This document shows, piece by piece, positions 1 to 64,000 of a stretch of DNA of 64,000 nucleotides (its first letter is position 1; each line of letters begins with the position of its first letter). A model generated the notes under the pieces. It did no database searches and was not told where the DNA came from. It saw nothing but the letters and a program-made list of their open reading frames with translations. Location: assembly GCA_015061815.1 (NCBI GenBank), contig SUVW01000006.1, positions 1 through 64,000 on the forward strand, written 5' to 3'. The position numbers were made by a program, and so were the translations under genes. Origin of the DNA: Lentisphaerota bacterium. Lineage in GTDB: Bacteria; Verrucomicrobiota; Lentisphaeria; Victivallales; Victivallaceae.

Positions 1-84
1 AGCTGCTCCGCACCCGGGGAATTTTTGGGGCGGGTTGCCGTCGCTTCGCTCCGGCTCACTTCGCTTCGCTCGTGTCGAATCCCG
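1..84. repeat. 84-bp direct repeat, copy 1
   Basis: Bases 1-84 are identical to 2068-2151 in the same orientation (offset 2067). The repeat may extend left of the window edge. It contains several copies of a short cttcgct word and a CG-rich block, unlike the AT-rich DNA that follows. With the second copy it brackets the DUF4091 gene exactly. The end resembles a tRNA T-arm (tcgaatccc), but no tRNA can be folded here. Confidence 0.9.
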
Positions 85-146
85 CCGGGTGTACCATCAC
101 TATGAATTGACTGTAAAAAAATTTATATTTTTTTTGATTGTCATCC

Positions 147-175
147 TTGACTTTTGTTTTTTTCCGTGCTATTTT
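147..175 (+). promoter_or_regulatory. Sigma70-type promoter of the DUF4091 gene
   Basis: A -35 box TTGACT (147-152) is followed after 17 bp by TATTTT (170-175), preceded by TGC as an extended -10. Predicted transcription start is near 182, giving a leader of about 178 nt before the ATG at 360. This is a motif match only. Confidence 0.6.
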
Positions 176-186
176 AATGTATCAAG

Positions 187-200
187 GGACAACGTTGTCC
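187..200. promoter_or_regulatory. Perfect 14-bp palindrome, LacI-type operator candidate
   Basis: GGACAACGTTGTCC is a perfect palindrome with a central CG, the form bound by LacI/GalR-family repressors. It sits just downstream of the predicted transcription start, where a bound repressor would block elongation. No LacI-family regulator is encoded in the window, so the binding protein is unknown. Confidence 0.5.
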
Positions 201-359
201 TCAATATTCGGGGGGGAGATTTCGTCCGATTACGCTTTGGATATTATTTTTAGAACTTTAAAAAATAATTGGGTGTTCGAGGACTTCACTCAATTCAAAT
301 TGAAAAAAAATTAACAAAAAAATCCACATCGGAGTGGAAATTTATCATAGGAGGAAAAT

Positions 360-2042
360 ATGAACATCGAAAGTCGCCTTGTCTCTTCGCTTGAAAAAGT
401 TTTTTGCGATTCTGTATTCACCGGGGAACCGCTCGCCGGACTTTCTGTTCTCAAGGGCGAGCGCATCTCTTTTCAAATCGCTGTGCGTTGTGACCGATCC
501 GCGATTTTTCAAGTCTCCGCCGCTGAAAGTTCCGGTTTGGAAAAGTTCATAACCTTCCGGGAAGTGCAGAATATCCCCAGCTTGCTGCCGGCTTTTGCAA
601 AAGATGAATATACGCTGCGCACCGCGCCCGGACTTTTTCCGGATGCACTGACTCCGATCGACAGTGATTTTGTCATTTCTGCCAATAACTGGCATGCCGT
701 ATGGGTTTCGCTGGATGTTCCGGCAGATGCTCAAGCCGGGATGTTCAAATTGAAAATTTCCTTGAAATTTACCGATGTTCAACGTTGCTCCGTCTGGTGC
801 AAAGAGCCTTTTGCCGACCGGGAGGAATCGATCGATATCGAGATCATTGATGCGGTACTTCCGGAACAGAAACTAAAAGTGGGACACTGGTTTTACGCGG
901 ATTGCATCCTGCACCATTATCGGGTGGAAGCCTGGAGTGAAGAACATTGGGCTCTGCTTGAAAAGTATTTTCGCAACTTTGCTGATCACCGCAATAATAT
1001 GCTTCTCACACCACTCTGGAGTGTCCAGCTGGATATCATTCCCGGAGTGACGGCGCGCCCGGTTTGCCAGCTGTTGAAGCTCTCTTTGCAAAATGGCAGG
1101 TGGTCATTCGGTTTTGACCGGTTGGAAAGGTGGATCTCCACCGCCCGGAAATGCGGGATCAGAAACTTTGAGATGATCCATACATTCAGTCAATGGGGTT
1201 TGAAATACGCCCAGGAGATCATGGTCGAATCCGACGGGGTCGAACGCCCGATGTTCGGAACCGGAACCGCCTTTGATTCTCCGGAATATGCGGCTTTTTT
1301 GCGGGCATTGATGAGTGAACTTCTTCCGGTATTGAAGAACAATGGACTGACACCGGAAAATTGCTATTTTCACATTTCCGATGAACCGGGCATAAGTGCC
1401 ATAGAGAATTACCGTTATGCATCAAAACTTATCCGGGAACTGGTCGGAGATTATCCGGTAATAGATGCACTTTCACACGTTGAATTTCTCAAGGAGGGGC
1501 TGATCGAGTGTCCGGTCCCTCATGAACCGGTATTGGAAAAATTTATGGCCGAAAAGGTCCGGGAACGCTGGGTGTATTATGCCGGTGCCTGGGAAAATGG
1601 CGTGCCGGGCCGGATGTTCGGCATGCCTTCACTGCGCAACCGGGTGCTGGGAGTACTGCTTTATGTTTACGGATGTGACGGTTTTCTCGAATGGGGATAT
1701 AACTTCTGGTTCGGAGAATACAGCCGGAAACTGGATGTCGATCCATGGAAAGACAGCAATAGCGAACGTTGTTTTATGAGCGGCGGAGCTTTTCTGGTCT
1801 ACCCGGGCAGCGACGGTCCGGTGGACTCCCTGAGGCATGAGGTCATCGCCGAAGGATTTTGTGATGAAATGGCGTTGAGGCTGTTGGAAAGCAAAACTTC
1901 CAGAGCAGAGGTGCTGAAGTGGCTTGATGAAGAAACCGGCTATCGCATCTCTTTGAATAAATATCCCCGGGATGAGAAATGGCTGCTGGATCTGAGATAT
2001 AAGCTGAATCAGAAACTGGCAGAATTGCATTCCAAAAACTAA
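360..2042 (+). CDS. DUF4091 domain protein, putative glycoside-hydrolase-like
   Basis: This 560-residue protein has no signal peptide. The start is fixed by AGGAGG about 7 nt upstream of the ATG. The C-terminal part (about residues 415-545) has the hallmarks of DUF4091: an aromatic-rich DGFLEWGYNFW stretch, a DPW motif, then FLVYPGSDGP and a final S-R-E-EG-D pattern. The central region (about 170-400) looks like a TIM-barrel glycosidase fold with an ISDEP motif that could carry an acid residue. DUF4091 proteins are common in Bacteroidota, Planctomycetes and Lentisphaerota and are thought to act on glycans, but the substrate is unknown. The gene is monocistronic, has its own promoter and putative LacI-type operator, and is flanked by 84-bp direct repeats, so it may have arrived as a cassette. 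Confidence 0.8.
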   Translation: MNIESRLVSSLEKVFCDSVFTGEPLAGLSVLKGERISFQIAVRCDRSAIFQVSAAESSGLEKFITFREVQNIPSLLPAFAKDEYTLRTAPGLFPDALTPIDSDFVISANNWHAVWVSLDVPADAQAGMFKLKISLKFTDVQRCSVWCKEPFADREESIDIEIIDAVLPEQKLKVGHWFYADCILHHYRVEAWSEEHWALLEKYFRNFADHRNNMLLTPLWSVQLDIIPGVTARPVCQLLKLSLQNGRWSFGFDRLERWISTARKCGIRNFEMIHTFSQWGLKYAQEIMVESDGVERPMFGTGTAFDSPEYAAFLRALMSELLPVLKNNGLTPENCYFHISDEPGISAIENYRYASKLIRELVGDYPVIDALSHVEFLKEGLIECPVPHEPVLEKFMAEKVRERWVYYAGAWENGVPGRMFGMPSLRNRVLGVLLYVYGCDGFLEWGYNFWFGEYSRKLDVDPWKDSNSERCFMSGGAFLVYPGSDGPVDSLRHEVIAEGFCDEMALRLLESKTSRAEVLKWLDEETGYRISLNKYPRDEKWLLDLRYKLNQKLAELHSKN

Positions 2043-2067
2043 ACTGAATCAAGTGGAACAATTTTTC

Positions 2068-2151
2068 AGCTGCTCCGCACCCGGGGAATTTTTGGGGCGG
2101 GTTGCCGTCGCTTCGCTCCGGCTCACTTCGCTTCGCTCGTGTCGAATCCCG
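2068..2151. repeat. 84-bp direct repeat, copy 2
   Basis: Identical to bases 1-84. It begins 26 bp after the DUF4091 stop codon and lies between that gene and the convergent membrane-protein gene. The identity ends sharply at 2151, after which the two flanks are unrelated. Confidence 0.9.
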
Positions 2152-2230
2152 GGAAACGGTTCGATCCTATCGGTTGATGGTGAATCAGATACGAGCTCTG
2201 CTGCATGTAACTGCCGCCGCAAAGATGTAT

Positions 2231-3667
2231 TTACCGGAGTGCTATGTCTGTTCCCGGAAATTTTTGCAGCCGCCGGATGCCGTTGCGGCAAATCACCAGC
2301 CGGTAACGCTCAAGATGATCTTCACCGTTTCTTTCACCATAACGGAGAACCATATTGACATGATAATCCCGGCGCGCTTTCATCTTGTGGATCTTCTTGC
2401 CGTCAGATGTGTAAATGCTGCGGTTGGGATTGTCCATTTTGTAGGTCCAGTGGCGCACATTCAAACGCATGATATCAACTATTCCGTCAACCGCAAATTC
2501 CTGAAAAATATCCCGGCATGGATCGGAAAATATTTCGATCTTTTTACGGAAAACCATGACGTTTTCTTCAAATGAACCATTTTCCAACCGGCTCAACGTG
2601 TGGCGATTCCGGGTAATGGTGATCTCTTTGTCCAATTCATTGGCATTGCAATAGCTGAAGCCTTCACGGCACACTCCTATTTCATTACCCAGACCGTCAC
2701 GTATCTTTTGCCGGAAGTCATAAGAATAACGGTTGCGATGGTTCATGCAATACAACTGCAGAGATGATTTTATGCGGTCTTTGAACATATAGGCAATGAC
2801 CCATACAACAAAAAATGATAACGAAAATTCTTCCAGAAAAAGTCCGCGCCATATAAAAGATACCGCCGTAGCAAATGCCATCGCTATTGCTGCCGAGATC
2901 GCCAGCAGCAGGTTTTCCAGAAATACTCCGGCCCTTCTGGTTTCAACGTTGAGAAAAAGAATTCCGGCCATAGCTTTTTTCAGCGTACTTTCCCGGTATA
3001 ATAACTCTGAATTGTCAGAATTTTTATACGGCATGGAGGGATAGTTGTGCTGTTTCCGGTAATTCAATTCTTTCCCGGTCACATCGGCACATTGCGCACA
3101 AAGAGCTTCGGTGTCATCGGACAACTGCAGAAATTCCCACAATTTGTACCGGTAAGAGTTGGCCGAAATACTTAAAAATTCATCCACCAAATCAAACAAT
3201 TCCAGATTTTTTGACGTTCCCTTCTGCGGGCGGCAGGAACGGAACTGCAAAAGAAGTTTTTCAGTATTTTTCAGATATTTTTCCGCATCAGCCTTATCTT
3301 TTTCGACTGCACTTTCTCCGTCACGCATGGCACTTTTGGCAATGGAACAAAACATTTTCAGCAACTTGCCGTACTCTTCTTCAGAATAACTGTCAGCATT
3401 CTTTAACCGCTCAAGTAATTTATTGTCATCTGAAACCAGATTCTGCAAATCAATATGCGGAGTCTGAAAACGTACATTTTCATAAAAATCATTGTAAAAT
3501 TGTTCTGTATCAAAGTTGTGTGTGCCAACTTCCAGATTGCGCGGCATAAAAAAATACAATTCGATATGATAATCGCCAACACGTTTCCCGCTTTTTATCG
3601 GACAGGCAAATTTCAACTCCACCTGATATTTGTCATGCTGTGAAACCTGTACTGAAATGTTCTTCAT
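2231..3667 (-). CDS. Unknown two-TM membrane protein, last gene of the amino-sugar operon
   Basis: I do not recognise this 478-residue protein. Residues 1-245 are soluble and rich in charged residues, with a helical stretch around 85-140. Two transmembrane helices lie at about 252-274 and 279-295. A second soluble part of about 180 residues follows and ends in a basic tail. There is no signal peptide, so both soluble parts probably face the cytoplasm with a short hairpin in the membrane. The start ATG lies 1 bp after the pfkB-like stop, so it is the last member of the operon running from 7510 down. The operon suggests a link to sugar metabolism, but no enzymatic motif is visible. Confidence 0.75.
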   Translation of the reverse strand: MKNISVQVSQHDKYQVELKFACPIKSGKRVGDYHIELYFFMPRNLEVGTHNFDTEQFYNDFYENVRFQTPHIDLQNLVSDDNKLLERLKNADSYSEEEYGKLLKMFCSIAKSAMRDGESAVEKDKADAEKYLKNTEKLLLQFRSCRPQKGTSKNLELFDLVDEFLSISANSYRYKLWEFLQLSDDTEALCAQCADVTGKELNYRKQHNYPSMPYKNSDNSELLYRESTLKKAMAGILFLNVETRRAGVFLENLLLAISAAIAMAFATAVSFIWRGLFLEEFSLSFFVVWVIAYMFKDRIKSSLQLYCMNHRNRYSYDFRQKIRDGLGNEIGVCREGFSYCNANELDKEITITRNRHTLSRLENGSFEENVMVFRKKIEIFSDPCRDIFQEFAVDGIVDIMRLNVRHWTYKMDNPNRSIYTSDGKKIHKMKARRDYHVNMVLRYGERNGEDHLERYRLVICRNGIRRLQKFPGTDIALR

Positions 3668-3668
3668 T

Positions 3669-4610
3669 TTACAGCAAATCTCCCGTCGAAACCTTGATCT
3701 TTGCCGCCAGCTTGCGGCTTTCTTCCGGAATAAACATGCCAGCTGTTTCAGTTAAACAATTCGCTGAAGCCGCCGCCAGAGCCTGCTTGAATACTTCATC
3801 TTCTGTCACACCCAACGCAAACAGCGCCGACATCACCGCTGAAGCGGTATCCCCGGAACCCAGCGGATTAACCACTTTTATTTCCGGCAGAGTGTAATGA
3901 TATAACTTTTTCCCATTGGATAAAGTCGCTTCTCCGGGGCCGTTTGTTATTGCAAATATTTTGCCTGGAAATTTTTTTGCGGCACAGCGATGCGCCGCAA
4001 TGATGTCTTTTTCGCCGGTTATTTTTATAAATTCATCCTGATTGACTTTCAGAATAAATTTCCCCGGCACTGACAGCATATCTTCAATTCCGGCAACTGC
4101 ATCGATCAACACCGGAATATCGCATTCTGCTGCCAATTTTACCGCATCCGCATATAAATCACACGAAGTACCATCCGGCAGTGAACCGGTTACCGCCAGA
4201 ATCCCGCTGCCCGGCAAATACGTCTTTAAGGCCGTCAACATTTGATGAATCTCATTTTCCGATACCGGATGTGATGCTCCGATCAATTCGGTCATGTTGC
4301 CATCCCGGTCCAGACAGGTGATGCAATTGCGTGTTTCTTTTTCAGTCGTTATCGTATGATGTTCAAAACCATCGGCATCCAGTGCTTCACACAGAAGCTT
4401 GCCGTTGTTCCCACCCGCAAATTGAAAAATCTGAAAATCGGCCAATCCGGAATAACGCAAAGCCCGGCAAAAATTGATACCTTTGCCGGAGGGATAACTG
4501 TTTTCTTCCCGGGCACGGTTTACTTTCCCCATCCGCAAATCATGAAAAAACATTGTTTTCTGCCAGGATGGATTCGCCCCTAAAACCGATATTTTTAATT
4601 CCGTATCCAT
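3669..4610 (-). CDS. PfkB-family kinase, 1-phosphofructokinase / tagatose-6-phosphate kinase type
   Basis: A 313-residue ribokinase-fold kinase. The N-terminus carries the hexose-phosphate kinase pattern of the FruK/LacC branch (a NPSW start and SGKGIN near residue 44). The C-terminal signature PLGSGDTASA holds the catalytic base Asp254 in GSGD. The family phosphorylates fructose-1-P or tagatose-6-P to the 1,6-bisphosphate. It lies 3 bp downstream of the HAD phosphatase gene in the NahK operon, so tagatose-6-P from galactosamine breakdown, or fructose-6-P from glucosamine, is a plausible substrate. The exact substrate cannot be read from the sequence. Confidence 0.82.
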   Translation of the reverse strand: MDTELKISVLGANPSWQKTMFFHDLRMGKVNRAREENSYPSGKGINFCRALRYSGLADFQIFQFAGGNNGKLLCEALDADGFEHHTITTEKETRNCITCLDRDGNMTELIGASHPVSENEIHQMLTALKTYLPGSGILAVTGSLPDGTSCDLYADAVKLAAECDIPVLIDAVAGIEDMLSVPGKFILKVNQDEFIKITGEKDIIAAHRCAAKKFPGKIFAITNGPGEATLSNGKKLYHYTLPEIKVVNPLGSGDTASAVMSALFALGVTEDEVFKQALAAASANCLTETAGMFIPEESRKLAAKIKVSTGDLL

Positions 4611-4613
4611 AAA

Positions 4614-5480
4614 CTAAACCGACCTGAAAATTAGAGATGGTTTTTTATTGTTTTCTGCATTTCTGACTGCTTCCATATCTGTAATGCCGGAAAGAACCAA
4701 TACGCTGGTAAAACCATTTGCATTGGCTCCGGCAATATCTGACGATAAAGAATCGCCGATCATCGCTATTCGGGCAGGGGAGGTGAATGTCTGTCCCGGA
4801 TAAGATCCTTTCAGAAAATCAAGCACACACTGATATATCGGAGCATAAGGTTTACCGAGATATACCGGCGTGACATCTTTGCCCGCTTCTTTGAGTACCA
4901 GCTGCAGCAATTTTGCCAATGCTCCGGAACCAAATCCCATTCCATTGAATTTCAGTGATGGCCAATAACAATCCGGATTGGGAACAATAAAAGGATATTC
5001 CGGATGTTTGAGCAAAAGATTGAAGGCTGATTCCACCGGAATCTGCCAATCAAAATACCCCTCTCCGGCGATAACCCCGGAACACTCACCAATGCGTTCC
5101 GGGTCATTTGTCACATCTATCCCGGCCAATCGGGCAAATGATGGTGTCCCCAATTTCCCATATTGAAAAAACAATTTACCGGTGCAATCATAGTGTTTGC
5201 TCCACCAGCTCAACGCATTGCCTGAAGCCAACACTCTCTCTTCGCTGACCGGCAGTCCCGCCCGGTTCAAAATAGCAGCTTTTTGCGCTTGAGAATTTCC
5301 GGCATCGTTGGTTAACAGCAGATATGGGAATTTGATTTTCTCCAAATACTCCAACAGTTCCTTTGCTCCCGGCAGGGCTTTCCCCCCGCTGGATAATGTG
5401 CCGTCCACATCGAACAACAATGCATCAAAATCATCTCTATGGGAAAGGAAATATTGATAAAAAGTAACAAAATTATCCAT
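4614..5480 (-). CDS. HAD-superfamily phosphatase, NagD-like
   Basis: A haloacid-dehalogenase phosphatase of about 288 residues. Motif I is FDVDGTL with the two Asp near residues 24 and 26, motif II is LLTND, and the C-terminal motif MIGDSLSSDIAGA precedes a FTSVLVLSG strand. This is the NagD / 4-nitrophenylphosphatase pattern with a type IIA cap. The ATG at 5480 is preferred; an in-frame TTG two codons upstream overlaps the end of the kinase gene. NagD-type enzymes dephosphorylate sugar phosphates or nucleotides and are often linked to nag genes. Here the gene lies between the NahK-like and PfkB-like kinases, which supports a sugar-phosphate role. Confidence 0.82.
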   Translation of the reverse strand: MDNFVTFYQYFLSHRDDFDALLFDVDGTLSSGGKALPGAKELLEYLEKIKFPYLLLTNDAGNSQAQKAAILNRAGLPVSEERVLASGNALSWWSKHYDCTGKLFFQYGKLGTPSFARLAGIDVTNDPERIGECSGVIAGEGYFDWQIPVESAFNLLLKHPEYPFIVPNPDCYWPSLKFNGMGFGSGALAKLLQLVLKEAGKDVTPVYLGKPYAPIYQCVLDFLKGSYPGQTFTSPARIAMIGDSLSSDIAGANANGFTSVLVLSGITDMEAVRNAENNKKPSLIFRSV

Positions 5481-5482
5481 CG

Positions 5483-6580
5483 TCAAAGCAGAGCCAGCAT
5501 TTTATCCATTTGATTTTCAATGGATTCTACCAATTTGAATTGAGTCCGGCAACGGTCAAGATTCTGTTGCGGTCTTTTGGTTTTGAAATAGACATCCCCC
5601 ATCAGGTAATCTGTCAAAAAACGCATTCCGATTTCAAGTGTGATCAATTTAGCTGAAAATGGCAGCATCTCTTTTTCCGCTTCCGTGAGAAAACTTCCGG
5701 CAGAACACATGAAGCCATCGAAAAGCCCTTCGTACATATCAAATCTCATGCCGACTTTGTTGAGATCAAGTTCATCTTCTTCTGCCGGATTGGTTCCGCT
5801 GCGAACCATGTCACCAAAGTCATAAAGGGCCAGTCCTGGCATCACCGTATCAAGATCTATCACACAAATCGCTTCCCCGGAAAGGTCGTCTATCAAAATG
5901 TTATTGGCTTTGGTGTCATTGTGGGTGATGCGTTCCGGAATTGATCCTTCAGCATTGAGCTGCAGTAATTTCCCGCACTCATCTTTGCGCGACAGCACAA
6001 AATCAGTTTCTTTTGCAACATTTTTCAAGCGTCCGCAACAGTCTGCTTTTATTGCCGCTTCCAGAGCCGCAACCCGCTTGGGGGTATTGTGAAAATCCGG
6101 GATCGTTTCATTCAAGCGGCCTTCAAGATCGACCAGCTGTTTTTGAAATTCACCAAAGCCTTGTGCAACCCGGAATGCCTGTTCCGGAGATTCCAGCACT
6201 TCATAAGCTCTGGCATGTTCGATAAAAACATACGCGCGCCAGCAATTACCTTTCGGGTCAAAGGCGTAAGGTTTGCCGTCATGCGCATGAAGTAACCGCA
6301 ACGTGCGTTTGCGCGTTTCCGCATGCGCCGCACGGATCTTACCCAGAATATGACCGGTCACCCGGGATACGTTTTCCATGACCGCCACCGGGTTTTTGAA
6401 TACATTGGAATTGATCCTCTGCAAAGCATAATGCAAACGTATTCCGCCTTGATCAAAGGTTAACTGAAAAGTGTCATTGACATTGCCATTGCCAAATGGT
6501 GTACCGACGAGAAAATCGCCGTAAATATCGAACATTCCGGCCAGTTGACGGATCTCTTTCTGGGTGTATGGTGTCGGCAT
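5483..6580 (-). CDS. nahK: N-acetylhexosamine 1-kinase (NahK-like)
   Basis: A 365-residue protein of the aminoglycoside-phosphotransferase fold. The catalytic loop is HNDTKANNIL (His220, Asp222), followed by the metal-binding IDLDTVMPG (Asp242, Asp244) and YDFGDMVR. The later LPFSAKLITLEIGMRF and DYLMGDVYF segments closely resemble Bifidobacterium NahK as I recall it. NahK phosphorylates GlcNAc or GalNAc at C1 with ATP, the entry step of the lacto-N-biose/galacto-N-biose salvage route. The gene for the next enzyme type, a sugar-1-phosphate nucleotidyltransferase, lies 21 bp upstream in the same operon. A purine-rich GGGG lies just before the ATG. Confidence 0.88.
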   Translation of the reverse strand: MPTPYTQKEIRQLAGMFDIYGDFLVGTPFGNGNVNDTFQLTFDQGGIRLHYALQRINSNVFKNPVAVMENVSRVTGHILGKIRAAHAETRKRTLRLLHAHDGKPYAFDPKGNCWRAYVFIEHARAYEVLESPEQAFRVAQGFGEFQKQLVDLEGRLNETIPDFHNTPKRVAALEAAIKADCCGRLKNVAKETDFVLSRKDECGKLLQLNAEGSIPERITHNDTKANNILIDDLSGEAICVIDLDTVMPGLALYDFGDMVRSGTNPAEEDELDLNKVGMRFDMYEGLFDGFMCSAGSFLTEAEKEMLPFSAKLITLEIGMRFLTDYLMGDVYFKTKRPQQNLDRCRTQFKLVESIENQMDKMLALL

Positions 6581-6601
6581 ATATGATATCCCCGCGAAAA
6601 A

Positions 6602-7510
6602 TCAGAAAAGTTTCTTCGGATAAGCACCGGAAGCAACCAGTTCATTCAACGCCTGTTGAACCATCGGGCGATCTTCTTTATAGGTTACTCCGAACCAACT
6701 GTCTCTGCTGTGGAGCATGGTTATTTCAGCCTTGCCGGAGTTGATGAGTGAATCGACTACAAACGGCAGATAAAATTCACTTTTCAACTCCTTGCCGCTT
6801 TTTTTCAGAAATTCGCAAAACAAACTTTCCAATTCGCCGACCATTTCCGGCATGAATCCCCATGAATTCATTGAGGCCGGTTCGTTGCCGGTCAACGGTA
6901 TTTCTTCTCCGCTTTCCAGTAATGAAACGATCTGCCCGCTTTCATTGCGGTAAATTTTTGTGTTTTCAACAACTTTGGCCAAATGACCATTCCCATCATC
7001 AGAGCAAATCCCCCGGGACACGGAACCATTTTCACTCAAAGTATTGCTCAACTGAAATGCGGCGATGCATCCGCGCACCAAATTTCCGGCCGGAGGATTT
7101 TTCAAATACCCGGCCAACTGGGCGTAACTGTCACGACCGTAAAAATCATCAGCATTGATCACTGCAAAAGGTTCATTGAGCAAGTGACGCGCCGCGTACA
7201 CGGCATGCCCGGTACCCCAGGGTTTTGTCCGATCTGCCGGTGCGGTAAAACCTCCGGGCAAATCACTCAAGTCCTGAAATGCGAATTCCATATTGATTTT
7301 ATTCTCATAGCGTGCTGCGATGACTTTCTTGAATTCATCTTCAAAATCCTTGCGGATGACAAATACCACGCGGTCAAATCCGGCACGCAACGCATCAAAA
7401 ACCGAATAATCCATTACGGTTTCTCCGGATGGCCCCATTTGATCCAACTGTTTCAAACCGCCATACCGACTGCCCATGCCAGCTGCAAGTACTACAAGAG
7501 AAAGACCCAT
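6602..7510 (-). CDS. Sugar-1-phosphate nucleotidyltransferase
   Basis: A 302-residue GT-A nucleotidyltransferase. The N-terminal nucleotide-binding signature LAAGMGSRYGGLKQL is at residues 8-22, and VINADDFYG carries the metal-binding Asp. The family joins NTP and a sugar 1-phosphate to form an NDP-sugar. It is the first gene of the operon that continues with the NahK-like kinase, so HexNAc-1-P plus UTP giving UDP-HexNAc is the likely reaction, replacing the GalT-type LnpC step of bifidobacteria. This is inference from context. The start has a GAGG ribosome-binding site, and a clear promoter lies 44 bp upstream. Confidence 0.82.
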   Translation of the reverse strand: MGLSLVVLAAGMGSRYGGLKQLDQMGPSGETVMDYSVFDALRAGFDRVVFVIRKDFEDEFKKVIAARYENKINMEFAFQDLSDLPGGFTAPADRTKPWGTGHAVYAARHLLNEPFAVINADDFYGRDSYAQLAGYLKNPPAGNLVRGCIAAFQLSNTLSENGSVSRGICSDDGNGHLAKVVENTKIYRNESGQIVSLLESGEEIPLTGNEPASMNSWGFMPEMVGELESLFCEFLKKSGKELKSEFYLPFVVDSLINSGKAEITMLHSRDSWFGVTYKEDRPMVQQALNELVASGAYPKKLF

Positions 7511-7553
7511 TTTTTACCTCACTGAATGTTTGTAATCAAGTTTCACGTGTAAT

Positions 7554-7582
7554 AATATAGTACAGTTTCCCGCTTATTGCAA
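7554..7582 (-). promoter_or_regulatory. Promoter of the amino-sugar operon
   Basis: Reading the minus strand, TTGCAA (7577-7582), 17 bp, then TATATT (7554-7559). It lies in the 207-bp divergent region between the nucleotidyltransferase gene and nagA. No equally good plus-strand promoter for nagA was found. Confidence 0.65.
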
Positions 7583-7717
7583 CCCGTTATTTTATCAATC
7601 ACTGATTTTGCAGGAAAATCCATTATTTATGCGCAAAAAGCAATAGTAAAATTATAAAAAAGGGATATATTTACACATATGCAAATTCACTGAAATAACT
7701 AATATCGGAGGTCTGCT

Positions 7718-8863
7718 ATGTATACAGTTGTTGAAAAATGCCGCTTGATTTCACCCGATGTGGAACTTGCTGAAGCATCCGTGTTGATCGAAAATGACCG
7801 GATCATCCAGGTGACACCGGGAAAGATAACACCTCCAGTTGGTGCAAAAGTCATTGATGCCGAAGGTTTGACTGCTGTTCCGGGGTTTATAGATCTGCAT
7901 TGTCACGGGCGCAACAGTTTTGATTTTTGCGATGGTTCAGCTGACGGAGTACGTGCTATTGCAGAAAACAAATTAGCCGAAGGAGTTACCACGCTGTTGC
8001 CAACGACATTGACTGTCAGTGAGAAAGATTTGGCTGATTCGTTGAGCGCAGTCGCAGCTTATGACCAGAAAACCGGATGCCGTATCCCCGGTGTTCATCT
8101 GGAAGGCCCCTTTATCAACGTGAAGGCAGCCGGTGCTCAGAATCCGGCGTTTGTGCGTGTGCCGGATGCCGCAGAAGTTGATCGTTTGAATTCAGTTTTT
8201 CCGGTAAAAAAAATCACCTTTGCCATAGAGGAGGCAAACGGAATAGCATTTGTCGGAGAAATGCTCAAACGCGGGATCGTACCATCATGTACACACAGCA
8301 AGGCATCATACGAAATTTTCAAACAGGCTCATGATGCCGGTTTGCGCAATTTGTCACATTTTTGCAACCAGATGACACCTCTCCATCACCGCGATATCGG
8401 ACTGGTGGGAGCCGGTTTGCTGCACAAAGATGTCTTTGCCGAATTGATTTGTGACAAATTGCATATATCTCCGGCAATGATCAAGTTGGTTTTCAGTGTA
8501 AAAGGTGCTGATAAAGTAATTTTGATTTCCGATGCCATGCGCGCTTCCGGTATGCCGGATGGTGAATATGATCTTGGCGGATTGCCGGTGATGGTGGCTG
8601 ACGGAGCGGCCAGATTGAAAGAGGGCGGAGCTCTTGCCGGAAGTACTTTGCAGTTGGCAACTGCATTCAAAAATATTTGTGAAGTCACCGGGATGGCACC
8701 ATCCGAACTGGTTAAATCAGTTTCTTGGTCAGCGGCTTCGGCAATGGGATGGAACGATCGCGGTTGTCTGATGCCTGGATATCTGGCGGATATTGTATTG
8801 CTGGACCAAGATTTTGTTGTTCAGAAAACTTTGGTCGGCGGCGAAGTCCGATACGAGAAATAA
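7718..8863 (+). CDS. nagA: N-acetylglucosamine-6-phosphate deacetylase
   Basis: A 381-residue amidohydrolase that removes acetate from GlcNAc-6-P to give GlcN-6-P. Visible motifs are the metal-binding HCHG at 61-64, HLEGPF at 127-132 whose Glu binds metal, SHFCNQMTPLHHRD around 208, the catalytic ISDAM near 270 and the GALAGST loop near 305. Length and order are normal for NagA. A GGAGG site lies about 7 nt before the ATG. It is divergent from the NahK operon, so phosphorylation at C6 and at C1 are both represented in this locus. No nagB is present in the window. Confidence 0.93.
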   Translation: MYTVVEKCRLISPDVELAEASVLIENDRIIQVTPGKITPPVGAKVIDAEGLTAVPGFIDLHCHGRNSFDFCDGSADGVRAIAENKLAEGVTTLLPTTLTVSEKDLADSLSAVAAYDQKTGCRIPGVHLEGPFINVKAAGAQNPAFVRVPDAAEVDRLNSVFPVKKITFAIEEANGIAFVGEMLKRGIVPSCTHSKASYEIFKQAHDAGLRNLSHFCNQMTPLHHRDIGLVGAGLLHKDVFAELICDKLHISPAMIKLVFSVKGADKVILISDAMRASGMPDGEYDLGGLPVMVADGAARLKEGGALAGSTLQLATAFKNICEVTGMAPSELVKSVSWSAASAMGWNDRGCLMPGYLADIVLLDQDFVVQKTLVGGEVRYEK

Positions 8864-8899
8864 TCGAAAAAAGCAGTTGATTTTCTGTAAAACTGCAAT

Positions 8900-8937
8900 G
8901 GCGGCACGGTTGAAAAATCGTGCCGCCCAATATTTTT
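8900..8937 (+). terminator. Intrinsic terminator after nagA
   Basis: A perfect 9-bp stem (ggcggcacg at 8900-8908, cgtgccgcc at 8919-8927) with a 10-nt loop is followed by a T-rich tail. It separates the convergent nagA and zinc-ribbon genes. Confidence 0.8.
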
Positions 8938-8954
8938 ATAATGATCGCTAAAGC

Positions 8955-9500
8955 TCACAAGGGAAGCTTGAACAATAAGCGAAAAAGCAGGCGCAGTCCA
9001 TAAACTGCCAGATACCTGGTTATGGAATCTCCATAGCTGCCGATGTTTATATATTCGGAAAAAAAGTTTTTTCTTTCGGAAAACTCGTATTGCTCATTGA
9101 TATTTTTTACATCGTTGAGGGCCAGTATTTCCTTTGCTTTGGCCGGCAATTCATCATCCTTCCCGGCAATCAGCGGTTGAACCGGAATTTTATCAAGTTC
9201 GCCGAAATCGAACCATATTGCATGACAATGAATACATACATCTATGTAAAATTTCTGATTCCCGTCATCCAGTTTTACGATCTTCATGGTTTTGCCGCAT
9301 TCAGGGCAGGGAAGTTGCGCTCCGGATCTGCCTTTTTTTGCTGCCTGCCAGATGTTTCCGCTGTTTTCGTTGTTCACTCCCAACGCTCGCAGCGCACTCA
9401 AAGTAATAATCTGTCCATGACAAAAAGGGCAAAAAAATGACACGACAGTATCTTTATAAAGATTCTTTTCTAAAGGAGTTGCACAACGCGGACAATTCAT
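8955..9500 (-). CDS. Zinc-ribbon (zf-TFIIB type) protein
   Basis: A 181-residue protein if started at the ATG at 9498-9500, which directly precedes MNCPRC. It has two zinc-binding modules: CPRC with FFCPFCHG near the N-terminus, and CPECGK followed by IDVCIHCHAIWFDFGEL (about residues 65-100). The second is the zf-TFIIB pattern of many small bacterial proteins of unknown function. The C-terminus is hydrophobic (GLRLLFRLLFKLPL) and may touch the membrane. The reading frame is also open upstream through an 11-base G tract into psd, but that extension is unlikely to be real. It is the last gene after coaB-psd. Confidence 0.7.
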   Translation of the reverse strand: MNCPRCATPLEKNLYKDTVVSFFCPFCHGQIITLSALRALGVNNENSGNIWQAAKKGRSGAQLPCPECGKTMKIVKLDDGNQKFYIDVCIHCHAIWFDFGELDKIPVQPLIAGKDDELPAKAKEILALNDVKNINEQYEFSERKNFFSEYINIGSYGDSITRYLAVYGLRLLFRLLFKLPL

Positions 9501-9503
9501 TCT

Positions 9504-9514
9504 CCCCCCCCCCC
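9504..9514. repeat. 11-base C/G homopolymer at a ribosome-binding site
   Basis: A run of 11 C on the plus strand (11 G on the coding strand) ends 3 nt before the zinc-ribbon start codon. It acts as, or sits inside, the Shine-Dalgarno region. Tracts of this length are prone to slippage and could change the spacing to the ATG. Confidence 0.9.
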
Positions 9515-9529
9515 TGATTTTTCGAGCGT

Positions 9530-10420
9530 TTATAAAGCCGATGCTATTCTTTCTCCGCAACGGACAAGTGTTTCCAGGCCGCTGGCAGAATTTTTTATCA
9601 AATCTTCATCAAACTGCATTTTATCAGATTCCATGACAAGAATAACCGTAGAACCGCCAAATTTGAAAAATCCCTTTTCATCCATTTTAGCATGTTCGCC
9701 CGGTTTGCCGGTGTTTACTATGGAACCCACCCCAAACGCACCAACATCAAGATAAAAGAATTTGCCGAAAACCGGAGAGGTCAATTCTGTTATCACCCGG
9801 CTGTTTTCCACGAATACATCCGGAGCTTTTTTGAATGCTATCGGATTAACAGAGTGATATTTGCCGGGAATGCTTTTTATGTTTCCGCAATCAGAACAAT
9901 CGCAGGGATAGTGGTACCGGTGATAATCAATTGGAGCCAACCGCACTACTGCCACCGAGTATTTTTGCGCGGTCAGTTCTCCAGCGCATAAGAAGTTCAA
10001 ACTCCGCATTGCTCCTTTTACCGGCATTGCCTTATCCGGGGATATCTCCGGATAAACAAGGATTCTGCCATCTGCCGGAGAGGACAATATGTTGTCTCCG
10101 GCAGCAGCCGGACGGATTCCCGGCTTTAAGCGACGGGCAAAAAAATCATTGAATGAATGATATTTCTGCCAGTGAAATTCTGCTTCTTCCGGATGGATTC
10201 CGGGAATCTTCAATAATGATGTTATACTTTTTTTGGATATGGGTGAGTCGTAGTATATGCCCATTAAACTGGAAAAAAATCCACTGTTGAATAACATCCC
10301 CCAGAGCGTTCTCCCGGCCAGCGTGTTGTATGCAAAATTTAATGCTTTTTCTCCCATTATGGTTTCAATACACAACTTACCGGTCGCACGGTCTATATAT
10401 TTTACTGCTGTATTGCTCAT
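9530..10420 (-). CDS. psd: Phosphatidylserine decarboxylase proenzyme
   Basis: A 296-residue enzyme that decarboxylates phosphatidylserine to phosphatidylethanolamine at the inner membrane. The self-cleavage motif is FGGST near residues 254-258; cleavage between Gly256 and Ser257 would generate the pyruvoyl group. The conserved SPADGRI near 115 and the PIDYHRYHYP block near 165 are the other family hallmarks. Length fits the full-size type II branch. The start overlaps the coaB stop by ATGA, showing translational coupling. Confidence 0.93.
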   Translation of the reverse strand: MSNTAVKYIDRATGKLCIETIMGEKALNFAYNTLAGRTLWGMLFNSGFFSSLMGIYYDSPISKKSITSLLKIPGIHPEEAEFHWQKYHSFNDFFARRLKPGIRPAAAGDNILSSPADGRILVYPEISPDKAMPVKGAMRSLNFLCAGELTAQKYSVAVVRLAPIDYHRYHYPCDCSDCGNIKSIPGKYHSVNPIAFKKAPDVFVENSRVITELTSPVFGKFFYLDVGAFGVGSIVNTGKPGEHAKMDEKGFFKFGGSTVILVMESDKMQFDEDLIKNSASGLETLVRCGERIASAL

Positions 10421-11034
10421 GACAGAACTTCTTTCAGTATATCCCGGGCGACATCTGATTTTCTACCCAACGGTAAAACTGTTTTTTTTCCGCTGCGGTG
10501 AAAAAGAGTTACGCGATTGGTCAATGTCCCGAATCCGTCACTTACGGCGTTTGCAGCAATCCAATCTAAATTCTTACGCCGAAGTTTATCGACGGCATTT
10601 TTTTCCAAATCGTCAGTTTCTGCGGCAAAACCGATAAGCAGTTGCCCCGGGCGCTTGTTTTTGCCCAGTGTTGCCAGAATATCTTCGGTACGCTCCAATT
10701 CCAATACCAGATTTCCGGATTGTTTTTTCATTTTACTGTCCAGCGGGTGGGCCGGACGATAATCCGCAACGGCGGCACACATTATCACGGCATGGGCTTC
10801 CGGGGCATGTTTTTTGACCGATTCTGCCATTTCGGCAGCAGAAATGACATTTATCAAATCTGCTCCTTCCGGAGCAGAAATACTAACCGGACCGGATATC
10901 AGAGTTACTTTATGTCCGGCATCCAACGCGGCTTGGGCCAATGCATACCCCATCCGACCGCTGGAGTGATTGCTGATAAATCTGACCGGATCGATTTTTT
11001 CCCGGGTCGGTCCCGCTGTGATCAATATTTTCAT
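10417..11034 (-). CDS. coaB: Stand-alone phosphopantothenate-cysteine ligase (CoaB domain)
   Basis: A 205-residue protein equal to the C-terminal half of the usual CoaBC fusion. It starts directly with ILITAGPTREKIDPVRFISNHSSG, shows AAVADYRP near residue 88 and ends with the NxVSDGFGT and LGRKSDVA region. It joins 4'-phosphopantothenate and cysteine using CTP. The CoaC decarboxylase half is absent here and must be encoded elsewhere. Another CoA-pathway gene, coaE, lies upstream in the same minus-strand run. Confidence 0.88.
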   Translation of the reverse strand: MKILITAGPTREKIDPVRFISNHSSGRMGYALAQAALDAGHKVTLISGPVSISAPEGADLINVISAAEMAESVKKHAPEAHAVIMCAAVADYRPAHPLDSKMKKQSGNLVLELERTEDILATLGKNKRPGQLLIGFAAETDDLEKNAVDKLRRKNLDWIAANAVSDGFGTLTNRVTLFHRSGKKTVLPLGRKSDVARDILKEVLS

Positions 11035-11039
11035 AAATA

Positions 11040-11744
11040 TTATTTACGATTGCCTGAAAAACGCAACAAATATAAAAAAAGGTTAATAAAATCCAAATAA
11101 AGTTCCAATGCTCCGAAAATCGCAAGTTTACGACCTTCGCTTTGAACAATTTTTCCTTCGGCAACAGCAATTGACAAATTTTTTATCTTTTGAGCATCAT
11201 AAGCTGTCAAACCGACAAAAATCAAAATCCCTATTGCGCTGCTAATCAAATCGAACATCGGATTACGCCAAAATAAATTGACAATTCCGGCGATTATCAA
11301 TCCGGACAATCCCATGACCAACAAACTGCCGGCTGACGTCAAATCCCGCTTTGTCAACCATCCGTAAAGTCCCATTACTCCGAATGTGATGCCGGCTGAT
11401 AAAAATGTTGTTGTTATTGAGTTTGTACTGTAAACCAGAAAAAGCCAGGAGAGCATAACTCCATTCAGCACCGCAAACAGTATAAATCCCATGACTGCCG
11501 CAGCCGGAGAGATAACCCTTATCGCAGCACTCAACCCCATTACCAGCAGTACCTCCGCAATCAACAGAATATAGAAAACGCTGCTGTTACCCAGCACCAG
11601 TGCCCCATATTTTGTGGCAGTATACCATGCCGAAGCTCCGGTTACTGCCAATCCGGCTGTCATCCAGAAAAACACTCCGTTTATAAATGACCGCTGTATT
11701 GCAACTGCATCCGACAACAAACTGTTTTGTCTGGTGACATCCAT
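11040..11744 (-). CDS. Bax inhibitor-1 / YccA-family membrane protein
   Basis: A 234-residue protein with about seven transmembrane helices, starting after a short cytoplasmic N-terminus. The family signatures are the NGVMLSW turn and the final helix bearing AYDAQKIKN with its conserved Asp. Family members are pH-sensitive calcium leak channels or FtsH regulators; the role here is not known. An AGGAG site precedes the ATG at 11744. A 12-bp inverted repeat lies 23 bp upstream of the start. Confidence 0.88.
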   Translation of the reverse strand: MDVTRQNSLLSDAVAIQRSFINGVFFWMTAGLAVTGASAWYTATKYGALVLGNSSVFYILLIAEVLLVMGLSAAIRVISPAAAVMGFILFAVLNGVMLSWLFLVYSTNSITTTFLSAGITFGVMGLYGWLTKRDLTSAGSLLVMGLSGLIIAGIVNLFWRNPMFDLISSAIGILIFVGLTAYDAQKIKNLSIAVAEGKIVQSEGRKLAIFGALELYLDFINLFLYLLRFSGNRK

Positions 11745-11766
11745 GTTTTTTCTCCTTCATCAATAT

Positions 11767-11812
11767 GTTTTCCGGTGTCTTCTTTCAATATATGATAATC
11801 ACACCGGAAAAC
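11767..11812. repeat. 12-bp perfect inverted repeat with 22-nt loop
   Basis: gttttccggtgt (11767-11778) is the exact reverse complement of acaccggaaaac (11801-11812). It lies between the LysM lipoprotein stop and the BI-1 start, both minus strand. No U-run follows it on the minus strand, so it is not a standard terminator. It may be an operator, a transcript-stability hairpin or an attenuator. Confidence 0.75.
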
Positions 11813-11835
11813 AAGTTTGAGAATGCGGAAAAAAC

Positions 11836-12840
11836 TTATTTCCGGGGAACTATTATTAAAGCTCCTTTGTGAATCTTTTCGTCGGTCATACCCCCATTCA
11901 TCTTCCGCAGCGCAGCTTCAGTAATGCCGTATTTCTCTGCCAATGCAGCAAATGAGGTATCTTCAGTAACTTCATACAAGTCCTGCTCCATAGTTTCCAC
12001 TGCATTTTCCTCCTGCGGCGGTTGTTCCACCGGAGTTTCATTTGTTGCAGGAGATTCTTTTTTTACAGCGGCGTTGTCAACAACGGCCGTGCCTCCTGCC
12101 GCGCTGATGTTCTCTGCAGCTGCGCCGGGGATGATAAGCATTTGTCCGATCTGCAATCTGCGGGCGGAGTTTTCATCCAGATTATTTGCTTTGAGGAGGT
12201 CGGTCAATTTCACTTTGAGCCGACGTGCAATACGTTCAGGTGTGTCGCCACTCTGCACTTTATATTTGCCGTCTTTTACAGCACCCCCCCCCGAGGTGGA
12301 AACAGATGCGGAACCTTTTGTTCTGTTTTCCTGTTTTTTTACAACTGCTTTTGAACCGGTTGAAGCCGGGATCGTCAATTTTTGCCCGATCTGCAATTTT
12401 TTTGCAGATTCTTCTGTGAGGTTGTTAACGCTCATTAAATCAGAAAGACGGACTTTATATTTTTTTGCAATAAATCCCGGAGTCTCTCCACGCCGGACGA
12501 CATGAATTCCATCTGCCGCAATGGCCGGACGATTTTTTACAATTCCTTTGCTGCCGGTTTTGCGTTGAACAGAATCAACACCACCACTGGAAACAGCTCC
12601 GGTCATTTGAGGATATTTGCGGGGAGAAACTCTGGCAACCGTCTGCTGTCCGACTGCCGGAATCGGCGGAGGAGTCAAGGAAGCCGGCACGGTCTCTTTT
12701 TGCGGTTTATCCACCGGTTGATCATACGGAATATCATCGACCGGAATCGTCCGGTAACGGTGATCTCCCATAATGCTGTCGGAACAACCGGCAAACAGCA
12801 AACCGGCTCCCGCAATTGCGAAGATATGTTTTTTACGCAC
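11836..12840 (-). CDS. Exported lipoprotein with three LysM domains
   Basis: A 334-residue protein started at GTG 12840, chosen for its AGGAGG site and because a clean lipoprotein signal follows (hydrophobic stretch, LLFAGC lipobox, Cys19). LysM domains bind peptidoglycan and lie at about 112-158, 192-239 and 288-332; the first two end in the classic LQIGQ-L-IP pattern, the third is more diverged. No catalytic domain is present, so it probably anchors or scaffolds the cell wall under the outer membrane. A run of nine G on the coding strand encodes the Gly triplet at 184-186 between LysM1 and LysM2 and could be a slippage site. It follows the FtsB-like gene. Confidence 0.85.
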   Translation of the reverse strand: MRKKHIFAIAGAGLLFAGCSDSIMGDHRYRTIPVDDIPYDQPVDKPQKETVPASLTPPPIPAVGQQTVARVSPRKYPQMTGAVSSGGVDSVQRKTGSKGIVKNRPAIAADGIHVVRRGETPGFIAKKYKVRLSDLMSVNNLTEESAKKLQIGQKLTIPASTGSKAVVKKQENRTKGSASVSTSGGGAVKDGKYKVQSGDTPERIARRLKVKLTDLLKANNLDENSARRLQIGQMLIIPGAAAENISAAGGTAVVDNAAVKKESPATNETPVEQPPQEENAVETMEQDLYEVTEDTSFAALAEKYGITEAALRKMNGGMTDEKIHKGALIIVPRK

Positions 12841-12944
12841 TTTTGAATCCTCCTGAAATATGTTTGTTTTGGTTATGATTTTTGAATACAGATATAATAT
12901 AAGGAACATTGTCTGTTTTTGCAATAGTAAAAAGCAAAAATTTT

Positions 12945-13232
12945 TCACTTTTCATAACGCAAGATTTTTTCCTGTTTTCTGCCCATACCGAACTTATTTC
13001 TGGCTTCGCTTTCAACAGCTTCCGGAGAGTTTTCCAGAGCGTTGACCCGCTTTTCAATATTTTCCCTTTCAATTTCTTTCCGGAGCAGCAGCTCTTTGCG
13101 TTTTTCCAACTCCTCCAATTTCTCATTTTTAGTTTTATACAGGGGGTAAAGAAAAACGGCACTCATTATCATCGCAAGCACTATGAACAATGTCCACCAG
13201 AAGTTTTTGGAAGTTTCTTTATTGATTGCCAT
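12945..13232 (-). CDS. FtsB/DivIC-like septum formation protein
   Basis: A 95-residue bitopic protein. A short cytoplasmic N-terminus is followed by one transmembrane helix (about 12-31) and a charged coiled coil (about 32-70). The end has the NSPEAVESEARNKFGM pattern and a KILRY tail typical of FtsB/DivIC, which sit with FtsL in the divisome. Its place between rho and a peptidoglycan-binding lipoprotein fits a cell-envelope role. The small size makes the family assignment good but not certain. Confidence 0.78.
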   Translation of the reverse strand: MAINKETSKNFWWTLFIVLAMIMSAVFLYPLYKTKNEKLEELEKRKELLLRKEIERENIEKRVNALENSPEAVESEARNKFGMGRKQEKILRYEK

Positions 13233-13264
13233 AAAACAGATAATTCCTTTTTCGATAAAAACGG

Positions 13265-14968
<1,704 letters not shown>

Positions 14969-15006
14969 AAATTTTCCTTTCCGATGGTATATTTTATAAA
15001 TCAATT

Positions 15007-15594
15007 TTATTTTATCATTGTCTGTAATAATTTTTCCATTTGTTCCGTCAGCTGTTCCCGGGAACCACTGTTGATGACAGCAAAATCAGCTCTTTCCATT
15101 TTTTCAGAAACCGGCAACTGCATGCGATCACGGCGGACAACTTCATCCGGCTGAAAGTTTCTGCCGGACAGTCGCTTTTTTCGCAATTCGTTCGGACACC
15201 AGATTGCCAGAATTTTGTCAAAACACTGCTCGAAACCGGCTTCATAGAGCAATGGCAGCTCAAAAGCTCCATTTTTGCCGTTCCGACGGCATTCCGCGAT
15301 CGCCGCTTTGATTTTGGCTGTCAGCAGCGGATATATGACATCAGTCAGCAATTTCATCTTTTCCGGCTGCTTGAAGAGTTTTTGCCCCAATGCTTTTCTG
15401 TCGATATCCCCATCCGGTAAAAACATATTTTCTCCGAAATTGCAACGGATGCATTTCATTAATTCCGGAACTTTTTCCGCATAAAAACTGTGGCATACTG
15501 CATCGGCATCCAATACAAAAAAATCATGCAACTCAAAAAAATGTAAAACAGAACTTTTTCCGCAACCGAATCCGCCGGTAATACCGAGAATCAT
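15007..15594 (-). CDS. coaE: Dephospho-CoA kinase
   Basis: A 195-residue P-loop kinase that phosphorylates dephospho-CoA at the 3' hydroxyl, the last step of CoA synthesis. The Walker [10 protein letters not shown] is at 6-14, followed by VLDADAVCH near residue 30 and the [10 protein letters not shown] block near 115, all typical of CoaE. The start at 15594 matches the family N-terminus; an upstream in-frame ATG at 15630 would add 12 untypical residues. It is the first gene of the minus-strand run leading into rho. Confidence 0.92.
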
Positions 15595-15694
15595 AATGAT
15601 TTTTCCCGAAGAAAATAGTGTTTTTCTCACTGCATCCCATGAAAATAAAATAGCGGGAACAATGAGGATCTATGGTAATTATCAACACAAAAGA

Positions 15695-15716
15695 CCGGAT
15701 TGAGAACTAAATCCGG
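15695..15716 (-). terminator. Second hairpin downstream of mcsB
   Basis: ccggatt (15695-15701) pairs with aatccgg (15710-15716) and is followed on the minus strand by tcttttgtg. It may be a backup terminator for the mcsAB transcript, or a hairpin in the coaE leader. Confidence 0.4.
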
Positions 15717-15741
15717 AAACTCTGTCTATAATTTAACATAA

Positions 15742-15774
15742 AAAAGCGATTTTTCAAGTAAAAAAATCGCTTTT
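15742..15774 (-). terminator. Intrinsic terminator of mcsA-mcsB
   Basis: A 13-bp stem formed by aaaagcgattttt (15742-15754) and aaaaatcgctttt (15762-15774) with a 7-nt loop lies 45 bp after the mcsB stop. On the minus strand it ends in a U-rich arm. Confidence 0.75.
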
Positions 15775-15818
15775 GCAAGATGTTTCTTTTAATTTATTCT
15801 GTTTCAGGAGTTCGGCGA

Positions 15819-16889
15819 TCAGCTCATCTGTCTCAATTTCTCCCTGCATAACGCAGCCCTGAATATTTCAACTTCGTCATCATTCATCGGGGTATCGGAA
15901 TTTTTTTTCAAATGCGCTGGAGTTATACCAATAAAAAGTTCATTTACCCGGTGAATGTCGATGGTGCTGAATAATCCCATATCCACTCCGATTCGCAATC
16001 CGGAAAGCGACTGTAATGCTTCTTTAAATCCAAGTTTGTAACTGTGACGCAGTAATCCATAGGAACGGCCGACATGATCCAGCACTGCGTAACGATTTTC
16101 TTCCAGCAGAGTTCTCCTGGCGTTTTTCTCCTGTTGGATCAATTGCCGTATCACCGACTCCAATTCATCAATAATTTTTAATTCACTTTCTCCGAGAGTA
16201 TTCTGATTTGATATCTGAAACAGGTTCCCGCTGTTGTCAGAACCTTCCCCGAAGATGCCGCGTACAGCCAGATGTAATTTGCTTATCCCCTGTATCGTCG
16301 GCGCGATTTGACCGGTAAGCACCAATCCGGGCAGATGAAGCATCACAGATGCTCTCATTCCGGTGCCAACATTGGTCGGGCAGGAGGTGAGATATCCAAG
16401 TTGCTCATCAAAGGCATAATCAAGATTTCTGCTTAAATCATCATCTATTCTGTTTACCGCTTTCCATACTTCATGCAGCTGAAATCCGGGACGGATGGTT
16501 TGGATACGCAACTGATCTTCTTCGTTGATCATCAAAGAACATGCCTCATCCGGGCAAACAAAAAGTTTACGATGTTCCGGGGTGCGGATAAACTCCCGGC
16601 TGGCAAGACGTCTTTCCAATAAAATTTCCCGATCCACCGGACTCATGACTGCCGGATCGAAAATCAGCATCTTTCTGCCTCCAAGAGCTTCCGATGCCAT
16701 CGCGGCCGCAGAAACCATGTCGCAAACCTCCTGCAATACCTCTGCTGAAGCCGATGACGGGAACGGATATTTGCCGATATTGCGGGCAAGACGGATACGG
16801 CTGGAAATGGCGATATCATCATCCGGGCCGGAATCATCCAGAAAACTTACCGGATTTTTCAACAATTGATCGACTGAAGAGAATTTCAT
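15819..16889 (-). CDS. mcsB: Protein-arginine kinase McsB
   Basis: A 356-residue member of the ATP:guanido phosphotransferase family that phosphorylates arginines on proteins, marking them for ClpCP. SSRIRLARN is at 29-37 and the loop SCPTNVGTGMRASV with catalytic-type Cys170 is at 169-182, both diagnostic. There is no N-terminal domain of metazoan arginine or creatine kinases, which fits McsB. The start overlaps the mcsA stop by ATGA. In Firmicutes these genes sit in ctsR-mcsA-mcsB-clpC; here ctsR and clpC are absent. Confidence 0.92.
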   Translation of the reverse strand: MKFSSVDQLLKNPVSFLDDSGPDDDIAISSRIRLARNIGKYPFPSSASAEVLQEVCDMVSAAAMASEALGGRKMLIFDPAVMSPVDREILLERRLASREFIRTPEHRKLFVCPDEACSLMINEEDQLRIQTIRPGFQLHEVWKAVNRIDDDLSRNLDYAFDEQLGYLTSCPTNVGTGMRASVMLHLPGLVLTGQIAPTIQGISKLHLAVRGIFGEGSDNSGNLFQISNQNTLGESELKIIDELESVIRQLIQQEKNARRTLLEENRYAVLDHVGRSYGLLRHSYKLGFKEALQSLSGLRIGVDMGLFSTIDIHRVNELFIGITPAHLKKNSDTPMNDDEVEIFRAALCREKLRQMS

Positions 16890-17431
16890 TTTTCCTCACC
16901 ATGTTCCAATTCCGCAAGTTCTGCTTTGACAATATTTATCCGGTCCCGGCAGACTGCTGCAGCTTCATATTCCTCATTGGCTATAAGCATCCGTAATTCT
17001 TTTTGCAGCGACTCCAGCTCATTTCGTTTCAGTGCCGGAGATTTTTGTTTGCTGCTGCGGGGTCTTTTGCCTAAATGCAATGAGCCGCGCTGAACCTGGG
17101 AAACAGCTTCTTTTATCAATTTGTCAAAGGTGTGATAACATGCCGGACATCCGACTTTACCATCGTTTTGCCGGATTTTGTCTGTTGTCCAGTTACACAC
17201 CGGACAAACGCTGTCATCTTTCCGGTGATCATGTTTGGAGTGGATGTTTTCTGAAAATTTATTGACATTCAACAGAACTTCAGCCAAATTGAAGCCGATC
17301 CCGGGAATATTGACCTCTTCACCGCTGTTTTTTGCACATTGTTCACAGAGATGGAAATTGGTACATTTCCCGTTGTGAAACTCCTTTATATGAACTGTCG
17401 CTTCATTCTTTTTGCACTTATCACAAAGCAT
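16886..17431 (-). CDS. mcsA: McsA-type activator of the arginine kinase, zinc-finger/UVR protein
   Basis: A 181-residue protein with four CxxC pairs (Cys3/6, 29/32, 76/79, 95/98) that bind zinc and a C-terminal UVR motif (about 138-173, with the LIANEEYEAAAVCRDRI pattern). McsA binds and activates McsB. AGGAG precedes the ATG. The gene directly precedes mcsB with a 4-bp overlap, so the pair is translationally coupled. Confidence 0.9.
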   Translation of the reverse strand: MLCDKCKKNEATVHIKEFHNGKCTNFHLCEQCAKNSGEEVNIPGIGFNLAEVLLNVNKFSENIHSKHDHRKDDSVCPVCNWTTDKIRQNDGKVGCPACYHTFDKLIKEAVSQVQRGSLHLGKRPRSSKQKSPALKRNELESLQKELRMLIANEEYEAAAVCRDRINIVKAELAELEHGEEK

Positions 17432-17582
17432 AATTTTCTCCTTTGCCAGTTATATACTATATCCTCTGGTCAATAAAAATGCAAATTTTAGAGTTTCAAG
17501 GGTTGAAAAAACTTTTTTTTAATGCTATTTTATGATTTTAGCAGGCTTTCCGCTTGATATGGAAAGATTCGTCATCTTTTTT

Positions 17583-17730
17583 GGGCAACAGTGAGGCTGA
17601 AATTTATGAACAGTATCGATGATCCTGGACCTCGACGGTGCAATGCCGTTGCAGGGGTTGTGAGTGAATTCAGCCGTTTTGTCCGCTGATTTTTTTCTCA
17701 ATTGCAATTCTCGCTGCAATCGGCATTGCA
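17583..17730 (+). ncRNA. Candidate structured leader RNA / attenuator upstream of corA
   Basis: In the 355-bp gap between mcsA and corA a long imperfect hairpin can be drawn. gggcaaca (17583-17590) pairs with ttttgtcc (17677-17684), ggctgaa (17595-17601) with ttcagcc (17669-17675), and inner helices cctg/cagg and acgg/ccgt close a central bubble. Seven T follow at 17690-17696, as in a terminator. The inner arm 17639-17654 can instead pair with 17714-17730 (16 bp, one bulge), which would break the inner helices. This is the layout of a riboswitch-like attenuator. It does not match the Mg2+ M-box consensus I know. A free-standing 6S-like RNA is an alternative because of the central bubble. Nothing else coding was seen in the gap. 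Confidence 0.45.
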
Positions 17731-17786
17731 TTCGCGTGTTCCTCTTGAATCTGGGCAGGTAGTAGACTGGGGAAGGAACAACCGAA

Positions 17787-18737
17787 ATGTTTAAATGTTA
17801 TGATTTGATTGATGGGCGGGTGACCCGTTGTCCGGATGGACAACCGGGATTCATTCAGGTATACAGTGCTCCGACGGATGAAGAGCGTTTCTATCTTATT
17901 GAACAATGCGGAATTGATGAACACACGTTAAATTCAGCATTGGATGAAGATGAGATAAGCCGTGTTGAGTACGAGCAGAATCATGTTGCTGTGATCATGA
18001 AACGGCCGCGTGATATTCAGGTTGACCGGCGTATGGCGTTCCGGGTCTCTTCATTGGGGGCTTTTTTATTTAAAGATAAAATAATTGTAGTCCAATCAGA
18101 GGTTACCTCTTTGTTTAAGCACGGGCGTATGCCTCTGCGCGGCAACAGCGTTGCGGGGGTACTTCTCCGCTTGCTTTATCATGCAACTCAACACTTTTTG
18201 CAGCATTTGCGCCTGATACGCAACATTTCCGATGAAATTGAAAAGAAAATAGAATATGCCGTTACCAATAAATCAATGGTAAACGTTTTTTCCCTGAAAA
18301 AGAGTCTGACATATTATGAATCCGCGACAAGTGCCAATCAGTTATTACTTGGTAAATTGCGGGATGATGCAGCCAGGATCGGATTCAAAACGGAAGAACT
18401 TGAATTTTTGGAAGACATCGGCATCGAAAACAAGCAATGCGATAATCTGGCGAAAATTTATGCCGAAACACTGGAAAACATGTCGGCGGCCCGGACTTCG
18501 GTCGCCAGTAACAATTTGGCGGCGATCATGAAATTTCTGGCAATCATAAATATCGTTTTTATGCCTCTTACGGTGATAACCGGTATCGGGGGAATGTCCG
18601 AATTTACCATGATGACCGAAAGCATCTGGTGGCCGCATGCGTATGCGGCATTGACAGTTGTGTTGGTGATAATCGGTTTTATCACATATCGTCTGGTGCG
18701 GGATATCGGTGCGCCACGTAACTCAAGAAGGCGGTGA
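17787..18737 (+). CDS. corA: CorA-family divalent cation transporter with GMS instead of GMN
   Basis: A 316-residue protein with a large cytoplasmic N-terminal domain, a long helix region (about 150-245) and two C-terminal transmembrane helices (about 248-267 and 283-303). The selectivity loop after TM1 reads GGMSEF, so the canonical Gly-Met-Asn is Gly-Met-Ser at 269-271. The Asn coordinates hydrated Mg2+ in CorA; variant loops are known in distant relatives and may shift ion preference. The C-terminus is basic. A GGAAGGA site lies about 11 nt upstream of the ATG, and a candidate RNA leader precedes it. The next gene starts 3 bp later. Confidence 0.85.
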   Translation: MFKCYDLIDGRVTRCPDGQPGFIQVYSAPTDEERFYLIEQCGIDEHTLNSALDEDEISRVEYEQNHVAVIMKRPRDIQVDRRMAFRVSSLGAFLFKDKIIVVQSEVTSLFKHGRMPLRGNSVAGVLLRLLYHATQHFLQHLRLIRNISDEIEKKIEYAVTNKSMVNVFSLKKSLTYYESATSANQLLLGKLRDDAARIGFKTEELEFLEDIGIENKQCDNLAKIYAETLENMSAARTSVASNNLAAIMKFLAIINIVFMPLTVITGIGGMSEFTMMTESIWWPHAYAALTVVLVIIGFITYRLVRDIGAPRNSRRR

Positions 18738-18740
18738 AAC

Positions 18741-19271
18741 ATGGCTAAAAGATTAAAAAAAATGGCAAAAGATCCGGCATCACCGCGCCGCAGCCGTGAA
18801 AAAATGCGGCGGCACATCCGGCAATTCAACAAGATTGTTCTGGCCTATATCGTATTGGTTGTTCTTGCGGCCATTGCAGCGTCGAACAGCCGTTTTGACA
18901 TGGCCAGTCCGTCTTCCGGCGGATTTGCTTATAATTTCCTGCTGCTGCCAGCCGCTTTGCCGGGAATCATTGTCAACCTTGCAAGTTCGCTTTTCGGATG
19001 CAGCATCACCGTTATTCCGGGATATGAAGCATGGTATTTCTGCGCATGCGATCTGTTTATGATCGTTAATCTGTGGTGGATAATGCGCCTTATCGCCTTT
19101 AAGCGGCAAAGCGCAGCTGTTTTGAGAACAGCCAAAGTTTTTATTATGATAATCGTCTGTTGGGGGATTTTTCAATTGACCTGCGGGGCATTTCACTGGG
19201 CATGGAAAAAATACCCGGCGAATATCAGCTGCTCGCAGAATCCATCCGGGGCAATGGCGGATCGACAGTAA
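18741..19271 (+). CDS. Unknown small membrane protein downstream of corA
   Basis: A 176-residue protein I do not recognise. A strongly basic N-terminus of about 30 residues precedes three or four hydrophobic segments (about 32-48, 60-82, 93-115 and 128-150). It is probably co-transcribed with corA, 3 bp away, which hints at a membrane or ion-related role. Its last 47 bp overlap the convergent acyltransferase gene. No enzymatic motif is visible. Confidence 0.6.
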   Translation: MAKRLKKMAKDPASPRRSREKMRRHIRQFNKIVLAYIVLVVLAAIAASNSRFDMASPSSGGFAYNFLLLPAALPGIIVNLASSLFGCSITVIPGYEAWYFCACDLFMIVNLWWIMRLIAFKRQSAAVLRTAKVFIMIIVCWGIFQLTCGAFHWAWKKYPANISCSQNPSGAMADRQ

Positions 19272-19911
19272 TAGCAAGCAATGCATTTTCCGCTTGCCGG
19301 CGATAGGATTCGATCATTTCATCATCCGCATCGGCCGGAACGTGTATCGACGGCCCCATGATCATGGTAAGTTTTGAAAATGGTTTGGGGATTTGAAATG
19401 CATCCCAGCTTTTCAACGTCCAGCATCTGGACGAATTAAGTACAAAAGGAACGATGACCCCGCCGGTTTTTGACGCTAATACTATCGGACCATTCTTCAT
19501 GATATATTTGGGTCCACGCGGTCCATCAGGGGTAAAAACCACATTGCGTCCAGATTCGATCTCCCGGATAGCACCCAATATAACCTTGGCCCCTTTGCGG
19601 CTGGATGATCCCCGCAACGCCTGCACATCAAAAAATTTCATAAAGTCTGCCAGATATTGTCCATCCCGGGATGCGCTGATTACAGCAGAAGTTTTTTGCA
19701 TTACTTTGCGCGGGAATGCCATACTGATAAAAAGCAACCGGTTGTGCCAGGTTACACCAATTATTTTGCCTGGATCATCGCATATATGTTCCGGATCGAT
19801 CAATTCGTAACGGTAGAATAATTTGAACGATAATTTTATCAGCATCGCCGGAAACCAGTATATCCATAACGGCAATTTTTTTATTTGCCGGAATTTGCTT
19901 TTGAAATTCAT
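19225..19911 (-). CDS. DUF374 lysophospholipid acyltransferase-like protein
   Basis: About 228 residues with an N-terminal hydrophobic segment. The conserved features are TWHNRLL near residue 55, ALRGSSSRKGAK near 97 and FTPDGPRGPKY near 125, the pattern of DUF374 proteins related to PlsC/LpxL acyltransferases. These proteins probably acylate lipid A precursors or related lipids at the inner membrane. The ATG at 19911 overlaps the nth stop by ATGA and has GGAG upstream, so it is preferred over an in-frame ATG at 19935. Confidence 0.82.
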   Translation of the reverse strand: MNFKSKFRQIKKLPLWIYWFPAMLIKLSFKLFYRYELIDPEHICDDPGKIIGVTWHNRLLFISMAFPRKVMQKTSAVISASRDGQYLADFMKFFDVQALRGSSSRKGAKVILGAIREIESGRNVVFTPDGPRGPKYIMKNGPIVLASKTGGVIVPFVLNSSRCWTLKSWDAFQIPKPFSKLTMIMGPSIHVPADADDEMIESYRRQAENALLAITVDPPLPRMDSASS

Positions 19912-20543
19912 TTTTTTACTCCGCATTTTAAGCATATTTTATTCAACACACACTGTCCGCACTCCGGCTTACCGGCATGACACACCAACCGTCCATGCCG
20001 GATCAGCAGGTGGGAAAAATTTGTCCATACAGCCGGATCAGTATGCTGATTTACTACTTGCTCGATTTTTTCCGGAGAATCACTTTTCACGACTCCGATC
20101 CGGTTAAGCAAACGTTTGACGTGAGTATCCACCGGGAACCCCGGAACAGCAAAGCAATTGCCTAAAATCACATTGGCACTTTTGCGCCCGATTCCCGGCA
20201 GAGAGAGCAGCTTATCCATGCTTTGCGGAACTTCCCCGGCGAAGTCATTTAATATTTTTAATGAAGAAGCATGGATATTACGGCTTTTATTACCGGACAA
20301 ACCGCAAGGGTGGATGATTTTCTCGATCTCCTCCACCGGGATTTTACACATACTGACAGCATCGGGGGCAAGAGAAAAGAGTTTTTCAGTAACTTTATTC
20401 ACCCGTTCATCACGGCATTGAGCCGATAACATGACCGCCACCAGAAGCTGAAATGGGCTGTCATGCTCAAGCGGACAACTGCACTCTCCGTAAGCAGAGT
20501 ACAATATCCGGTATATTTGCTGCAGCAATGTTGACTTATTCAT
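19908..20543 (-). CDS. nth: Endonuclease III
   Basis: A 211-residue base-excision repair glycosylase/AP lyase for oxidised pyrimidines. The helix-hairpin-helix LPGIGRKSANVIL carries the catalytic Lys, VDTHVKRL the catalytic Asp, and the C-terminus has the 4Fe-4S pattern C-x6-C-x2-C-x5-C. The start at 20543 overlaps the upstream isomerase stop by ATGA. Length matches the family. Confidence 0.94.
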   Translation of the reverse strand: MNKSTLLQQIYRILYSAYGECSCPLEHDSPFQLLVAVMLSAQCRDERVNKVTEKLFSLAPDAVSMCKIPVEEIEKIIHPCGLSGNKSRNIHASSLKILNDFAGEVPQSMDKLLSLPGIGRKSANVILGNCFAVPGFPVDTHVKRLLNRIGVVKSDSPEKIEQVVNQHTDPAVWTNFSHLLIRHGRLVCHAGKPECGQCVLNKICLKCGVKK

Positions 20544-21409
20544 CGGCGGCACATTTCTGCAAATTTGACACACCTGTTATACGCATCTTCCAGAAAAGCT
20601 CTGGTGGTGTGCAATGGTTGTTCGCTGCGCGCATAAGCCGGATCGAAAAAAGAAGAGTCTTTAATATGAAGCTCAAAGGTCAAAACTCCGGAATAACCGG
20701 AATTCTTTATTATTTCTGCGGTTTTCTCCCAATTCAAAGTCCCGGAAAAAGGAGCAGTATGTTGATCAGTCAAAGAGTCGTTGTCATGTAAATGCAGTGC
20801 AATGATACGGGAACGGTATTCCCAGCAATCATCCAATTGATTGCGCAAATGAATATTTGCGTGACCGGAATCAAAACAAAACCCGAATAACTCCGCCGGG
20901 TAATTATCCAACAGATATCTTTGAAATTCCCAGGTGTCCCCCGGCATATTTTCCAGTGCGATCCGGGTGTTGGATTTCTGCAAAATCGGAATCAGCTCAT
21001 CCATACTGCGGCACAAGGAGGCAAATTGTTTTCGTTTGTAAGCAATTTCGGAAGCTGTAGAATCTGTTTTGATCCTCGGCTGATGCATGACCAGCACGCC
21101 GGATGCATCAAGATATTTCATCATTTTTATCCGGTTTTTGATCAACTCAATACCGGCTTTACGCTGATACTCCAATGGTGAAAAAAAACTTTTTTCAGCA
21201 TTGGCACATCCATGCACATCCTGCAGCTGTAACGAATATTTTTTCAGCATTTTTTTTATGGCAGCTAATTCGTACCTGCCGTAAGCGAAGTCACTGCTCC
21301 AATGGTGACTCCAGAGAATGTGGGTAAATCCGGTTTCGTGTATGAGACGCAGAATATTTTCCGGATCACCGGAACTCATCACAATATTGGTGGAAACTGC
21401 CAGTTCCAT
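20540..21409 (-). CDS. Sugar phosphate isomerase/epimerase (xylose-isomerase-like TIM barrel)
   Basis: A 289-residue AP-endonuclease-2 fold protein. It has the expected metal-ligand motifs: ALENMPGD with Glu, FDSGHANIH, IALHLHDND and a final TFELH with Glu near residue 242. The family includes sugar-phosphate isomerases, epimerases and endonucleases; the substrate cannot be told. Its start codon overlaps the gpsA stop (TAATG), and its stop overlaps the nth start, so gpsA, this gene, nth and the acyltransferase form one tightly coupled operon. Confidence 0.82.
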   Translation of the reverse strand: MELAVSTNIVMSSGDPENILRLIHETGFTHILWSHHWSSDFAYGRYELAAIKKMLKKYSLQLQDVHGCANAEKSFFSPLEYQRKAGIELIKNRIKMMKYLDASGVLVMHQPRIKTDSTASEIAYKRKQFASLCRSMDELIPILQKSNTRIALENMPGDTWEFQRYLLDNYPAELFGFCFDSGHANIHLRNQLDDCWEYRSRIIALHLHDNDSLTDQHTAPFSGTLNWEKTAEIIKNSGYSGVLTFELHIKDSSFFDPAYARSEQPLHTTRAFLEDAYNRCVKFAEMCRR

Positions 21410-22404
21410 TATATTTCCTCCGGCTTCGCATCCCGGTTCATAAGAGCTCTAATAGCATCCGATACCGGACGCTCCTCGTAAATAATACTGTAAATCTCAT
21501 TGATTATCGGAGTTGTAACATTGAATTTTTCTGCCAATGCTTTGGCACCTTTTGCCGTTGGCACTCCCTCTGCAACAACCAATCCCATTTCCAGCCGGAT
21601 GTCGTTCATTTTTCTGCCGCGTCCCAATTCTTCGCCGACGTGACGGTTGCGGCTGTGACCGCTGCAGCAGGTTACGATCAAATCCCCGATACCGCTCAAA
21701 CCGGCAAAGGTCGAACGCTGTCCGCCCAGAGCCTCTCCCAATAAACTCATTTCAAAAATCCCTCTGGTCATCATCGCGGCTTTCGGATTGTCCCCCAGTT
21801 TCATTCCGTCGATGATCCCGGCGGCAATGGCCATGACGTTCTTTAAAGCCCCGCCGAGTTCCACTCCAACTACATCTCTTGAAGTGTACACCCGGAATGA
21901 GTCATTCATCATAAGCTTTTGAACATCTTTTGCAGAAGATTCATTTTCTGCTGCCGCTACCACTGCTGTCGGCACCTGACGGGAAACTTCTTCTGCATGA
22001 CTTGGGCCGGAAAGATCAATAAAGTCGATATTTCCCAACTCATCAGTAACAATTTCACTTATTCTTTTCCAACTGTCGATCTCAATACCTTTTGCAACAT
22101 TGATAACCGGTGTAGCCGGATCAAAAGCCGGGGCGATTTTTTTCAGCACACTCCTTAAAAATTGAGTCGGAGTAGCCAGAAGTATCATGTCTTGAGCAGA
22201 CACGGCATCTGCTAAATCTCCAGTTATAACAAGCTCTTCCGGCAGTTTTACTCCGGGCAGAAATTTGTAATTTTCCCGCCGGGCAATTATTTCATTGAGA
22301 TATTCCGGGAACGCCCCCCAGAGCGAAACCCGGTGCCCGTTTTTTAACATGTTCAATGCTAACGCTGTGCCCCAGGCTCCGTCGCCGATAACCGATATTT
22401 TCAT
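21409..22404 (-). CDS. gpsA: Glycerol-3-phosphate dehydrogenase [NAD(P)+]
   Basis: A 331-residue enzyme that reduces dihydroxyacetone phosphate to glycerol-3-phosphate for phospholipid synthesis. The Rossmann motif GDGAWGTALA is at residues 7-16, VAKGIE near 110, LSGPSHAEEV near 138, and the catalytic block ELGGALKNV with Lys near 190. The ATG at 22404 gives the canonical N-terminus; an upstream extension of 32 codons is not family-like. It is the first gene of the operon with the isomerase, nth and acyltransferase. Confidence 0.94.
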   Translation of the reverse strand: MKISVIGDGAWGTALALNMLKNGHRVSLWGAFPEYLNEIIARRENYKFLPGVKLPEELVITGDLADAVSAQDMILLATPTQFLRSVLKKIAPAFDPATPVINVAKGIEIDSWKRISEIVTDELGNIDFIDLSGPSHAEEVSRQVPTAVVAAAENESSAKDVQKLMMNDSFRVYTSRDVVGVELGGALKNVMAIAAGIIDGMKLGDNPKAAMMTRGIFEMSLLGEALGGQRSTFAGLSGIGDLIVTCCSGHSRNRHVGEELGRGRKMNDIRLEMGLVVAEGVPTAKGAKALAEKFNVTTPIINEIYSIIYEERPVSDAIRALMNRDAKPEEI

Positions 22405-22538
22405 ATAATGATCCTGTATTTTATTAAAACGTGATTTGCAAACATATGTACAAAATATACACCTTTGAAAAGAGATTATCAAGCCTTTGCACATGAGCAA
22501 AGGTAAAAAAAGCCGGAATTATAAAAAAAAATCCCGGA

Positions 22539-22587
22539 TTGACTTGAAAAATGCAACAGCTAAAGTTACATTAATCAACGTGACTTT
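22539..22587 (+). promoter_or_regulatory. Promoter and overlapping operator candidate of the HTH gene
   Basis: TTGACT (22539-22544), 16 bp, then TAAAGT (22561-22566) form a moderate promoter. Overlapping the -10 is an inverted repeat, aaagttac (22562-22569) and gtgacttt (22580-22587), 7 of 8 matching, 10 bp apart. Its position suits a repressor site, possibly for autoregulation by the HTH protein encoded just downstream. Confidence 0.45.
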
Positions 22588-22630
22588 TTTATTTGGTCGG
22601 AATCTGTCACGAAAAAAAGGAGTATTTGCG

Positions 22631-23074
22631 ATGCCTGATATAAAACAATTGTTGAACGAAGAGATTCGCCGGTTGGCCCGCAAAGAGATAAAAAGCTCGC
22701 TGCAAACGTTGTGCAAACAACTTTCCGAGCAGAAACGGGTAATCACCGAATTAAAAAAACAAGTCGCAAGTTTGGAAAAACGTATTCCAGTTTGCGAGAA
22801 GGTTACAGCAAACACAGAGGATTTTGCAGAAAACAGCAAAAAGTTGCGTTTGAATGCAAAAGGGATTGTTAAAATAAGAACAAAACTCGGATTGCCGCAG
22901 GAAAAATTTGCGGCTTTGCTTGGTGTTTCCGGGCATACGGTGAGTTTGTGGGAAATCGGCAAAGTTTCTCCGCGAGCGAACACTAAAGCCGCAATTTGTG
23001 CGTTGAGAAGAATCGGTAAAAAAGATTTGAAGAAAAAACTGCTTGCTCTCGATGAGTCAATTGCAGAAAAATAA
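22631..23074 (+). CDS. Coiled-coil plus XRE-type HTH regulator
   Basis: A 147-residue protein. Residues 1-55 are charged and helical with a probable coiled coil (about 30-52), likely for dimerisation. Residues 78-130 form a helix-turn-helix of the Cro/C1 or antitoxin type: LGLPQEKFAALLGVSGHTVSLWE with a following PRANT. The ATG at 22631 has AAGGAG about 9 nt upstream. It stands 40 bp ahead of frr. No toxin gene adjoins it, so a plain regulator is more likely than an antitoxin. Confidence 0.75.
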   Translation: MPDIKQLLNEEIRRLARKEIKSSLQTLCKQLSEQKRVITELKKQVASLEKRIPVCEKVTANTEDFAENSKKLRLNAKGIVKIRTKLGLPQEKFAALLGVSGHTVSLWEIGKVSPRANTKAAICALRRIGKKDLKKKLLALDESIAEK

Positions 23075-23114
23075 GCGTATTGCAGTGGGATATAATTACA
23101 GGAGGATTTTGTAA

Positions 23115-23681
23115 ATGGCTTATACCGTAGATGAGTTGCTGGATACACTGGAAGAAAATATGATGAAAACCGAGGATTCGCTGACAACCGTTTTCAGCGG
23201 TATCCGTACCGGTAAAGCATCTCCGGCACTGGTTGAGAACATCACTTTTGAATATTATGGTACTCAAACCAGGATCAAAGATGCCGCCGGGATCACGGCT
23301 CCGGAACCGCGTTTGCTGGTGATCCAGCCTTGGGATGCCAGTGCGGTAAAAGGAATCGAGAAAGCTTTGCTTTCCAGCAATATCGGAATAACTCCCATGA
23401 GTGATGGGCGTTCTTTGAAACTGCCCATCCCGGAATTGAGTCAGGAACGGCGTACCGCGTTGAGCAAACAGGCAAAAGCCAGTGCAGAAGAGGCCAAAGT
23501 CGCACTGCGCAATATTCGCCGTGATGCTAATGATGCGGTGAAAAAATTTGAAAAAGATGGTGAATTGACCGAAGACGAACGCAAAAAAATGCTTGATGAT
23601 ATCCAAAAGGTGACAGATAGCTATATTGCCAAGGTCGATGCGATGTTTGCCGCAAAAGATAAAGAGTTGATGACAGTTTGA
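23115..23681 (+). CDS. frr: Ribosome recycling factor
   Basis: A 188-residue protein that splits post-termination ribosomes with EF-G. The family pattern is clear: FSGIRTGKASPALVE near 30-44, the YYGTQTRI strand, and the C-terminal ELTEDERKKMLDDIQKVTD helix. AGGAGG precedes the ATG at 23115. The stop overlaps the next ATG (TGATG). A strong intrinsic terminator follows 19 bp after the stop, inside the next gene. Confidence 0.96.
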   Translation: MAYTVDELLDTLEENMMKTEDSLTTVFSGIRTGKASPALVENITFEYYGTQTRIKDAAGITAPEPRLLVIQPWDASAVKGIEKALLSSNIGITPMSDGRSLKLPIPELSQERRTALSKQAKASAEEAKVALRNIRRDANDAVKKFEKDGELTEDERKKMLDDIQKVTDSYIAKVDAMFAAKDKELMTV

Positions 23682-25558
23682 TGTCTGAAAATATTCCTGC
23701 CGCCGGTAAAAAGGGATTTTCCGGCGGTTTTTTTATCAAAATCCTGTGGTTCATAACAGTTGCAGCTTTGTTGCTGCGACTGTTCGCTGCGTGGGAAATG
23801 TACCGGGCGGCAGATGGGATAAACAATGTTTTAATGCCCCTGCCGACCAGTGATTTAGCAACTTACATGAAGCTTGGTGCGCAATGTGCATCCGGAGAAT
23901 TTCCTGACACATTTTATTATCAACCTTATTATTATGCAGTTTTTTTAGCTTTCTTATACCGGTGCAGTGCAAACAGCATTGTTTCAGTGATCATCTGTCA
24001 GGCATTTTTGAGTGCCGCGACAGTTTTTTTGACCGGCTGGTGCGGCAGAAGAATTTTTTCTTCGGCAAAGGCCGGATTGATTGCAGCGGTACTATGCGCA
24101 ATATCTTCATCACTTATTCTCTATGTTCCTTTTCATCAAAATGAAACATTACAAACATTTCATCTGATATTGCTATTGACGGTAACACTTTGGGCAACAG
24201 ATAAAAACCAGTGGTATCAATGGGCTGTTGCCGGAATATGCGCGGGAATCGCGATTCTCACAAGGGGTAATGTCTGGCTTCTGGTACCGGTTATTTTGTG
24301 TGTGCAGCTGACCAACTGCCGTCAAAAAGAACAATCGTGGAAAAAGGCGGTATGTTTTTGCGGCATTTTTATAATTGCATTATTGTTGGTTCAACTGCCT
24401 TTTATTATCAGAAACAGCGTAAATTCCGGAGGTTTGACCGGTGCTTCTACTGCCGCGAACGCTGTTTTGGCACTTGGAAATTCCCCGGAAGCTCCGGCCG
24501 GAGGAAGAGCCCCCGGAAGCACGGCCGGGGCAATGACCTATCCGGAATCATACCGACGGATGATGAAAAATACCGAAGGAAACTTCTCCAGAAGTGTGCC
24601 GCAGCAAATGTGGCAGTGGCTTCTGGATGATCCGTTGGCATTTTGCGAACTGCAGTTCAGAAAAGCATTGTTATTCTGGGATAGCCGGGAGATTCCGAAC
24701 AACGTGTCTTTGGAATACGATGGTATAAGATGTTCATCTGTTTTGCGTTACTTGCCGATCGGACGGAATGTGGTGATATTTACATTGGGAATTGCCGGGA
24801 TACTGCTTTTTTCCGGAGATCTGTTCCGGAAAAAAGATTATTCATTATTTTTGCTCTATGGATTTACCTTATGTTTCTATATTGCGGTGATAATTTTTTA
24901 TATTCTCTCCCGCTTCAAAGCTCCGGTCATTCCTTTTTTGACAATTTTCGCTGGTGGCTTTTTGACCAGATGCTGTTCCGATATAGTCAACCGCTCTTCC
25001 CGTCAGCACTTACGTTCCGCCGGAAAGGATATATTGTTTTTACTGATCGGCTTCTGGTTCACCTGTGCGTCATACAACACCTACCGGATGCTGGAACCGG
25101 CGATCAACCGTTGGATATATCCGAATGGCATCCGATTGGATATGCAGGGCGAAAATATCCAGTTATTCGATTACGGTCCATATCCTTTCGGCGGATGGTA
25201 TCGGGCTGAATTGAAAAGCGGAAGTGTTATTGTGAAAAAATTTGCAGGACTGCCTTCCCGGCAGCAGACGGTCCTTGGATTGATGCTCTCTTCAAGAGAG
25301 CCGGTAACGATCATGTTGTCTGCTAACGGTATGCCGTTTACATTTTCTTTTCCCGAAATTCCTCCGGAAGAAAGTGACCGCAGAATGGTCTCTTTGCCGG
25401 TATGGTTGATTGACGGAATCGCTGAAATAAAAGTTCTGTCAATCAGCGGAGGCGGAATTTGGGCGGTTTACGACATACAGCGGGATTATGGCCGCAGCTC
25501 ATTCAATGGTGAAAAGCTTGCCGGAGAATGGATTCTCCGGGCAATCATTCCGCGTTGA
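23681..25558 (+). CDS. GT-C type membrane glycosyltransferase (ArnT/PMT-like)
   Basis: A 625-residue protein with about 10-12 transmembrane helices, the first at residues 20-38. The first external loop contains PTSDLATYM, whose acidic residue fits the catalytic Asp of GT-C transferases, followed by FYYQPYYY. The last 130 residues (from about 490) form a soluble domain. GT-C enzymes move sugars from a lipid carrier to lipid A, glycans or proteins on the periplasmic side; the acceptor here is unknown. The ATG at 23681 overlaps the frr stop. The first codons contain the frr terminator hairpin, which would limit expression from the frr promoter. Confidence 0.72.
   Translation: MSENIPAAGKKGFSGGFFIKILWFITVAALLLRLFAAWEMYRAADGINNVLMPLPTSDLATYMKLGAQCASGEFPDTFYYQPYYYAVFLAFLYRCSANSIVSVIICQAFLSAATVFLTGWCGRRIFSSAKAGLIAAVLCAISSSLILYVPFHQNETLQTFHLILLLTVTLWATDKNQWYQWAVAGICAGIAILTRGNVWLLVPVILCVQLTNCRQKEQSWKKAVCFCGIFIIALLLVQLPFIIRNSVNSGGLTGASTAANAVLALGNSPEAPAGGRAPGSTAGAMTYPESYRRMMKNTEGNFSRSVPQQMWQWLLDDPLAFCELQFRKALLFWDSREIPNNVSLEYDGIRCSSVLRYLPIGRNVVIFTLGIAGILLFSGDLFRKKDYSLFLLYGFTLCFYIAVIIFYILSRFKAPVIPFLTIFAGGFLTRCCSDIVNRSSRQHLRSAGKDILFLLIGFWFTCASYNTYRMLEPAINRWIYPNGIRLDMQGENIQLFDYGPYPFGGWYRAELKSGSVIVKKFAGLPSRQQTVLGLMLSSREPVTIMLSANGMPFTFSFPEIPPEESDRRMVSLPVWLIDGIAEIKVLSISGGGIWAVYDIQRDYGRSSFNGEKLAGEWILRAIIPR
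23700..23734 (+). terminator. Intrinsic terminator inside the 5' end of the glycosyltransferase gene
   Basis: ccgccgg (23700-23706) pairs perfectly with ccggcgg (23721-23727), followed by seven T. It is 19 bp after the frr stop and falls in codons 7-18 of the downstream open frame. Confidence 0.8.
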
Positions 25559-25652
25559 ATGTTGATTTTTTTCCAAAAAAACTTAAATTGATTTCCTTAT
25601 AACTTTCCGGGTAGAGGAGAACCGGAATATAAAAGAAAAAGGAGTCAAGTTT

Positions 25653-27086
25653 ATGTGGAAAAAGTTTTTGTTTTTCTGCGGGACAGCAGTTTTGTTTACT
25701 CTGTCGGCAGAAACATCGGGCCCGGAGAACCGGAATGTGCGGAAAGTTCATCTCATTCAGGATGATGCACAAGATTATATGGTTTCCAAAATCTATCCGC
25801 TGAAGTATGCCCAGGCCAACGATCTGATCCCATTCGTTTCAGGTATTGTTATGCGGTACAATATCAATAGCGTGGTAAACAGTATCGAATACGGAAACAA
25901 TCAACAACTTTTGACCGTCACCTGTCCGGAAAAAATGATCGCTTATGTTGACGATTTTATCGCTAAAGCTGACCGGAAAGTGGAGATCGACGGCAAAGTT
26001 CCGGGCGAGATCATTCAGGGAACCGGAATTACCAGAGCTGTTTACCGTCCTTTGTACCGATCCGGAGAAGATATCGTAAATGTCATGATCGAATCAGTCA
26101 TCGGGGAGGGGCCGGCCGGGGCAATTTATGCTTATGATGCAAACAGTAATCAGATATATTGGAAAGATAACGCTTCCAATACATCTTATATTTACCAGTT
26201 TTTAAGTTTTTTGGATCGCCCCGCACCGCAAATAACCTTGGAATTTACTATTTATGAATTACGCGACAGTGTGTCGCGCGACATCGGGATAGAATATCTG
26301 GCCTGGAAGAACGGACCGGGATTAAATTTATTTCAAACCGGATTTCAGGCATTCGGTCTGTCTTCCGGGGGCAGTGCTGCATTGAGTGCTGCCAGCGGTC
26401 CACTCGGCGGTTTTCTTTTTGCTCCGCAATTTGATGCCAGCTTTATCCGGATGCTGCAGCAAAACGGGAAAGCCGAAATCACGGCATCAGCTTCCATGAC
26501 AGTATCCAACAGCAATACTGCCGAATATGCGATTTTTTTCAATCCGGTACAGCAGAATATCGTTAAGCAGAATAATGATCAAACCAGAGTCGATGAGGGT
26601 GCTTTAAGCACTGCTGAAGGAGTTTATCATAATTATGCAAAGATAACCGGTCCGGTAGTAAATATCCATTACGGCACCCCCCAGCAGCCATATCCGGCAA
26701 GCGAAGCATTTGAAGTCGATCCTTATACGCCGGGGGCAATTAACCGTTATCCGGGAACGCTTTTTTTTGCTTACGATTTACAATGTGCCGCTGTGGTGGA
26801 AAGGAATAATGTTGGCGCAGAATTAGTGGAAGTGACCCGGTTGAATGGCAACATACTTATTCCTCTGGATAAAGAAATTATTCTCGGAGGTTGGGAAAAA
26901 GAATCGGACGTTGAACAGGTCATTGGAGTTCCCTGGTTGTGCGAAGTGCCGATTTTGAGGTATTTATTCAGCACGGTTACCACAGTAAAAGAGAAAAGTA
27001 AAGTTTATGTATCGGTGAATGCCAGTTTGCTTAATGGAGCGAAACCGGATAAATTGGAAAATGGCAAGTTGTTGCAGCTTAAATAA
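25653..27086 (+). CDS. Secretin-like protein 1
   Basis: A 477-residue exported protein with a signal peptide (about 1-20). An N-terminal N0/N1-type region (about 40-180) includes a YPLKYAQANDLIPFV segment typical of short secretin N-domains. The secretin-domain start is seen at about 186-210 (ITLEFTIYELRDSVSRDIGI), and its C-terminal end as VIGVPWLCEVPILRYLFS near 430. Secretins form outer-membrane channels for type II secretion, type IV pili or phage-like export. It is shorter than GspD and lacks an obvious S-domain. An AAGGAG site precedes the ATG. It lies 16 bp before a second secretin-like gene. Confidence 0.75.
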   Translation: MWKKFLFFCGTAVLFTLSAETSGPENRNVRKVHLIQDDAQDYMVSKIYPLKYAQANDLIPFVSGIVMRYNINSVVNSIEYGNNQQLLTVTCPEKMIAYVDDFIAKADRKVEIDGKVPGEIIQGTGITRAVYRPLYRSGEDIVNVMIESVIGEGPAGAIYAYDANSNQIYWKDNASNTSYIYQFLSFLDRPAPQITLEFTIYELRDSVSRDIGIEYLAWKNGPGLNLFQTGFQAFGLSSGGSAALSAASGPLGGFLFAPQFDASFIRMLQQNGKAEITASASMTVSNSNTAEYAIFFNPVQQNIVKQNNDQTRVDEGALSTAEGVYHNYAKITGPVVNIHYGTPQQPYPASEAFEVDPYTPGAINRYPGTLFFAYDLQCAAVVERNNVGAELVEVTRLNGNILIPLDKEIILGGWEKESDVEQVIGVPWLCEVPILRYLFSTVTTVKEKSKVYVSVNASLLNGAKPDKLENGKLLQLK

Positions 27087-27102
27087 AATTCCGGAGATAA
27101 AA

Positions 27103-28791
27103 ATGAAGAAAAAATTTTTTATATGGTTGTTGTTTGTTGCTTTCGCTGTAGAAGCTGCGGTCGTACCCGGAACTCCCCGGGATTCCAACACCGGAAATAC
27201 CGCCGGATACGACGGAACACGGATTGAGGCACAATTGATGGTTCAAGTCGATTCCGGAACCGATGTCATCCATTTTGTCAGAGATAACAATGATCCGCGC
27301 GTGGTCACCAAGAGTTATCTGTTAAAGCATGTTGATGCATATGAATTGCGTGATTATTTGCGGCAGATGGTACAGGCAAAGCGGGTCGGCAACACATCAT
27401 TGGTTCAAAGTTATCCCGGGAACACTGCTGCTGCGCCGGTACAGGCGACGGTGTCCTCGGTTCAATTGAATTCTCCGGCAGCTCAACCTGGGTTTTCTCC
27501 CGATGCGCAGCTGGGAAGCAATACAGCGGTAGAGTGTTTGAAATATGTTGACGGGACCGGATTACTGATAATCAGTGCAGAAGAGTACCGTTTTAAGGAT
27601 AATGCTTATGGCATGGGATTTGATTCCATTGTTGCCATGCTGGATAATCCGCAGATGAATTCTCTGGGAACCGGTTCGCAAATGTTTATTTATATGCCTA
27701 AATTCGTGCCGGCACTAAACTTGCAGAGTTTGATACAGAATGTAGGCATGAATATCAGCGATGCCACTGAATTATGGCAGGGGCAGGATCTGGTCACAGT
27801 TGATAATGATCTCAATTGGCTTATTTTCGATGTTTCCAATTATTCCTGTGACAATATTGCAAAATTGCTGTCAAAATATGATGTGCCGATACCACAGGTG
27901 CAAATAACGATCAAAGTATACGAGGTATATTCTGAAAATGATGATAAAATCGGGGTTGATTTTCAAAGTTGGAAAAACAATGAGGGTACCGACTTCTTTT
28001 CTGCCGGCGGACGTTACCGGAATAATTGGGCGGCGATTTACGGTGGGGCAGGCAATTTGAATCGGGTATATGGCTCGGAACGGAGCAGCTTTTATAATTT
28101 TAATCCACGTTGGAACACCCGCTATCTGGATTTTTTAGCCGCCCGGGGAAAGGCAGAGATAGTTCACACCGGATATCTCACCTTGAGGAATAATACCGGC
28201 GGCAGTTTTTCCAGAACGACCCAAATATTCTTTTCAGACACTTCTGTTCCGGCAAAAGGCAGCACAAGTACTCCGGAAATGGGGGTAGGGGCGTATGAGT
28301 TGCTCTCATCTCTGATCGGCGAAGCAGTGACCGGAGAAAGACCGGGCAGCGATGCGGCAGATATTCCGGTCGGCAAAGGCAGTCAGCAAATTATTACCGC
28401 ATCCTCCGGCTATGGTTTTTCTATGGAGGTTGCCAACGCTGTTGTCGGATTGAAAGAATGTCGTTTTGAAGTAACTTTACAGAATACCAGTTTGATCGGT
28501 TTTCTATCCAATGGCGCGCCCCGGGTATCGCAGGGAAATGTAGTAAAACAATCTGTATCCCTGCCTTATGCTGACGGAGTATTTGTTATCGGCGGATTGA
28601 ATAAAAAAGAGATCGTAGAGTCTTCTACAGGAATCCCCTGGTTGTCAGATATCCCATTGCTCGGATATTTGTTTTCCAGTAAATCCAAATCGCTTAAGAA
28701 TTCTGAATTGATCGTTGTCGGTGAATGCCGCTGGTCAGCTCCGGATAATAATCCCCGCAGCAATATGACCAAACGATATCCCAAACCATGA
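27103..28791 (+). CDS. Secretin-like protein 2
   Basis: A 562-residue exported protein. The start at 27103 gives a clean signal peptide (MKKKFFIWLLFVAFAVEAA) with GGAG upstream; earlier in-frame codons overlap the first secretin gene. N-domain features are YLLKHVDAYELRDYL at about 70-84. The secretin domain starts near residue 265 (VQITIKVYEVYSENDDKIGV) and ends with GIPWLSDIPLLGYLFSS near 510-526, the classic secretin signature. It may form a mixed or paired channel with protein 1. No GspE, GspF or pseudopilin genes adjoin it. Confidence 0.78.
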   Translation: MKKKFFIWLLFVAFAVEAAVVPGTPRDSNTGNTAGYDGTRIEAQLMVQVDSGTDVIHFVRDNNDPRVVTKSYLLKHVDAYELRDYLRQMVQAKRVGNTSLVQSYPGNTAAAPVQATVSSVQLNSPAAQPGFSPDAQLGSNTAVECLKYVDGTGLLIISAEEYRFKDNAYGMGFDSIVAMLDNPQMNSLGTGSQMFIYMPKFVPALNLQSLIQNVGMNISDATELWQGQDLVTVDNDLNWLIFDVSNYSCDNIAKLLSKYDVPIPQVQITIKVYEVYSENDDKIGVDFQSWKNNEGTDFFSAGGRYRNNWAAIYGGAGNLNRVYGSERSSFYNFNPRWNTRYLDFLAARGKAEIVHTGYLTLRNNTGGSFSRTTQIFFSDTSVPAKGSTSTPEMGVGAYELLSSLIGEAVTGERPGSDAADIPVGKGSQQIITASSGYGFSMEVANAVVGLKECRFEVTLQNTSLIGFLSNGAPRVSQGNVVKQSVSLPYADGVFVIGGLNKKEIVESSTGIPWLSDIPLLGYLFSSKSKSLKNSELIVVGECRWSAPDNNPRSNMTKRYPKP

Positions 28792-28814
28792 GGCTGAAAA
28801 AAGGAAAACGTGTT

Positions 28815-29246
28815 ATGAAAAAATATCTTTTTTTGTTGACACTGTTCACAATCGTTTTTATTTCCGGATGTGCTTCCAAATCATTTCAACCCTCTCCCGG
28901 CGATGATCAGGTCAGGCAGCAGGGGGAGGAGATCGTGTCAGCGGTGATTGCCGCTGACTACGAGAGGTTTGTCGCCGGCAGTGGTGACAAAAGCGATAAT
29001 CCGGAGCAGGATACTGCTGACTTCAAACGCTCCTGCCGGCAGTTGACAGAACAATTCGGAACAGCCGAATCATTCCGGTTTCTGGGAGAGTTGCAGACTC
29101 CGCTGCTTATCAATCAAATTTACGCCGTGCGTTTCATAAAAACAAAAAATGGAAACAGCGGGAATATAGAACATGAACAGATGTTTCAATTGATTCTCGG
29201 CAAGCAGGACGGTAAATATAAACTTCTGGGAATGAGGTTTATCTGA
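28815..29246 (+). CDS. Small lipoprotein following the secretin pair
   Basis: A 143-residue protein with a lipoprotein signal ending in FISGC (Cys near 19). The mature part is a single small alpha/beta domain of the DUF3887/DUF4878 type: an early helix (EEIVSAVIAADYERF) and later strands. A pilotin-like role for the secretins is possible because of the position, but no pilotin motif can be named. AAAGGAAAA lies about 8 nt before the ATG at 28815. Confidence 0.65.
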   Translation: MKKYLFLLTLFTIVFISGCASKSFQPSPGDDQVRQQGEEIVSAVIAADYERFVAGSGDKSDNPEQDTADFKRSCRQLTEQFGTAESFRFLGELQTPLLINQIYAVRFIKTKNGNSGNIEHEQMFQLILGKQDGKYKLLGMRFI

Positions 29247-29255
29247 CCGTTGTCA

Positions 29256-29307
29256 AAAAATGTGGCGCTGGAATCTTTCAGCAATGGCGGATATCCATCG
29301 CCACATT
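29256..29307 (-). terminator. Terminator of tmk-holB, overlapping the holB 3' end
   Basis: On the minus strand atgtggcg (29300-29307) pairs with cgccacat (29261-29268), with an inner ctg/cag helix, and is followed by a T run ending near 29256. It covers the last codons of holB. Confidence 0.6.
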
Positions 29308-30339
29308 GATCGCAAAAGTGCGCAAAGCCAACTCATCGTTTACATTGAAACGCAAGGTTTTTTCCAAATCTTCCGCTTCGGCAAGAATGCGTTGTGCCCG
29401 TTCTATTGGGATGTTTACCGGAATCGGCAGATGTTCAAACAATTCGATATTCGGCAAATCACGTTCGTCAACATTAGCCGCCAACATATATATTTGGGAA
29501 CAAAAAGTGGTTATCGCAGTAATAAAACTGCGGCGTTCACGGATATAAGTCCCGCTGGCAGCATCACTCATTCTTGCTTCTGCACGTTTTATAAATGCAT
29601 TATCTTCGCTGCGTCTGGCGGCATCCATGACCGATGAAAATTCTTTTTCCGCGTTGTTTTTGGCAACTTCAGCCAAATTTTCCGCAACCGAAATCAATTT
29701 TTCCGCAGCCCGTTCAATATTGGTCAAATCACATCCGCACTGGAAGCATAATTGAAAAAGGGCTTCCGTTGTTTCTTTTATCCCCGGAAAATCAAAATGA
29801 AATTTATTATCCGGCAGAGAAAGCAATTGACAACGGGATCTGGTGGTGGGCAGCAAAGCTTCGGGATTGGCGGTGGTCAGAATCATAGTTGTATCTTCCG
29901 GAGGCTCTTCCAGTGTTTTCAACAGGGCATTTTGAGCTTCGGTATTCATTCGGTCGGCATCATTGATAACACCGAATTTCCGGTTGCCGCCGGAGGTATA
30001 TCCGATGTGTTCCAGAAGATAACGTAAGGTGTTCGGTTCCGGATTGATCCGGTCACCTACTTTTATCTGATACATTTTTCCAACCGGAAATACATTGTGG
30101 CAATCAGAGTACGTTCCATTGGCAATTTGCTGACAGAAAGAACAAGTCGTATCCGGTTTGCCGTCCCGGATATGACGGCATCCGGAAATCTGCATCAAAA
30201 CCGCAGCAAAATCCTTTCTGACCTGCGAATCCGGAGCATGGATGAGAAATGCATGTGACATCCTGCCGGATCTGCGGGCATTTTCCAGGCATGAGATCAA
30301 ATCATGAAAACGTTTGGAATAATCAGAATAAAGTGTCAT
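29278..30339 (-). CDS. holB: DNA polymerase III delta' subunit
   Basis: A 353-residue AAA+ clamp-loader subunit. The N-terminal domain keeps the zinc module (four Cys at about 54-77), the GVINDADRMNTEAQNALLKTLEEPP sensor block and TTRSRCQLL with the SRC motif. The Walker A is degenerate (no GKT), as expected for delta', which does not hydrolyse ATP. Its start overlaps the tmk stop by 17 bp. The tmk-holB order is common in bacteria. Confidence 0.88.
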   Translation of the reverse strand: MTLYSDYSKRFHDLISCLENARRSGRMSHAFLIHAPDSQVRKDFAAVLMQISGCRHIRDGKPDTTCSFCQQIANGTYSDCHNVFPVGKMYQIKVGDRINPEPNTLRYLLEHIGYTSGGNRKFGVINDADRMNTEAQNALLKTLEEPPEDTTMILTTANPEALLPTTRSRCQLLSLPDNKFHFDFPGIKETTEALFQLCFQCGCDLTNIERAAEKLISVAENLAEVAKNNAEKEFSSVMDAARRSEDNAFIKRAEARMSDAASGTYIRERRSFITAITTFCSQIYMLAANVDERDLPNIELFEHLPIPVNIPIERAQRILAEAEDLEKTLRFNVNDELALRTFAINVAMDIRHC

Positions 30340-30961
30340 TGGTGATCTTGCGTATTTGTTGAGCTATTTCTAATTCTTCGCCGGCAGCATCAATGACTTT
30401 TACCCGTTGAGGATCATTGTGTGCAATCTTTAAAAAAGCCTCCCGCACCTGACGGTGGAATTCCAACTTTTCATTTTCGAAACGATCAAATCCTTCACTT
30501 TGCCGGGATGAGATTCTGGCGAAACCTGCTTCCGGCGGCAGATCCATGAGAAATGTCAAATCAGGCTTTCTTCCGGCGGAGGCAAAATCATTCAGAATTC
30601 CGATGATGTTACCCGGCAATTTTCTGGCTCCGCCCTGATAAGCTGTCGTTGAATCGCTGAAACGGTCACAAATCACCACTTTTCCGGCATCCAAAGCCGG
30701 AAGTATCTTCTCCCGGACATGCTGTGCCCGCGCGGCCTCCATCAGCAGCAATTCAGTTGCATCATGTACTTTTTCTCCGGTATTATGGGACTTGACGACC
30801 TGACGTATGGTTTCGGCCAAACCGGTTCCTCCCGGTTCCCTTGTTAATACACACTCCATACCTCTGGAGGTCAAGTACTCCGCCAGATGGGCGACCTGCG
30901 AACTTTTTCCGGCTCCTTCCGGGCCTTCGAAAGTTATAAAAAAACCATTGCTTTTTGACAT
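30323..30961 (-). CDS. tmk: Thymidylate kinase
   Basis: A 212-residue P-loop kinase converting dTMP to dTDP. Walker A EGPEGAGKSS is at 10-19, the LTREPGGT substrate loop at about 44-51, and CDRFSDSTTAYQG near 98. The ATG at 30961 has GGAG about 6 nt upstream and matches the family N-terminus; a longer frame upstream is unlikely. It heads the tmk-holB pair and is divergent from the AICAR formyltransferase gene. Confidence 0.94.
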   Translation of the reverse strand: MSKSNGFFITFEGPEGAGKSSQVAHLAEYLTSRGMECVLTREPGGTGLAETIRQVVKSHNTGEKVHDATELLLMEAARAQHVREKILPALDAGKVVICDRFSDSTTAYQGGARKLPGNIIGILNDFASAGRKPDLTFLMDLPPEAGFARISSRQSEGFDRFENEKLEFHRQVREAFLKIAHNDPQRVKVIDAAGEELEIAQQIRKITNDTLF

Positions 30962-31030
30962 AAAAACTCCAAATTTACGGATTTTTGACAAATAAAACAG
31001 GAAAATCCGCTTTTTATAAGATAGTTCCAT

Positions 31031-31059
31031 TTGCTCATAAGTTCAAATGGTGTTATATT
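31031..31059 (+). promoter_or_regulatory. Promoter of the AICAR formyltransferase operon
   Basis: TTGCTC (31031-31036), 17 bp, TATATT (31054-31059). It is in the divergent region between tmk and the formyltransferase gene, 54 bp before the ATG. Confidence 0.65.
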
Positions 31060-31113
31060 GTATAAAATGAATTTTTTTAAAAAACATGCCAAAGTTAATC
31101 GAAAGGGGAAAAA

Positions 31114-32235
31114 ATGGCTGCTGAATTGTCAAGATCAAGTTATTTGGAAAAAAATGTCGGAAACTTTCCGGAAATTATCGAAGTCGCAGGCAAACGTTAT
31201 GAAAAAGTTGATGATCTGCGCTACGGAACCAATCCGCATCAGCCGGCGGCATATTACCGTCCGGTTGCCGACAACGGTGTTATCGGCGGCATGGAAATTC
31301 TCAAAAATGGCAAAAACGGCCTGTCTCAAACCAATCTTGAGGATATTTCCGGAGCTTTGAATATTGTGAAATTCTTCCCGGGTACTCCTGCTTGTGCGGT
31401 AATGAAACATGTCAACCCTTCCGGAGCTGCTGTCGCCTGTCCGGGGGAATCTCTCTGTGATGTGTACCTCAAGGCCAGGGATGCTGATGCCAGGGCCGCA
31501 TTCGGCAGTGTCATCGCTTTCAATGTTGAAGTCGATGCCGATACTGCAAACGCGATAATGAGTACTTTTGTGGAATGTGTGGTTGCCCCCGGATACAGCG
31601 ATGAAGCATTGGCAATTTTTCACGATTCAGAAAAATTCAAGCTCAACAAGCATATCCGGATAATACGCTGCGGCGATCCCGACACACTGCCAAAATATTG
31701 TTCAGATGCGGCAGAGGCCGTTGATACTGTAAAAATTCTGGCAGATGGTTCTTTGATCATTGCCGCCCCGTTGCTGACATCGCTGAAAAGCATTGCAGAT
31801 CTGAAACCGGCAAGAGGCGAAAACAACCGTTGCGGCGAACAGGTATCCAACGTACCGTGCAGTGATGAGATGAAACGTGACTTGCTCTTTTCATGGTACG
31901 TCAATTTGAGTGTGCGTTCAAACGGAGTTGTGATTTGTTCCAACGGACAAACCTTGAGCGTCGGCACCGGCGAACAGGATCGGGTAGGGGCCATTGAACA
32001 GGCTATTGCGAAATTTGAACAGAAATACACCGGCAGCGGAAAGTTGGAAAATTCCGTCATGTCCAGTGATGGCTTTTTCCCGTTTGAGGATGGCGTGGAA
32101 ACCGCAGCCAAAGCCGGCATCAAAGCCATCATCGCTCCGGCCGGAAGCTTGCGGGATGCCGATGTGATAAAACGGGCCAATGAATTGGGAGTTGCCCTTT
32201 TCCATGCTCCGGAACGGATTTTTTCCCACCATTGA
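31114..32235 (+). CDS. purH: Stand-alone AICAR formyltransferase (PurH C-terminal domain)
   Basis: A 373-residue protein equal to the formyltransferase half of PurH. It begins close to the domain start (LRYGTNPHQPAAYY at 35-48), holds the catalytic Lys98-His99 in VMKHVNPSGAA, and ends in the DGFFPF, APAGSLRD and FSHH motifs of PurH C-termini. It transfers the formyl group of 10-formyl-THF to AICAR in purine synthesis. The N-terminal IMP cyclohydrolase domain of about 195 residues is missing and not found nearby, so cyclisation must be done by a separate protein. A GAAAGGGG site precedes the ATG. Confidence 0.88.
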   Translation: MAAELSRSSYLEKNVGNFPEIIEVAGKRYEKVDDLRYGTNPHQPAAYYRPVADNGVIGGMEILKNGKNGLSQTNLEDISGALNIVKFFPGTPACAVMKHVNPSGAAVACPGESLCDVYLKARDADARAAFGSVIAFNVEVDADTANAIMSTFVECVVAPGYSDEALAIFHDSEKFKLNKHIRIIRCGDPDTLPKYCSDAAEAVDTVKILADGSLIIAAPLLTSLKSIADLKPARGENNRCGEQVSNVPCSDEMKRDLLFSWYVNLSVRSNGVVICSNGQTLSVGTGEQDRVGAIEQAIAKFEQKYTGSGKLENSVMSSDGFFPFEDGVETAAKAGIKAIIAPAGSLRDADVIKRANELGVALFHAPERIFSHH

Positions 32236-32266
32236 TTCAAGAAACTGTAAATATAAGGTGAATTTC

Positions 32267-32920
32267 ATGAATAAGCAAAATAAAAAAATTGATGTTTCGG
32301 ATGCTCTCAGCCAAAGTGAAAGCATGGAATTGTGGTTGGAAAAAAATTGGAAAAAAATGCTTCTCCTGCTGATTGCTCTTTCGGTAGTATCTGTAGCAGC
32401 TTTCGCGTTTTATTATTATCGCAGCCAAAGTATACGGGAAAAAGAGATGGCACTGGTTGATGCTGAAAATGAGGTGCTGGCTGAATTGTTGAAAGACTCA
32501 TCTGACACTCCGGCATCATGGCAGGCATGTTTGCGACTTGCACAGTATCGTTTTGAGAAAAAAGATTTTGCCGGTGCCGGAAAGATGTTTGAGCAGGTGG
32601 CGGAGTCAGACACTGTGCCGTCAGAATTTCGCAACCGGGCAAAAATGTCCGCTGCATCATGTTTGGAAATGGCCGGCAAAAACAGCGATGCCGCACAATA
32701 CTTTATGACCATATTCAAAGAACCATCGACCTCGGCTCTTGTACGCAATGAAGCCGGATTCAATGCCGGACGTCTGCTGGCCGCTTCTGCAGACACCAAA
32801 GCGCAGGCAAAAGAGGTTTTGCAACAGGTTTCCGAATCAGGCAAAATCGCGGCAAACAATACTTCCGACACTGCGGATATGTGGCAAAGCCGGGCTCGCG
32901 TATTGCTTAATTCTCTCTGA
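32267..32920 (+). CDS. Single-TM TPR protein (YfgM-like)
   Basis: A 217-residue bitopic protein: a short cytoplasmic N-terminus, one transmembrane helix at about 30-50, then a periplasmic helical region of TPR-like repeats (KDFAGAGKMFEQVAES and NSDAAQYFMTIFKEP are recognisable units). This layout matches YfgM, which works with SecYEG and periplasmic chaperones. The ATG at 32267 has AAGGTG upstream. It lies 31 bp after purH and 14 bp before the methyltransferase gene. Confidence 0.75.
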   Translation: MNKQNKKIDVSDALSQSESMELWLEKNWKKMLLLLIALSVVSVAAFAFYYYRSQSIREKEMALVDAENEVLAELLKDSSDTPASWQACLRLAQYRFEKKDFAGAGKMFEQVAESDTVPSEFRNRAKMSAASCLEMAGKNSDAAQYFMTIFKEPSTSALVRNEAGFNAGRLLAASADTKAQAKEVLQQVSESGKIAANNTSDTADMWQSRARVLLNSL

Positions 32921-32934
32921 ACAGGAGATGTGTA

Positions 32935-33690
32935 ATGGAACTGTCCCGTCGGGAAATCGCACTTTTGCGCTCACTGTCAACCAGAACCGGACGTAAAAAA
33001 TCCGGTTGTTGCCGTTGTGAGGGCATTCGTGCTGTACGGGAACTTTTTGCCAATTATCCGGAACGTGTTTGTTTTATCGCCATAAGAGAAGATCTGGGGA
33101 TAGTCCCTGATTATCCGGAAGAGCTGCAGCGAATTGTTCCGGTAAAATTATTCAGCGAATTATCTGATACAGTATCTTCTCAAGGAATAATTGCAGCAGC
33201 CTGCATCCCGGATAATGCTTCTGGAAAAATAATCGGAGATTTTGTTGTTGCTCTGGATCAGTTGGGAGATCCGGGGAATTTCGGAACCATCGCAAGAAGT
33301 TTAAGAGCTGCCGGACAAAAAGAATTGTGGTACACTAAAGGTTCGATAGACCCTTGGGGGGATAAGGCAATACGTTCCGGGATGGGGGTCCAATTCGGTT
33401 TGAATATGCGCCGCTTCGATTCATTGGAGCAGTTGACGTCATCCGGTACATCGTTGGGAATAAAGAATGTTTTTATCGCAGATCCGCATCATGGAGAAAA
33501 TTGTTTTAACTGCCCGGATTTATTCGATCATTCGATCATTGTTATAGGCGGTGAACCCAACGGAGTGATGGGGTGGTGCCCGGATGCAAGAAAGGTTATT
33601 ATCCCGATGCCGGGGCGGTATGAATCTATCAACGCAGCTCAAGCTGCTACTGTACTGATATTTGAGTCAGTGCGAAGAAAAATGATTTAA
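32935..33690 (+). CDS. SpoU/TrmH-family RNA 2'-O-methyltransferase
   Basis: A 251-residue SPOUT enzyme. An N-terminal substrate-binding region (1-100) precedes the three SpoU motifs: LGDPGNFGTIARSLRA near 107, VIGGEPNGV near 202, and IPMPGRYESINAAQAA near 223 (the usual S-L-N is S-I-N). It methylates the ribose of a tRNA or rRNA nucleotide with SAM; the target is unknown. AGGAG lies about 8 nt before the ATG. Confidence 0.88.
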   Translation: MELSRREIALLRSLSTRTGRKKSGCCRCEGIRAVRELFANYPERVCFIAIREDLGIVPDYPEELQRIVPVKLFSELSDTVSSQGIIAAACIPDNASGKIIGDFVVALDQLGDPGNFGTIARSLRAAGQKELWYTKGSIDPWGDKAIRSGMGVQFGLNMRRFDSLEQLTSSGTSLGIKNVFIADPHHGENCFNCPDLFDHSIIVIGGEPNGVMGWCPDARKVIIPMPGRYESINAAQAATVLIFESVRRKMI

Positions 33691-33708
33691 GTATAATTGG
33701 AGTTTTGC

Positions 33709-34851
33709 ATGGATAAGTGGCTGATCATTTATGGAATCGTTTTTTTCGCCGGATTGTTGGTAACGGCAGGGGCGACACCTTTATTCCGGCGTTTGGCACA
33801 TGTGACCGGAATGCTGGACCGGCCATCCTCAAACCACAAAGGACATGCGCAGGCGACAGCATTATTCGGTGGAGCAGCAATGTTTTCCAGTTGGCTGCTG
33901 ATTATTACCGGAGCATCTGCAGTCGTTTATTTCAATTGGATACCGGAATGCTTTTCCAATATATATGCCATGCATCTCCCGGGATTTTCCCAAGTTGCTC
34001 AAAAAGAACTGTTCTTTATCGCCCTCGGCGCGTTGTTTGCGGTTCTGCTTGGATTAATTGATGATAAGTGGGCTTTGAAAGCGAAATGGAAATTCCTCGG
34101 ACAATTTGCGGTTGCGCTGACAGCTGTTATTTGGGGAGGAGTGCGGATCAACGTTTTTATAAACAGTGAAGTTTTTTCCATTTGCATTACGATATTCTGG
34201 ATAATGCTGTTGATGAATGCAATCAATTTTTTCGACAATATGGATGGTCTGGCAGTTGGTACCATTGCTGTTGCAATGCTCTTTTTTACAATAATATCCG
34301 CATTGAACAACGAATACTTTGTCGCTGCATTTGCTGCACTCAATTGCGGAGTATGTTGCGGTTTTTGGATATATAACTCCAATCCGGCATCAATATTCAT
34401 GGGAGATTCCGGAAGTCACTTTCTCGGATATTTAGCAGCAGTCGTGTCTGCGGGGACCACCTATTTTGATTTGAGATTTTCCCAATCCCGTTTCCCGGTT
34501 TTGATTCCGCTGCTTATTCTGGCTCTGCCTTTATTTGACACGTTTATGGTTGTTGTCATACGCACACTTAATAAAAAACCATTCTGGATAGGGGATCACA
34601 ATCACATTTCTCACCGTTTTGTCCGGATGGGATTGAGCAGAAAAATGGCGGTGATGCTGGTACATCTGATGGCATTGAATATTGCTCTGGGTGCTCTGCC
34701 GGTGTACTGGGGGGATTTCCGTACTGCGGCAATAATATTGCTGCAGACAGTGGTTTTATTCAGCATTATTACAATTCTGCAATTTTTCCTGGAAGTCAGG
34801 AAAGATGCAGTTGAAGAACATAAAAAAATAACAGTTTCAGATAAAAAATAA
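33709..34851 (+). CDS. WecA/MraY-family undecaprenyl-phosphate sugar-1-P transferase
   Basis: A 380-residue membrane protein with about 10-11 helices. Family motifs are DRPSSNHK near 41, LIDDKW near 116, the catalytic FFDNMDGLA near 174, FMGDSGSHFLG near 228 and GDHNHISHR near 296. The last fits the WecA/TagO branch rather than MraY. It moves a HexNAc-1-P onto undecaprenyl phosphate, the first step of O-antigen, teichoic acid or other surface glycan synthesis. The ATG at 33709 has GGAG upstream. No glycan cluster adjoins it. Confidence 0.87.
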   Translation: MDKWLIIYGIVFFAGLLVTAGATPLFRRLAHVTGMLDRPSSNHKGHAQATALFGGAAMFSSWLLIITGASAVVYFNWIPECFSNIYAMHLPGFSQVAQKELFFIALGALFAVLLGLIDDKWALKAKWKFLGQFAVALTAVIWGGVRINVFINSEVFSICITIFWIMLLMNAINFFDNMDGLAVGTIAVAMLFFTIISALNNEYFVAAFAALNCGVCCGFWIYNSNPASIFMGDSGSHFLGYLAAVVSAGTTYFDLRFSQSRFPVLIPLLILALPLFDTFMVVVIRTLNKKPFWIGDHNHISHRFVRMGLSRKMAVMLVHLMALNIALGALPVYWGDFRTAAIILLQTVVLFSIITILQFFLEVRKDAVEEHKKITVSDKK

Positions 34852-34863
34852 GGAGAAACGCTC

Positions 34864-36759
34864 ATGTCGCTGAAAGTTGTTACTGAATTATCCAATCGTT
34901 ACGGTGCTGATCCGGCATATATTCTGGCCGGTGGAGGCAATACCTCTTTTAAGGATGAGAAATTTTTGTATGTCAAACCAAGCGGAGTATCTCTGGCGGC
35001 AATTCAGGAAAATGATTTTGTAAAAATGGATCGTTCTATAGTCCGCAGTTGCTTTGAATTGCCGGAATTTACCGATTCTGCCGCCCGGGAAGCGAAAGTA
35101 AAAAGCCTGATGGCTTTTGCAATCATTGGCGAAGGCCGCCGTCCGTCGGTTGAAGCACCGATGCATGAAATACTTCCCTTTACGTTTGTTGTCCATACTC
35201 ATCCGGCACTGGTCAACGGAATGACCTGCGGAAATGACGGGAAAACTATTTGCGGGGAACTTTTCCCTGAAGCTGTCTGGGTTGATTACTGCGATCCCGG
35301 ATTTATTCTTGCCAAGGTGGTTTTTGAAAAATGTTCCGAATATAAAAAACTCCGGGGAAAAGATCCGCAAATCATCTTTTTGCAGAATCACGGAGTATTT
35401 GTCGGAGCAAACAGTGCCGGTGAGATCGATGCGATTTACAATGATATGATGAGCAAGCTTGCAGCATATTGTGCCGGCAAATCAGTTGATATTTCCGATA
35501 TCTGTCCGGGCGAAGCCGATGTTGAAACCGCAATGACCTTTGCTCCGCAGTTGCGCGGCTTTTTACGTAACAACGGGAGCGGTAAACCGGTGACCGTGAC
35601 TTCATGCGGGGCATTCAATATCCCGCGCGGTCCGCTTACTCCGGATCATCTGGTTTATGCAAAGGCATTCGGATTGATATCAGATGCACCTGATAAACAG
35701 CAGATCGCCGATTTTACCGGTAAACATTCATATGTGCCGCGAATGGTGGAAATCCCGGGTAAAGCAGTATTCTGCTCCGGTAAAAACCGGGCATCTGCCG
35801 CGACCGTGCAGGCTTTGGCTCTCAATGGTGCCTTGATCGAAAAGATCGCATCTGCATTCGGAGGCGTGCATTACCTTACTGATGCACAACGGGAATTTAT
35901 TGAAAATTGGGAAGTGGAATCTTACCGGGCTAAAATTGCATCCGGCAATTCCGCTCCTCTTACCGGTATGGTTGCCGTTGTTACCGGCGGTGCCCAGGGG
36001 TTCGGATATGGAATCGCCGAAAGCTTGGCGGCTCAAGGTGCAGATATTGTTGTTGCCGATATGAATGTCGAAGGCGCAGCCAAAGCAGCCTCCACTCTCG
36101 GCGCAGGAGCCAGAGGTTTTGCGGTGAATGTGGCAGATGAGGAATCTGTGGAAAAACTGGTTCAGGATATCGTAAAAGAGTATGGCGGTGTCGATCTTCT
36201 CGTTTCCAATGCCGGAGTGGCCAGAGCCGGAAGTGTAAAAAGTTTTGCCATGAAGGATTGGCAATTTGTCACCAACGTAAATTACAACGGCTTTTTTATC
36301 TGCACCAAATTTTTTGCGCAGGTCATGAGCATTCAGAATAAAGCGACAGGCTTGTGGAGCGATATTGTACAAGTAAACTCCAAAAGCGGTCTGGCTGGAA
36401 GTAAAAACAATGGTGCTTATGCCGGAAGTAAATTCGGAGGACTCGGTCTGGTTCAGAGTTTTGCTCTGGAATTAGTTTCAGATTCGATCAAAGTCAATGC
36501 TGTCTGCCCGGGCAACTTCCTTGACGGTCCATTGTGGAGCGATCCGGAACGCGGATTGTTTGTGCAATACCTCGCGGCGGGGAAAGTCCCCGGAGCAAAG
36601 ACAGTTGATGATGTCAGAAGACATTATGAAAGTCTTGTGCCGATGAATCGCGGCTGTTTCCCGGCTGATGTTGCCAAAGCAATAGTTTATGCGGTTGAAC
36701 AGCAGTATGAAACCGGACAGGCGATCCCGGTCACCGGCGGACAGATTATGTTGAATTAA
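34864..36759 (+). CDS. Bifunctional class II aldolase / short-chain dehydrogenase
   Basis: A 631-residue fusion. Residues 1-350 are a class II aldolase/adducin domain: ILAGGGNTSFKD near 19-30, the metal-binding VVHTHPALV near 116, and FLQNHGVFVGA near 174. Residues 365-631 are an SDR domain with TGGAQGFGYGIA near 371 and the catalytic YAGSK (about Tyr519, Lys523), preceded by the NSKSG Ser. Such fusions act in rhamnose or similar deoxysugar breakdown, cleaving a ketose 1-phosphate and oxidising the aldehyde product. Its partner here is a PfkB kinase 38 bp downstream rather than an FGGY rhamnulokinase, so the sugar is uncertain. AAGGAG precedes the ATG. Confidence 0.85.
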   Translation: MSLKVVTELSNRYGADPAYILAGGGNTSFKDEKFLYVKPSGVSLAAIQENDFVKMDRSIVRSCFELPEFTDSAAREAKVKSLMAFAIIGEGRRPSVEAPMHEILPFTFVVHTHPALVNGMTCGNDGKTICGELFPEAVWVDYCDPGFILAKVVFEKCSEYKKLRGKDPQIIFLQNHGVFVGANSAGEIDAIYNDMMSKLAAYCAGKSVDISDICPGEADVETAMTFAPQLRGFLRNNGSGKPVTVTSCGAFNIPRGPLTPDHLVYAKAFGLISDAPDKQQIADFTGKHSYVPRMVEIPGKAVFCSGKNRASAATVQALALNGALIEKIASAFGGVHYLTDAQREFIENWEVESYRAKIASGNSAPLTGMVAVVTGGAQGFGYGIAESLAAQGADIVVADMNVEGAAKAASTLGAGARGFAVNVADEESVEKLVQDIVKEYGGVDLLVSNAGVARAGSVKSFAMKDWQFVTNVNYNGFFICTKFFAQVMSIQNKATGLWSDIVQVNSKSGLAGSKNNGAYAGSKFGGLGLVQSFALELVSDSIKVNAVCPGNFLDGPLWSDPERGLFVQYLAAGKVPGAKTVDDVRRHYESLVPMNRGCFPADVAKAIVYAVEQQYETGQAIPVTGGQIMLN

Positions 36760-36797
36760 AGAGCGATTTTGTGATAATTTATCAGGAGGATGAATTT

Positions 36798-37817
36798 ATG
36801 AAAAAAGGTATTATCGGAGCCGGAAACTGGATTCAGGACCGCGTAAAAACTATTGACCGGTGGCCCGGAGAAGGCAATTTATGCAATATCGTCAAAGAGG
36901 AAGCTGCCCCCGGCGGTGGCCCGGCCAATGTATTGTTTGATCTTAATGCAGCCGATCCGTCTTTGCCGCTTTACGCTGCCGGACGTCTTGGAAATGACAA
37001 TGAGGGCGATTATCTTCTGGAAGAAATCACTAAACGCGGGATCAATGCAGATAACATCATCCGCACCAATGACCGCACCAGTTATACCGATGTTATGTCC
37101 GGTGAGGGTAAAAGAACATTTTTCCATTGCCGGGGGGCAAATGCTCAACTTTGCTACGAAGACCTGTGTGATATCGATGCTCCGGCAAAATATTTTTATC
37201 TGGCTTATCTGCTGTTGCTGGATACATTGGATTCTTTTGATCCGGAATTTGGCACTCAAGCTGTAAAATTATTGAAGCACATGTCAGAAAAAGGTTACGA
37301 AACGGTTGTCGATTTTGTATCGGAGGCTCCGGAAAAATTCCGGGCCAAAGTGATTCCCGCTCTGCCGTTTATTGACCACCTTATTGTTAATGAAGTGGAA
37401 ACAGCTTGCTGTACCGGATGCCGTCTGCGTGATGATGATGGCAAATTGCTCTGGCAGGAATTGCCGGGTGCTGTAAAATTTCTCTTCGAAAAAGGTGTTC
37501 GCAAAACAGCTGTGATACACTTCCCGGAAGGCGCATGCGCCGGTTTGCCGGATGGCACTTATATCTATGTCCCCAGCTTTGATATCGCCAAAGCTGATAT
37601 TGTCGGAAGCAATGGAGCAGGGGATGCATTCTGTGCCGGAGTAATGTATGGTCTGCACGAAAATTGGACGTTGAAAGATTGTCTTGCTCTGGGAGGAGCT
37701 TTCAGCAACTTTAATTTGCGTTCAGCCACTGCCAGCGGCGGTGCTGTGACATTGAAAACGATGTTGGAATTTATGAAAGATGCTCCGCTTTCTCCGCTTC
37801 CGGACGGAATGAAGTAA
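36798..37817 (+). CDS. PfkB-family carbohydrate kinase
   Basis: A 339-residue ribokinase-fold kinase. The N-terminal IIGAGNWIQD and the PGGGPANVLFDL substrate region near 36-47 are clear, and the catalytic signature GSNGAGDAFCAG has its Asp near 275. AGGAGG fixes the ATG at 36798. It is paired with the aldolase/dehydrogenase fusion, so it probably makes the sugar phosphate that the aldolase cleaves. The sugar cannot be named from the sequence. Confidence 0.85.
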   Translation: MKKGIIGAGNWIQDRVKTIDRWPGEGNLCNIVKEEAAPGGGPANVLFDLNAADPSLPLYAAGRLGNDNEGDYLLEEITKRGINADNIIRTNDRTSYTDVMSGEGKRTFFHCRGANAQLCYEDLCDIDAPAKYFYLAYLLLLDTLDSFDPEFGTQAVKLLKHMSEKGYETVVDFVSEAPEKFRAKVIPALPFIDHLIVNEVETACCTGCRLRDDDGKLLWQELPGAVKFLFEKGVRKTAVIHFPEGACAGLPDGTYIYVPSFDIAKADIVGSNGAGDAFCAGVMYGLHENWTLKDCLALGGAFSNFNLRSATASGGAVTLKTMLEFMKDAPLSPLPDGMK

Positions 37818-37845
37818 TTGAACCCCGAAAAACACAAGAGATGAA

Positions 37846-40257
37846 ATGTTGAATCCGAAAGAACACTCACCTGCGATTTCAGTGGATGGCGGTTTTGAAA
37901 GTACAGCGTACATGCTGCGCTTACGGGAACCTGTTGTCTTTCCCCGTTTACTGGCATCGTTGTCGATTGACGATCCGTCAGGAATCGCCTCTCTGAATGC
38001 AGCGGCCAAAGGAGACAGGCTGGTGGCAATTTTTAATGCTGCCCCGACTTACACTGAATTGAAACGGGCAGATTTGCATGGAAGCTTGCCGCATTTTGAT
38101 GATAACGGGCAACCTCGCTGTGCTGTCGGCACATTGGCCAGAATCATTAAAGAACTTAATATGCCCGATGGCAGTCGCAAAGTGGTTGTTCGCGGTCTGA
38201 AACGGATTGCTGGAGTGAGCCTGATTCTGGAAAAAGGAGGAGAAACTTCTATCCGTTACCGGGCGTTACCTGAAAGCGGCAGTGACAATTCTATTTCCGT
38301 ACAAAGCAAATTAAAAATGCTCAAGCGGATGTTTGGAGAATTGAGCATGATGCAGCCCGGAATCCCGGAAGATGTTCAGGAAAATGTGCAGAATTCTCAA
38401 TCATCCACGCTGTGTATGGATCAGATTGCAGATAGTTTTGCCACCATCTCATACACTGAAAAGTTGATGATCCTGACTGCCGGTGATATCGAAGAGCGCA
38501 TGGATATGATGATTTCTCTGGTCAGCAGGGAATTGGAAACCGGCAGAGCCAGTATTCAACTGCAGATGAAAGTTCAGGAGGCGATGGGGGCATCGCAAAG
38601 AGAATTCTTTTTGCGGGAACAACTGAAAGCGATAAAACAGGAACTCGGAGAATTTACAGGAAATTCAGATGTCGCTGAATTAACCGCCAGATTGGAGAAA
38701 ACTGATTTGCCGGAATTGGTGGCTGATACCATAAAAAAAGAGTTGGAGCGGTTGGAACTGCTTCCACAAAACGCCCCGGAATATCACATAAATTATGGTT
38801 ACATAAACACCCTGCTGGATATTCCCTGGCAAAAATTCAGCGAAGACCGCTTGGATTGCGTGCAGGCCGAAAAAATCCTGAATGCAGATCATTATGGTCT
38901 GGAAGATGTCAAAACCAGAATCCTGGAGTTTTTATCGGTAATGCAGCGTCGTGCATTGAACGGCAATTGCCGGGCCCCGATTTTGTGTCTGGTCGGGCCT
39001 CCCGGTGTGGGAAAAACTTCCATCGGCCGTTCTATCGCCCGCGCAATGAACCGTAATTTCATCCGGGTATCATTCGGAGGTGTTCGGGATGAAGCCGAAA
39101 TTCGCGGACACCGGAGAACTTATGTTGGAGCAATGCCGGGCAGAATCGTTCAGAATCTGAAACGGGCAGGGAGTGCCAATCCGGTATTCATGCTGGATGA
39201 AATTGACAAATTGGCCCATGACTTTCGCGGCGATCCCGCTTCGGCATTACTGGAAGTGCTTGATCCGGAACAGAACAACGCATTCAATGATAATTTCGTG
39301 GAGTTACCGTTGGATTTATCAAAAGTGTTTTTTATTGCCACAGCAAACGTTCTCGAAGACATTCCCGGTCCGTTACGTGATCGCATGGAAGTTATCCGTC
39401 TGGCCGGTTATACAGCTTTAGAAAAAAAGGAAATCGCCAAACGTTATCTGATTCCCCGGCAATTGCTGGAAAATGGTCTGAATGAAACGATGGTTTCGTT
39501 CCGGGTATCCGCTGTCAACGAAATAATTGATGGTTACACAATGGAGGCCGGAGTACGGGAACTGGAACGGGTCACCGCCAGAATTTGCCGGAGGATTACC
39601 AGAAAATTGGTTTCAGGAGAATGGGAAGAAAATAAAAAAATCGTCATCGATGCAAAAACAGTCAACGAACTGCTTGGCAGTCGGAAATATATCAAAGATT
39701 TAACCGCCACCCCGCAGGTCGGATGTGCCACCGGAATGGCATGGACCAGTGTCGGCGGAGTTATTCTGCCGGTTGAAACGATCCGTTTGGCAGGCGGAAA
39801 AGGTTCTTTAAAACTGACCGGTTCACTGGGAAAAGTGATGCAGGAATCTGCCGAAGCAGCCTTCACCTGCATACGCTCAAAGGCTGCAGATAAAAAAGTA
39901 GATGCCAAATTTTTCACCGAACATGATTTCCATATTCATGTGCCGGATGGTGCAACTCCGAAAGATGGTCCGTCAGCAGGCATAACGATCGCACTGGCGT
40001 TGATGTCACAAGTACTGAATAAGCCATTGATTCCACGCTTGGCGATGACCGGAGAAATCACTTTGCAGGGACGGATCACTGCCATCGGCGGACTCCGCGA
40101 AAAACTTTCCGGCGCGATACGCAGCGGTATAAAGACGGTGATCATACCTGAAGAAAACCGTAAAGATGCCGGAGAATTACCAAAAAATATAAAGGATGCA
40201 TTGCAGATCAATTTTGTCAAATCTCTTGATGAAGCGATAAAAATTGCATTCAAGTAA
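37846..40257 (+). CDS. lon: ATP-dependent protease Lon
   Basis: An 803-residue AAA+ serine protease. The N-terminal substrate domain (about 20-220) is followed by a helical linker, Walker A GPPGVGKTS near 384, Walker B VFMLDEIDKL and the C-terminal protease domain. The catalytic dyad is Ser710 in KDGPSAG and Lys753 in GGLREK, spaced 43 residues as in E. coli Lon. Length is normal. It lies between the PfkB kinase gene and a small exported protein; heat-shock control is not evident. Confidence 0.95.
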   Translation: MLNPKEHSPAISVDGGFESTAYMLRLREPVVFPRLLASLSIDDPSGIASLNAAAKGDRLVAIFNAAPTYTELKRADLHGSLPHFDDNGQPRCAVGTLARIIKELNMPDGSRKVVVRGLKRIAGVSLILEKGGETSIRYRALPESGSDNSISVQSKLKMLKRMFGELSMMQPGIPEDVQENVQNSQSSTLCMDQIADSFATISYTEKLMILTAGDIEERMDMMISLVSRELETGRASIQLQMKVQEAMGASQREFFLREQLKAIKQELGEFTGNSDVAELTARLEKTDLPELVADTIKKELERLELLPQNAPEYHINYGYINTLLDIPWQKFSEDRLDCVQAEKILNADHYGLEDVKTRILEFLSVMQRRALNGNCRAPILCLVGPPGVGKTSIGRSIARAMNRNFIRVSFGGVRDEAEIRGHRRTYVGAMPGRIVQNLKRAGSANPVFMLDEIDKLAHDFRGDPASALLEVLDPEQNNAFNDNFVELPLDLSKVFFIATANVLEDIPGPLRDRMEVIRLAGYTALEKKEIAKRYLIPRQLLENGLNETMVSFRVSAVNEIIDGYTMEAGVRELERVTARICRRITRKLVSGEWEENKKIVIDAKTVNELLGSRKYIKDLTATPQVGCATGMAWTSVGGVILPVETIRLAGGKGSLKLTGSLGKVMQESAEAAFTCIRSKAADKKVDAKFFTEHDFHIHVPDGATPKDGPSAGITIALALMSQVLNKPLIPRLAMTGEITLQGRITAIGGLREKLSGAIRSGIKTVIIPEENRKDAGELPKNIKDALQINFVKSLDEAIKIAFK

Positions 40258-40273
40258 GGGCAGGGAGGATTAT

Positions 40274-40996
40274 ATGTTGCGAAAAATATTGATTTCTGTA
40301 TTATCAGCGGCAGCCGTAGTGTGGTGCATAGCCGAAGAACCGGTGTCTATGGAAGAATTTGTCGCCAGAGCCAGACGTACCAATGATGTGGCAACTTATG
40401 CCAAATTGCATGGTTCTCTGCAACATCGTCGCAGGGGATGCGAAACGTTGACCATGCCGGTCTATTTCGGCACAATCATTCATCCTGATCGCACAATCGG
40501 ACAATTGGTTTTGGATAATGATGAAGGATATATTCTCAGTCAGGCACAAAACTCTGGGGCAACAACAGTAAAACCGATGAGCAAAACCGGTACTTCGGAT
40601 AAATTGGGATATGTCGGCGTCCGGGCTTCAGATTTGGTGATGAGTTTTTTGTTCTGCAAAGTCGAAAAAGAATTAGAAAGTGAATTATTGCGGAACATGG
40701 TTCATTGCCGGGTGTTTTTACTGGATGATCCTGAACATAAAGAGAAAATAAAAGTTTGGATATCCAGTGAACACGCCTTCCCGTTAAAAGCTGAATTTTA
40801 CCGTTATGGCGAAGATAAACGTTTTCGGGAGCTGGAAGCCGGTGCGCTGACTAAAAAAAATGATCTCTACTATGTCCGCCGGATACGTCTGGAAGGGCCG
40901 GGGTGGATAACCAGAATAGATTTCGACGGGGATCTGGCTGAAATCGGATTATTGGGAACTCCATCTCCTAATATTATCATTCCCTTGAAAAAATAG
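40274..40996 (+). CDS. Exported LolA-like / outer-membrane-lipoprotein-sorting fold protein
   Basis: A 240-residue protein with a signal peptide (about 1-20, ending CIAEE). The mature part is mostly beta strands with the order seen in LolA/DUF4292-like periplasmic proteins (for example KVWISSEHAFPLKAEFYRYG near 165). The fold assignment is by strand pattern only, without a diagnostic motif. GGGAGG precedes the ATG at 40274. It is 17 bp after lon and 18 bp before the broken phosphodiesterase gene. Confidence 0.6.
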   Translation: MLRKILISVLSAAAVVWCIAEEPVSMEEFVARARRTNDVATYAKLHGSLQHRRRGCETLTMPVYFGTIIHPDRTIGQLVLDNDEGYILSQAQNSGATTVKPMSKTGTSDKLGYVGVRASDLVMSFLFCKVEKELESELLRNMVHCRVFLLDDPEHKEKIKVWISSEHAFPLKAEFYRYGEDKRFRELEAGALTKKNDLYYVRRIRLEGPGWITRIDFDGDLAEIGLLGTPSPNIIIPLKK

Positions 40997-41014
40997 AAAG
41001 GATGAACAACGAAA

Positions 41015-41721
41015 ATGGTAAAATGGATCGCTCATCGCGGCGAATCTTTTGATTCTCCGGAAAATACCATGACAGCTTTTTCCCTGGCAGCAAAACGCGG
41101 TGCAGACGGCATCGAATGTGACTTGCGCCTGACTGCTGACGGCAAGGTGGTGGTGGCTCATGACCCGACAACGGTCAGAATGGGCAACCGGGTGCTATCA
41201 ATTGCGGAATCCAGTTGGAGTGAATTAAGTAAAATTACAGTTTCCGGTATTTTTGAGACAGAATATCCCGGAGAAAAGATATGGAGTATTATATTGAGTT
41301 AAAGGGAGATGATCCGGAATTGGTTGATGCCGCAGTTAAAATCATAAAAACATCAAACGCAGATTTATCACAATTGGTTTTTATAAGTTTTTCACGCCAA
41401 CTGATTTCAAAAATAAAGAAAGTGATGCCGTCGTGCAGAGCATTGCTGCTGGATAAATTGGATCGCGATGGCCGTATTGCAACGGCAGAAGAGTTGATTG
41501 CAGAAATCAATTCACTCGGCATTGACGGGATTGATGGTGGAAATCATCCGGACATCACGTCGGAATTGATTCGAAAAATAAAAAATGCAGGAATGATTTT
41601 TGCTGTCTGGACGGTTGATAATCCACACCGGGCAAAACAACTTATAGATATGGGCGCGGACGTTATAACAAGTAATTGCGCCGCAAAACTGAAACGGATA
41701 TTTCTGGAGCAAAACTTCTGA
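41015..41721 (+). pseudogene. Glycerophosphodiester phosphodiesterase gene with an internal deletion
   Basis: Two overlapping frames together encode a GDPD enzyme. The first (41015-41302) has AHRGESFDSPENTMTAF and the GADGIECDLRLTADG and AHD motifs, then runs out after PGEKI. The second (from the ATG at 41281) resumes at YYIELKGDDPE and continues to the end with GIDG and AVWTVDNP. In intact relatives about 15-18 residues (the PTLxEVL segment) separate these points. A deletion of roughly 50 bp that is not a multiple of three explains both the gap and the frame change. The fragments could still be made separately, but the active site is split. Intact enzymes release glycerol-3-P from glycerophosphodiesters. 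Confidence 0.82.
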
Positions 41722-41777
41722 AATATCCGATCACTCCGCTCCGTAAGGCTTCTTATGTGCCGGCAAAACAGAAAACA

Positions 41778-41809
41778 GGCATGGACTATCCTTAATGATA
41801 ATCCATGCC
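41778..41809 (-). terminator. Terminator between the GDPD remnant and the acyl-CoA synthetase
   Basis: A 13-position stem (41778-41790 with 41797-41809, one mismatch) and a 6-nt loop. On the minus strand a tgttttctgtttt tail follows, so it mainly serves the acyl-CoA synthetase gene, but it may work both ways. Confidence 0.7.
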
Positions 41810-41820
41810 CATTTAACTCT

Positions 41821-44103
41821 TTATTTGCCAACAGCTGCAGCCGCCAACATACGCAGATCGGTGCGTTTGATTTTGCCGCTGGTGGTTTTGGGCAGAGAAT
41901 CCATAAATTCAATACGGCGCGGATATTTGTATGGCGCAGTATGAGTTTTTACATACTCTTGAATCTCTTTTTTCATCTCTTCTGTGCCGACAGTTCCTTT
42001 GGTAAGAACGATATATGCTTCCACAACCTGTCCGCGTATTTCATCGGGTGCTCCCACAACAGCACATTCAAGGACGTACGGCATTTCCATAATAACGCTC
42101 TCTATCTCGAATGGACCGATCCGGTAACCGGAGGATTTAATAACGTCATCTGTCCGACCGACGTACCAGTAATAGCCATCTTCATCCCGCCAGGCGGTAT
42201 CTCCGGTGTGATACATTCCATCATGCCACGACTCTGCAGTTTTCTCCTCATCCCGGTAGTAACCGCGAAACAATCCGCAAATCTGATCCGGAGCCGTTTT
42301 TACTACGATTTCACCGACTTCTCCATCTTTGACCGGTTTACCATCAGGATCAACCAATTCAATAGGGAATGCCGGAGTCGGTTTCCCCATAGATCCCGGC
42401 TTCGGAGTCATTCCGAAAAGGTTGCCCAGCATAATCGGACTTTCTGATTGTCCGAATCCTTCCATGACCTTCAAACCGGTAGCTTTATAGAATTGCTGAA
42501 ACACCTCCGGATTAAGTGCTTCACCGGCAATACAGGCATGCTCAATACTGGACAAATCATATTTGGAAAGATCTTCCCTGATGAAAAAACGATACATTGT
42601 AGGCGGCGCACAGAATGTTGTGATCCGATGCTCCTTGAACAGTCCCATGATATCAGCCGCATCAAACCGGTCAAAATCATAAACAAAAACAGCACTTTCA
42701 TTGAGCCATTGTCCGTAAATTTTTCCCCAACTGGCTTTGGCCCACCCGGTATCACTGATTGTAAAATGAAGCCCGTTGGGATTGGTACACTGCCACCATC
42801 TTGCCGTCATGATATGCCCCAGCGGATAAGAAAAGCTGTGTTCGACGATCTTGGGATATCCGGTCGTTCCACTGCTGAAAAACATCAGCATCGGATCGGT
42901 AGCCAACAAATCAGTCGGCCGTTTGAAGCTGTCTCCGAATTTATCGTATTCCTGATTGAAATCATGCCACGATTCCCGGCTGCCGTTGACAATGATTTTT
43001 GTTTTTAATTCAGGACACTGTTCTGCAGCTTCGTCTACAAATTTTGTTACATCACCATCCGCAGTAGCAACGATCGCTTTGACCCCGGCGGATTGAAAGC
43101 GGTATATAAAGTCCTTGACCAGCAATTGATTGCTGGCTGGGATCGCGATTGCTCCGATCCGGTGAAGAGCATTGATCACAAACCAGTATTGATAATGCCG
43201 TTTCATTACCAGCATCACCCGATCACCTTTTTTTATACCGAGGTGTTTGAGATAATTAGCTGTACGGCAGGATTCCAATGCAATATCAAAAAAAGTAAAA
43301 TCTTTGCGGACATGATCTTTGCCAACCCACGCCATTGCCAGTTTATCCGGAGATTTCACTGCCATTGCATCAACAACATCATAGGCAAAGTTGAAATTTT
43401 CAGGATATTCAAAGCGGCAGGAAACCAATTGACCGTTTTCATCAACAGTTTCCTTCATAAACTTCTGGCACAGCCGTTTTTCATTGGGATTGACAATTTG
43501 AGTAACTGATTTGACCGGGGTAGGGGGAGCTGCTTTTTTCGCATCACCCTGAATCGGGATCGCAAGAAATTCGCACTCATCACACTCTATGGCGACCATT
43601 CCATGCGGGATATTACTGTCATAATAAAGGCTGTCTCCCGGAGCAAGGATTTCAGTTTTGCTGCCGATTTGTACTTTCAATTTACCTTTCAAAACATAGT
43701 CAAATTCCTGTCCCGGATGAGTTGATAACGGAATCGGCAATCCCGGCCGTTGCGGTTTTGCCACCACAAAAAGCGGCTCGGTCATGCGGGACTTGAAATC
43801 AGCCGCAAGCTGATGATATTTGAATTCATGACTGCGTTCTATTGCCACGCCGCCACCGGCACGATTGAGGGTATAATTGCTCAACTTCGGAGTTTGCCCG
43901 GTTACAATAGAATTAAGATCGACTCCGAATCGTTTGGCACAATCATAGAGAAAAGAAAAATGACTGTCAACCTCTCCTCTCTCATGGGCAAGGTATTGTT
44001 CCTCGCTCATGCCGGTCAATTCAGCCATTTCAGCTGCTTCTATTTCCAAAATAGTACGGATTTCATGCAATCGCTTGCCGATAGATATGGTCTGCTCATC
44101 CAT
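41821..44103 (-). CDS. HTH-cupin-acyl-CoA synthetase fusion
   Basis: A 760-residue three-part protein. Residues 5-65 form an XRE-type helix-turn-helix (IGKRLHEIRTILEIEAAEMAELTGMS). Residues 105-187 are a cupin with THPGQEFDYVLKGKLKVQIG, LAPGDSLYYDSNIPHG. Residues 215-755 are an AMP-forming ligase with MFFSSGTTGYPKI, YHTGDTAWRD and the C-terminal PKTTSGKIKR Lys. HTH-cupin is the usual layout of a stand-alone repressor; joined here to an acyl-CoA/acetyl-CoA synthetase it could sense its own substrate or product. The ligase most resembles medium-chain or acetyl-CoA-like enzymes. A clear promoter lies 47 bp upstream and a terminator follows. Confidence 0.87.
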   Translation of the reverse strand: MDEQTISIGKRLHEIRTILEIEAAEMAELTGMSEEQYLAHERGEVDSHFSFLYDCAKRFGVDLNSIVTGQTPKLSNYTLNRAGGGVAIERSHEFKYHQLAADFKSRMTEPLFVVAKPQRPGLPIPLSTHPGQEFDYVLKGKLKVQIGSKTEILAPGDSLYYDSNIPHGMVAIECDECEFLAIPIQGDAKKAAPPTPVKSVTQIVNPNEKRLCQKFMKETVDENGQLVSCRFEYPENFNFAYDVVDAMAVKSPDKLAMAWVGKDHVRKDFTFFDIALESCRTANYLKHLGIKKGDRVMLVMKRHYQYWFVINALHRIGAIAIPASNQLLVKDFIYRFQSAGVKAIVATADGDVTKFVDEAAEQCPELKTKIIVNGSRESWHDFNQEYDKFGDSFKRPTDLLATDPMLMFFSSGTTGYPKIVEHSFSYPLGHIMTARWWQCTNPNGLHFTISDTGWAKASWGKIYGQWLNESAVFVYDFDRFDAADIMGLFKEHRITTFCAPPTMYRFFIREDLSKYDLSSIEHACIAGEALNPEVFQQFYKATGLKVMEGFGQSESPIMLGNLFGMTPKPGSMGKPTPAFPIELVDPDGKPVKDGEVGEIVVKTAPDQICGLFRGYYRDEEKTAESWHDGMYHTGDTAWRDEDGYYWYVGRTDDVIKSSGYRIGPFEIESVIMEMPYVLECAVVGAPDEIRGQVVEAYIVLTKGTVGTEEMKKEIQEYVKTHTAPYKYPRRIEFMDSLPKTTSGKIKRTDLRMLAAAAVGK

Positions 44104-44149
44104 AAAGTTCAACTTCCAGTTTATTTAAATAATAATATGCAATCTTCAT

Positions 44150-44178
44150 AATATAGCCCGTTTGAGCAATTAAAGCAA
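44150..44178 (-). promoter_or_regulatory. Promoter of the HTH-cupin-ligase gene
   Basis: On the minus strand TTGCTT (44173-44178), 17 bp, TATATT (44150-44155). It lies between the tadA stop and the ligase start. Confidence 0.65.
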
Positions 44179-44184
44179 ATGAAA

Positions 44185-44640
44185 TTATTTTGATTTGCGG
44201 CGATTGCGGAAAAAATCCCGGATCAAAGCAAGACATTCTTCCCCTGATACTCCGGGAACAACCTCGCAATGCCACAATAAGCCGGGAATGCTGTTAAGGT
44301 CAAAAGCTCCGCCGAATCCGCCTGCTGCCGGGTCAGATGCTCCGAAAACCACTTTTTTTACCCGTGAATTTATCAACATCCCGGCACACATCGGGCAAGG
44401 TTCTTTAGTGATATAGAAGGTATATTCACTCATGCGCCAATCTCCACTCAATTCTTCAAGTTTATGAAGCAATTGGAATTCAGCGTGAGCAGAAACTGAA
44501 TGAAGCTCCTCGACCCGGTTGTGGGCCCGGGCAACGATGATTCCATCTTTTACCGCGACAGCTCCGATGGGAACCTCTCCGGCTTCAGCCGCGATCGCAG
44601 CCTCCCGGAGTGCTTCTGCCATAAATCCGGCATCATTCAT
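44185..44640 (-). CDS. tadA: tRNA adenosine(34) deaminase
   Basis: A 151-residue zinc deaminase that converts A34 to inosine in tRNA-Arg(ACG). The active site is His52-Ala-Glu54 and the zinc-binding PCPMC at 81-85, followed by the RVKKVVFGASDPAAGG family block. Length is normal. The start overlaps the end of the upstream lipoprotein gene by 8 bp. Confidence 0.92.
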   Translation of the reverse strand: MNDAGFMAEALREAAIAAEAGEVPIGAVAVKDGIIVARAHNRVEELHSVSAHAEFQLLHKLEELSGDWRMSEYTFYITKEPCPMCAGMLINSRVKKVVFGASDPAAGGFGGAFDLNSIPGLLWHCEVVPGVSGEECLALIRDFFRNRRKSK

Positions 44641-45034
44641 TTTCTTTTATCTCGACCCGGGTTACAAACATTCGGCAGGTAAAAAAGCGGATGCGGATAA
44701 AATCATTCCCGTAGCGGTAAGTAAAAGTAAAAACCGGCTCCTCGGTCTGCAAACCATCAGCCACAGCATCCCGGTGGTAAAAAAGTTTATCCACCGTTGC
44801 AGTTTCCCGGGTGTAGTACAAATCCACATAACGGAGCAACTCTTTGGCCGCTTCGTATTTTTCTTTGGAATCCGGAGATAATTTCGGATTACGGAGAATG
44901 GCGATTATATCAGAGTATTTTTCAAAAACTTCGATATCTTCCGACGGCAGCCGATCCGGTGTCATTGAGGCGCAACCGGATAACAGCACGAACATCAACA
45001 TGCAAATGAATAACATCGGGAATAATTTATTCAT
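44633..45034 (-). CDS. Small lipoprotein
   Basis: A 133-residue protein with a lipoprotein signal ending LLSGC (Cys near 21). The mature part has a helical stretch (residues 36-70) and a beta-rich end. I do not recognise a family. GGAGAGG lies just upstream of the ATG at 45034. The gene stands between the tRNA-Gly gene and tadA, and may share the tRNA promoter by read-through. Confidence 0.65.
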   Translation of the reverse strand: MNKLFPMLFICMLMFVLLSGCASMTPDRLPSEDIEVFEKYSDIIAILRNPKLSPDSKEKYEAAKELLRYVDLYYTRETATVDKLFYHRDAVADGLQTEEPVFTFTYRYGNDFIRIRFFTCRMFVTRVEIKENE

Positions 45035-45062
45035 AAGACCTCTCCGGTGAAAAATGAAAAAA

Positions 45063-45136
45063 TGGAGCGGGTGACCGGAGTCGAACCGGCGTCGCCAGCT
45101 TGGGAAGCTGGAGCATAACCGTTTTGCTACACCCGC
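45063..45136 (-). tRNA. tRNA-Gly (CCC anticodon)
   Basis: The minus strand folds into a full cloverleaf: acceptor GCGGGTG/CACCCGC, anticodon stem CCAGC/GCTGG around loop TTCCCAA (anticodon CCC), and T-loop GTTCGACTC with stem CCGG. The CCA end is encoded. A T-rich stretch follows the 3' end. Confidence 0.95.
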
Positions 45137-45152
45137 AAACCGTACTTCTCTT

Positions 45153-45180
45153 AATATACCTCAACCTTTTTAATTTTCAA
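45153..45180 (-). promoter_or_regulatory. Promoter of the tRNA-Gly gene
   Basis: On the minus strand TTGAAA (45175-45180), 16 bp, TATATT (45153-45158), 16 nt before the tRNA 5' end. Confidence 0.65.
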
Positions 45181-45213
45181 GTCAATCTCTGAAAAAAACT
45201 TTTTTTACTGCTT

Positions 45214-47451
45214 TTAAAGCCATTGAGATTCGAAATTAAATGTTTCTGTTTCATTATTTTTCCAATTGGCATTGCGCAAATCATAAAAATCGCAAATCCC
45301 CGGAAGCCTGGGGATCGACATCGCTTTTGCCGGAAAAATACGGGACAATCCACCGTTTTTATCGACACGCAACTCAAAACGGTTGCCTCTGGCATCATTG
45401 AACTCTCCCGAAAATGGAATAGCCGCCCGCGAAACCAGTAACGATGGACGTCCCAAACGGTAACACTCGACTTCCAAAACAGACTTGCTGCGCAGAGCCA
45501 TTATATCCCCCCGGCTCAATTCGATGTGTGCCATCACCCGGCGGCATCCCAAACCGGCAAGTTCCTGAACCGCCATACTGTTGCATACCGGCAACGGTGA
45601 ACTTGCTGTAAAAGTCAATCCATCTTTGTTTTCAAAAAGAGCCAAAGCGTAAAGCGATGTTATCCGGAAACGTTTTATGCCGGAACTTAAAGCACTTTTG
45701 ATAAATTTTTTCAACGCCGGCAATTTATCCTCCGGACAGAACTCCGGTAATACAGCTTCTTTTGATAATTTATTCAAATTAAAAATGCTGTCGGCACGAA
45801 TAACTTTCCGGTCAGCCGGTTCTGCCCCATTCGGTTTCATCGCCACTGTTTGCTGTAAAAATTCACCGGCAGCCGGCTGGGGCAGGGGAACGATGGCCAA
45901 ATAGTCGTTGCGGAAACGTTCCAATGCACTGACATGCTGTCCAAAAACCAATTCCGGCATCAAAGATTCGTGTACTTTTTTCCAGAATTCGCGACGTATT
46001 TGCTTCAATTCAGCGGCGGGCATGAACCATTTACCGTTGATTTTTACCGAACTGTCCGGAGACAGCGAATAATCCGGAGAATCAGCTTCTTGAAATGCTG
46101 TCAGAATTTTTTCCGCATCGACCGGATGTTTTTCCGCCGGTTTAAGTTCAAGAGGCACCGTAAACAACGGCAAAGGAGCATTGTTACACAACACAGTCAA
46201 GGCTTTGTCTGTCAAATTTATATCCAACATCAACGGTGCTTTGCGCGGCGGCAAAGCTTCCAGTCGGCGGCTGAAATCTGCAAAACTTTCGCCTATCTTA
46301 AAAATATTCCCATTGGGCGGCACACTTTTGTCACAGCAAATAAACACCTCATCTCCCGGACGGACATATTTGGCCGGCATGTTCCCGGAAAACATTTTGG
46401 TCACCGTGATCGCAGCCCCATCATCTCCGGAAACCGGCTGAATACGCAATCTGTCCCCCAGGTGAATACGTTTTTTTGCAGTAAAACTGAAACCGTTATC
46501 GGATATTTTTTTTACATTGCCCACCAATAATCCGGCTGCTCCGATAGCATCGGATTTTATCAACTGTTGAGCTGACTGCAGAGAATAAAATCCGTGAGAC
46601 CAGCGGCGTCCACATCCTTTTGAAAGCAAATTTCTGGCCTCTGGCAGCATTTCCTGAAATTTTTCATCCGGACAATCAAGCATCATCCGGTAAGCACTAA
46701 CAGTATTGGTCACATAATCCGGCTGCCGCAATCTCCCCTCGATTTTTAATGATTGCACGCCGATTTTCCGCAGTTGCGGCAACAATTCGACTGCAGAAAG
46801 ATCTTGGGGGGAGAAGAAAAAACCATTTCCATACTTTGAGTAATAACGCCGACGGCATGGTTGCTTACATTTGCCGCGATTGCCGCTCCAGCCGCCGAGA
46901 AATGAAGAAAAAAGGCATGTCCCGGAAAGAGAACAGCATAAAGAACCGTGCACAAAGACCTCCAGTTCCAGATCGGTTTTACTGCGGATCGCACTTAATT
47001 CATCCATTGTTATCTGCCGTTCCAAAACCACCCGTTTCAACCCGAGTTCCTTGGCGATTTGCAATCCGGCAGAGTTGTGGAATCCCATTTGCGTTGAACC
47101 GTGAAGTTCCAATTTCGGATAATAATTTCGGATCAGACGTAAAACTCCCAAATCCTGAACCAACACGCCATCAGGCGCAATTTCATCAATGATATCCAGT
47201 GTTTCCAACACCTCCGGCAGTTCGCTCTCTTTTAACAGAGTATTGAGAGTCAAATAAACTCTTTTGCCGAGTCTGTGTGCATAATCAACAATGCGCTTCA
47301 TCATATCGGCAGAAAAATTTTCTCCGCGTTCACGGGCATTGAACTTGCTTAAACCGGCGTAAACGGCATCCGCCCCGGCATCAAATGCAGCCAACGCACA
47401 AGCCGGACTTCCGGCCGGCGCCAGCAATTCCATATATTTTGAATTACTCAT
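45214..47451 (-). CDS. Peptidase U32 family protein (RlhA/YhbU-like)
   Basis: A 745-residue protein. The N-terminal U32 domain starts ELLAPAGSPACALAAF with GADAVYAGL, followed by LHGSTQMGFHN near 135 and the family signature EVFVHGSLCCSLSGTC near 180, then the GNRGKCKQPCRRRY Cys cluster near 208. The C-terminal half (about 380-740) is the DUF3656 type. Related proteins (RlhA) hydroxylate 23S rRNA using prephenate and an iron-sulfur cluster; others are called collagenases. RNA modification is the more likely role. GGAG precedes the ATG at 47451. Confidence 0.87.
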   Translation of the reverse strand: MSNSKYMELLAPAGSPACALAAFDAGADAVYAGLSKFNARERGENFSADMMKRIVDYAHRLGKRVYLTLNTLLKESELPEVLETLDIIDEIAPDGVLVQDLGVLRLIRNYYPKLELHGSTQMGFHNSAGLQIAKELGLKRVVLERQITMDELSAIRSKTDLELEVFVHGSLCCSLSGTCLFSSFLGGWSGNRGKCKQPCRRRYYSKYGNGFFFSPQDLSAVELLPQLRKIGVQSLKIEGRLRQPDYVTNTVSAYRMMLDCPDEKFQEMLPEARNLLSKGCGRRWSHGFYSLQSAQQLIKSDAIGAAGLLVGNVKKISDNGFSFTAKKRIHLGDRLRIQPVSGDDGAAITVTKMFSGNMPAKYVRPGDEVFICCDKSVPPNGNIFKIGESFADFSRRLEALPPRKAPLMLDINLTDKALTVLCNNAPLPLFTVPLELKPAEKHPVDAEKILTAFQEADSPDYSLSPDSSVKINGKWFMPAAELKQIRREFWKKVHESLMPELVFGQHVSALERFRNDYLAIVPLPQPAAGEFLQQTVAMKPNGAEPADRKVIRADSIFNLNKLSKEAVLPEFCPEDKLPALKKFIKSALSSGIKRFRITSLYALALFENKDGLTFTASSPLPVCNSMAVQELAGLGCRRVMAHIELSRGDIMALRSKSVLEVECYRLGRPSLLVSRAAIPFSGEFNDARGNRFELRVDKNGGLSRIFPAKAMSIPRLPGICDFYDLRNANWKNNETETFNFESQWL

Positions 47452-47455
47452 GATC

Positions 47456-48643
47456 TTACTCCAATTTTATTCTCGGATCTGCCCATGCATAGGCAATATC
47501 CGTAAGTAAATTCATAAAAACGAAAATGATAGAACTTAACAGCACCAGGGCTTTCAACATTTGGATATCTGAATTATACAGAGCCTCCATTCCGGCGAAC
47601 CCCAGACCTGGAATGCCAAAGAATGATTCCAAAAGCAAACTCCCGGTAAACAGGAAAGGCAGGCCGCTGCCGATTTTTGTAATGATTTGCACCATCGCAT
47701 TTTTCAGCAGGTGACCGCTGTAAATTTTCCAGCCGTTAACTCCTTTTGCCCGGGCGGTACGCAGATATTCTTTTTGCAGCTCATCTGCAAAAACTGTACG
47801 GAAAAAGCGGATATTTCCGCCAAGACCGCATATTATTCCAATGAGTACCGGCAGCGCAAAGTTGATACTTTCGCCATACCCCCATACTGGAAAAAGATTC
47901 AAATAATACCCCATATACCATTGCCCGAATATTATAGCTGTAAGATAACTGATGCTCATCGTACAAACTGCAGCCAACAGCAGCAGGCGATCAATGGCAG
48001 TCCCCGCAAAAGCGGTAGCCAGCAATGCCAAAATTATACCGAAAAATATCTCTCCGGCAAATATCGGCAGCATTAATGCCAACGACGGCCCCATGCCGCG
48101 CTTCAATACTTCAGCGACCGGTTCTTTTGTATGAAGAGTTCGCCCGAAATTAAAAAATGAAACAAACGGGTATTCATTGGTTATTGAAATCAACTCTCCC
48201 AATGCGCGCAGGAACTGCGAGTTCCACGCTGACGATTGGATCCTGTAAAAACTGCACTTTTCGACCGGATCATCAGGCGAGGCCTGAATAATAAATGTTT
48301 TCATATCATCCGGGATCATCACTTCACTTTTCTTTCCGCTCCGGTAACGGATAACCGCAGTGACATTTTCCGTATCTGCAGCCCGGTGAAATTCAAGTTT
48401 TTCTGTCGTGCAGCCATTGTATTCCGGGAATGCTGATGTTTGACAATACTTGCCCCAGAACAGAGGCAGGTCACTTCCCATATCCCGGCGCAAAGCCTCA
48501 ACATCTGCGGCAGAAGCATTCTTGCCCAAAACAGCTCCGGCCGGATCTCCGGATGCCAGATTGAACAAAGCGAAGGTCAACAGCAACACGCCGAAAATAA
48601 CCCATAATGAATAAAATGTGCGACGAAAAATATATTTTACCAT
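47456..48643 (-). CDS. OppB/DppB-type ABC transporter permease with a large inserted domain
   Basis: A 395-residue permease. TM1 (about 8-30) is followed by a periplasmic insert of about 130 residues, then five helices of the binding-protein-dependent permease fold. The EAA-type coupling motif is RTARAKGVNGWKIYSGHLLKNA near 300. ESFFGIPGLGFAGMEA near 348 is the standard OppB end. The long insert is known in some OppB branches. No partner permease, ATPase or binding protein is in the window, so this is an orphan or the operon is split. The ATG at 48643 is chosen on homology; its ribosome-binding site is weak. Confidence 0.82.
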   Translation of the reverse strand: MVKYIFRRTFYSLWVIFGVLLLTFALFNLASGDPAGAVLGKNASAADVEALRRDMGSDLPLFWGKYCQTSAFPEYNGCTTEKLEFHRAADTENVTAVIRYRSGKKSEVMIPDDMKTFIIQASPDDPVEKCSFYRIQSSAWNSQFLRALGELISITNEYPFVSFFNFGRTLHTKEPVAEVLKRGMGPSLALMLPIFAGEIFFGIILALLATAFAGTAIDRLLLLAAVCTMSISYLTAIIFGQWYMGYYLNLFPVWGYGESINFALPVLIGIICGLGGNIRFFRTVFADELQKEYLRTARAKGVNGWKIYSGHLLKNAMVQIITKIGSGLPFLFTGSLLLESFFGIPGLGFAGMEALYNSDIQMLKALVLLSSIIFVFMNLLTDIAYAWADPRIKLE

Positions 48644-48734
48644 AATAAAAGATAAAATATCACACAAATGACACTTTTTCAAGGTGTCTGAAGATTTGAG
48701 TTCCGCTTTGTTTCAAATAGAAGAACATTTTTTA

Positions 48735-48893
48735 TTATTGCTTTTCTGCCGGCGGTGACGCATTGCGGGCAAAATCTGCCGACTCATGCACATTGATCCC
48801 GTGTGTGCGATCATAGCGATCAACGACTCTTGAATACAGGAACTCACAAAAAAATGGAACATTAACTGTTTTGAATATTATCGCTTTTTCTTG
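48735..48893 (-). pseudogene. Possible 3' remnant of a minus-strand gene
   Basis: Upstream of the permease a minus-strand frame is open for about 52 codons and ends at TAA 48735-48737. It has no plausible start codon, and its composition looks coding (for example SRVVDRYDRTHGIN and HESADFARN). It could be the C-terminal remnant of a lost upstream operon gene. The rest of the 323-bp gap between the permease and the GHMP kinase holds only the kinase promoter. Confidence 0.25.
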
Positions 48894-48919
48894 AAAAAAA
48901 ACAAATTCAGACGTATATT
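48891..48919 (+). promoter_or_regulatory. Promoter of the GHMP kinase-galU operon
   Basis: TTGAAA (48891-48896), 17 bp, TATATT (48914-48919), 47 bp before the start codon. Confidence 0.65.
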
Positions 48920-48966
48920 ATATCCATGTATGTTCCGTTATTACTTTTCAAGGACTCTTTATTCAG

Positions 48967-49989
48967 ATGATCATAAAAAAAAGTGCGTACCCCAGAGCCG
49001 CATTGATCGGCAACCCGTCCGATGGATACTTCGGCAAGACAATTGCTTTTGTATTCGACAACTATTCGGCACAAGTCGAGTTGTATGAAACTCCGCAATT
49101 GTCATTTCTTTCTGCATCAAGGGACAGCAATGAATTTGAAAATCTGAATGACCTGGACCGGAAAATAAGTCGTTTCGGTTACTATGGGGGGATTCGGCTG
49201 TTGAAAGCTTCTGCCCGGAAATTTCTGACATTCACCCGACAGGCGGGGATCTCTCTTGATGATAAAAATTTCACCATCCGTTACCGGAGTAACATCCCCA
49301 ACCGCCTGGGACTGGCCGGATCTTCGGCAATAATCACCGCTGCGATGCGGGCAATGGCAGAATTTTACGGAGTGGATTTACAGCCGGAAGAATTGGCCAA
49401 TCTGGTATTGGCCGTCGAACGGGATGAATTGAGTATCCCGGCCGGATTGCAGGACCGTGTGGCACAGGCATTCAATTATCCGGTGTACATGGATTTTAAA
49501 CGCGAACACATGGAAAAATATGGTTACGGTATCTATCAGAAGATAAATATTCCTTCCGGCCTCAATTTATTTGTGGGATACCGCACTGATTTGGCAGAAG
49601 GGTCTGAAATTCTGCATTCCAGATTGAAAGATGATTATTCAGCAGGAGTCCCGGAAGTATTGGCGGCTATGTCGGAATGGGCAGATTTGACATCCAGGAT
49701 GAAAACCGCTTTGGAAAATCACGATTTATCACCCGTTCCGACTCTGATAAACCGTAATTTCGATCTGCGCAGTCAGGTATGTTCCGGAAGCATCAGTATA
49801 AAAAACCGGCGAATGGTCGAAATCGCCCGTTCGGTTGGTGCATCTGCAAAATTCACCGGTTCCGGAGGTGCGATCGTTGGAACATATGAAAATGATGAGA
49901 TGTATGATGATTTATGCCGGGAATTAAAAAAATACGATGTGACAGTCATAAAACCGCATATCGTATATGGAGAAGAACGGCATGAATAA
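48967..49989 (+). CDS. GHMP-family sugar kinase, glucuronokinase-like
   Basis: A 340-residue GHMP kinase. The N-terminus AYPRAALIGNPSDGYFGKTIA is motif 1, NRLGLAGSSAIITAAM near 117 is the ATP-binding motif 2 (with Ala inserted in the usual GLGSSA), and KFTGSGGAIVG near 298 is motif 3. The overall pattern recalls plant-type glucuronokinases and L-fucose/heptose kinases that phosphorylate C1. The stop overlaps the next gene by 8 bp, and that gene encodes a UTP-sugar-1-P uridylyltransferase, so the pair likely turns a free sugar or uronate into a UDP-sugar. Confidence 0.8.
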   Translation: MIIKKSAYPRAALIGNPSDGYFGKTIAFVFDNYSAQVELYETPQLSFLSASRDSNEFENLNDLDRKISRFGYYGGIRLLKASARKFLTFTRQAGISLDDKNFTIRYRSNIPNRLGLAGSSAIITAAMRAMAEFYGVDLQPEELANLVLAVERDELSIPAGLQDRVAQAFNYPVYMDFKREHMEKYGYGIYQKINIPSGLNLFVGYRTDLAEGSEILHSRLKDDYSAGVPEVLAAMSEWADLTSRMKTALENHDLSPVPTLINRNFDLRSQVCSGSISIKNRRMVEIARSVGASAKFTGSGGAIVGTYENDEMYDDLCRELKKYDVTVIKPHIVYGEERHE

Positions 49990-50878
49990 GTGCATTGAAA
50001 AAGCTGTGATCCCGGCGGCCGGTTACGGTACAAGGATGCTGCCTTTCACCAAAGCAGTTCCCAAAGAGTTGATTCCTCTGGTGGATACACCGGTTCTGCA
50101 ATATGTCGCCGAAGAAGCAGTAGATGCCGGAGCAAAAAAAATACTGTTTATAATAAGCGACGGCAAAGAAGCTGTTATTGATCACTTTAAAAAATCAGCC
50201 GGGTTGGAAAAGCAGTTAAAGCAGTGTGGCAAAGATGCGTTGTTGCTCAAAATGCAAAAATTGAGTGAGCTGGCAGAATTTTCCTTTGTTTATCAGCGTG
50301 AACTCAACGGTTTGGGCGGAGCCGTTGCTCTTGCAGAAGATTTCGTTGGTAATGATCCGTTTCTGGTCTTACTGGGAGACACCGTGATAGACAGCCCGAG
50401 AGGAAATAATGCCTCAAAAGAATTGATAAATGTTTACAACATGCATCATTCTCCGGTTGTTGCAGTAACTCCGGTTCCGGAAGAAAAAATATCATCGTAT
50501 GGCATTGTCGCGGGAAAAGAAACCGTCCGGGATGATGTTTTGCTGTTGGATGACATCGTGGAAAAGCCGGGAGTTGAAAATGCCCCGGGAAATCTGGCAG
50601 TCACGGCCAGATATCTGCTGACTCCGGATATATTTCAAGCGTTGAATGAAACCGGACACGGAGTTAACAACGAGATACAATTAACCGATGCCATCCGGAA
50701 ACTTTTGCACAAAAGACCGTTTTACGGATGTAAAATATCCGGTCGCCGCTACGACTTGGGATCCGTCTCCGGTTTTTTGACTGCCAATGTTGTGTTTGCT
50801 TTGCGGCATCCCGAACTTGGAAAACAGCTCACCCGGGAAATCGCAGATATTCTTAAAGAAAAAAATATAATTGAATAA
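49982..50878 (+). CDS. galU: UTP-glucose-1-phosphate uridylyltransferase
   Basis: A 298-residue GalU-type enzyme. PAAGYGTRMLPFTKAVPKEL at 10-29 binds nucleotide, FVYQRELNGLGGAVALA near 103 and LLGDTVID near 129 carry active-site residues, and IVEKPG near 190 is the sugar-phosphate motif. It forms UDP-glucose; acceptance of glucuronate-1-P is possible given the overlapping GHMP kinase. The ATG at 49982 is preceded by GGAGAAG within the kinase gene. Confidence 0.88.
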   Translation: MNKCIEKAVIPAAGYGTRMLPFTKAVPKELIPLVDTPVLQYVAEEAVDAGAKKILFIISDGKEAVIDHFKKSAGLEKQLKQCGKDALLLKMQKLSELAEFSFVYQRELNGLGGAVALAEDFVGNDPFLVLLGDTVIDSPRGNNASKELINVYNMHHSPVVAVTPVPEEKISSYGIVAGKETVRDDVLLLDDIVEKPGVENAPGNLAVTARYLLTPDIFQALNETGHGVNNEIQLTDAIRKLLHKRPFYGCKISGRRYDLGSVSGFLTANVVFALRHPELGKQLTREIADILKEKNIIE

Positions 50879-50896
50879 TAATGAAAGTGTAAAAAA

Positions 50897-52405
50897 GTGT
50901 TCAGTAAAATAAAAAAATTTTTCAGCGGTATTTTTTCTGACGATTCAAAAACGCCCCCCCGGAATACTCATCCGGTTCGAAGTAAAAAACAAAATTCATC
51001 CGGCAAGAATACAAATAAGACGGAAAATTCCGGCAAGCGCAGAAAAAAAAATATTCAGCAGCAGTCTGCAGCCAAAACTCCCGGCAAGCGGCCGGATGTA
51101 AAATGTCCGGATTCACTGAAAAATATTCCGGTCTGTGAAGGTAAAACCCGTTTTTTGGACTTCCCGCTGGAACGATCTGTCCAATTCGGAATTCAGCATG
51201 CCGGTTTCGAATATTGCACCGCCATACAGGAAATAACCCTGCCGCCTTTGCTGGATAATCGCGATCTGGCAGGCAAAGCACAGACCGGAACCGGAAAAAC
51301 TGCCGCATTCTTGCTCGCTTCATTTGATAAGCTGTTGAAAAATCCGATTGAAAATGCATCGCGCAAAAATGGAACCCCCCGGATGGTCGTCATGGCACCG
51401 ACCCGCGAATTGGCGATACAGATACACAAAGATGCTGCTCTGCTTGGAATTTTTACCGGTTTGAATATAACTGTGGTATTCGGCGGGATGGATCATGAAA
51501 AACAACGTGCTGCTTTGAATTGCCAACTGGACGTGTTGATCGGCACCCCGGGGCGGATCATTGATTATTGCCGCTGTGGTGCATTGAATTTAAATAAAGT
51601 CGAAATACTGGTGATCGATGAAGCCGACCGGATGCTGGATATGGGATTTATTCCGGATGTAAAAAGGATCGTTTCCCAAATGCCGCGAAAAGGAGAACGG
51701 CAAACACTGCTTTTCAGTGCGACCCTGGACGATAAGATTTTACATCTGGCAGCCGGATGGCTCGCTGAACCGGTGGTATTGGAAAGCGAACCGGAAAAGA
51801 TGGTTAGCGAAAATATCAATCAAACCTTTTATTCGGTTTTACGCGAAGAAAAACTTGCCTTACTGCTCTATATTTTACGAACAGAAGAGTATGAAAGAGT
51901 AATCATTTTCGGAAACAGAAAAGATGTTAATGCCAATTTGCAATTGGATTTGCTCCGATATGGATTTGATGTGCCGCTGCTGTCCGGCGACATTTCTCAA
52001 GACAAACGAATAAAAATACTTGAAAAATTCCGTTCCGGACAGGAAAAAATCGTGATTGCGACCGATGTTGCTGCCCGGGGTATACATGTGGATGATGTTT
52101 CCATCGTTATAAATTATGACCTGCCGGAACAACCGGAAGATTATATTCACCGCATCGGAAGAACCGGGAGAGCAGGGCGAACCGGGAAATCAATCAGTTT
52201 TCTCTGTGAATACGGAGCATACTATTTGCCGCCGATAGAAGATTTGTTAAAAACTCAATTCAGCAGCATTTTACCGACCGCCGAAATGCTGGTTCTGCCG
52301 CAACCGATCAAAACTGATTTGCCGCACATAATCGCTCAAAAACCAAAACGTCCCAATAACAGGGGGAGAAGTCACAGGTCAATGCGACGGAAAGCCGGTG
52401 CCTGA
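50897..52405 (+). CDS. DEAD-box RNA helicase (RhlE/RhlB-like)
   Basis: A 502-residue helicase started at GTG. The first 85 residues are a basic, Ser/Asn/Lys-rich extension, probably RNA-binding and disordered. The core has a Q-motif near 111, AQTGTGKT at 128-135, PTRELAIQ, TPGRI, VIDEADRML near 240, LLFSAT, ATDVAARGI and HRIGRTGRAG. A short basic tail ends the protein. It probably remodels rRNA or takes part in mRNA decay. A run of seven C at 50954-50960 lies in the N-terminal extension. The stop overlaps the MFS gene (TGATG). The Shine-Dalgarno is weak. Confidence 0.9.
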   Translation: MFSKIKKFFSGIFSDDSKTPPRNTHPVRSKKQNSSGKNTNKTENSGKRRKKNIQQQSAAKTPGKRPDVKCPDSLKNIPVCEGKTRFLDFPLERSVQFGIQHAGFEYCTAIQEITLPPLLDNRDLAGKAQTGTGKTAAFLLASFDKLLKNPIENASRKNGTPRMVVMAPTRELAIQIHKDAALLGIFTGLNITVVFGGMDHEKQRAALNCQLDVLIGTPGRIIDYCRCGALNLNKVEILVIDEADRMLDMGFIPDVKRIVSQMPRKGERQTLLFSATLDDKILHLAAGWLAEPVVLESEPEKMVSENINQTFYSVLREEKLALLLYILRTEEYERVIIFGNRKDVNANLQLDLLRYGFDVPLLSGDISQDKRIKILEKFRSGQEKIVIATDVAARGIHVDDVSIVINYDLPEQPEDYIHRIGRTGRAGRTGKSISFLCEYGAYYLPPIEDLLKTQFSSILPTAEMLVLPQPIKTDLPHIIAQKPKRPNNRGRSHRSMRRKAGA

Positions 52406-53685
52406 TGAAAACATATCTCATTGATTCCGGTCGCAAAACATCGTGGTTGGCACTGTTTTTCATCTCGATAATCTATTTCTTTGCAAATTTGCAAAAAGTT
52501 ATTATCCCCGGAGCTACATTTGATGAATTGCAGCAGCTCTTTTCACTGGATGCATCTGCTGTCACCAGAATGGGAGCGGTTTTTCTTGGAGTTTATGCAG
52601 CCGCGCAATTATTTGTCGGTGTTTTAGCCGATCGTTTCGGAGGAGCAAGAGTAATTTTTGCCGGAGGTTTTTTATTTTGCCTCGGTTCGCTCATGTCTGC
52701 ATTAGAATTTTCGGTAATGCTGCTCTATTTCAGCCGCTTTTTAACCGGAATGGGAGCTGCCGCGATTTATTTAAGCATGGTCAAGGAAATCGGCCGGATC
52801 GCTCCGTCAATATTACCTATGCTTATTGGAGTGGCAACGATAATCGGGTATTCCGGTTCCATTGTCGGAGCATCGCCTTTTATTGCCGGAGTGGATAAAT
52901 TCGGCTATCAACCGATGGTGATGCTGGCTGGAATTTCTGCTGCATTATTCTACACCGGGTATGTGTTTACTGCATTAAAAACGCCCTTGCCCCCGGTAAA
53001 AAAAGAAGTTAGATTTTCCATAGCATCGTTTTTACAGGTTTTCAAGAGTCCGCAAAACCGCAGCCTGATAATTGCCATCGGCATAAGCTTCGGCACATAC
53101 TTTGCGATGCAATCGACTTTGACCAAAAAGTTTCTGGAAGATTTTTGCAAAATGAGCAACAATGCCTCCGGAGCAGTCGCCACTGTCACCATGATAATTG
53201 CCGCGTTCAACGGTTTTATCATGGCCAACATCAGCCAATTACTTAAAAAGCGACGGCGGATAATAATGATTTTTTCCGGAGTAGGATGTTTCACCGGAGC
53301 TGTGGCGATTTTATTGGGCGTGCTCCTGGGGAGAGGAGCCTTTTTACCGGTCACAGGTATAATAATAATGGCTCTGGCCGGAAATGTATCTCCTATTTTT
53401 GTGGCACTGCTGAAAGAGAGCAATCCGGAAAATTGCTTTGGCACAGTTATTTGTGTAGGAAATTTTTTTGCATACGCTGTTTCAGCGGCTTTCAGCGGTT
53501 GCGCCGGAAAACTGATGGATGTGTATCAGCCGCAAATAGTTGACGGCGTTAAAGTTTACGGACAACAATCTTATTTGCTGGTATTCAGTGCCTTTGCATT
53601 AGTCGGTCTGATTTCAGCATTGCTGGCACTGAAAGTCAAAGAATCGTACGGCAAAGATATATCCGCGCTTTTTTACCGGAACTGA
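52405..53685 (+). CDS. MFS transporter
   Basis: A 426-residue major-facilitator protein with 12 predicted helices. The loop after TM2 has GVLADRFGGARV, the family's motif A, and the first half contains FSRFLTGMGAAAIYLSMVKE. The middle loop is basic. The substrate cannot be told. The start overlaps the helicase stop, which is unusual functional company, so co-transcription may not mean a shared role. It is convergent with the asparagine-synthetase-like gene. Confidence 0.83.
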   Translation: MKTYLIDSGRKTSWLALFFISIIYFFANLQKVIIPGATFDELQQLFSLDASAVTRMGAVFLGVYAAAQLFVGVLADRFGGARVIFAGGFLFCLGSLMSALEFSVMLLYFSRFLTGMGAAAIYLSMVKEIGRIAPSILPMLIGVATIIGYSGSIVGASPFIAGVDKFGYQPMVMLAGISAALFYTGYVFTALKTPLPPVKKEVRFSIASFLQVFKSPQNRSLIIAIGISFGTYFAMQSTLTKKFLEDFCKMSNNASGAVATVTMIIAAFNGFIMANISQLLKKRRRIIMIFSGVGCFTGAVAILLGVLLGRGAFLPVTGIIIMALAGNVSPIFVALLKESNPENCFGTVICVGNFFAYAVSAAFSGCAGKLMDVYQPQIVDGVKVYGQQSYLLVFSAFALVGLISALLALKVKESYGKDISALFYRN

Positions 53686-53706
53686 AAAACAGATATTTCC
53701 GGAAAA

Positions 53707-55602
53707 CTATTTTTGGCGGTCAAGAAAAAACGCAAAGACGATCAGGTTCCACAGCAAATAACTGAAATCATGTCCTTTCTGGTGCAAATTCCAGTATTTT
53801 TGCAAAACATTTTTGTTTATAAAATCATCGCCGGTCAAGCGGGAAGAAAACAGTTTATCATACGCTTGTTCTTTCCATGAATCGCGCAGCCATGAAGCCA
53901 TCGGTACCCCGAATCCCCGCTTGGGACGTTTCAATAATTCAGGGGTTATGAATTCGGGAAACGCAGCACAAAGAATATATTTGCGGCGTTGAGCATTAAG
54001 CTTGTATTTCATCGGCAGCCTGGAGGCGAATTCAACCACATCTGTATCCAGAAACGGGGAACGCAGCTCCAACGCGTTGGCTGATGATGAAACATCTGCT
54101 TTGGGTAAAATATCCCCCGGCAAGTAGGTGCGCAAATCCAATTCCCCGAATTTTTCCACCCGGTCTTTGGCAATCAACTCCCACTCCAGAGAAGTAAATA
54201 TCTGGGAAGAATCAAAGTTTACGACCTCCTGCAGCTTTGAGCCGTACAACTCCCGTTTTATATTATCCGGACAACGATTCAGCAAGTTGAAATACCCGAC
54301 ATTTTCCGGAGAGGCAAATAATTTCAACAATCGCTTTATCCGTCCGCTGCGGCTGCGTTCTCCGTGTTCAGGGAACAAAGACGCCAATGCACTGAATATA
54401 ATCTTCCGGGCTTTTTGCGGAATCCAGTAAACCATTTCGGCATACCGCATTGCAAGATATCTCTCATATCCGGCAAATATCTCATCCGCTCCGTCCCCGC
54501 AGAGTGCAACGGATATTTTTTCTTTGGCAAATTTACTTAAAAGAGTCAGTGACAACGCAGATGCATCGGCAAAAGGTTCGCCGAAGTGTGCCGCGATCTC
54601 TTCGGCAACAAAAAAATCATCCGGTTTTATTTCACGTTGATGATGGCGCAAATTTCCGCCGGAAACCTGATTTATTATTTCGGCAGACCTTTTGGCCGCA
54701 TCCCGTTCATCATATGCAACTGTGGAAAATGCCGCTGTAAAAGTATCACAAGGTGCCGGATAAAGCATTTTCGCGGCGATCCCGGTAACAATGCATGAAT
54801 CAACACCGCCGGAAAGGAATGCCCCGATCGGAACATCTGATGCCAAACGCTTTTCGACAGCTTTTTCCACCAGAGTGCGCAATTTTGCAGTTGCTGAATC
54901 CATATTCAATGTGCTGTTTTTTATGGAGAAATCAGCCTGCCAATAACAACGGATGGATATTTGATTATTTTCCAGATTAAGTTCAAGCAAGTGTCCCGGA
55001 GGCATTTTCCGTACATTGCGATATACGGTATCCGGTTGCGGGATATATTGCAAAGACATAAAATTACTGATTGCTTCTTTATCCAATTCATCCGGGAATC
55101 CCGGATACTGCCGCAATCCGGCAAAAGTACTGGCGAAAACCAACGTATCACCATCCATAAAGTAGAGCAGGGGCTTATGTCCGAGCCGGTCCCGGCCTAA
55201 AAGCAGTTTGCGTTTTGAACGATCAAAAATTGCAAATGCAAATATTCCATCCAACTGTGAAACACAATCACTGCCGCAACTTTCGTAAAGATGAAGCAAT
55301 GTTTCAGTATCAGAATCAGTTTTGAATGTATGCCCGTTGGCAATCAGTTTGGCACGCAATTTCTGAAAATTGTAAATTTCGCCATCCAGTACCACCACAA
55401 TCCGGTCATCATCACTGACCATTGGTTGGTGCCCATTTTTTAAATCAATAACAGCCAGTCGGTTGTGTCCGAATGAAGCATCGTCAGATTCCCAAAGACC
55501 GCAATCATCCGGTCCCCGGTGTTTCTGAACTTGCATCATCGCTGCAACAATTTGGCCGCAGGCTTTGCCATGTGTATTAACGATTCCGGAAACAGCACTC
55601 AT
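53707..55602 (-). CDS. Asparagine synthetase B homologue lacking the glutaminase Cys
   Basis: A 631-residue AsnB-type protein. The N-terminal glutaminase domain keeps HRGPDDCGL near 33, HNRLAVIDL near 52 and GEIYNF near 78. However, the N-terminus reads MSAVSGIV where active enzymes read MCGI, so the catalytic Cys is Ser, and the Asn before GEIYN is Asp. The synthetase domain is intact: FLSGGVDSCIV (PP-loop), LCGDGADEIFAGYERY and SPFLDTDVVEFA. It may use free ammonia, or another nucleophile as in beta-lactam synthetase relatives. The start at 55602 is set by homology. It is divergent from tsaE. Confidence 0.87.
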   Translation of the reverse strand: MSAVSGIVNTHGKACGQIVAAMMQVQKHRGPDDCGLWESDDASFGHNRLAVIDLKNGHQPMVSDDDRIVVVLDGEIYNFQKLRAKLIANGHTFKTDSDTETLLHLYESCGSDCVSQLDGIFAFAIFDRSKRKLLLGRDRLGHKPLLYFMDGDTLVFASTFAGLRQYPGFPDELDKEAISNFMSLQYIPQPDTVYRNVRKMPPGHLLELNLENNQISIRCYWQADFSIKNSTLNMDSATAKLRTLVEKAVEKRLASDVPIGAFLSGGVDSCIVTGIAAKMLYPAPCDTFTAAFSTVAYDERDAAKRSAEIINQVSGGNLRHHQREIKPDDFFVAEEIAAHFGEPFADASALSLTLLSKFAKEKISVALCGDGADEIFAGYERYLAMRYAEMVYWIPQKARKIIFSALASLFPEHGERSRSGRIKRLLKLFASPENVGYFNLLNRCPDNIKRELYGSKLQEVVNFDSSQIFTSLEWELIAKDRVEKFGELDLRTYLPGDILPKADVSSSANALELRSPFLDTDVVEFASRLPMKYKLNAQRRKYILCAAFPEFITPELLKRPKRGFGVPMASWLRDSWKEQAYDKLFSSRLTGDDFINKNVLQKYWNLHQKGHDFSYLLWNLIVFAFFLDRQK

Positions 55603-55736
55603 ATCAACGGAAATTCCTATATTTATTTTGGCATACTTTATTAATATAGCATCAAAAAGGGATTTTTTCAATCTTTCAACTTGAATACAGGGCAAATCAA
55701 GGTTATATTTAGTGATGTGTTACAGCAGGTGTTTAT

Positions 55737-56156
55737 ATGAAAAAATTTATTTCACATTCAGAAAAAGAAACCGAGAAAATCGCATTTGAGCTGGCAGCCG
55801 GAATACCTGTCGGGAGCGTAATAACACTGGACGGTGACCTTGGAGCCGGAAAAACTGTTTTTGCCAGGGGATTTGCACGCGGTCTGGGAATTACCGAAGC
55901 AGTATCCAGCCCGACTTATACTATTGCACAAGAATATATACTTCCTGATAAAAAACGTCTTTATCATCTGGATCTTTACCGTATCTCATCCGCTGAAGCA
56001 GGATTGGCATTCGGAGTAGATGAATTTTTCAATGACCCCGGGGCGTATGCTTTGGTGGAGTGGCCGGAGAGAGTAGGGGATGTGATTCCTGATTCGGCTG
56101 TAAAAATCTTCATCCGGCATTTGGACGAGAACAGCCGGGAGATAACCCTGTCATGA
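55737..56156 (+). CDS. tsaE: tRNA threonylcarbamoyladenosine biosynthesis protein TsaE
   Basis: A 139-residue P-loop ATPase that works with TsaB and TsaD to form t6A37 in tRNA. Walker A GDLGAGKT is at 33-40, followed by SSPTYTIAQEY near 59, the YHLDLYRI strand and ALVEWPERVG near 106, all typical. AGGTG lies before the ATG. Its stop overlaps the CPBP protease start by ATGA. Confidence 0.93.
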   Translation: MKKFISHSEKETEKIAFELAAGIPVGSVITLDGDLGAGKTVFARGFARGLGITEAVSSPTYTIAQEYILPDKKRLYHLDLYRISSAEAGLAFGVDEFFNDPGAYALVEWPERVGDVIPDSAVKIFIRHLDENSREITLS

Positions 56157-56815
56157 TCGTCTCTCCTGCGCCCTGGTCCGGCGAAATAAGCGATGCTCCA
56201 GTGCGGATCGCATGGGTGCTTTTTTGCCTGATAGCCATGCCAACTCTGTTGAGAATGTGTGGTATACCATCAGAAATGCTGTCTTTGTTTTCAGTCGCGG
56301 CGGCTCTGCCGGGATGTGTTGCGCCTTTGCCGGTATTGGGAATAAAAAAAGCAGAAAGCAAAGATTTTATTTTGATTGCCGGACTTTATGCCCTGATAAT
56401 AATACTTTCTGCTGTGATAAATCTGTTTTGGCTGCCGCTGCTCAATAACCTCGGGATATCTTATTGTGACACCCAGGAAATTGTCCGGCTGCTGCAAAAT
56501 GCCAAATTCTCCGGCCGGATCATGATTTTTTTATCCGGCTGTCTGCTGACCCCGGTCGTTGAAGAGGTACTTTTCCGGCGCATGATTTATGCACAATGGC
56601 AAAAAATTCACGCTCCGACAGCATTTGCCGGAACAACGGTACTTTTTGCTGTGCTGCACTTCTTTATTTCCGGACTGCCCGGATTACTGATCATGGGCGG
56701 TTGTTTTCAATATATTTTCTTGAAAAGGCAGAATCTGTTATCTGCCATAATGCTTCACGCCCTGGTGAACACAATCGCTTTTACAATGTCTTTATTATTT
56801 ATACAGGAGATATGA
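56153..56815 (+). CDS. CPBP-family intramembrane glutamic protease
   Basis: A 220-residue protein with about six transmembrane helices. The family's catalytic motifs are TPVVEEVLFRRMIY near 131 (EExxxR), FAVLHFFISGL near 162 and HALVNTIAF near 200. Members are CAAX-type or bacteriocin-immunity proteases; the target is unknown. It overlaps tsaE by 4 bp, so the two are translationally coupled, and is 2 bp before the MarC gene. Confidence 0.85.
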   Translation: MIVSPAPWSGEISDAPVRIAWVLFCLIAMPTLLRMCGIPSEMLSLFSVAAALPGCVAPLPVLGIKKAESKDFILIAGLYALIIILSAVINLFWLPLLNNLGISYCDTQEIVRLLQNAKFSGRIMIFLSGCLLTPVVEEVLFRRMIYAQWQKIHAPTAFAGTTVLFAVLHFFISGLPGLLIMGGCFQYIFLKRQNLLSAIMLHALVNTIAFTMSLLFIQEI

Positions 56816-56817
56816 AA

Positions 56818-57438
56818 ATGTGGGAAAACCTCTGGACAGTTTTTGAAAATTCACTTTATTTTATAGCCTTGATAAATCCGGCGAGCAAGATATTTTTTCT
56901 CACCGCCCAGCGGCCGCAGCTGACAGCCGCAGAAATGCGTCACATATCCTGCCGGGCTTCACTGGTGGCGTTTCTGATTTTACTGGGATGTTGTCTGGGG
57001 GGGAATTTCGTATTGGAACATATTTTCCGGGTAAAGTTGTATGCGCTTCAATTATCCGGCGGATTGGTGTTATTGTTTTCCGGCTTGGCGGCAGTTCAAA
57101 AAGGGGTTTTTTACCACGATAACGATCAGCAAAAGCACCCGTCTTACGAAGAATTGTCGGTTGTCCCGCTGGCTGCTCCTTTGATCGCCGGCCCGGGAAC
57201 GATTGCAGCAACGATCTCATTTTCAATGCAGTACGGAACATTATCTACTCTTTTTTCACTGTTACCGGCCCTGCTGTTCAATTTATTTTTAATGCTTTCC
57301 AGCCGCTACATATCCAGAACGCTGGAATTCTTTGCCTTCGCCGGGCCGGTGATCCGTCTGACCGGACTGATCGTTATGGCGGTTGCCATGCAAATGATGT
57401 TATCCGGAGCAGGGGCATTTCTCCATTCTCTTCAATAA
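56818..57438 (+). CDS. MarC-family membrane protein
   Basis: A 206-residue protein with six transmembrane helices. The family markers are ALINPASKIFF near 18, the LQLSGGLVLLFSGL helix near 77 and PLAAPLIAGPGTIAA near 119. The MarC family's function is still unclear despite the name. The ATG at 56818 is preferred because AGGAG lies 8 nt upstream; an ATG two codons earlier overlaps the CPBP stop but is too close to that site. It closes the tsaE-CPBP-marC group. Confidence 0.85.
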   Translation: MWENLWTVFENSLYFIALINPASKIFFLTAQRPQLTAAEMRHISCRASLVAFLILLGCCLGGNFVLEHIFRVKLYALQLSGGLVLLFSGLAAVQKGVFYHDNDQQKHPSYEELSVVPLAAPLIAGPGTIAATISFSMQYGTLSTLFSLLPALLFNLFLMLSSRYISRTLEFFAFAGPVIRLTGLIVMAVAMQMMLSGAGAFLHSLQ

Positions 57439-57565
57439 AAAATAACAGTTCATATTTTAATGAATAGACAAGGTAAGCGCACTGTTTAAAAAAACTTTGC
57501 GTTTGCTTTTATAATCGGCACTTTGTCATATTTTTTATTTTTTTTATTTTTTTTATTTTTTTAAG

Positions 57566-57622
57566 TTGCATTTTTTCAAAGTAGTGCTATCTTTAGTATA
57601 TAACATGGATGGCTATGTTGTA
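57566..57622 (+). promoter_or_regulatory. Promoter and operator candidate of the glycosidase gene
   Basis: TTGCAT (57566-57571), 16 bp, TATCTT (57588-57593) with TGC as extended -10. Just downstream tataacat (57599-57606) and atgttgta (57615-57622) form an imperfect inverted repeat (7 of 8) around an 8-bp spacer. The 211-bp gap before it otherwise holds long T runs at about 57529-57562 and nothing coding. Confidence 0.5.
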
Positions 57623-57649
57623 TCATTGTTTAACTAACGGGAGTTTAGT

Positions 57650-59809
57650 ATGCATGGCACTAAAAAATTTTTTACTACCGTAAAAGCATTCTCGCTGGCA
57701 GTTATCGCTTTCCACAGCATTATTCTGTCTGCCGCTCAAACCGACTTTATAAAAGTTCTCCACCGGAGCGATATAGATGATCTGTATGATATAAACATGA
57801 ATTGCCGTTGGCTCAGAGACAATCAAATCGGATTTTCCAATTGGTATAAAACGGCAGATCGCGGCAGAAGTTTTACCAGACAATATGTTGAAAAAAGTGT
57901 AACAGTTACCCTGCTCCTGAATGACAAACCGGTAAAATTCGGCAGATTGTATAATGAAAGTTTCTGGCAGCCGGATAAAATGCGCAGGGTTCATATCGGA
58001 CTTGCCGGAGCCGGTGTGAAAATCAGGCAGGAACTGGCAATTTTCAATGACCAGACAGGTTATCTGGTCAAACTCTCCGGCTTAAAAGGAAAAACCGGTA
58101 CTCTGACTGTCACCTTGAAGAGCATGGGGCAGGGGAAAGGAAGCGTAAAAAACAATCTGGTAACATTTGATATCGATCGGGATTATCACAAAGGTTTCAC
58201 CCACTGCTTTGCAGTGTCGCTCCCTCAAACCTCCACAGCTGAAATAGCAGATGTTTCGGTAACTCCATATCCTGCCGGTTATTCAGTCAAAGACAAAATC
58301 GATACCGAGTCCCGGGCGGTGATAACTGTGCCGGTGGATGGCCAACAGGAAGAAATTGAATTTTTCCTGATCAGTGCTCTGGTAAAAACCGGTAATACCA
58401 TTCCGGTTGATGAGTTGCAGAAAAAGGTAAAAAATCCGGAAGCATTCTTTTCCAGCCGACTCAAAGAATGGCAGGATTATTTCAGCACCGCAGTTCCTGA
58501 ACTGGAAAGCAGTGATATCCGATTGCTGCAATTTTATGCATGGAACTACTATATATTCAAAGCCAACACCTATCTTGACCATGACAATTCTCCGTATTAT
58601 ATCTGTCCGAGTAAAGAGTGGAGCTGGTTGCCATTGAATTGGGATGAAGACAGTGCCCATATTATCAGTGGCGCACGCTGGTTGAATTCTCCTGCACAGT
58701 TGAAAATGATGGAAAATATGTTTTTTCACTTCATGCAAAACTCTTCTCCTCTCAGTTACGGATTGATGACAATGGCAGGATGGGAGTATTATCTGCGAAC
58801 CGGCAGCAAAGAATTTTTGCAGAAAGCTTATGATGCGATAAAAAATATACGTAAGCGATATACAAAAAATATGCGGGGTGATCTGGTCATACAACGCAAC
58901 AGCTTCCTTATCGGGTGGGATGATTCGCTCCGGTACGCCTGGGGAGGATATAATAAAAATCTCCGCAATTTTGAACGTCAGATCATGCCAGTTGATCTTA
59001 ATTCTTATCTGGTCAGGGAATGTCAAATCATGGCAGAAGCTGCAATAATTCTCGGAAAACCGGAAGAAGCTGCCTTCTGGAAAGCGCAAGCAGACAAAAC
59101 ATCCAAAGAAATCCAGCGATTGATGTGGGATGAAAACAGCGGATTTTATTATGATATCTTTGCCGATGATCATACCAAACTGATGTGCAAAGCTTCCAGT
59201 GGTTTTACTCCGATGTGTGCCGGTATCCCGAATCGCAAACAGGCAGAAAAAATGCTGAAACTATTGAAAGACCCCGGAGAATTCGGCAGCCGTTATGCCA
59301 TTCCCACTCTGGCAGTAAGCGAACCGAAACGCGGCAATAACTGGTCAGGCGATATCGCCGGACGCAACAATTGGCTGGTCGAACAAGGCTTGGCGCGTTA
59401 TGACCGGGATTCTTCGGCATGGATCACTGAAAAAACGGTTGAATTATTCATGCGCCGGGAAGGTGCCAGAGCAGGGGGATATATCAAGCCGGACAAACTG
59501 ACAGAAAACCACCGGTTGTTTGTCACGGAAATTGCCGGAGGTCTGGATATGGTGATCCGGCACATCATCGGTTTTACTCCGGAAACAGATGGTTTTTCCA
59601 TTCTGCCCGCTGCGCTGGACAAAAATATGGATCATCTGCGCTGGCAGATTGAATTCAGAGGTAAACAAATTGAAATTTACTGGGACCGTCCGAATGGGGA
59701 TATTAAATTTTCCGGAATTCCGGAAGGGTATTCTGTTTTGATTGATGGTCAACGCGTATTTAACAGTAAATCTATTCCAACCGTCAGAAAAAATTTTCCA
59801 TTAAAATAA
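57650..59809 (+). CDS. Exported (alpha/alpha)6-barrel glycoside hydrolase (GH63/GH37-like)
   Basis: A 719-residue protein with a signal peptide (about 1-29). Residues 35-270 form a beta-sandwich N-terminal domain. The catalytic (alpha/alpha)6 barrel spans about 280-680: WNWDED near 330 as in LNWDEDSAH, the LIGWDDSLRYAWGG Asp block near 421, GFYYDIF near 500, and NWSGDIAGRNNWL near 564, the region that carries the base in clan GH-G enzymes. This fits trehalase/glucosidase/mannosylglycerate-hydrolase relatives; the true substrate is unknown. It has its own promoter with an operator-like repeat. An upstream GGGAG lies about 9 nt before the ATG. Confidence 0.78.
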   Translation: MHGTKKFFTTVKAFSLAVIAFHSIILSAAQTDFIKVLHRSDIDDLYDINMNCRWLRDNQIGFSNWYKTADRGRSFTRQYVEKSVTVTLLLNDKPVKFGRLYNESFWQPDKMRRVHIGLAGAGVKIRQELAIFNDQTGYLVKLSGLKGKTGTLTVTLKSMGQGKGSVKNNLVTFDIDRDYHKGFTHCFAVSLPQTSTAEIADVSVTPYPAGYSVKDKIDTESRAVITVPVDGQQEEIEFFLISALVKTGNTIPVDELQKKVKNPEAFFSSRLKEWQDYFSTAVPELESSDIRLLQFYAWNYYIFKANTYLDHDNSPYYICPSKEWSWLPLNWDEDSAHIISGARWLNSPAQLKMMENMFFHFMQNSSPLSYGLMTMAGWEYYLRTGSKEFLQKAYDAIKNIRKRYTKNMRGDLVIQRNSFLIGWDDSLRYAWGGYNKNLRNFERQIMPVDLNSYLVRECQIMAEAAIILGKPEEAAFWKAQADKTSKEIQRLMWDENSGFYYDIFADDHTKLMCKASSGFTPMCAGIPNRKQAEKMLKLLKDPGEFGSRYAIPTLAVSEPKRGNNWSGDIAGRNNWLVEQGLARYDRDSSAWITEKTVELFMRREGARAGGYIKPDKLTENHRLFVTEIAGGLDMVIRHIIGFTPETDGFSILPAALDKNMDHLRWQIEFRGKQIEIYWDRPNGDIKFSGIPEGYSVLIDGQRVFNSKSIPTVRKNFPLK

Positions 59810-59833
59810 CCCAATAACCCCAAAAACAAAAAC

Positions 59834-59852
59834 GACAGCGATATCAGCTGTC
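59834..59852. repeat. Hairpin between the glycosidase and prepilin genes
   Basis: gacagc (59834-59839) pairs perfectly with gctgtc (59847-59852). No U-run follows, so it is either a weak termination/processing hairpin or an operator in the prepilin leader. Confidence 0.5.
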
Positions 59853-59872
59853 ACAAAGGAAGGAGTTGCATC

Positions 59873-60124
59873 ATGAAAAACACCAACCAAAAAACTTTTA
59901 CCCTTATTGAGTCGCTGGTGAAAAGATCACATCTCAATCGTAATCATGCCGATGGAAATCAAGATGGATATTCACCTGTCCTCGGACAGGTGAAGCAGTA
60001 CTGCTTCACCTGTCCTCGGACAGGTGAAGCAGTACTGCTTCACCCTGATCGAACTCCTTGTAGTTATTGCAATTATAGCGATTCTGGCAGCAATTCTGCT
60101 TCCGGCCTTGAACAGCGCACGTGA
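59873..60124 (+). pseudogene. Out-of-frame 5' part of the prepilin-like gene
   Basis: The ATG at 59873 has a strong GGAAGGAG site and starts like a prepilin (MKNTNQKTFTLIESLV). After residue 16 it leaves the prepilin pattern, enters the 34-bp tandem repeat at 59971 and ends at a TGA at 60122. In copy 1 of the repeat it reads KQYCFT and then goes out of frame in copy 2. Removing one 34-bp unit would join it without a stop to the prepilin frame ending at 60779 (290 residues). It is thus the normal start region of a gene that is off in this configuration. Confidence 0.6.
59971..60044. repeat. 34-bp palindromic tandem repeat, 2 copies plus 6 bp
   Basis: Two identical 34-bp units (59971-60004 and 60005-60038) are followed by a partial third (60039-60044). 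Each unit holds two palindromes: 7-bp arms cctgtcc/ggacagg, and gtgaagcag/ctgcttcac across the unit border. Together 59984-60015 is a perfect 32-bp palindrome. As 34 is not a multiple of 3, each gain or loss of a unit shifts the reading frame of the gene around it. Confidence 0.9.
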
Positions 60125-60779
60125 ACGCGGCCGATCCGCGAGCTGTATCAACAATCTCAAACAAATCGGTACCGGATTTGTCATGTACGGCGATGCCAAT
60201 AATGACTGGATCCCCAGAGACACTCCGCACAGCACGTATTTTCATGTGTATTGGAACGGCGCGTGGGGAGATACTTCGGTGGCGAATTATAATTGGACAC
60301 ATGTTATACATCCGTACGTCCCTCTGATTGACACCAGCCATCCGACCGCCCCGGATTACGCTGCCGGTCCGATTGCTCTTTGTCCATCTGATTCGACTCC
60401 CAACGCCGGTATTTTAAATAATCAGCCCCATTCCTGTAATAACCCATCTTATGGACTTAATTACGGTGTGGCTCGTTCCGGTGTGGATCAGGGGTATGGT
60501 ACTGCGGCATATAAAGCCTATGTACCTAAATATGACCGAATCATAAATCCTTCAAAAAAGGTTTTGGTCGCAGATTCAGAAGACAGCAGTGTTATAGGTG
60601 GAAAAAATGCAGCAAATGCGTGTACTGTCGGAGTCGATGTTGGCGTTCCTAATATCGCCAGAAGACACAATAACGGCAGTAATATCCTCTTTGCAACATT
60701 GCATGTCTCAAGCAAAACAGATGCCGAACTTGATTTATTCACCAATGCTGAGGATGGTGAACTGTACGGCTGCAGATAA
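60024..60779 (+). CDS. Prepilin-type N-terminal methylation domain protein (DUF1559-like)
   Basis: If started at GTG 60024 this is a 251-residue protein with a 5-residue leader, then [20 protein letters not shown] (residues 6-25), the type IV prepilin/pseudopilin signature with Glu+5. The residue before the Phe is Cys rather than the usual Gly. The C-terminal domain has [10 protein letters not shown] near 45 and a later [11 protein letters not shown] block, as in DUF1559 or pseudopilin-like exported proteins common in Planctomycetes and Lentisphaerota. The GTG lies in a hairpin arm and has no good Shine-Dalgarno; the better start is the ATG at 59873, which is currently out of frame. Confidence 0.7.
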
Positions 60780-60788
60780 TGCTTTCAG

Positions 60789-60831
60789 TCTGACACGTAC
60801 ACGGACGTCTATCGGCCGTGTGCGTGCCAGA
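60789..60831 (+). terminator. Terminator of the prepilin gene
   Basis: A long stem from 60789-60804 and 60816-60831 (GC-rich, one A/C mismatch, one G-T) with an 11-nt loop is followed by an AT-rich tail (attatatt). It starts 10 bp after the prepilin stop. Confidence 0.65.
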
Positions 60832-60922
60832 TTATTATATTCTCGATTTATATCACGTTAATTTTGAAAAAAATAACGCGGGCATGGATATTTGGTCTTT
60901 TTTCAGGGAGAAAAATAATATA

Positions 60923-63574
60923 ATGAAAAAAATCATTTATTGCTTCTTGGGGTTGTTCTGCTTGCTCACATTTCAGGCAGATGCTCTTTCAATTCCGGCA
61001 TTGAGCAACATCTTGAGTCTGAAAATTTATATATTGCCGGAACAATTGAATAAAGAAATCCTTTTTACCTTCTTTAAAAAAGACAGTAACGGCAGAGCAG
61101 GGGCGGATGCATTGGCCTTTGCGGTTTACTCCCCGTCAGGAAAATCGGTTTTTGAATACAGCATTCCGGATGATGGAGAAACCGGCAATCAGTGGAAGCC
61201 CGGTCCCCGGCAGAAAGCGGAAGTCAGATTTATTCCCCGGGAAAAAGGAGTATATACCCTGCAATTCAAGATGAGTTGCGATGCTTATTTATATTTCGAC
61301 AACAATGAGGTGAAAAACTGTCATATCGGCTTGAGTAATTCCAATTTCCGCACCGGTGGTCCGCATACTCCGGCTCATCTGTACTTTTACCTGCCGGTGA
61401 ATAAGGTCGGCGAATCCGGAATCGTTGATATTTCCAGCAGCTACATGCATTACAATCAAATATCAAACATGAATATTACCGGCGGAGGCAAAGTTTTTTA
61501 TAAAAATTTCACAGCTGCCCCGGCACCGAATAAAACTAAAATATTCGCCCATCACTTTCTTATTGACCGCAAAAATCCGCATACACTTTATGAATTGCAG
61601 GCCTCAAAATTCAGTGTCATTGACTTTGTTCCCAAACTTTATCCGCAATTAACATTTTTCTTCAGCAAAAAAGGAGCTGAAGCTTTCAAACCGTACCTTT
61701 TTAAAAGCAACACTTCCCCAAACTCGATCATTATTTCTGCCACCGATGCAGCAATCCCATTTGCTCTCGGAGCAGGGGAGAGTTACTGTATAAAATACAT
61801 CCCCGGCAAAAAAGAAAAGCAATTCAAATTTTCAGCAGACATTCTGGGAAAAAAATATACATTCGATAATAAAAAAAATACCATTTTATTCAATGCGCCG
61901 CATGACAACTGTTTTCCCAGTATAAAAACAGTTCCACAGGCAGATGGCAAATTCAGCATTACCCGGGTGGTCGAAAAAAGAACCACAATTGAATCCCCCG
62001 CCGATGCCGAGATCATCTCCCCGGTTGACGGCAAAATACATATCAAAGCACTGGAAGTGAAAAAAGCAAAAAAGTATATTTTCAATCTCGTTCATGAACG
62101 GGGCAAAAAAATACAACTTATATCCAATATTCCGGAAACAAGCGGTGAAGCAGCAGAACTTATCCCCGGCGTATGGCAGGTAAGCTGCACGACAGATCGG
62201 GATATTGTGCCGGGACCGCCCAGTTATTTTGCCATAAAGAATCCTGCAAAAACCAGCCCGATTTTTATGCACGGATATATTCCTGCGATGGATTCAAGCG
62301 TAAAATCAGTTAAAGAGATATCTTTAACTTCTCCGGTAAAGCTATCCGACGCGATCGATTTTACTAAAAGCACATTTACGGTTTCCGGAAAAAAATATCA
62401 GGTAAAAGCTCTTGATGGTAATCGCGTAGGAATACCAGGCGAAGGACTTCAGCTCAACAACGGAAAAATCGACATTCAAGCCGATATTTATGACCGGGAC
62501 GGAAACTTCAGTCATTACGAATGGTGTTTTATGCTGAATGCCGACATCCGGAAAACCATCAGCTTCAATTCCGATGGAATAATGATCCTGAACGGCAGAA
62601 AATTTCTGCCATTGATATGTTATCCCCCGGAAATCATTAAAACAGATGACAGCGGATTCAACACTGTTTTGCCAAACACCCTTACGCCATTGCCTGCACT
62701 GGATATTTACCTCAAACAGAATTTAAAAAGTCTGGATTCCGGTTGTGTATTTCGAGGATTCTACACCGCTGCTGACTCAACTCCGCTGCTTGATGTTGAA
62801 CGTTATCTGCAAGGGCAGGGCGGTCGTCATCCGGCCCGTATCGGTGCATGGCTGGATGAAGCAGATGCCCATGTTTCCGATGAATATACCAGAGAAACCT
62901 TGTCCGGATATCAGAAATTTACCACAAACAGCGGTGTGGTCGGCGTTTGTACCACAGGAAGCAATCGCTATGCCGATATGGCGAAAATGGGAGATTATCT
63001 GATGATAGATGTCTATCCCCGGGAAAATGTACTTTCTCTGGATATTTACTTCGCACAAGCCATGAATGATGCTGCCGGGAAACCGGTATGGCAGCTCAAT
63101 CAGGGATTTGACTTCGATTACAGCAACCGGAATCCGGCAACGATGATCCCGGATCCCACGATGTTGAGATACGCTCACTGGGCCGCTTTCAGACACGGTC
63201 TGCAGGGGTTGGGGCTGTACATGTGCGGCGGCAGCCGCTACTGCCTGTATCCATCTATGTGGCAACATGTTGTTGAACTCTACCGGCAGGCGGCAACATT
63301 GAACTTTGTCCTTGTGGAACCTACTGTAACGGAGTCGATTATTTCAACGAAATCCCCATATTTGAAAAGCCGTATACTCCGTTACCGCAACCGGTATTAT
63401 TTGATCATTCAAAATGCCTCAAACAACTCAATTGCCGCAAAAATCAAAGTTAAAGGTGATTTTGATCCACGCGTACGGGTTTTGTTTGAAAACCGTATTG
63501 TACAATTGGATAGAAATTGCTTCTACGATGTTTTTCAACCGTTGGACAGCCGCATTTTTGAGTTAATCAAATAA
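60923..63574 (+). CDS. Large exported protein of unknown function, glycosidase-like C-terminus
   Basis: An 883-residue protein with a signal peptide (about 1-22, ending in ADA) when started at 60923 (GGGAG about 13 nt upstream). The first 560 residues look like several beta-sandwich domains. The region from about 600 to 810 looks like a TIM barrel: FRGFYTAADSTPLLDVER, AWLDEADAHVSDEYTRE with acidic residues, YLMIDVYPRE and PVWQLNQGFD. The end is a small beta domain. I cannot assign a GH family. It follows the exported glycosidase and prepilin genes, suggesting a polysaccharide-related surface role. Confidence 0.65.
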   Translation: MKKIIYCFLGLFCLLTFQADALSIPALSNILSLKIYILPEQLNKEILFTFFKKDSNGRAGADALAFAVYSPSGKSVFEYSIPDDGETGNQWKPGPRQKAEVRFIPREKGVYTLQFKMSCDAYLYFDNNEVKNCHIGLSNSNFRTGGPHTPAHLYFYLPVNKVGESGIVDISSSYMHYNQISNMNITGGGKVFYKNFTAAPAPNKTKIFAHHFLIDRKNPHTLYELQASKFSVIDFVPKLYPQLTFFFSKKGAEAFKPYLFKSNTSPNSIIISATDAAIPFALGAGESYCIKYIPGKKEKQFKFSADILGKKYTFDNKKNTILFNAPHDNCFPSIKTVPQADGKFSITRVVEKRTTIESPADAEIISPVDGKIHIKALEVKKAKKYIFNLVHERGKKIQLISNIPETSGEAAELIPGVWQVSCTTDRDIVPGPPSYFAIKNPAKTSPIFMHGYIPAMDSSVKSVKEISLTSPVKLSDAIDFTKSTFTVSGKKYQVKALDGNRVGIPGEGLQLNNGKIDIQADIYDRDGNFSHYEWCFMLNADIRKTISFNSDGIMILNGRKFLPLICYPPEIIKTDDSGFNTVLPNTLTPLPALDIYLKQNLKSLDSGCVFRGFYTAADSTPLLDVERYLQGQGGRHPARIGAWLDEADAHVSDEYTRETLSGYQKFTTNSGVVGVCTTGSNRYADMAKMGDYLMIDVYPRENVLSLDIYFAQAMNDAAGKPVWQLNQGFDFDYSNRNPATMIPDPTMLRYAHWAAFRHGLQGLGLYMCGGSRYCLYPSMWQHVVELYRQAATLNFVLVEPTVTESIISTKSPYLKSRILRYRNRYYLIIQNASNNSIAAKIKVKGDFDPRVRVLFENRIVQLDRNCFYDVFQPLDSRIFELIK

Positions 63575-63600
63575 ATATTACCCTCCAAGTATTTTTAAGT

Positions 63601-63670
63601 TCTGCGCAAGACTGGGGATTTTATCCGAATTCAGTATATTCAGTGATCTTTCCGGTCTGCGCAGAGTTTT
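63601..63670 (+). terminator. Large hairpin after the 883-residue exported protein gene
   Basis: tctgcgca (63601-63608) pairs with tgcgcaga (63658-63665), continued by gactgg with ccggtc (63610-63615 with 63652-63657), around a 36-nt loop that itself contains a ggat/atcc hairpin. gtttt follows. It may be a terminator or a structured 3' end. Confidence 0.55.
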
Positions 63671-63981
63671 AAATAATATTGCAACGTCGCATAATATGCG
63701 TTATGTTAATTTGAATAGCGCGATTATTTACACCATTAACTTTGTAACACACTGTTTTTAAGAAGATTACATTTTTTGAAGCAATGGTTGTTAATAACTT
63801 GGTAATAATTGTCAACAAACAGCTGTTATTACAGAGCTGTTTTTGGAGCAGACACAAGGAGCTTGTGCTGTTTGGAAGAAAGTTTACTGTTTTAAGGCAA
63901 AGAGGATTGCATTTTTTCTTTACAGGATTTATATTATATGGATTTTATATCTATTGTAACTTTTTACAGAAAGGTTGAAAA
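63671..63981. other. AT-rich non-coding region before the last gene
   Basis: No convincing gene is visible; a 64-codon plus-strand frame (63784-63978) has no ribosome-binding site and lacks a protein-like pattern. Two small palindromes are seen: cgcataatatgcg (63688-63700), and acagct/agctgt (63819-63824 with 63835-63840) followed by TTTT, a weak terminator. Confidence 0.5.
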
Positions 63982-64000
63982 ATGATTCCGTTTTTTGTGT
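63982..64000 (+). CDS. Start of a gene cut by the window edge
   Basis: ATG at 63982 follows an AAAGGTTG site and opens a frame (MIPFFV) to the window end. Only six codons are visible, so the product cannot be named. Confidence 0.35.

Follow-up and report, generated by a model that had tools for sequence, protein, structure and literature searches.

Unit copy number of a double palindrome as a putative on/off switch of prepilin-like genes in a Lentisphaerota bacterium and its relatives

The stretch of DNA analysed here, referred to as the window, comprises bases 1-64000 of contig C39 of genome G000, which consists of 2,504,329 bases in 44 contigs. Near its end lies a prepilin-like gene (59873-60779) that is split over two reading frames by a tandem repeat. 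It is accompanied by a glycoside-hydrolase-like gene at 57650-59809 (PF22422, 99.7 bits, with further matches to trehalase and rhamnosidase families) and by a gene at 60923-63574 for an 883-aa protein, for which no Pfam or NCBIfam match was obtained at E 0.001 and whose DNA matches the congeneric genomes G008 (75%), G036 and G025 (both 68%). The parts of the split gene are as follows.

59873 to 60124, plus strand: leader frame as found, with an SD-equipped ATG, the FTLIESLV motif, the insert module and both repeat units; stop after 83 codons.
59897 to 59919, plus strand: first, diverged FTLIESLV motif (KRSHLNRNHADGNQDGYSPV), which heads the insert module.
59971 to 60004, plus strand: first copy of the 34-bp unit, with palindrome P1 at 59971-59994 (arms TTCACCTGTCC and GGACAGGTGAA, loop tc) followed by palindrome P2.
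60005 to 60038, plus strand: second copy of the 34-bp unit, identical to the first; P1 loop tc in unchanged orientation.
60024 to 60043, no strand assigned: P2 core palindrome of the second copy (GTGAAGCAGTACTGCTTCAC), whose right arm is formed by the gene's own TTCAC codons.
60039 to 60779, plus strand: prepilin core and DUF1559 body, 246 codons and a stop.

The preliminary description of this DNA had proposed a well-equipped start at 59873 that opens a prepilin-like FTLIESLV frame, and this is borne out by AAGGAAGGAG 5' of the ATG and by the motif at 59897. The frame spells MKNTNQKTFTLIESLV and runs into the stop codon at 60122-60124 after 83 codons. Similarly, the second core, FTLIELLVV, is indeed in a frame other than that of the ATG, although it starts at 60039 and not near 60036 as first given. 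The two 34-bp tandem units placed between the motifs were recovered by Tandem Repeats Finder at 59971-60044 (period 34, 2.2 copies, 100% match), the sole row with a period above 21 among the 26 rows for the 64-kb window. Both predicted consequences of unit number hold as well: two copies lead to the stop at 60122, while removal of one unit joins the two parts into a frame open over 290 codons. Since 34 leaves a remainder of 1 on division by 3, simple arithmetic restores the frame at 1, 4 and 7 copies, as proposed.

Between FTLIESLV and the repeat, the window gene carries an in-frame insert module (KRSHL...), to which modules in the loci L001, L005 and L115 are related. Such in-frame modules, flanked by two copies of the FTLIELLV motif, were observed in the window (59897-60004) and in L001, L005, L006, L042, L047, L049, L052, L071, L072 and L078. 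They extend the leader and leave the frame intact in the cases translated. Several recur almost unchanged across genes and genomes (e.g. ...KRKFSLSPAHS and ...SSHLHIFTQSA), and the modules are possibly a mobile repeat. Contig breakage at the hairpins was considered and rejected, as contigs end in the long repeated insert module upstream of the core and not in the unit; the seven core sites with less than 150 nt upstream are L078, L187, L191, L193, L204, L226 and L231.

The protein encoded by the window gene scores above the cut-offs of PF07596 (DUF1559; 38.3 versus 23.3 bits) and of the prepilin N-terminal cleavage/methylation motif TIGR02532 (22.6 versus 16.3 bits), and slightly below that of PF07963 (20.6 versus 21.2 bits). 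It is not assigned to the GspG major pseudopilins, with 28 bits against the 88.85 bits required by TIGR01710, and DUF1559 is absent from the Pfam matches of the prepilin genes L031, L034 and L038. The window product may serve as a surface protein or pseudopilin in polysaccharide use.

The repeat unit consists of two abutting palindromes that share an arm: P1 is built from A and B, P2 from B and C, and C coincides with the gene's own FTL codons (TTYACNYT). Mirroring the sequence first in P1 and next in P2 amounts to a shift by twice the distance between their centres, which makes A and C direct repeats with a spacing of one period. For the window gene, this period is 34, the A/C microhomology is 6 bp, and the exact repeat in the two-unit state reaches 40 bp. 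The P2 20-mer of the second copy (60024..60043) recurs at 59990-60009 in the first. GTGAAGCAGTACTGCTTCAC is a perfect palindrome and reads VKQYCFT in the core frame, which agrees with the earlier remark that the palindrome also encodes part of the prepilin leader (KQYCFT). As single-stranded DNA, 59965-60050 folds with -33.7 kcal/mol compared to -10.0 (sd 2.3) in 200 shuffles (z -10.2). The idea that the repeat has grown from the gene itself survives for one part only: the FTL codons of the gene make up the 3' arm of P2, and the adjacent arm varies along with them, whereas the loop-side part of P1 is without counterpart in the gene. As a source of the second unit, a strand bounce, i. e. template switching at both palindromes, was rejected, since it predicts an inverted P1 loop (tc to ga) and both copies in the window carry tc.

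This architecture is not confined to the window gene. In the stretches fetched from its genome, 82 prepilin-motif sites were found with at most one mismatch, and P1 together with P2 is present at 45 of 68 hydrophobic-core sites. Over all stretches from this and related genomes, the proportion is 124 of 269 core sites, a set that was sampled by search rank rather than at random and that omits sites failing the core filter, such as L115 and L223 with an insert module directly after FTL. The periods of these 124 units are 31 (7 units), 32 (6), 33 (1), 34 (88), 35 (9), 37 (3), 38 (7) and 40 (3); merely one is divisible by 3. Prepilin N-terminus matches number up to 109 per congener genome, and the structure occurs in at least 12 congeners (G001-G005, G008, G012, G023, G024, G025, G036 and G037, the last of which lacks it at its first sampled core site and carries it in L395). 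It was not found at the core sites sampled in G006, G007, G009, G011 and G032 (one each) and G010 (two), nor, within the same order, at one core site each in G014, G015, G016, G018, G019 and G020. The named relatives retrieved are largely Lentisphaeria/Victivallales and Verrucomicrobia MAGs; for the named, more distant genomes, the best 80 of 432 relatives were taken, and the 90 FTL sites on the plus strand of these 80 loci yielded neither the double palindrome nor an array. Many other prepilin genes share the design of the window unit, with a sequence that differs from gene to gene.

Indeed, geometry is conserved while sequence drifts, with strong covariation in both palindromes. At 88 single-unit sites chosen on P2 only, the seven inner pairs of P1 give 616 cells, of which 501 are Watson-Crick, compared to 260 (sd 10, maximum of 1000 controls 290) when the 3' letters are re-dealt and 144-183 when the arms are slid by 1-3 bases; at 69 sites chosen on P1 only, the nine pairs of P2 are Watson-Crick in 565 of 621 cells, compared to 427 (sd 7, maximum 449) in the control, figures that measure association and not a probability, as the sites are related to each other. 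Even the wobble base of the TTY codon pairs with B at 67 of the 69 sites. The sequence itself differs from gene to gene, with 66 distinct P1 inner arms among 91 sites. The double palindrome is not a product of chance, as it arises in none of 1285 shuffled leaders.

Unit number and frame state go hand in hand. The 121 resolved unit-bearing core genes comprise 101 with one unit and 20 with two, the latter distributed over six genomes (G000 and G023 with six each, G012 with three, G001 and G024 with two each, G008 with one); five core sites with N gaps (L143, L154, L212, L221 and L369) were counted in neither class. When the leader is required to span 9 nt or more, an SD-equipped in-frame ATG is present in 100 of the 101 one-unit genes whose upstream sequence is long enough, the exception being the truncated L080. 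At L080:677-740, this prepilin gene reads FTLIEHLVIIVIIAILSNSN followed by a stop, with the double palindrome still present. Among the two-unit genes, such an ATG is in frame in 0 of 20 as found and in 20 of 20 if one unit is taken away. In all 20, the period of the array is the one given by the hairpin geometry, the unit copies are identical, and the exact run exceeds the period by 2 to 8 bases. In 12 arrays, the core frame downstream is open over 125 to 251 codons, several of these ending with the stretch fetched. Identical copies and an open downstream frame point to recent events and not to decayed genes. Outside the core filter, L115 extends from 158 codons as found to 355 at one unit fewer, and further arrays occur in L223 and L354, as judged by eye from three-frame translations. 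The closed state may be leaky in some genes, because 11 of the 20 contain some in-frame ATG, GTG or TTG past the last stop; an SD score above 3 is reached in L068 (GTG, 5.5), L156 (GTG, 3.3) and L158 (ATG, 4.4, situated 6 nt before FTL).

Counterparts in other species add to this picture. At the DNA level, only the N-terminal region of the window gene and the downstream gene were matched in congeners; as its body found no match, protein bodies were searched instead. Those of four of the six two-unit genes of this genome (L053, L031, L038 and the window gene; the other two are L034 and L068) were compared with 34 genomes of the genus, which yielded seven counterparts with 38-59% body identity (L384, L387, L389, L390, L392, L393 and L394). 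In six of these, a single unit goes together with an in-frame ATG, which in L387 and L394 is followed by an insert module; L390 is truncated at the end of its contig. The clearest pair is L038 from the genome of the window, with two units and out of frame, and L389 from G004, with one unit and in frame; their bodies share 59% identity and their units differ by one base. The remaining counterparts carry different unit sequences and therefore show the state of the gene rather than that of the same unit.

Two hallmarks of contingency loci are thus present: a tandem unit in or before the coding frame whose length is not a multiple of three (two copies of 34 bp in the window; 123 of the 124 units overall), and a copy number that sets the reading frame (20 of 20 two-unit core genes). 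A third, variation of unit number among relatives, is apparent between species from the comparison of L038 and L389 as one clear case. The on/off switch by repeat copy number that the preliminary description had envisaged is supported by the 20 two-unit genes from six genomes, all out of frame as found and in frame at one unit, and by six of the seven counterparts. We therefore consider it probable, as judged from sequence, that gain and loss of the hairpin unit is a form of phase variation and that the window gene is a DUF1559 prepilin-like gene caught in the OFF state. A strand could slip between A and C during replication, assisted by the hairpins, and thereby duplicate the unit. The longer exact repeat generated by duplication (40 bp in the window) would then ease the return from two units to one. 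With two units, the leader peptide would end early and little or no prepilin would be made, so that the cells of a population might differ in which prepilins are ON and which are OFF, and the population might benefit from this diversity. As unit sequences differ between genes, switching is expected to be confined to the gene concerned. Slippage alone leaves the maintenance of the palindromes unexplained. All resolved arrays consist of two copies and none of three or more units was resolved, which counts against free slippage, as a freely slipping repeat should yield some; however, short-read assembly may hide longer arrays, given the five loci with N gaps inside.

As an alternative, the instability may be unselected: the palindrome would be kept for another reason or by template switching alone, and two-unit genes would be frequent loss-of-function alleles that are later lost. 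Template switching is described to homogenize the arms of inverted repeats (PMC8604942), the identity of the two-unit copies marks them as young, and a period that is not a multiple of 3 is heritable, as in-frame indels preserve it; the rarity of multiples of 3 may hence be inherited from one 34-bp ancestor. Yet 20 of 121 genes in the two-unit state is a high proportion for plain loss of function, and all 20 are otherwise open in the core frame as far as fetched. On balance, we regard this alternative as rather unlikely.

It is improbable that the unit acts as a regulatory RNA leader, in which A:B and B:C form mutually exclusive, attenuator-like hairpins and unit number tunes translation or transcription instead of simply killing the frame. 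The overlap of A, B and C does make P1 and P2 compete, a feature of transcription attenuators, and a known pilus switch joins repeat number, leader peptide and terminator (PMC3894217). However, mismatches in P1 over the 91 sites (31 G.T, 23 C.A and 61 others) show no clear wobble excess, and they clearly favour neither RNA nor DNA as the constrained molecule. Moreover, P2 keeps a fixed position relative to the FTL codons, whereas the start codon lies at a variable distance (39 to 132 nt at one unit).

An assembly error at the palindrome, the main alternative named at the outset, is largely excluded and appears very improbable. The assemblies are fragmented, and five leaders (L143, L154, L212, L221 and L369) contain 100 N with the unit on either side and a flank overlap of 38-41 bases, a sign that assemblers have difficulty there. 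In addition, the arrays of L031, L115, L197, L315 and L372 add no 21-mer to the one-unit form. Against this, 17 of 22 arrays contain 21-mers, and all 22 contain 33-mers, that occur on neither strand of the one-unit form (L354 lay outside this test), and for the window array this is so already at k=13; De Bruijn assembly of one-unit DNA cannot yield the arrays at k=33. Furthermore, the period tracks the hairpin geometry of each gene (31, 32, 34, 35 or 38) and not one k-mer size, and the flank overlaps at the N gaps correspond to one unit with its microhomology, a length that would be expected of a true loop between units. Exact tandem duplications with a period of 20-120 are otherwise rare in this DNA, with 24 in 670,834 bases, 22 of which adjoin an FTL motif, an enrichment biased by DNA fetched mostly around prepilins, with overlapping loci counted and named loci omitted; the other two are L354, in a leader slightly further off, and L120, elsewhere. 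Finally, that the palindromes are recombination or insertion hot spots exchanging leader modules or prepilin bodies is hardly credible, for although the same leaders often hold in-frame modules flanked by two FTLIELLV motifs, the modules leave the frame intact in the translated examples whereas the units break it.

Returning to phase variation, a wider reading of the same sequences seems to us evenly balanced between holding and failing. In this case, there would be a genus-wide combinatorial switch system, in which dozens of prepilin genes in a genome have a private double palindrome each, kept by its geometry and not by its sequence, and slippage between one and two units toggles the gene concerned alone. 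Private sequences would then prevent cross-talk between paralogues, and very many surface states could be generated per genome, with neither a recombinase nor a simple-sequence repeat. It would also become testable whether hairpin geometry itself can be selected as a device for setting mutation rate.

Reversible tandem duplication is known from capsule genes such as pneumococcal cap3A, where the duplications vary in size and place. The present arrays resemble cap3A in being tandem duplications that pass from one to two copies and out of frame, and differ in a preset unit with conserved geometry that is spread over a gene family. More generally, homologous recombination of tandem duplications has been named in a review as a mechanism of localized hypermutation (PMC4235727). 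Coding palindromes occur in the mitochondria of Nematomorpha, and template switching has been proposed for their concerted arms (PMC6649704), but the biology is another and the account, as far as seen, describes no copy-number frame switch. Among the papers considered, the nearest precedent is Streptococcus gallolyticus pil1, which, like pil3, is phase-variable through GCAGA repeats located in the gene of a leader peptide (PMC3894217). Both systems share a unit that is not a multiple of 3, a decision by reading frame, pilus genes as targets and more than one locus per genome. In S. gallolyticus, a 5-bp simple repeat of about 20 copies is combined with an upstream leader peptide and a terminator, and the frame change raises expression. 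Here, by contrast, a 31-40-bp double palindrome in one or two copies lies inside the prepilin gene, its frame change breaks the gene, and its sequence differs in each of dozens of genes. No such unit was named for Lentisphaeria or Victivallis prepilins in the open-licence PMC papers searched. Taken together, phase variation by repeat number is known, whereas a private, geometry-conserved double palindrome across a gene family is undescribed as far as this literature shows. If the proposed switching holds, the unit would constitute a structure-encoded, sequence-free contingency locus of 31-40 bp in one or two copies, present in an uncultured lineage and of a kind for which scans aimed at simple repeats or at invertible DNA are not designed.
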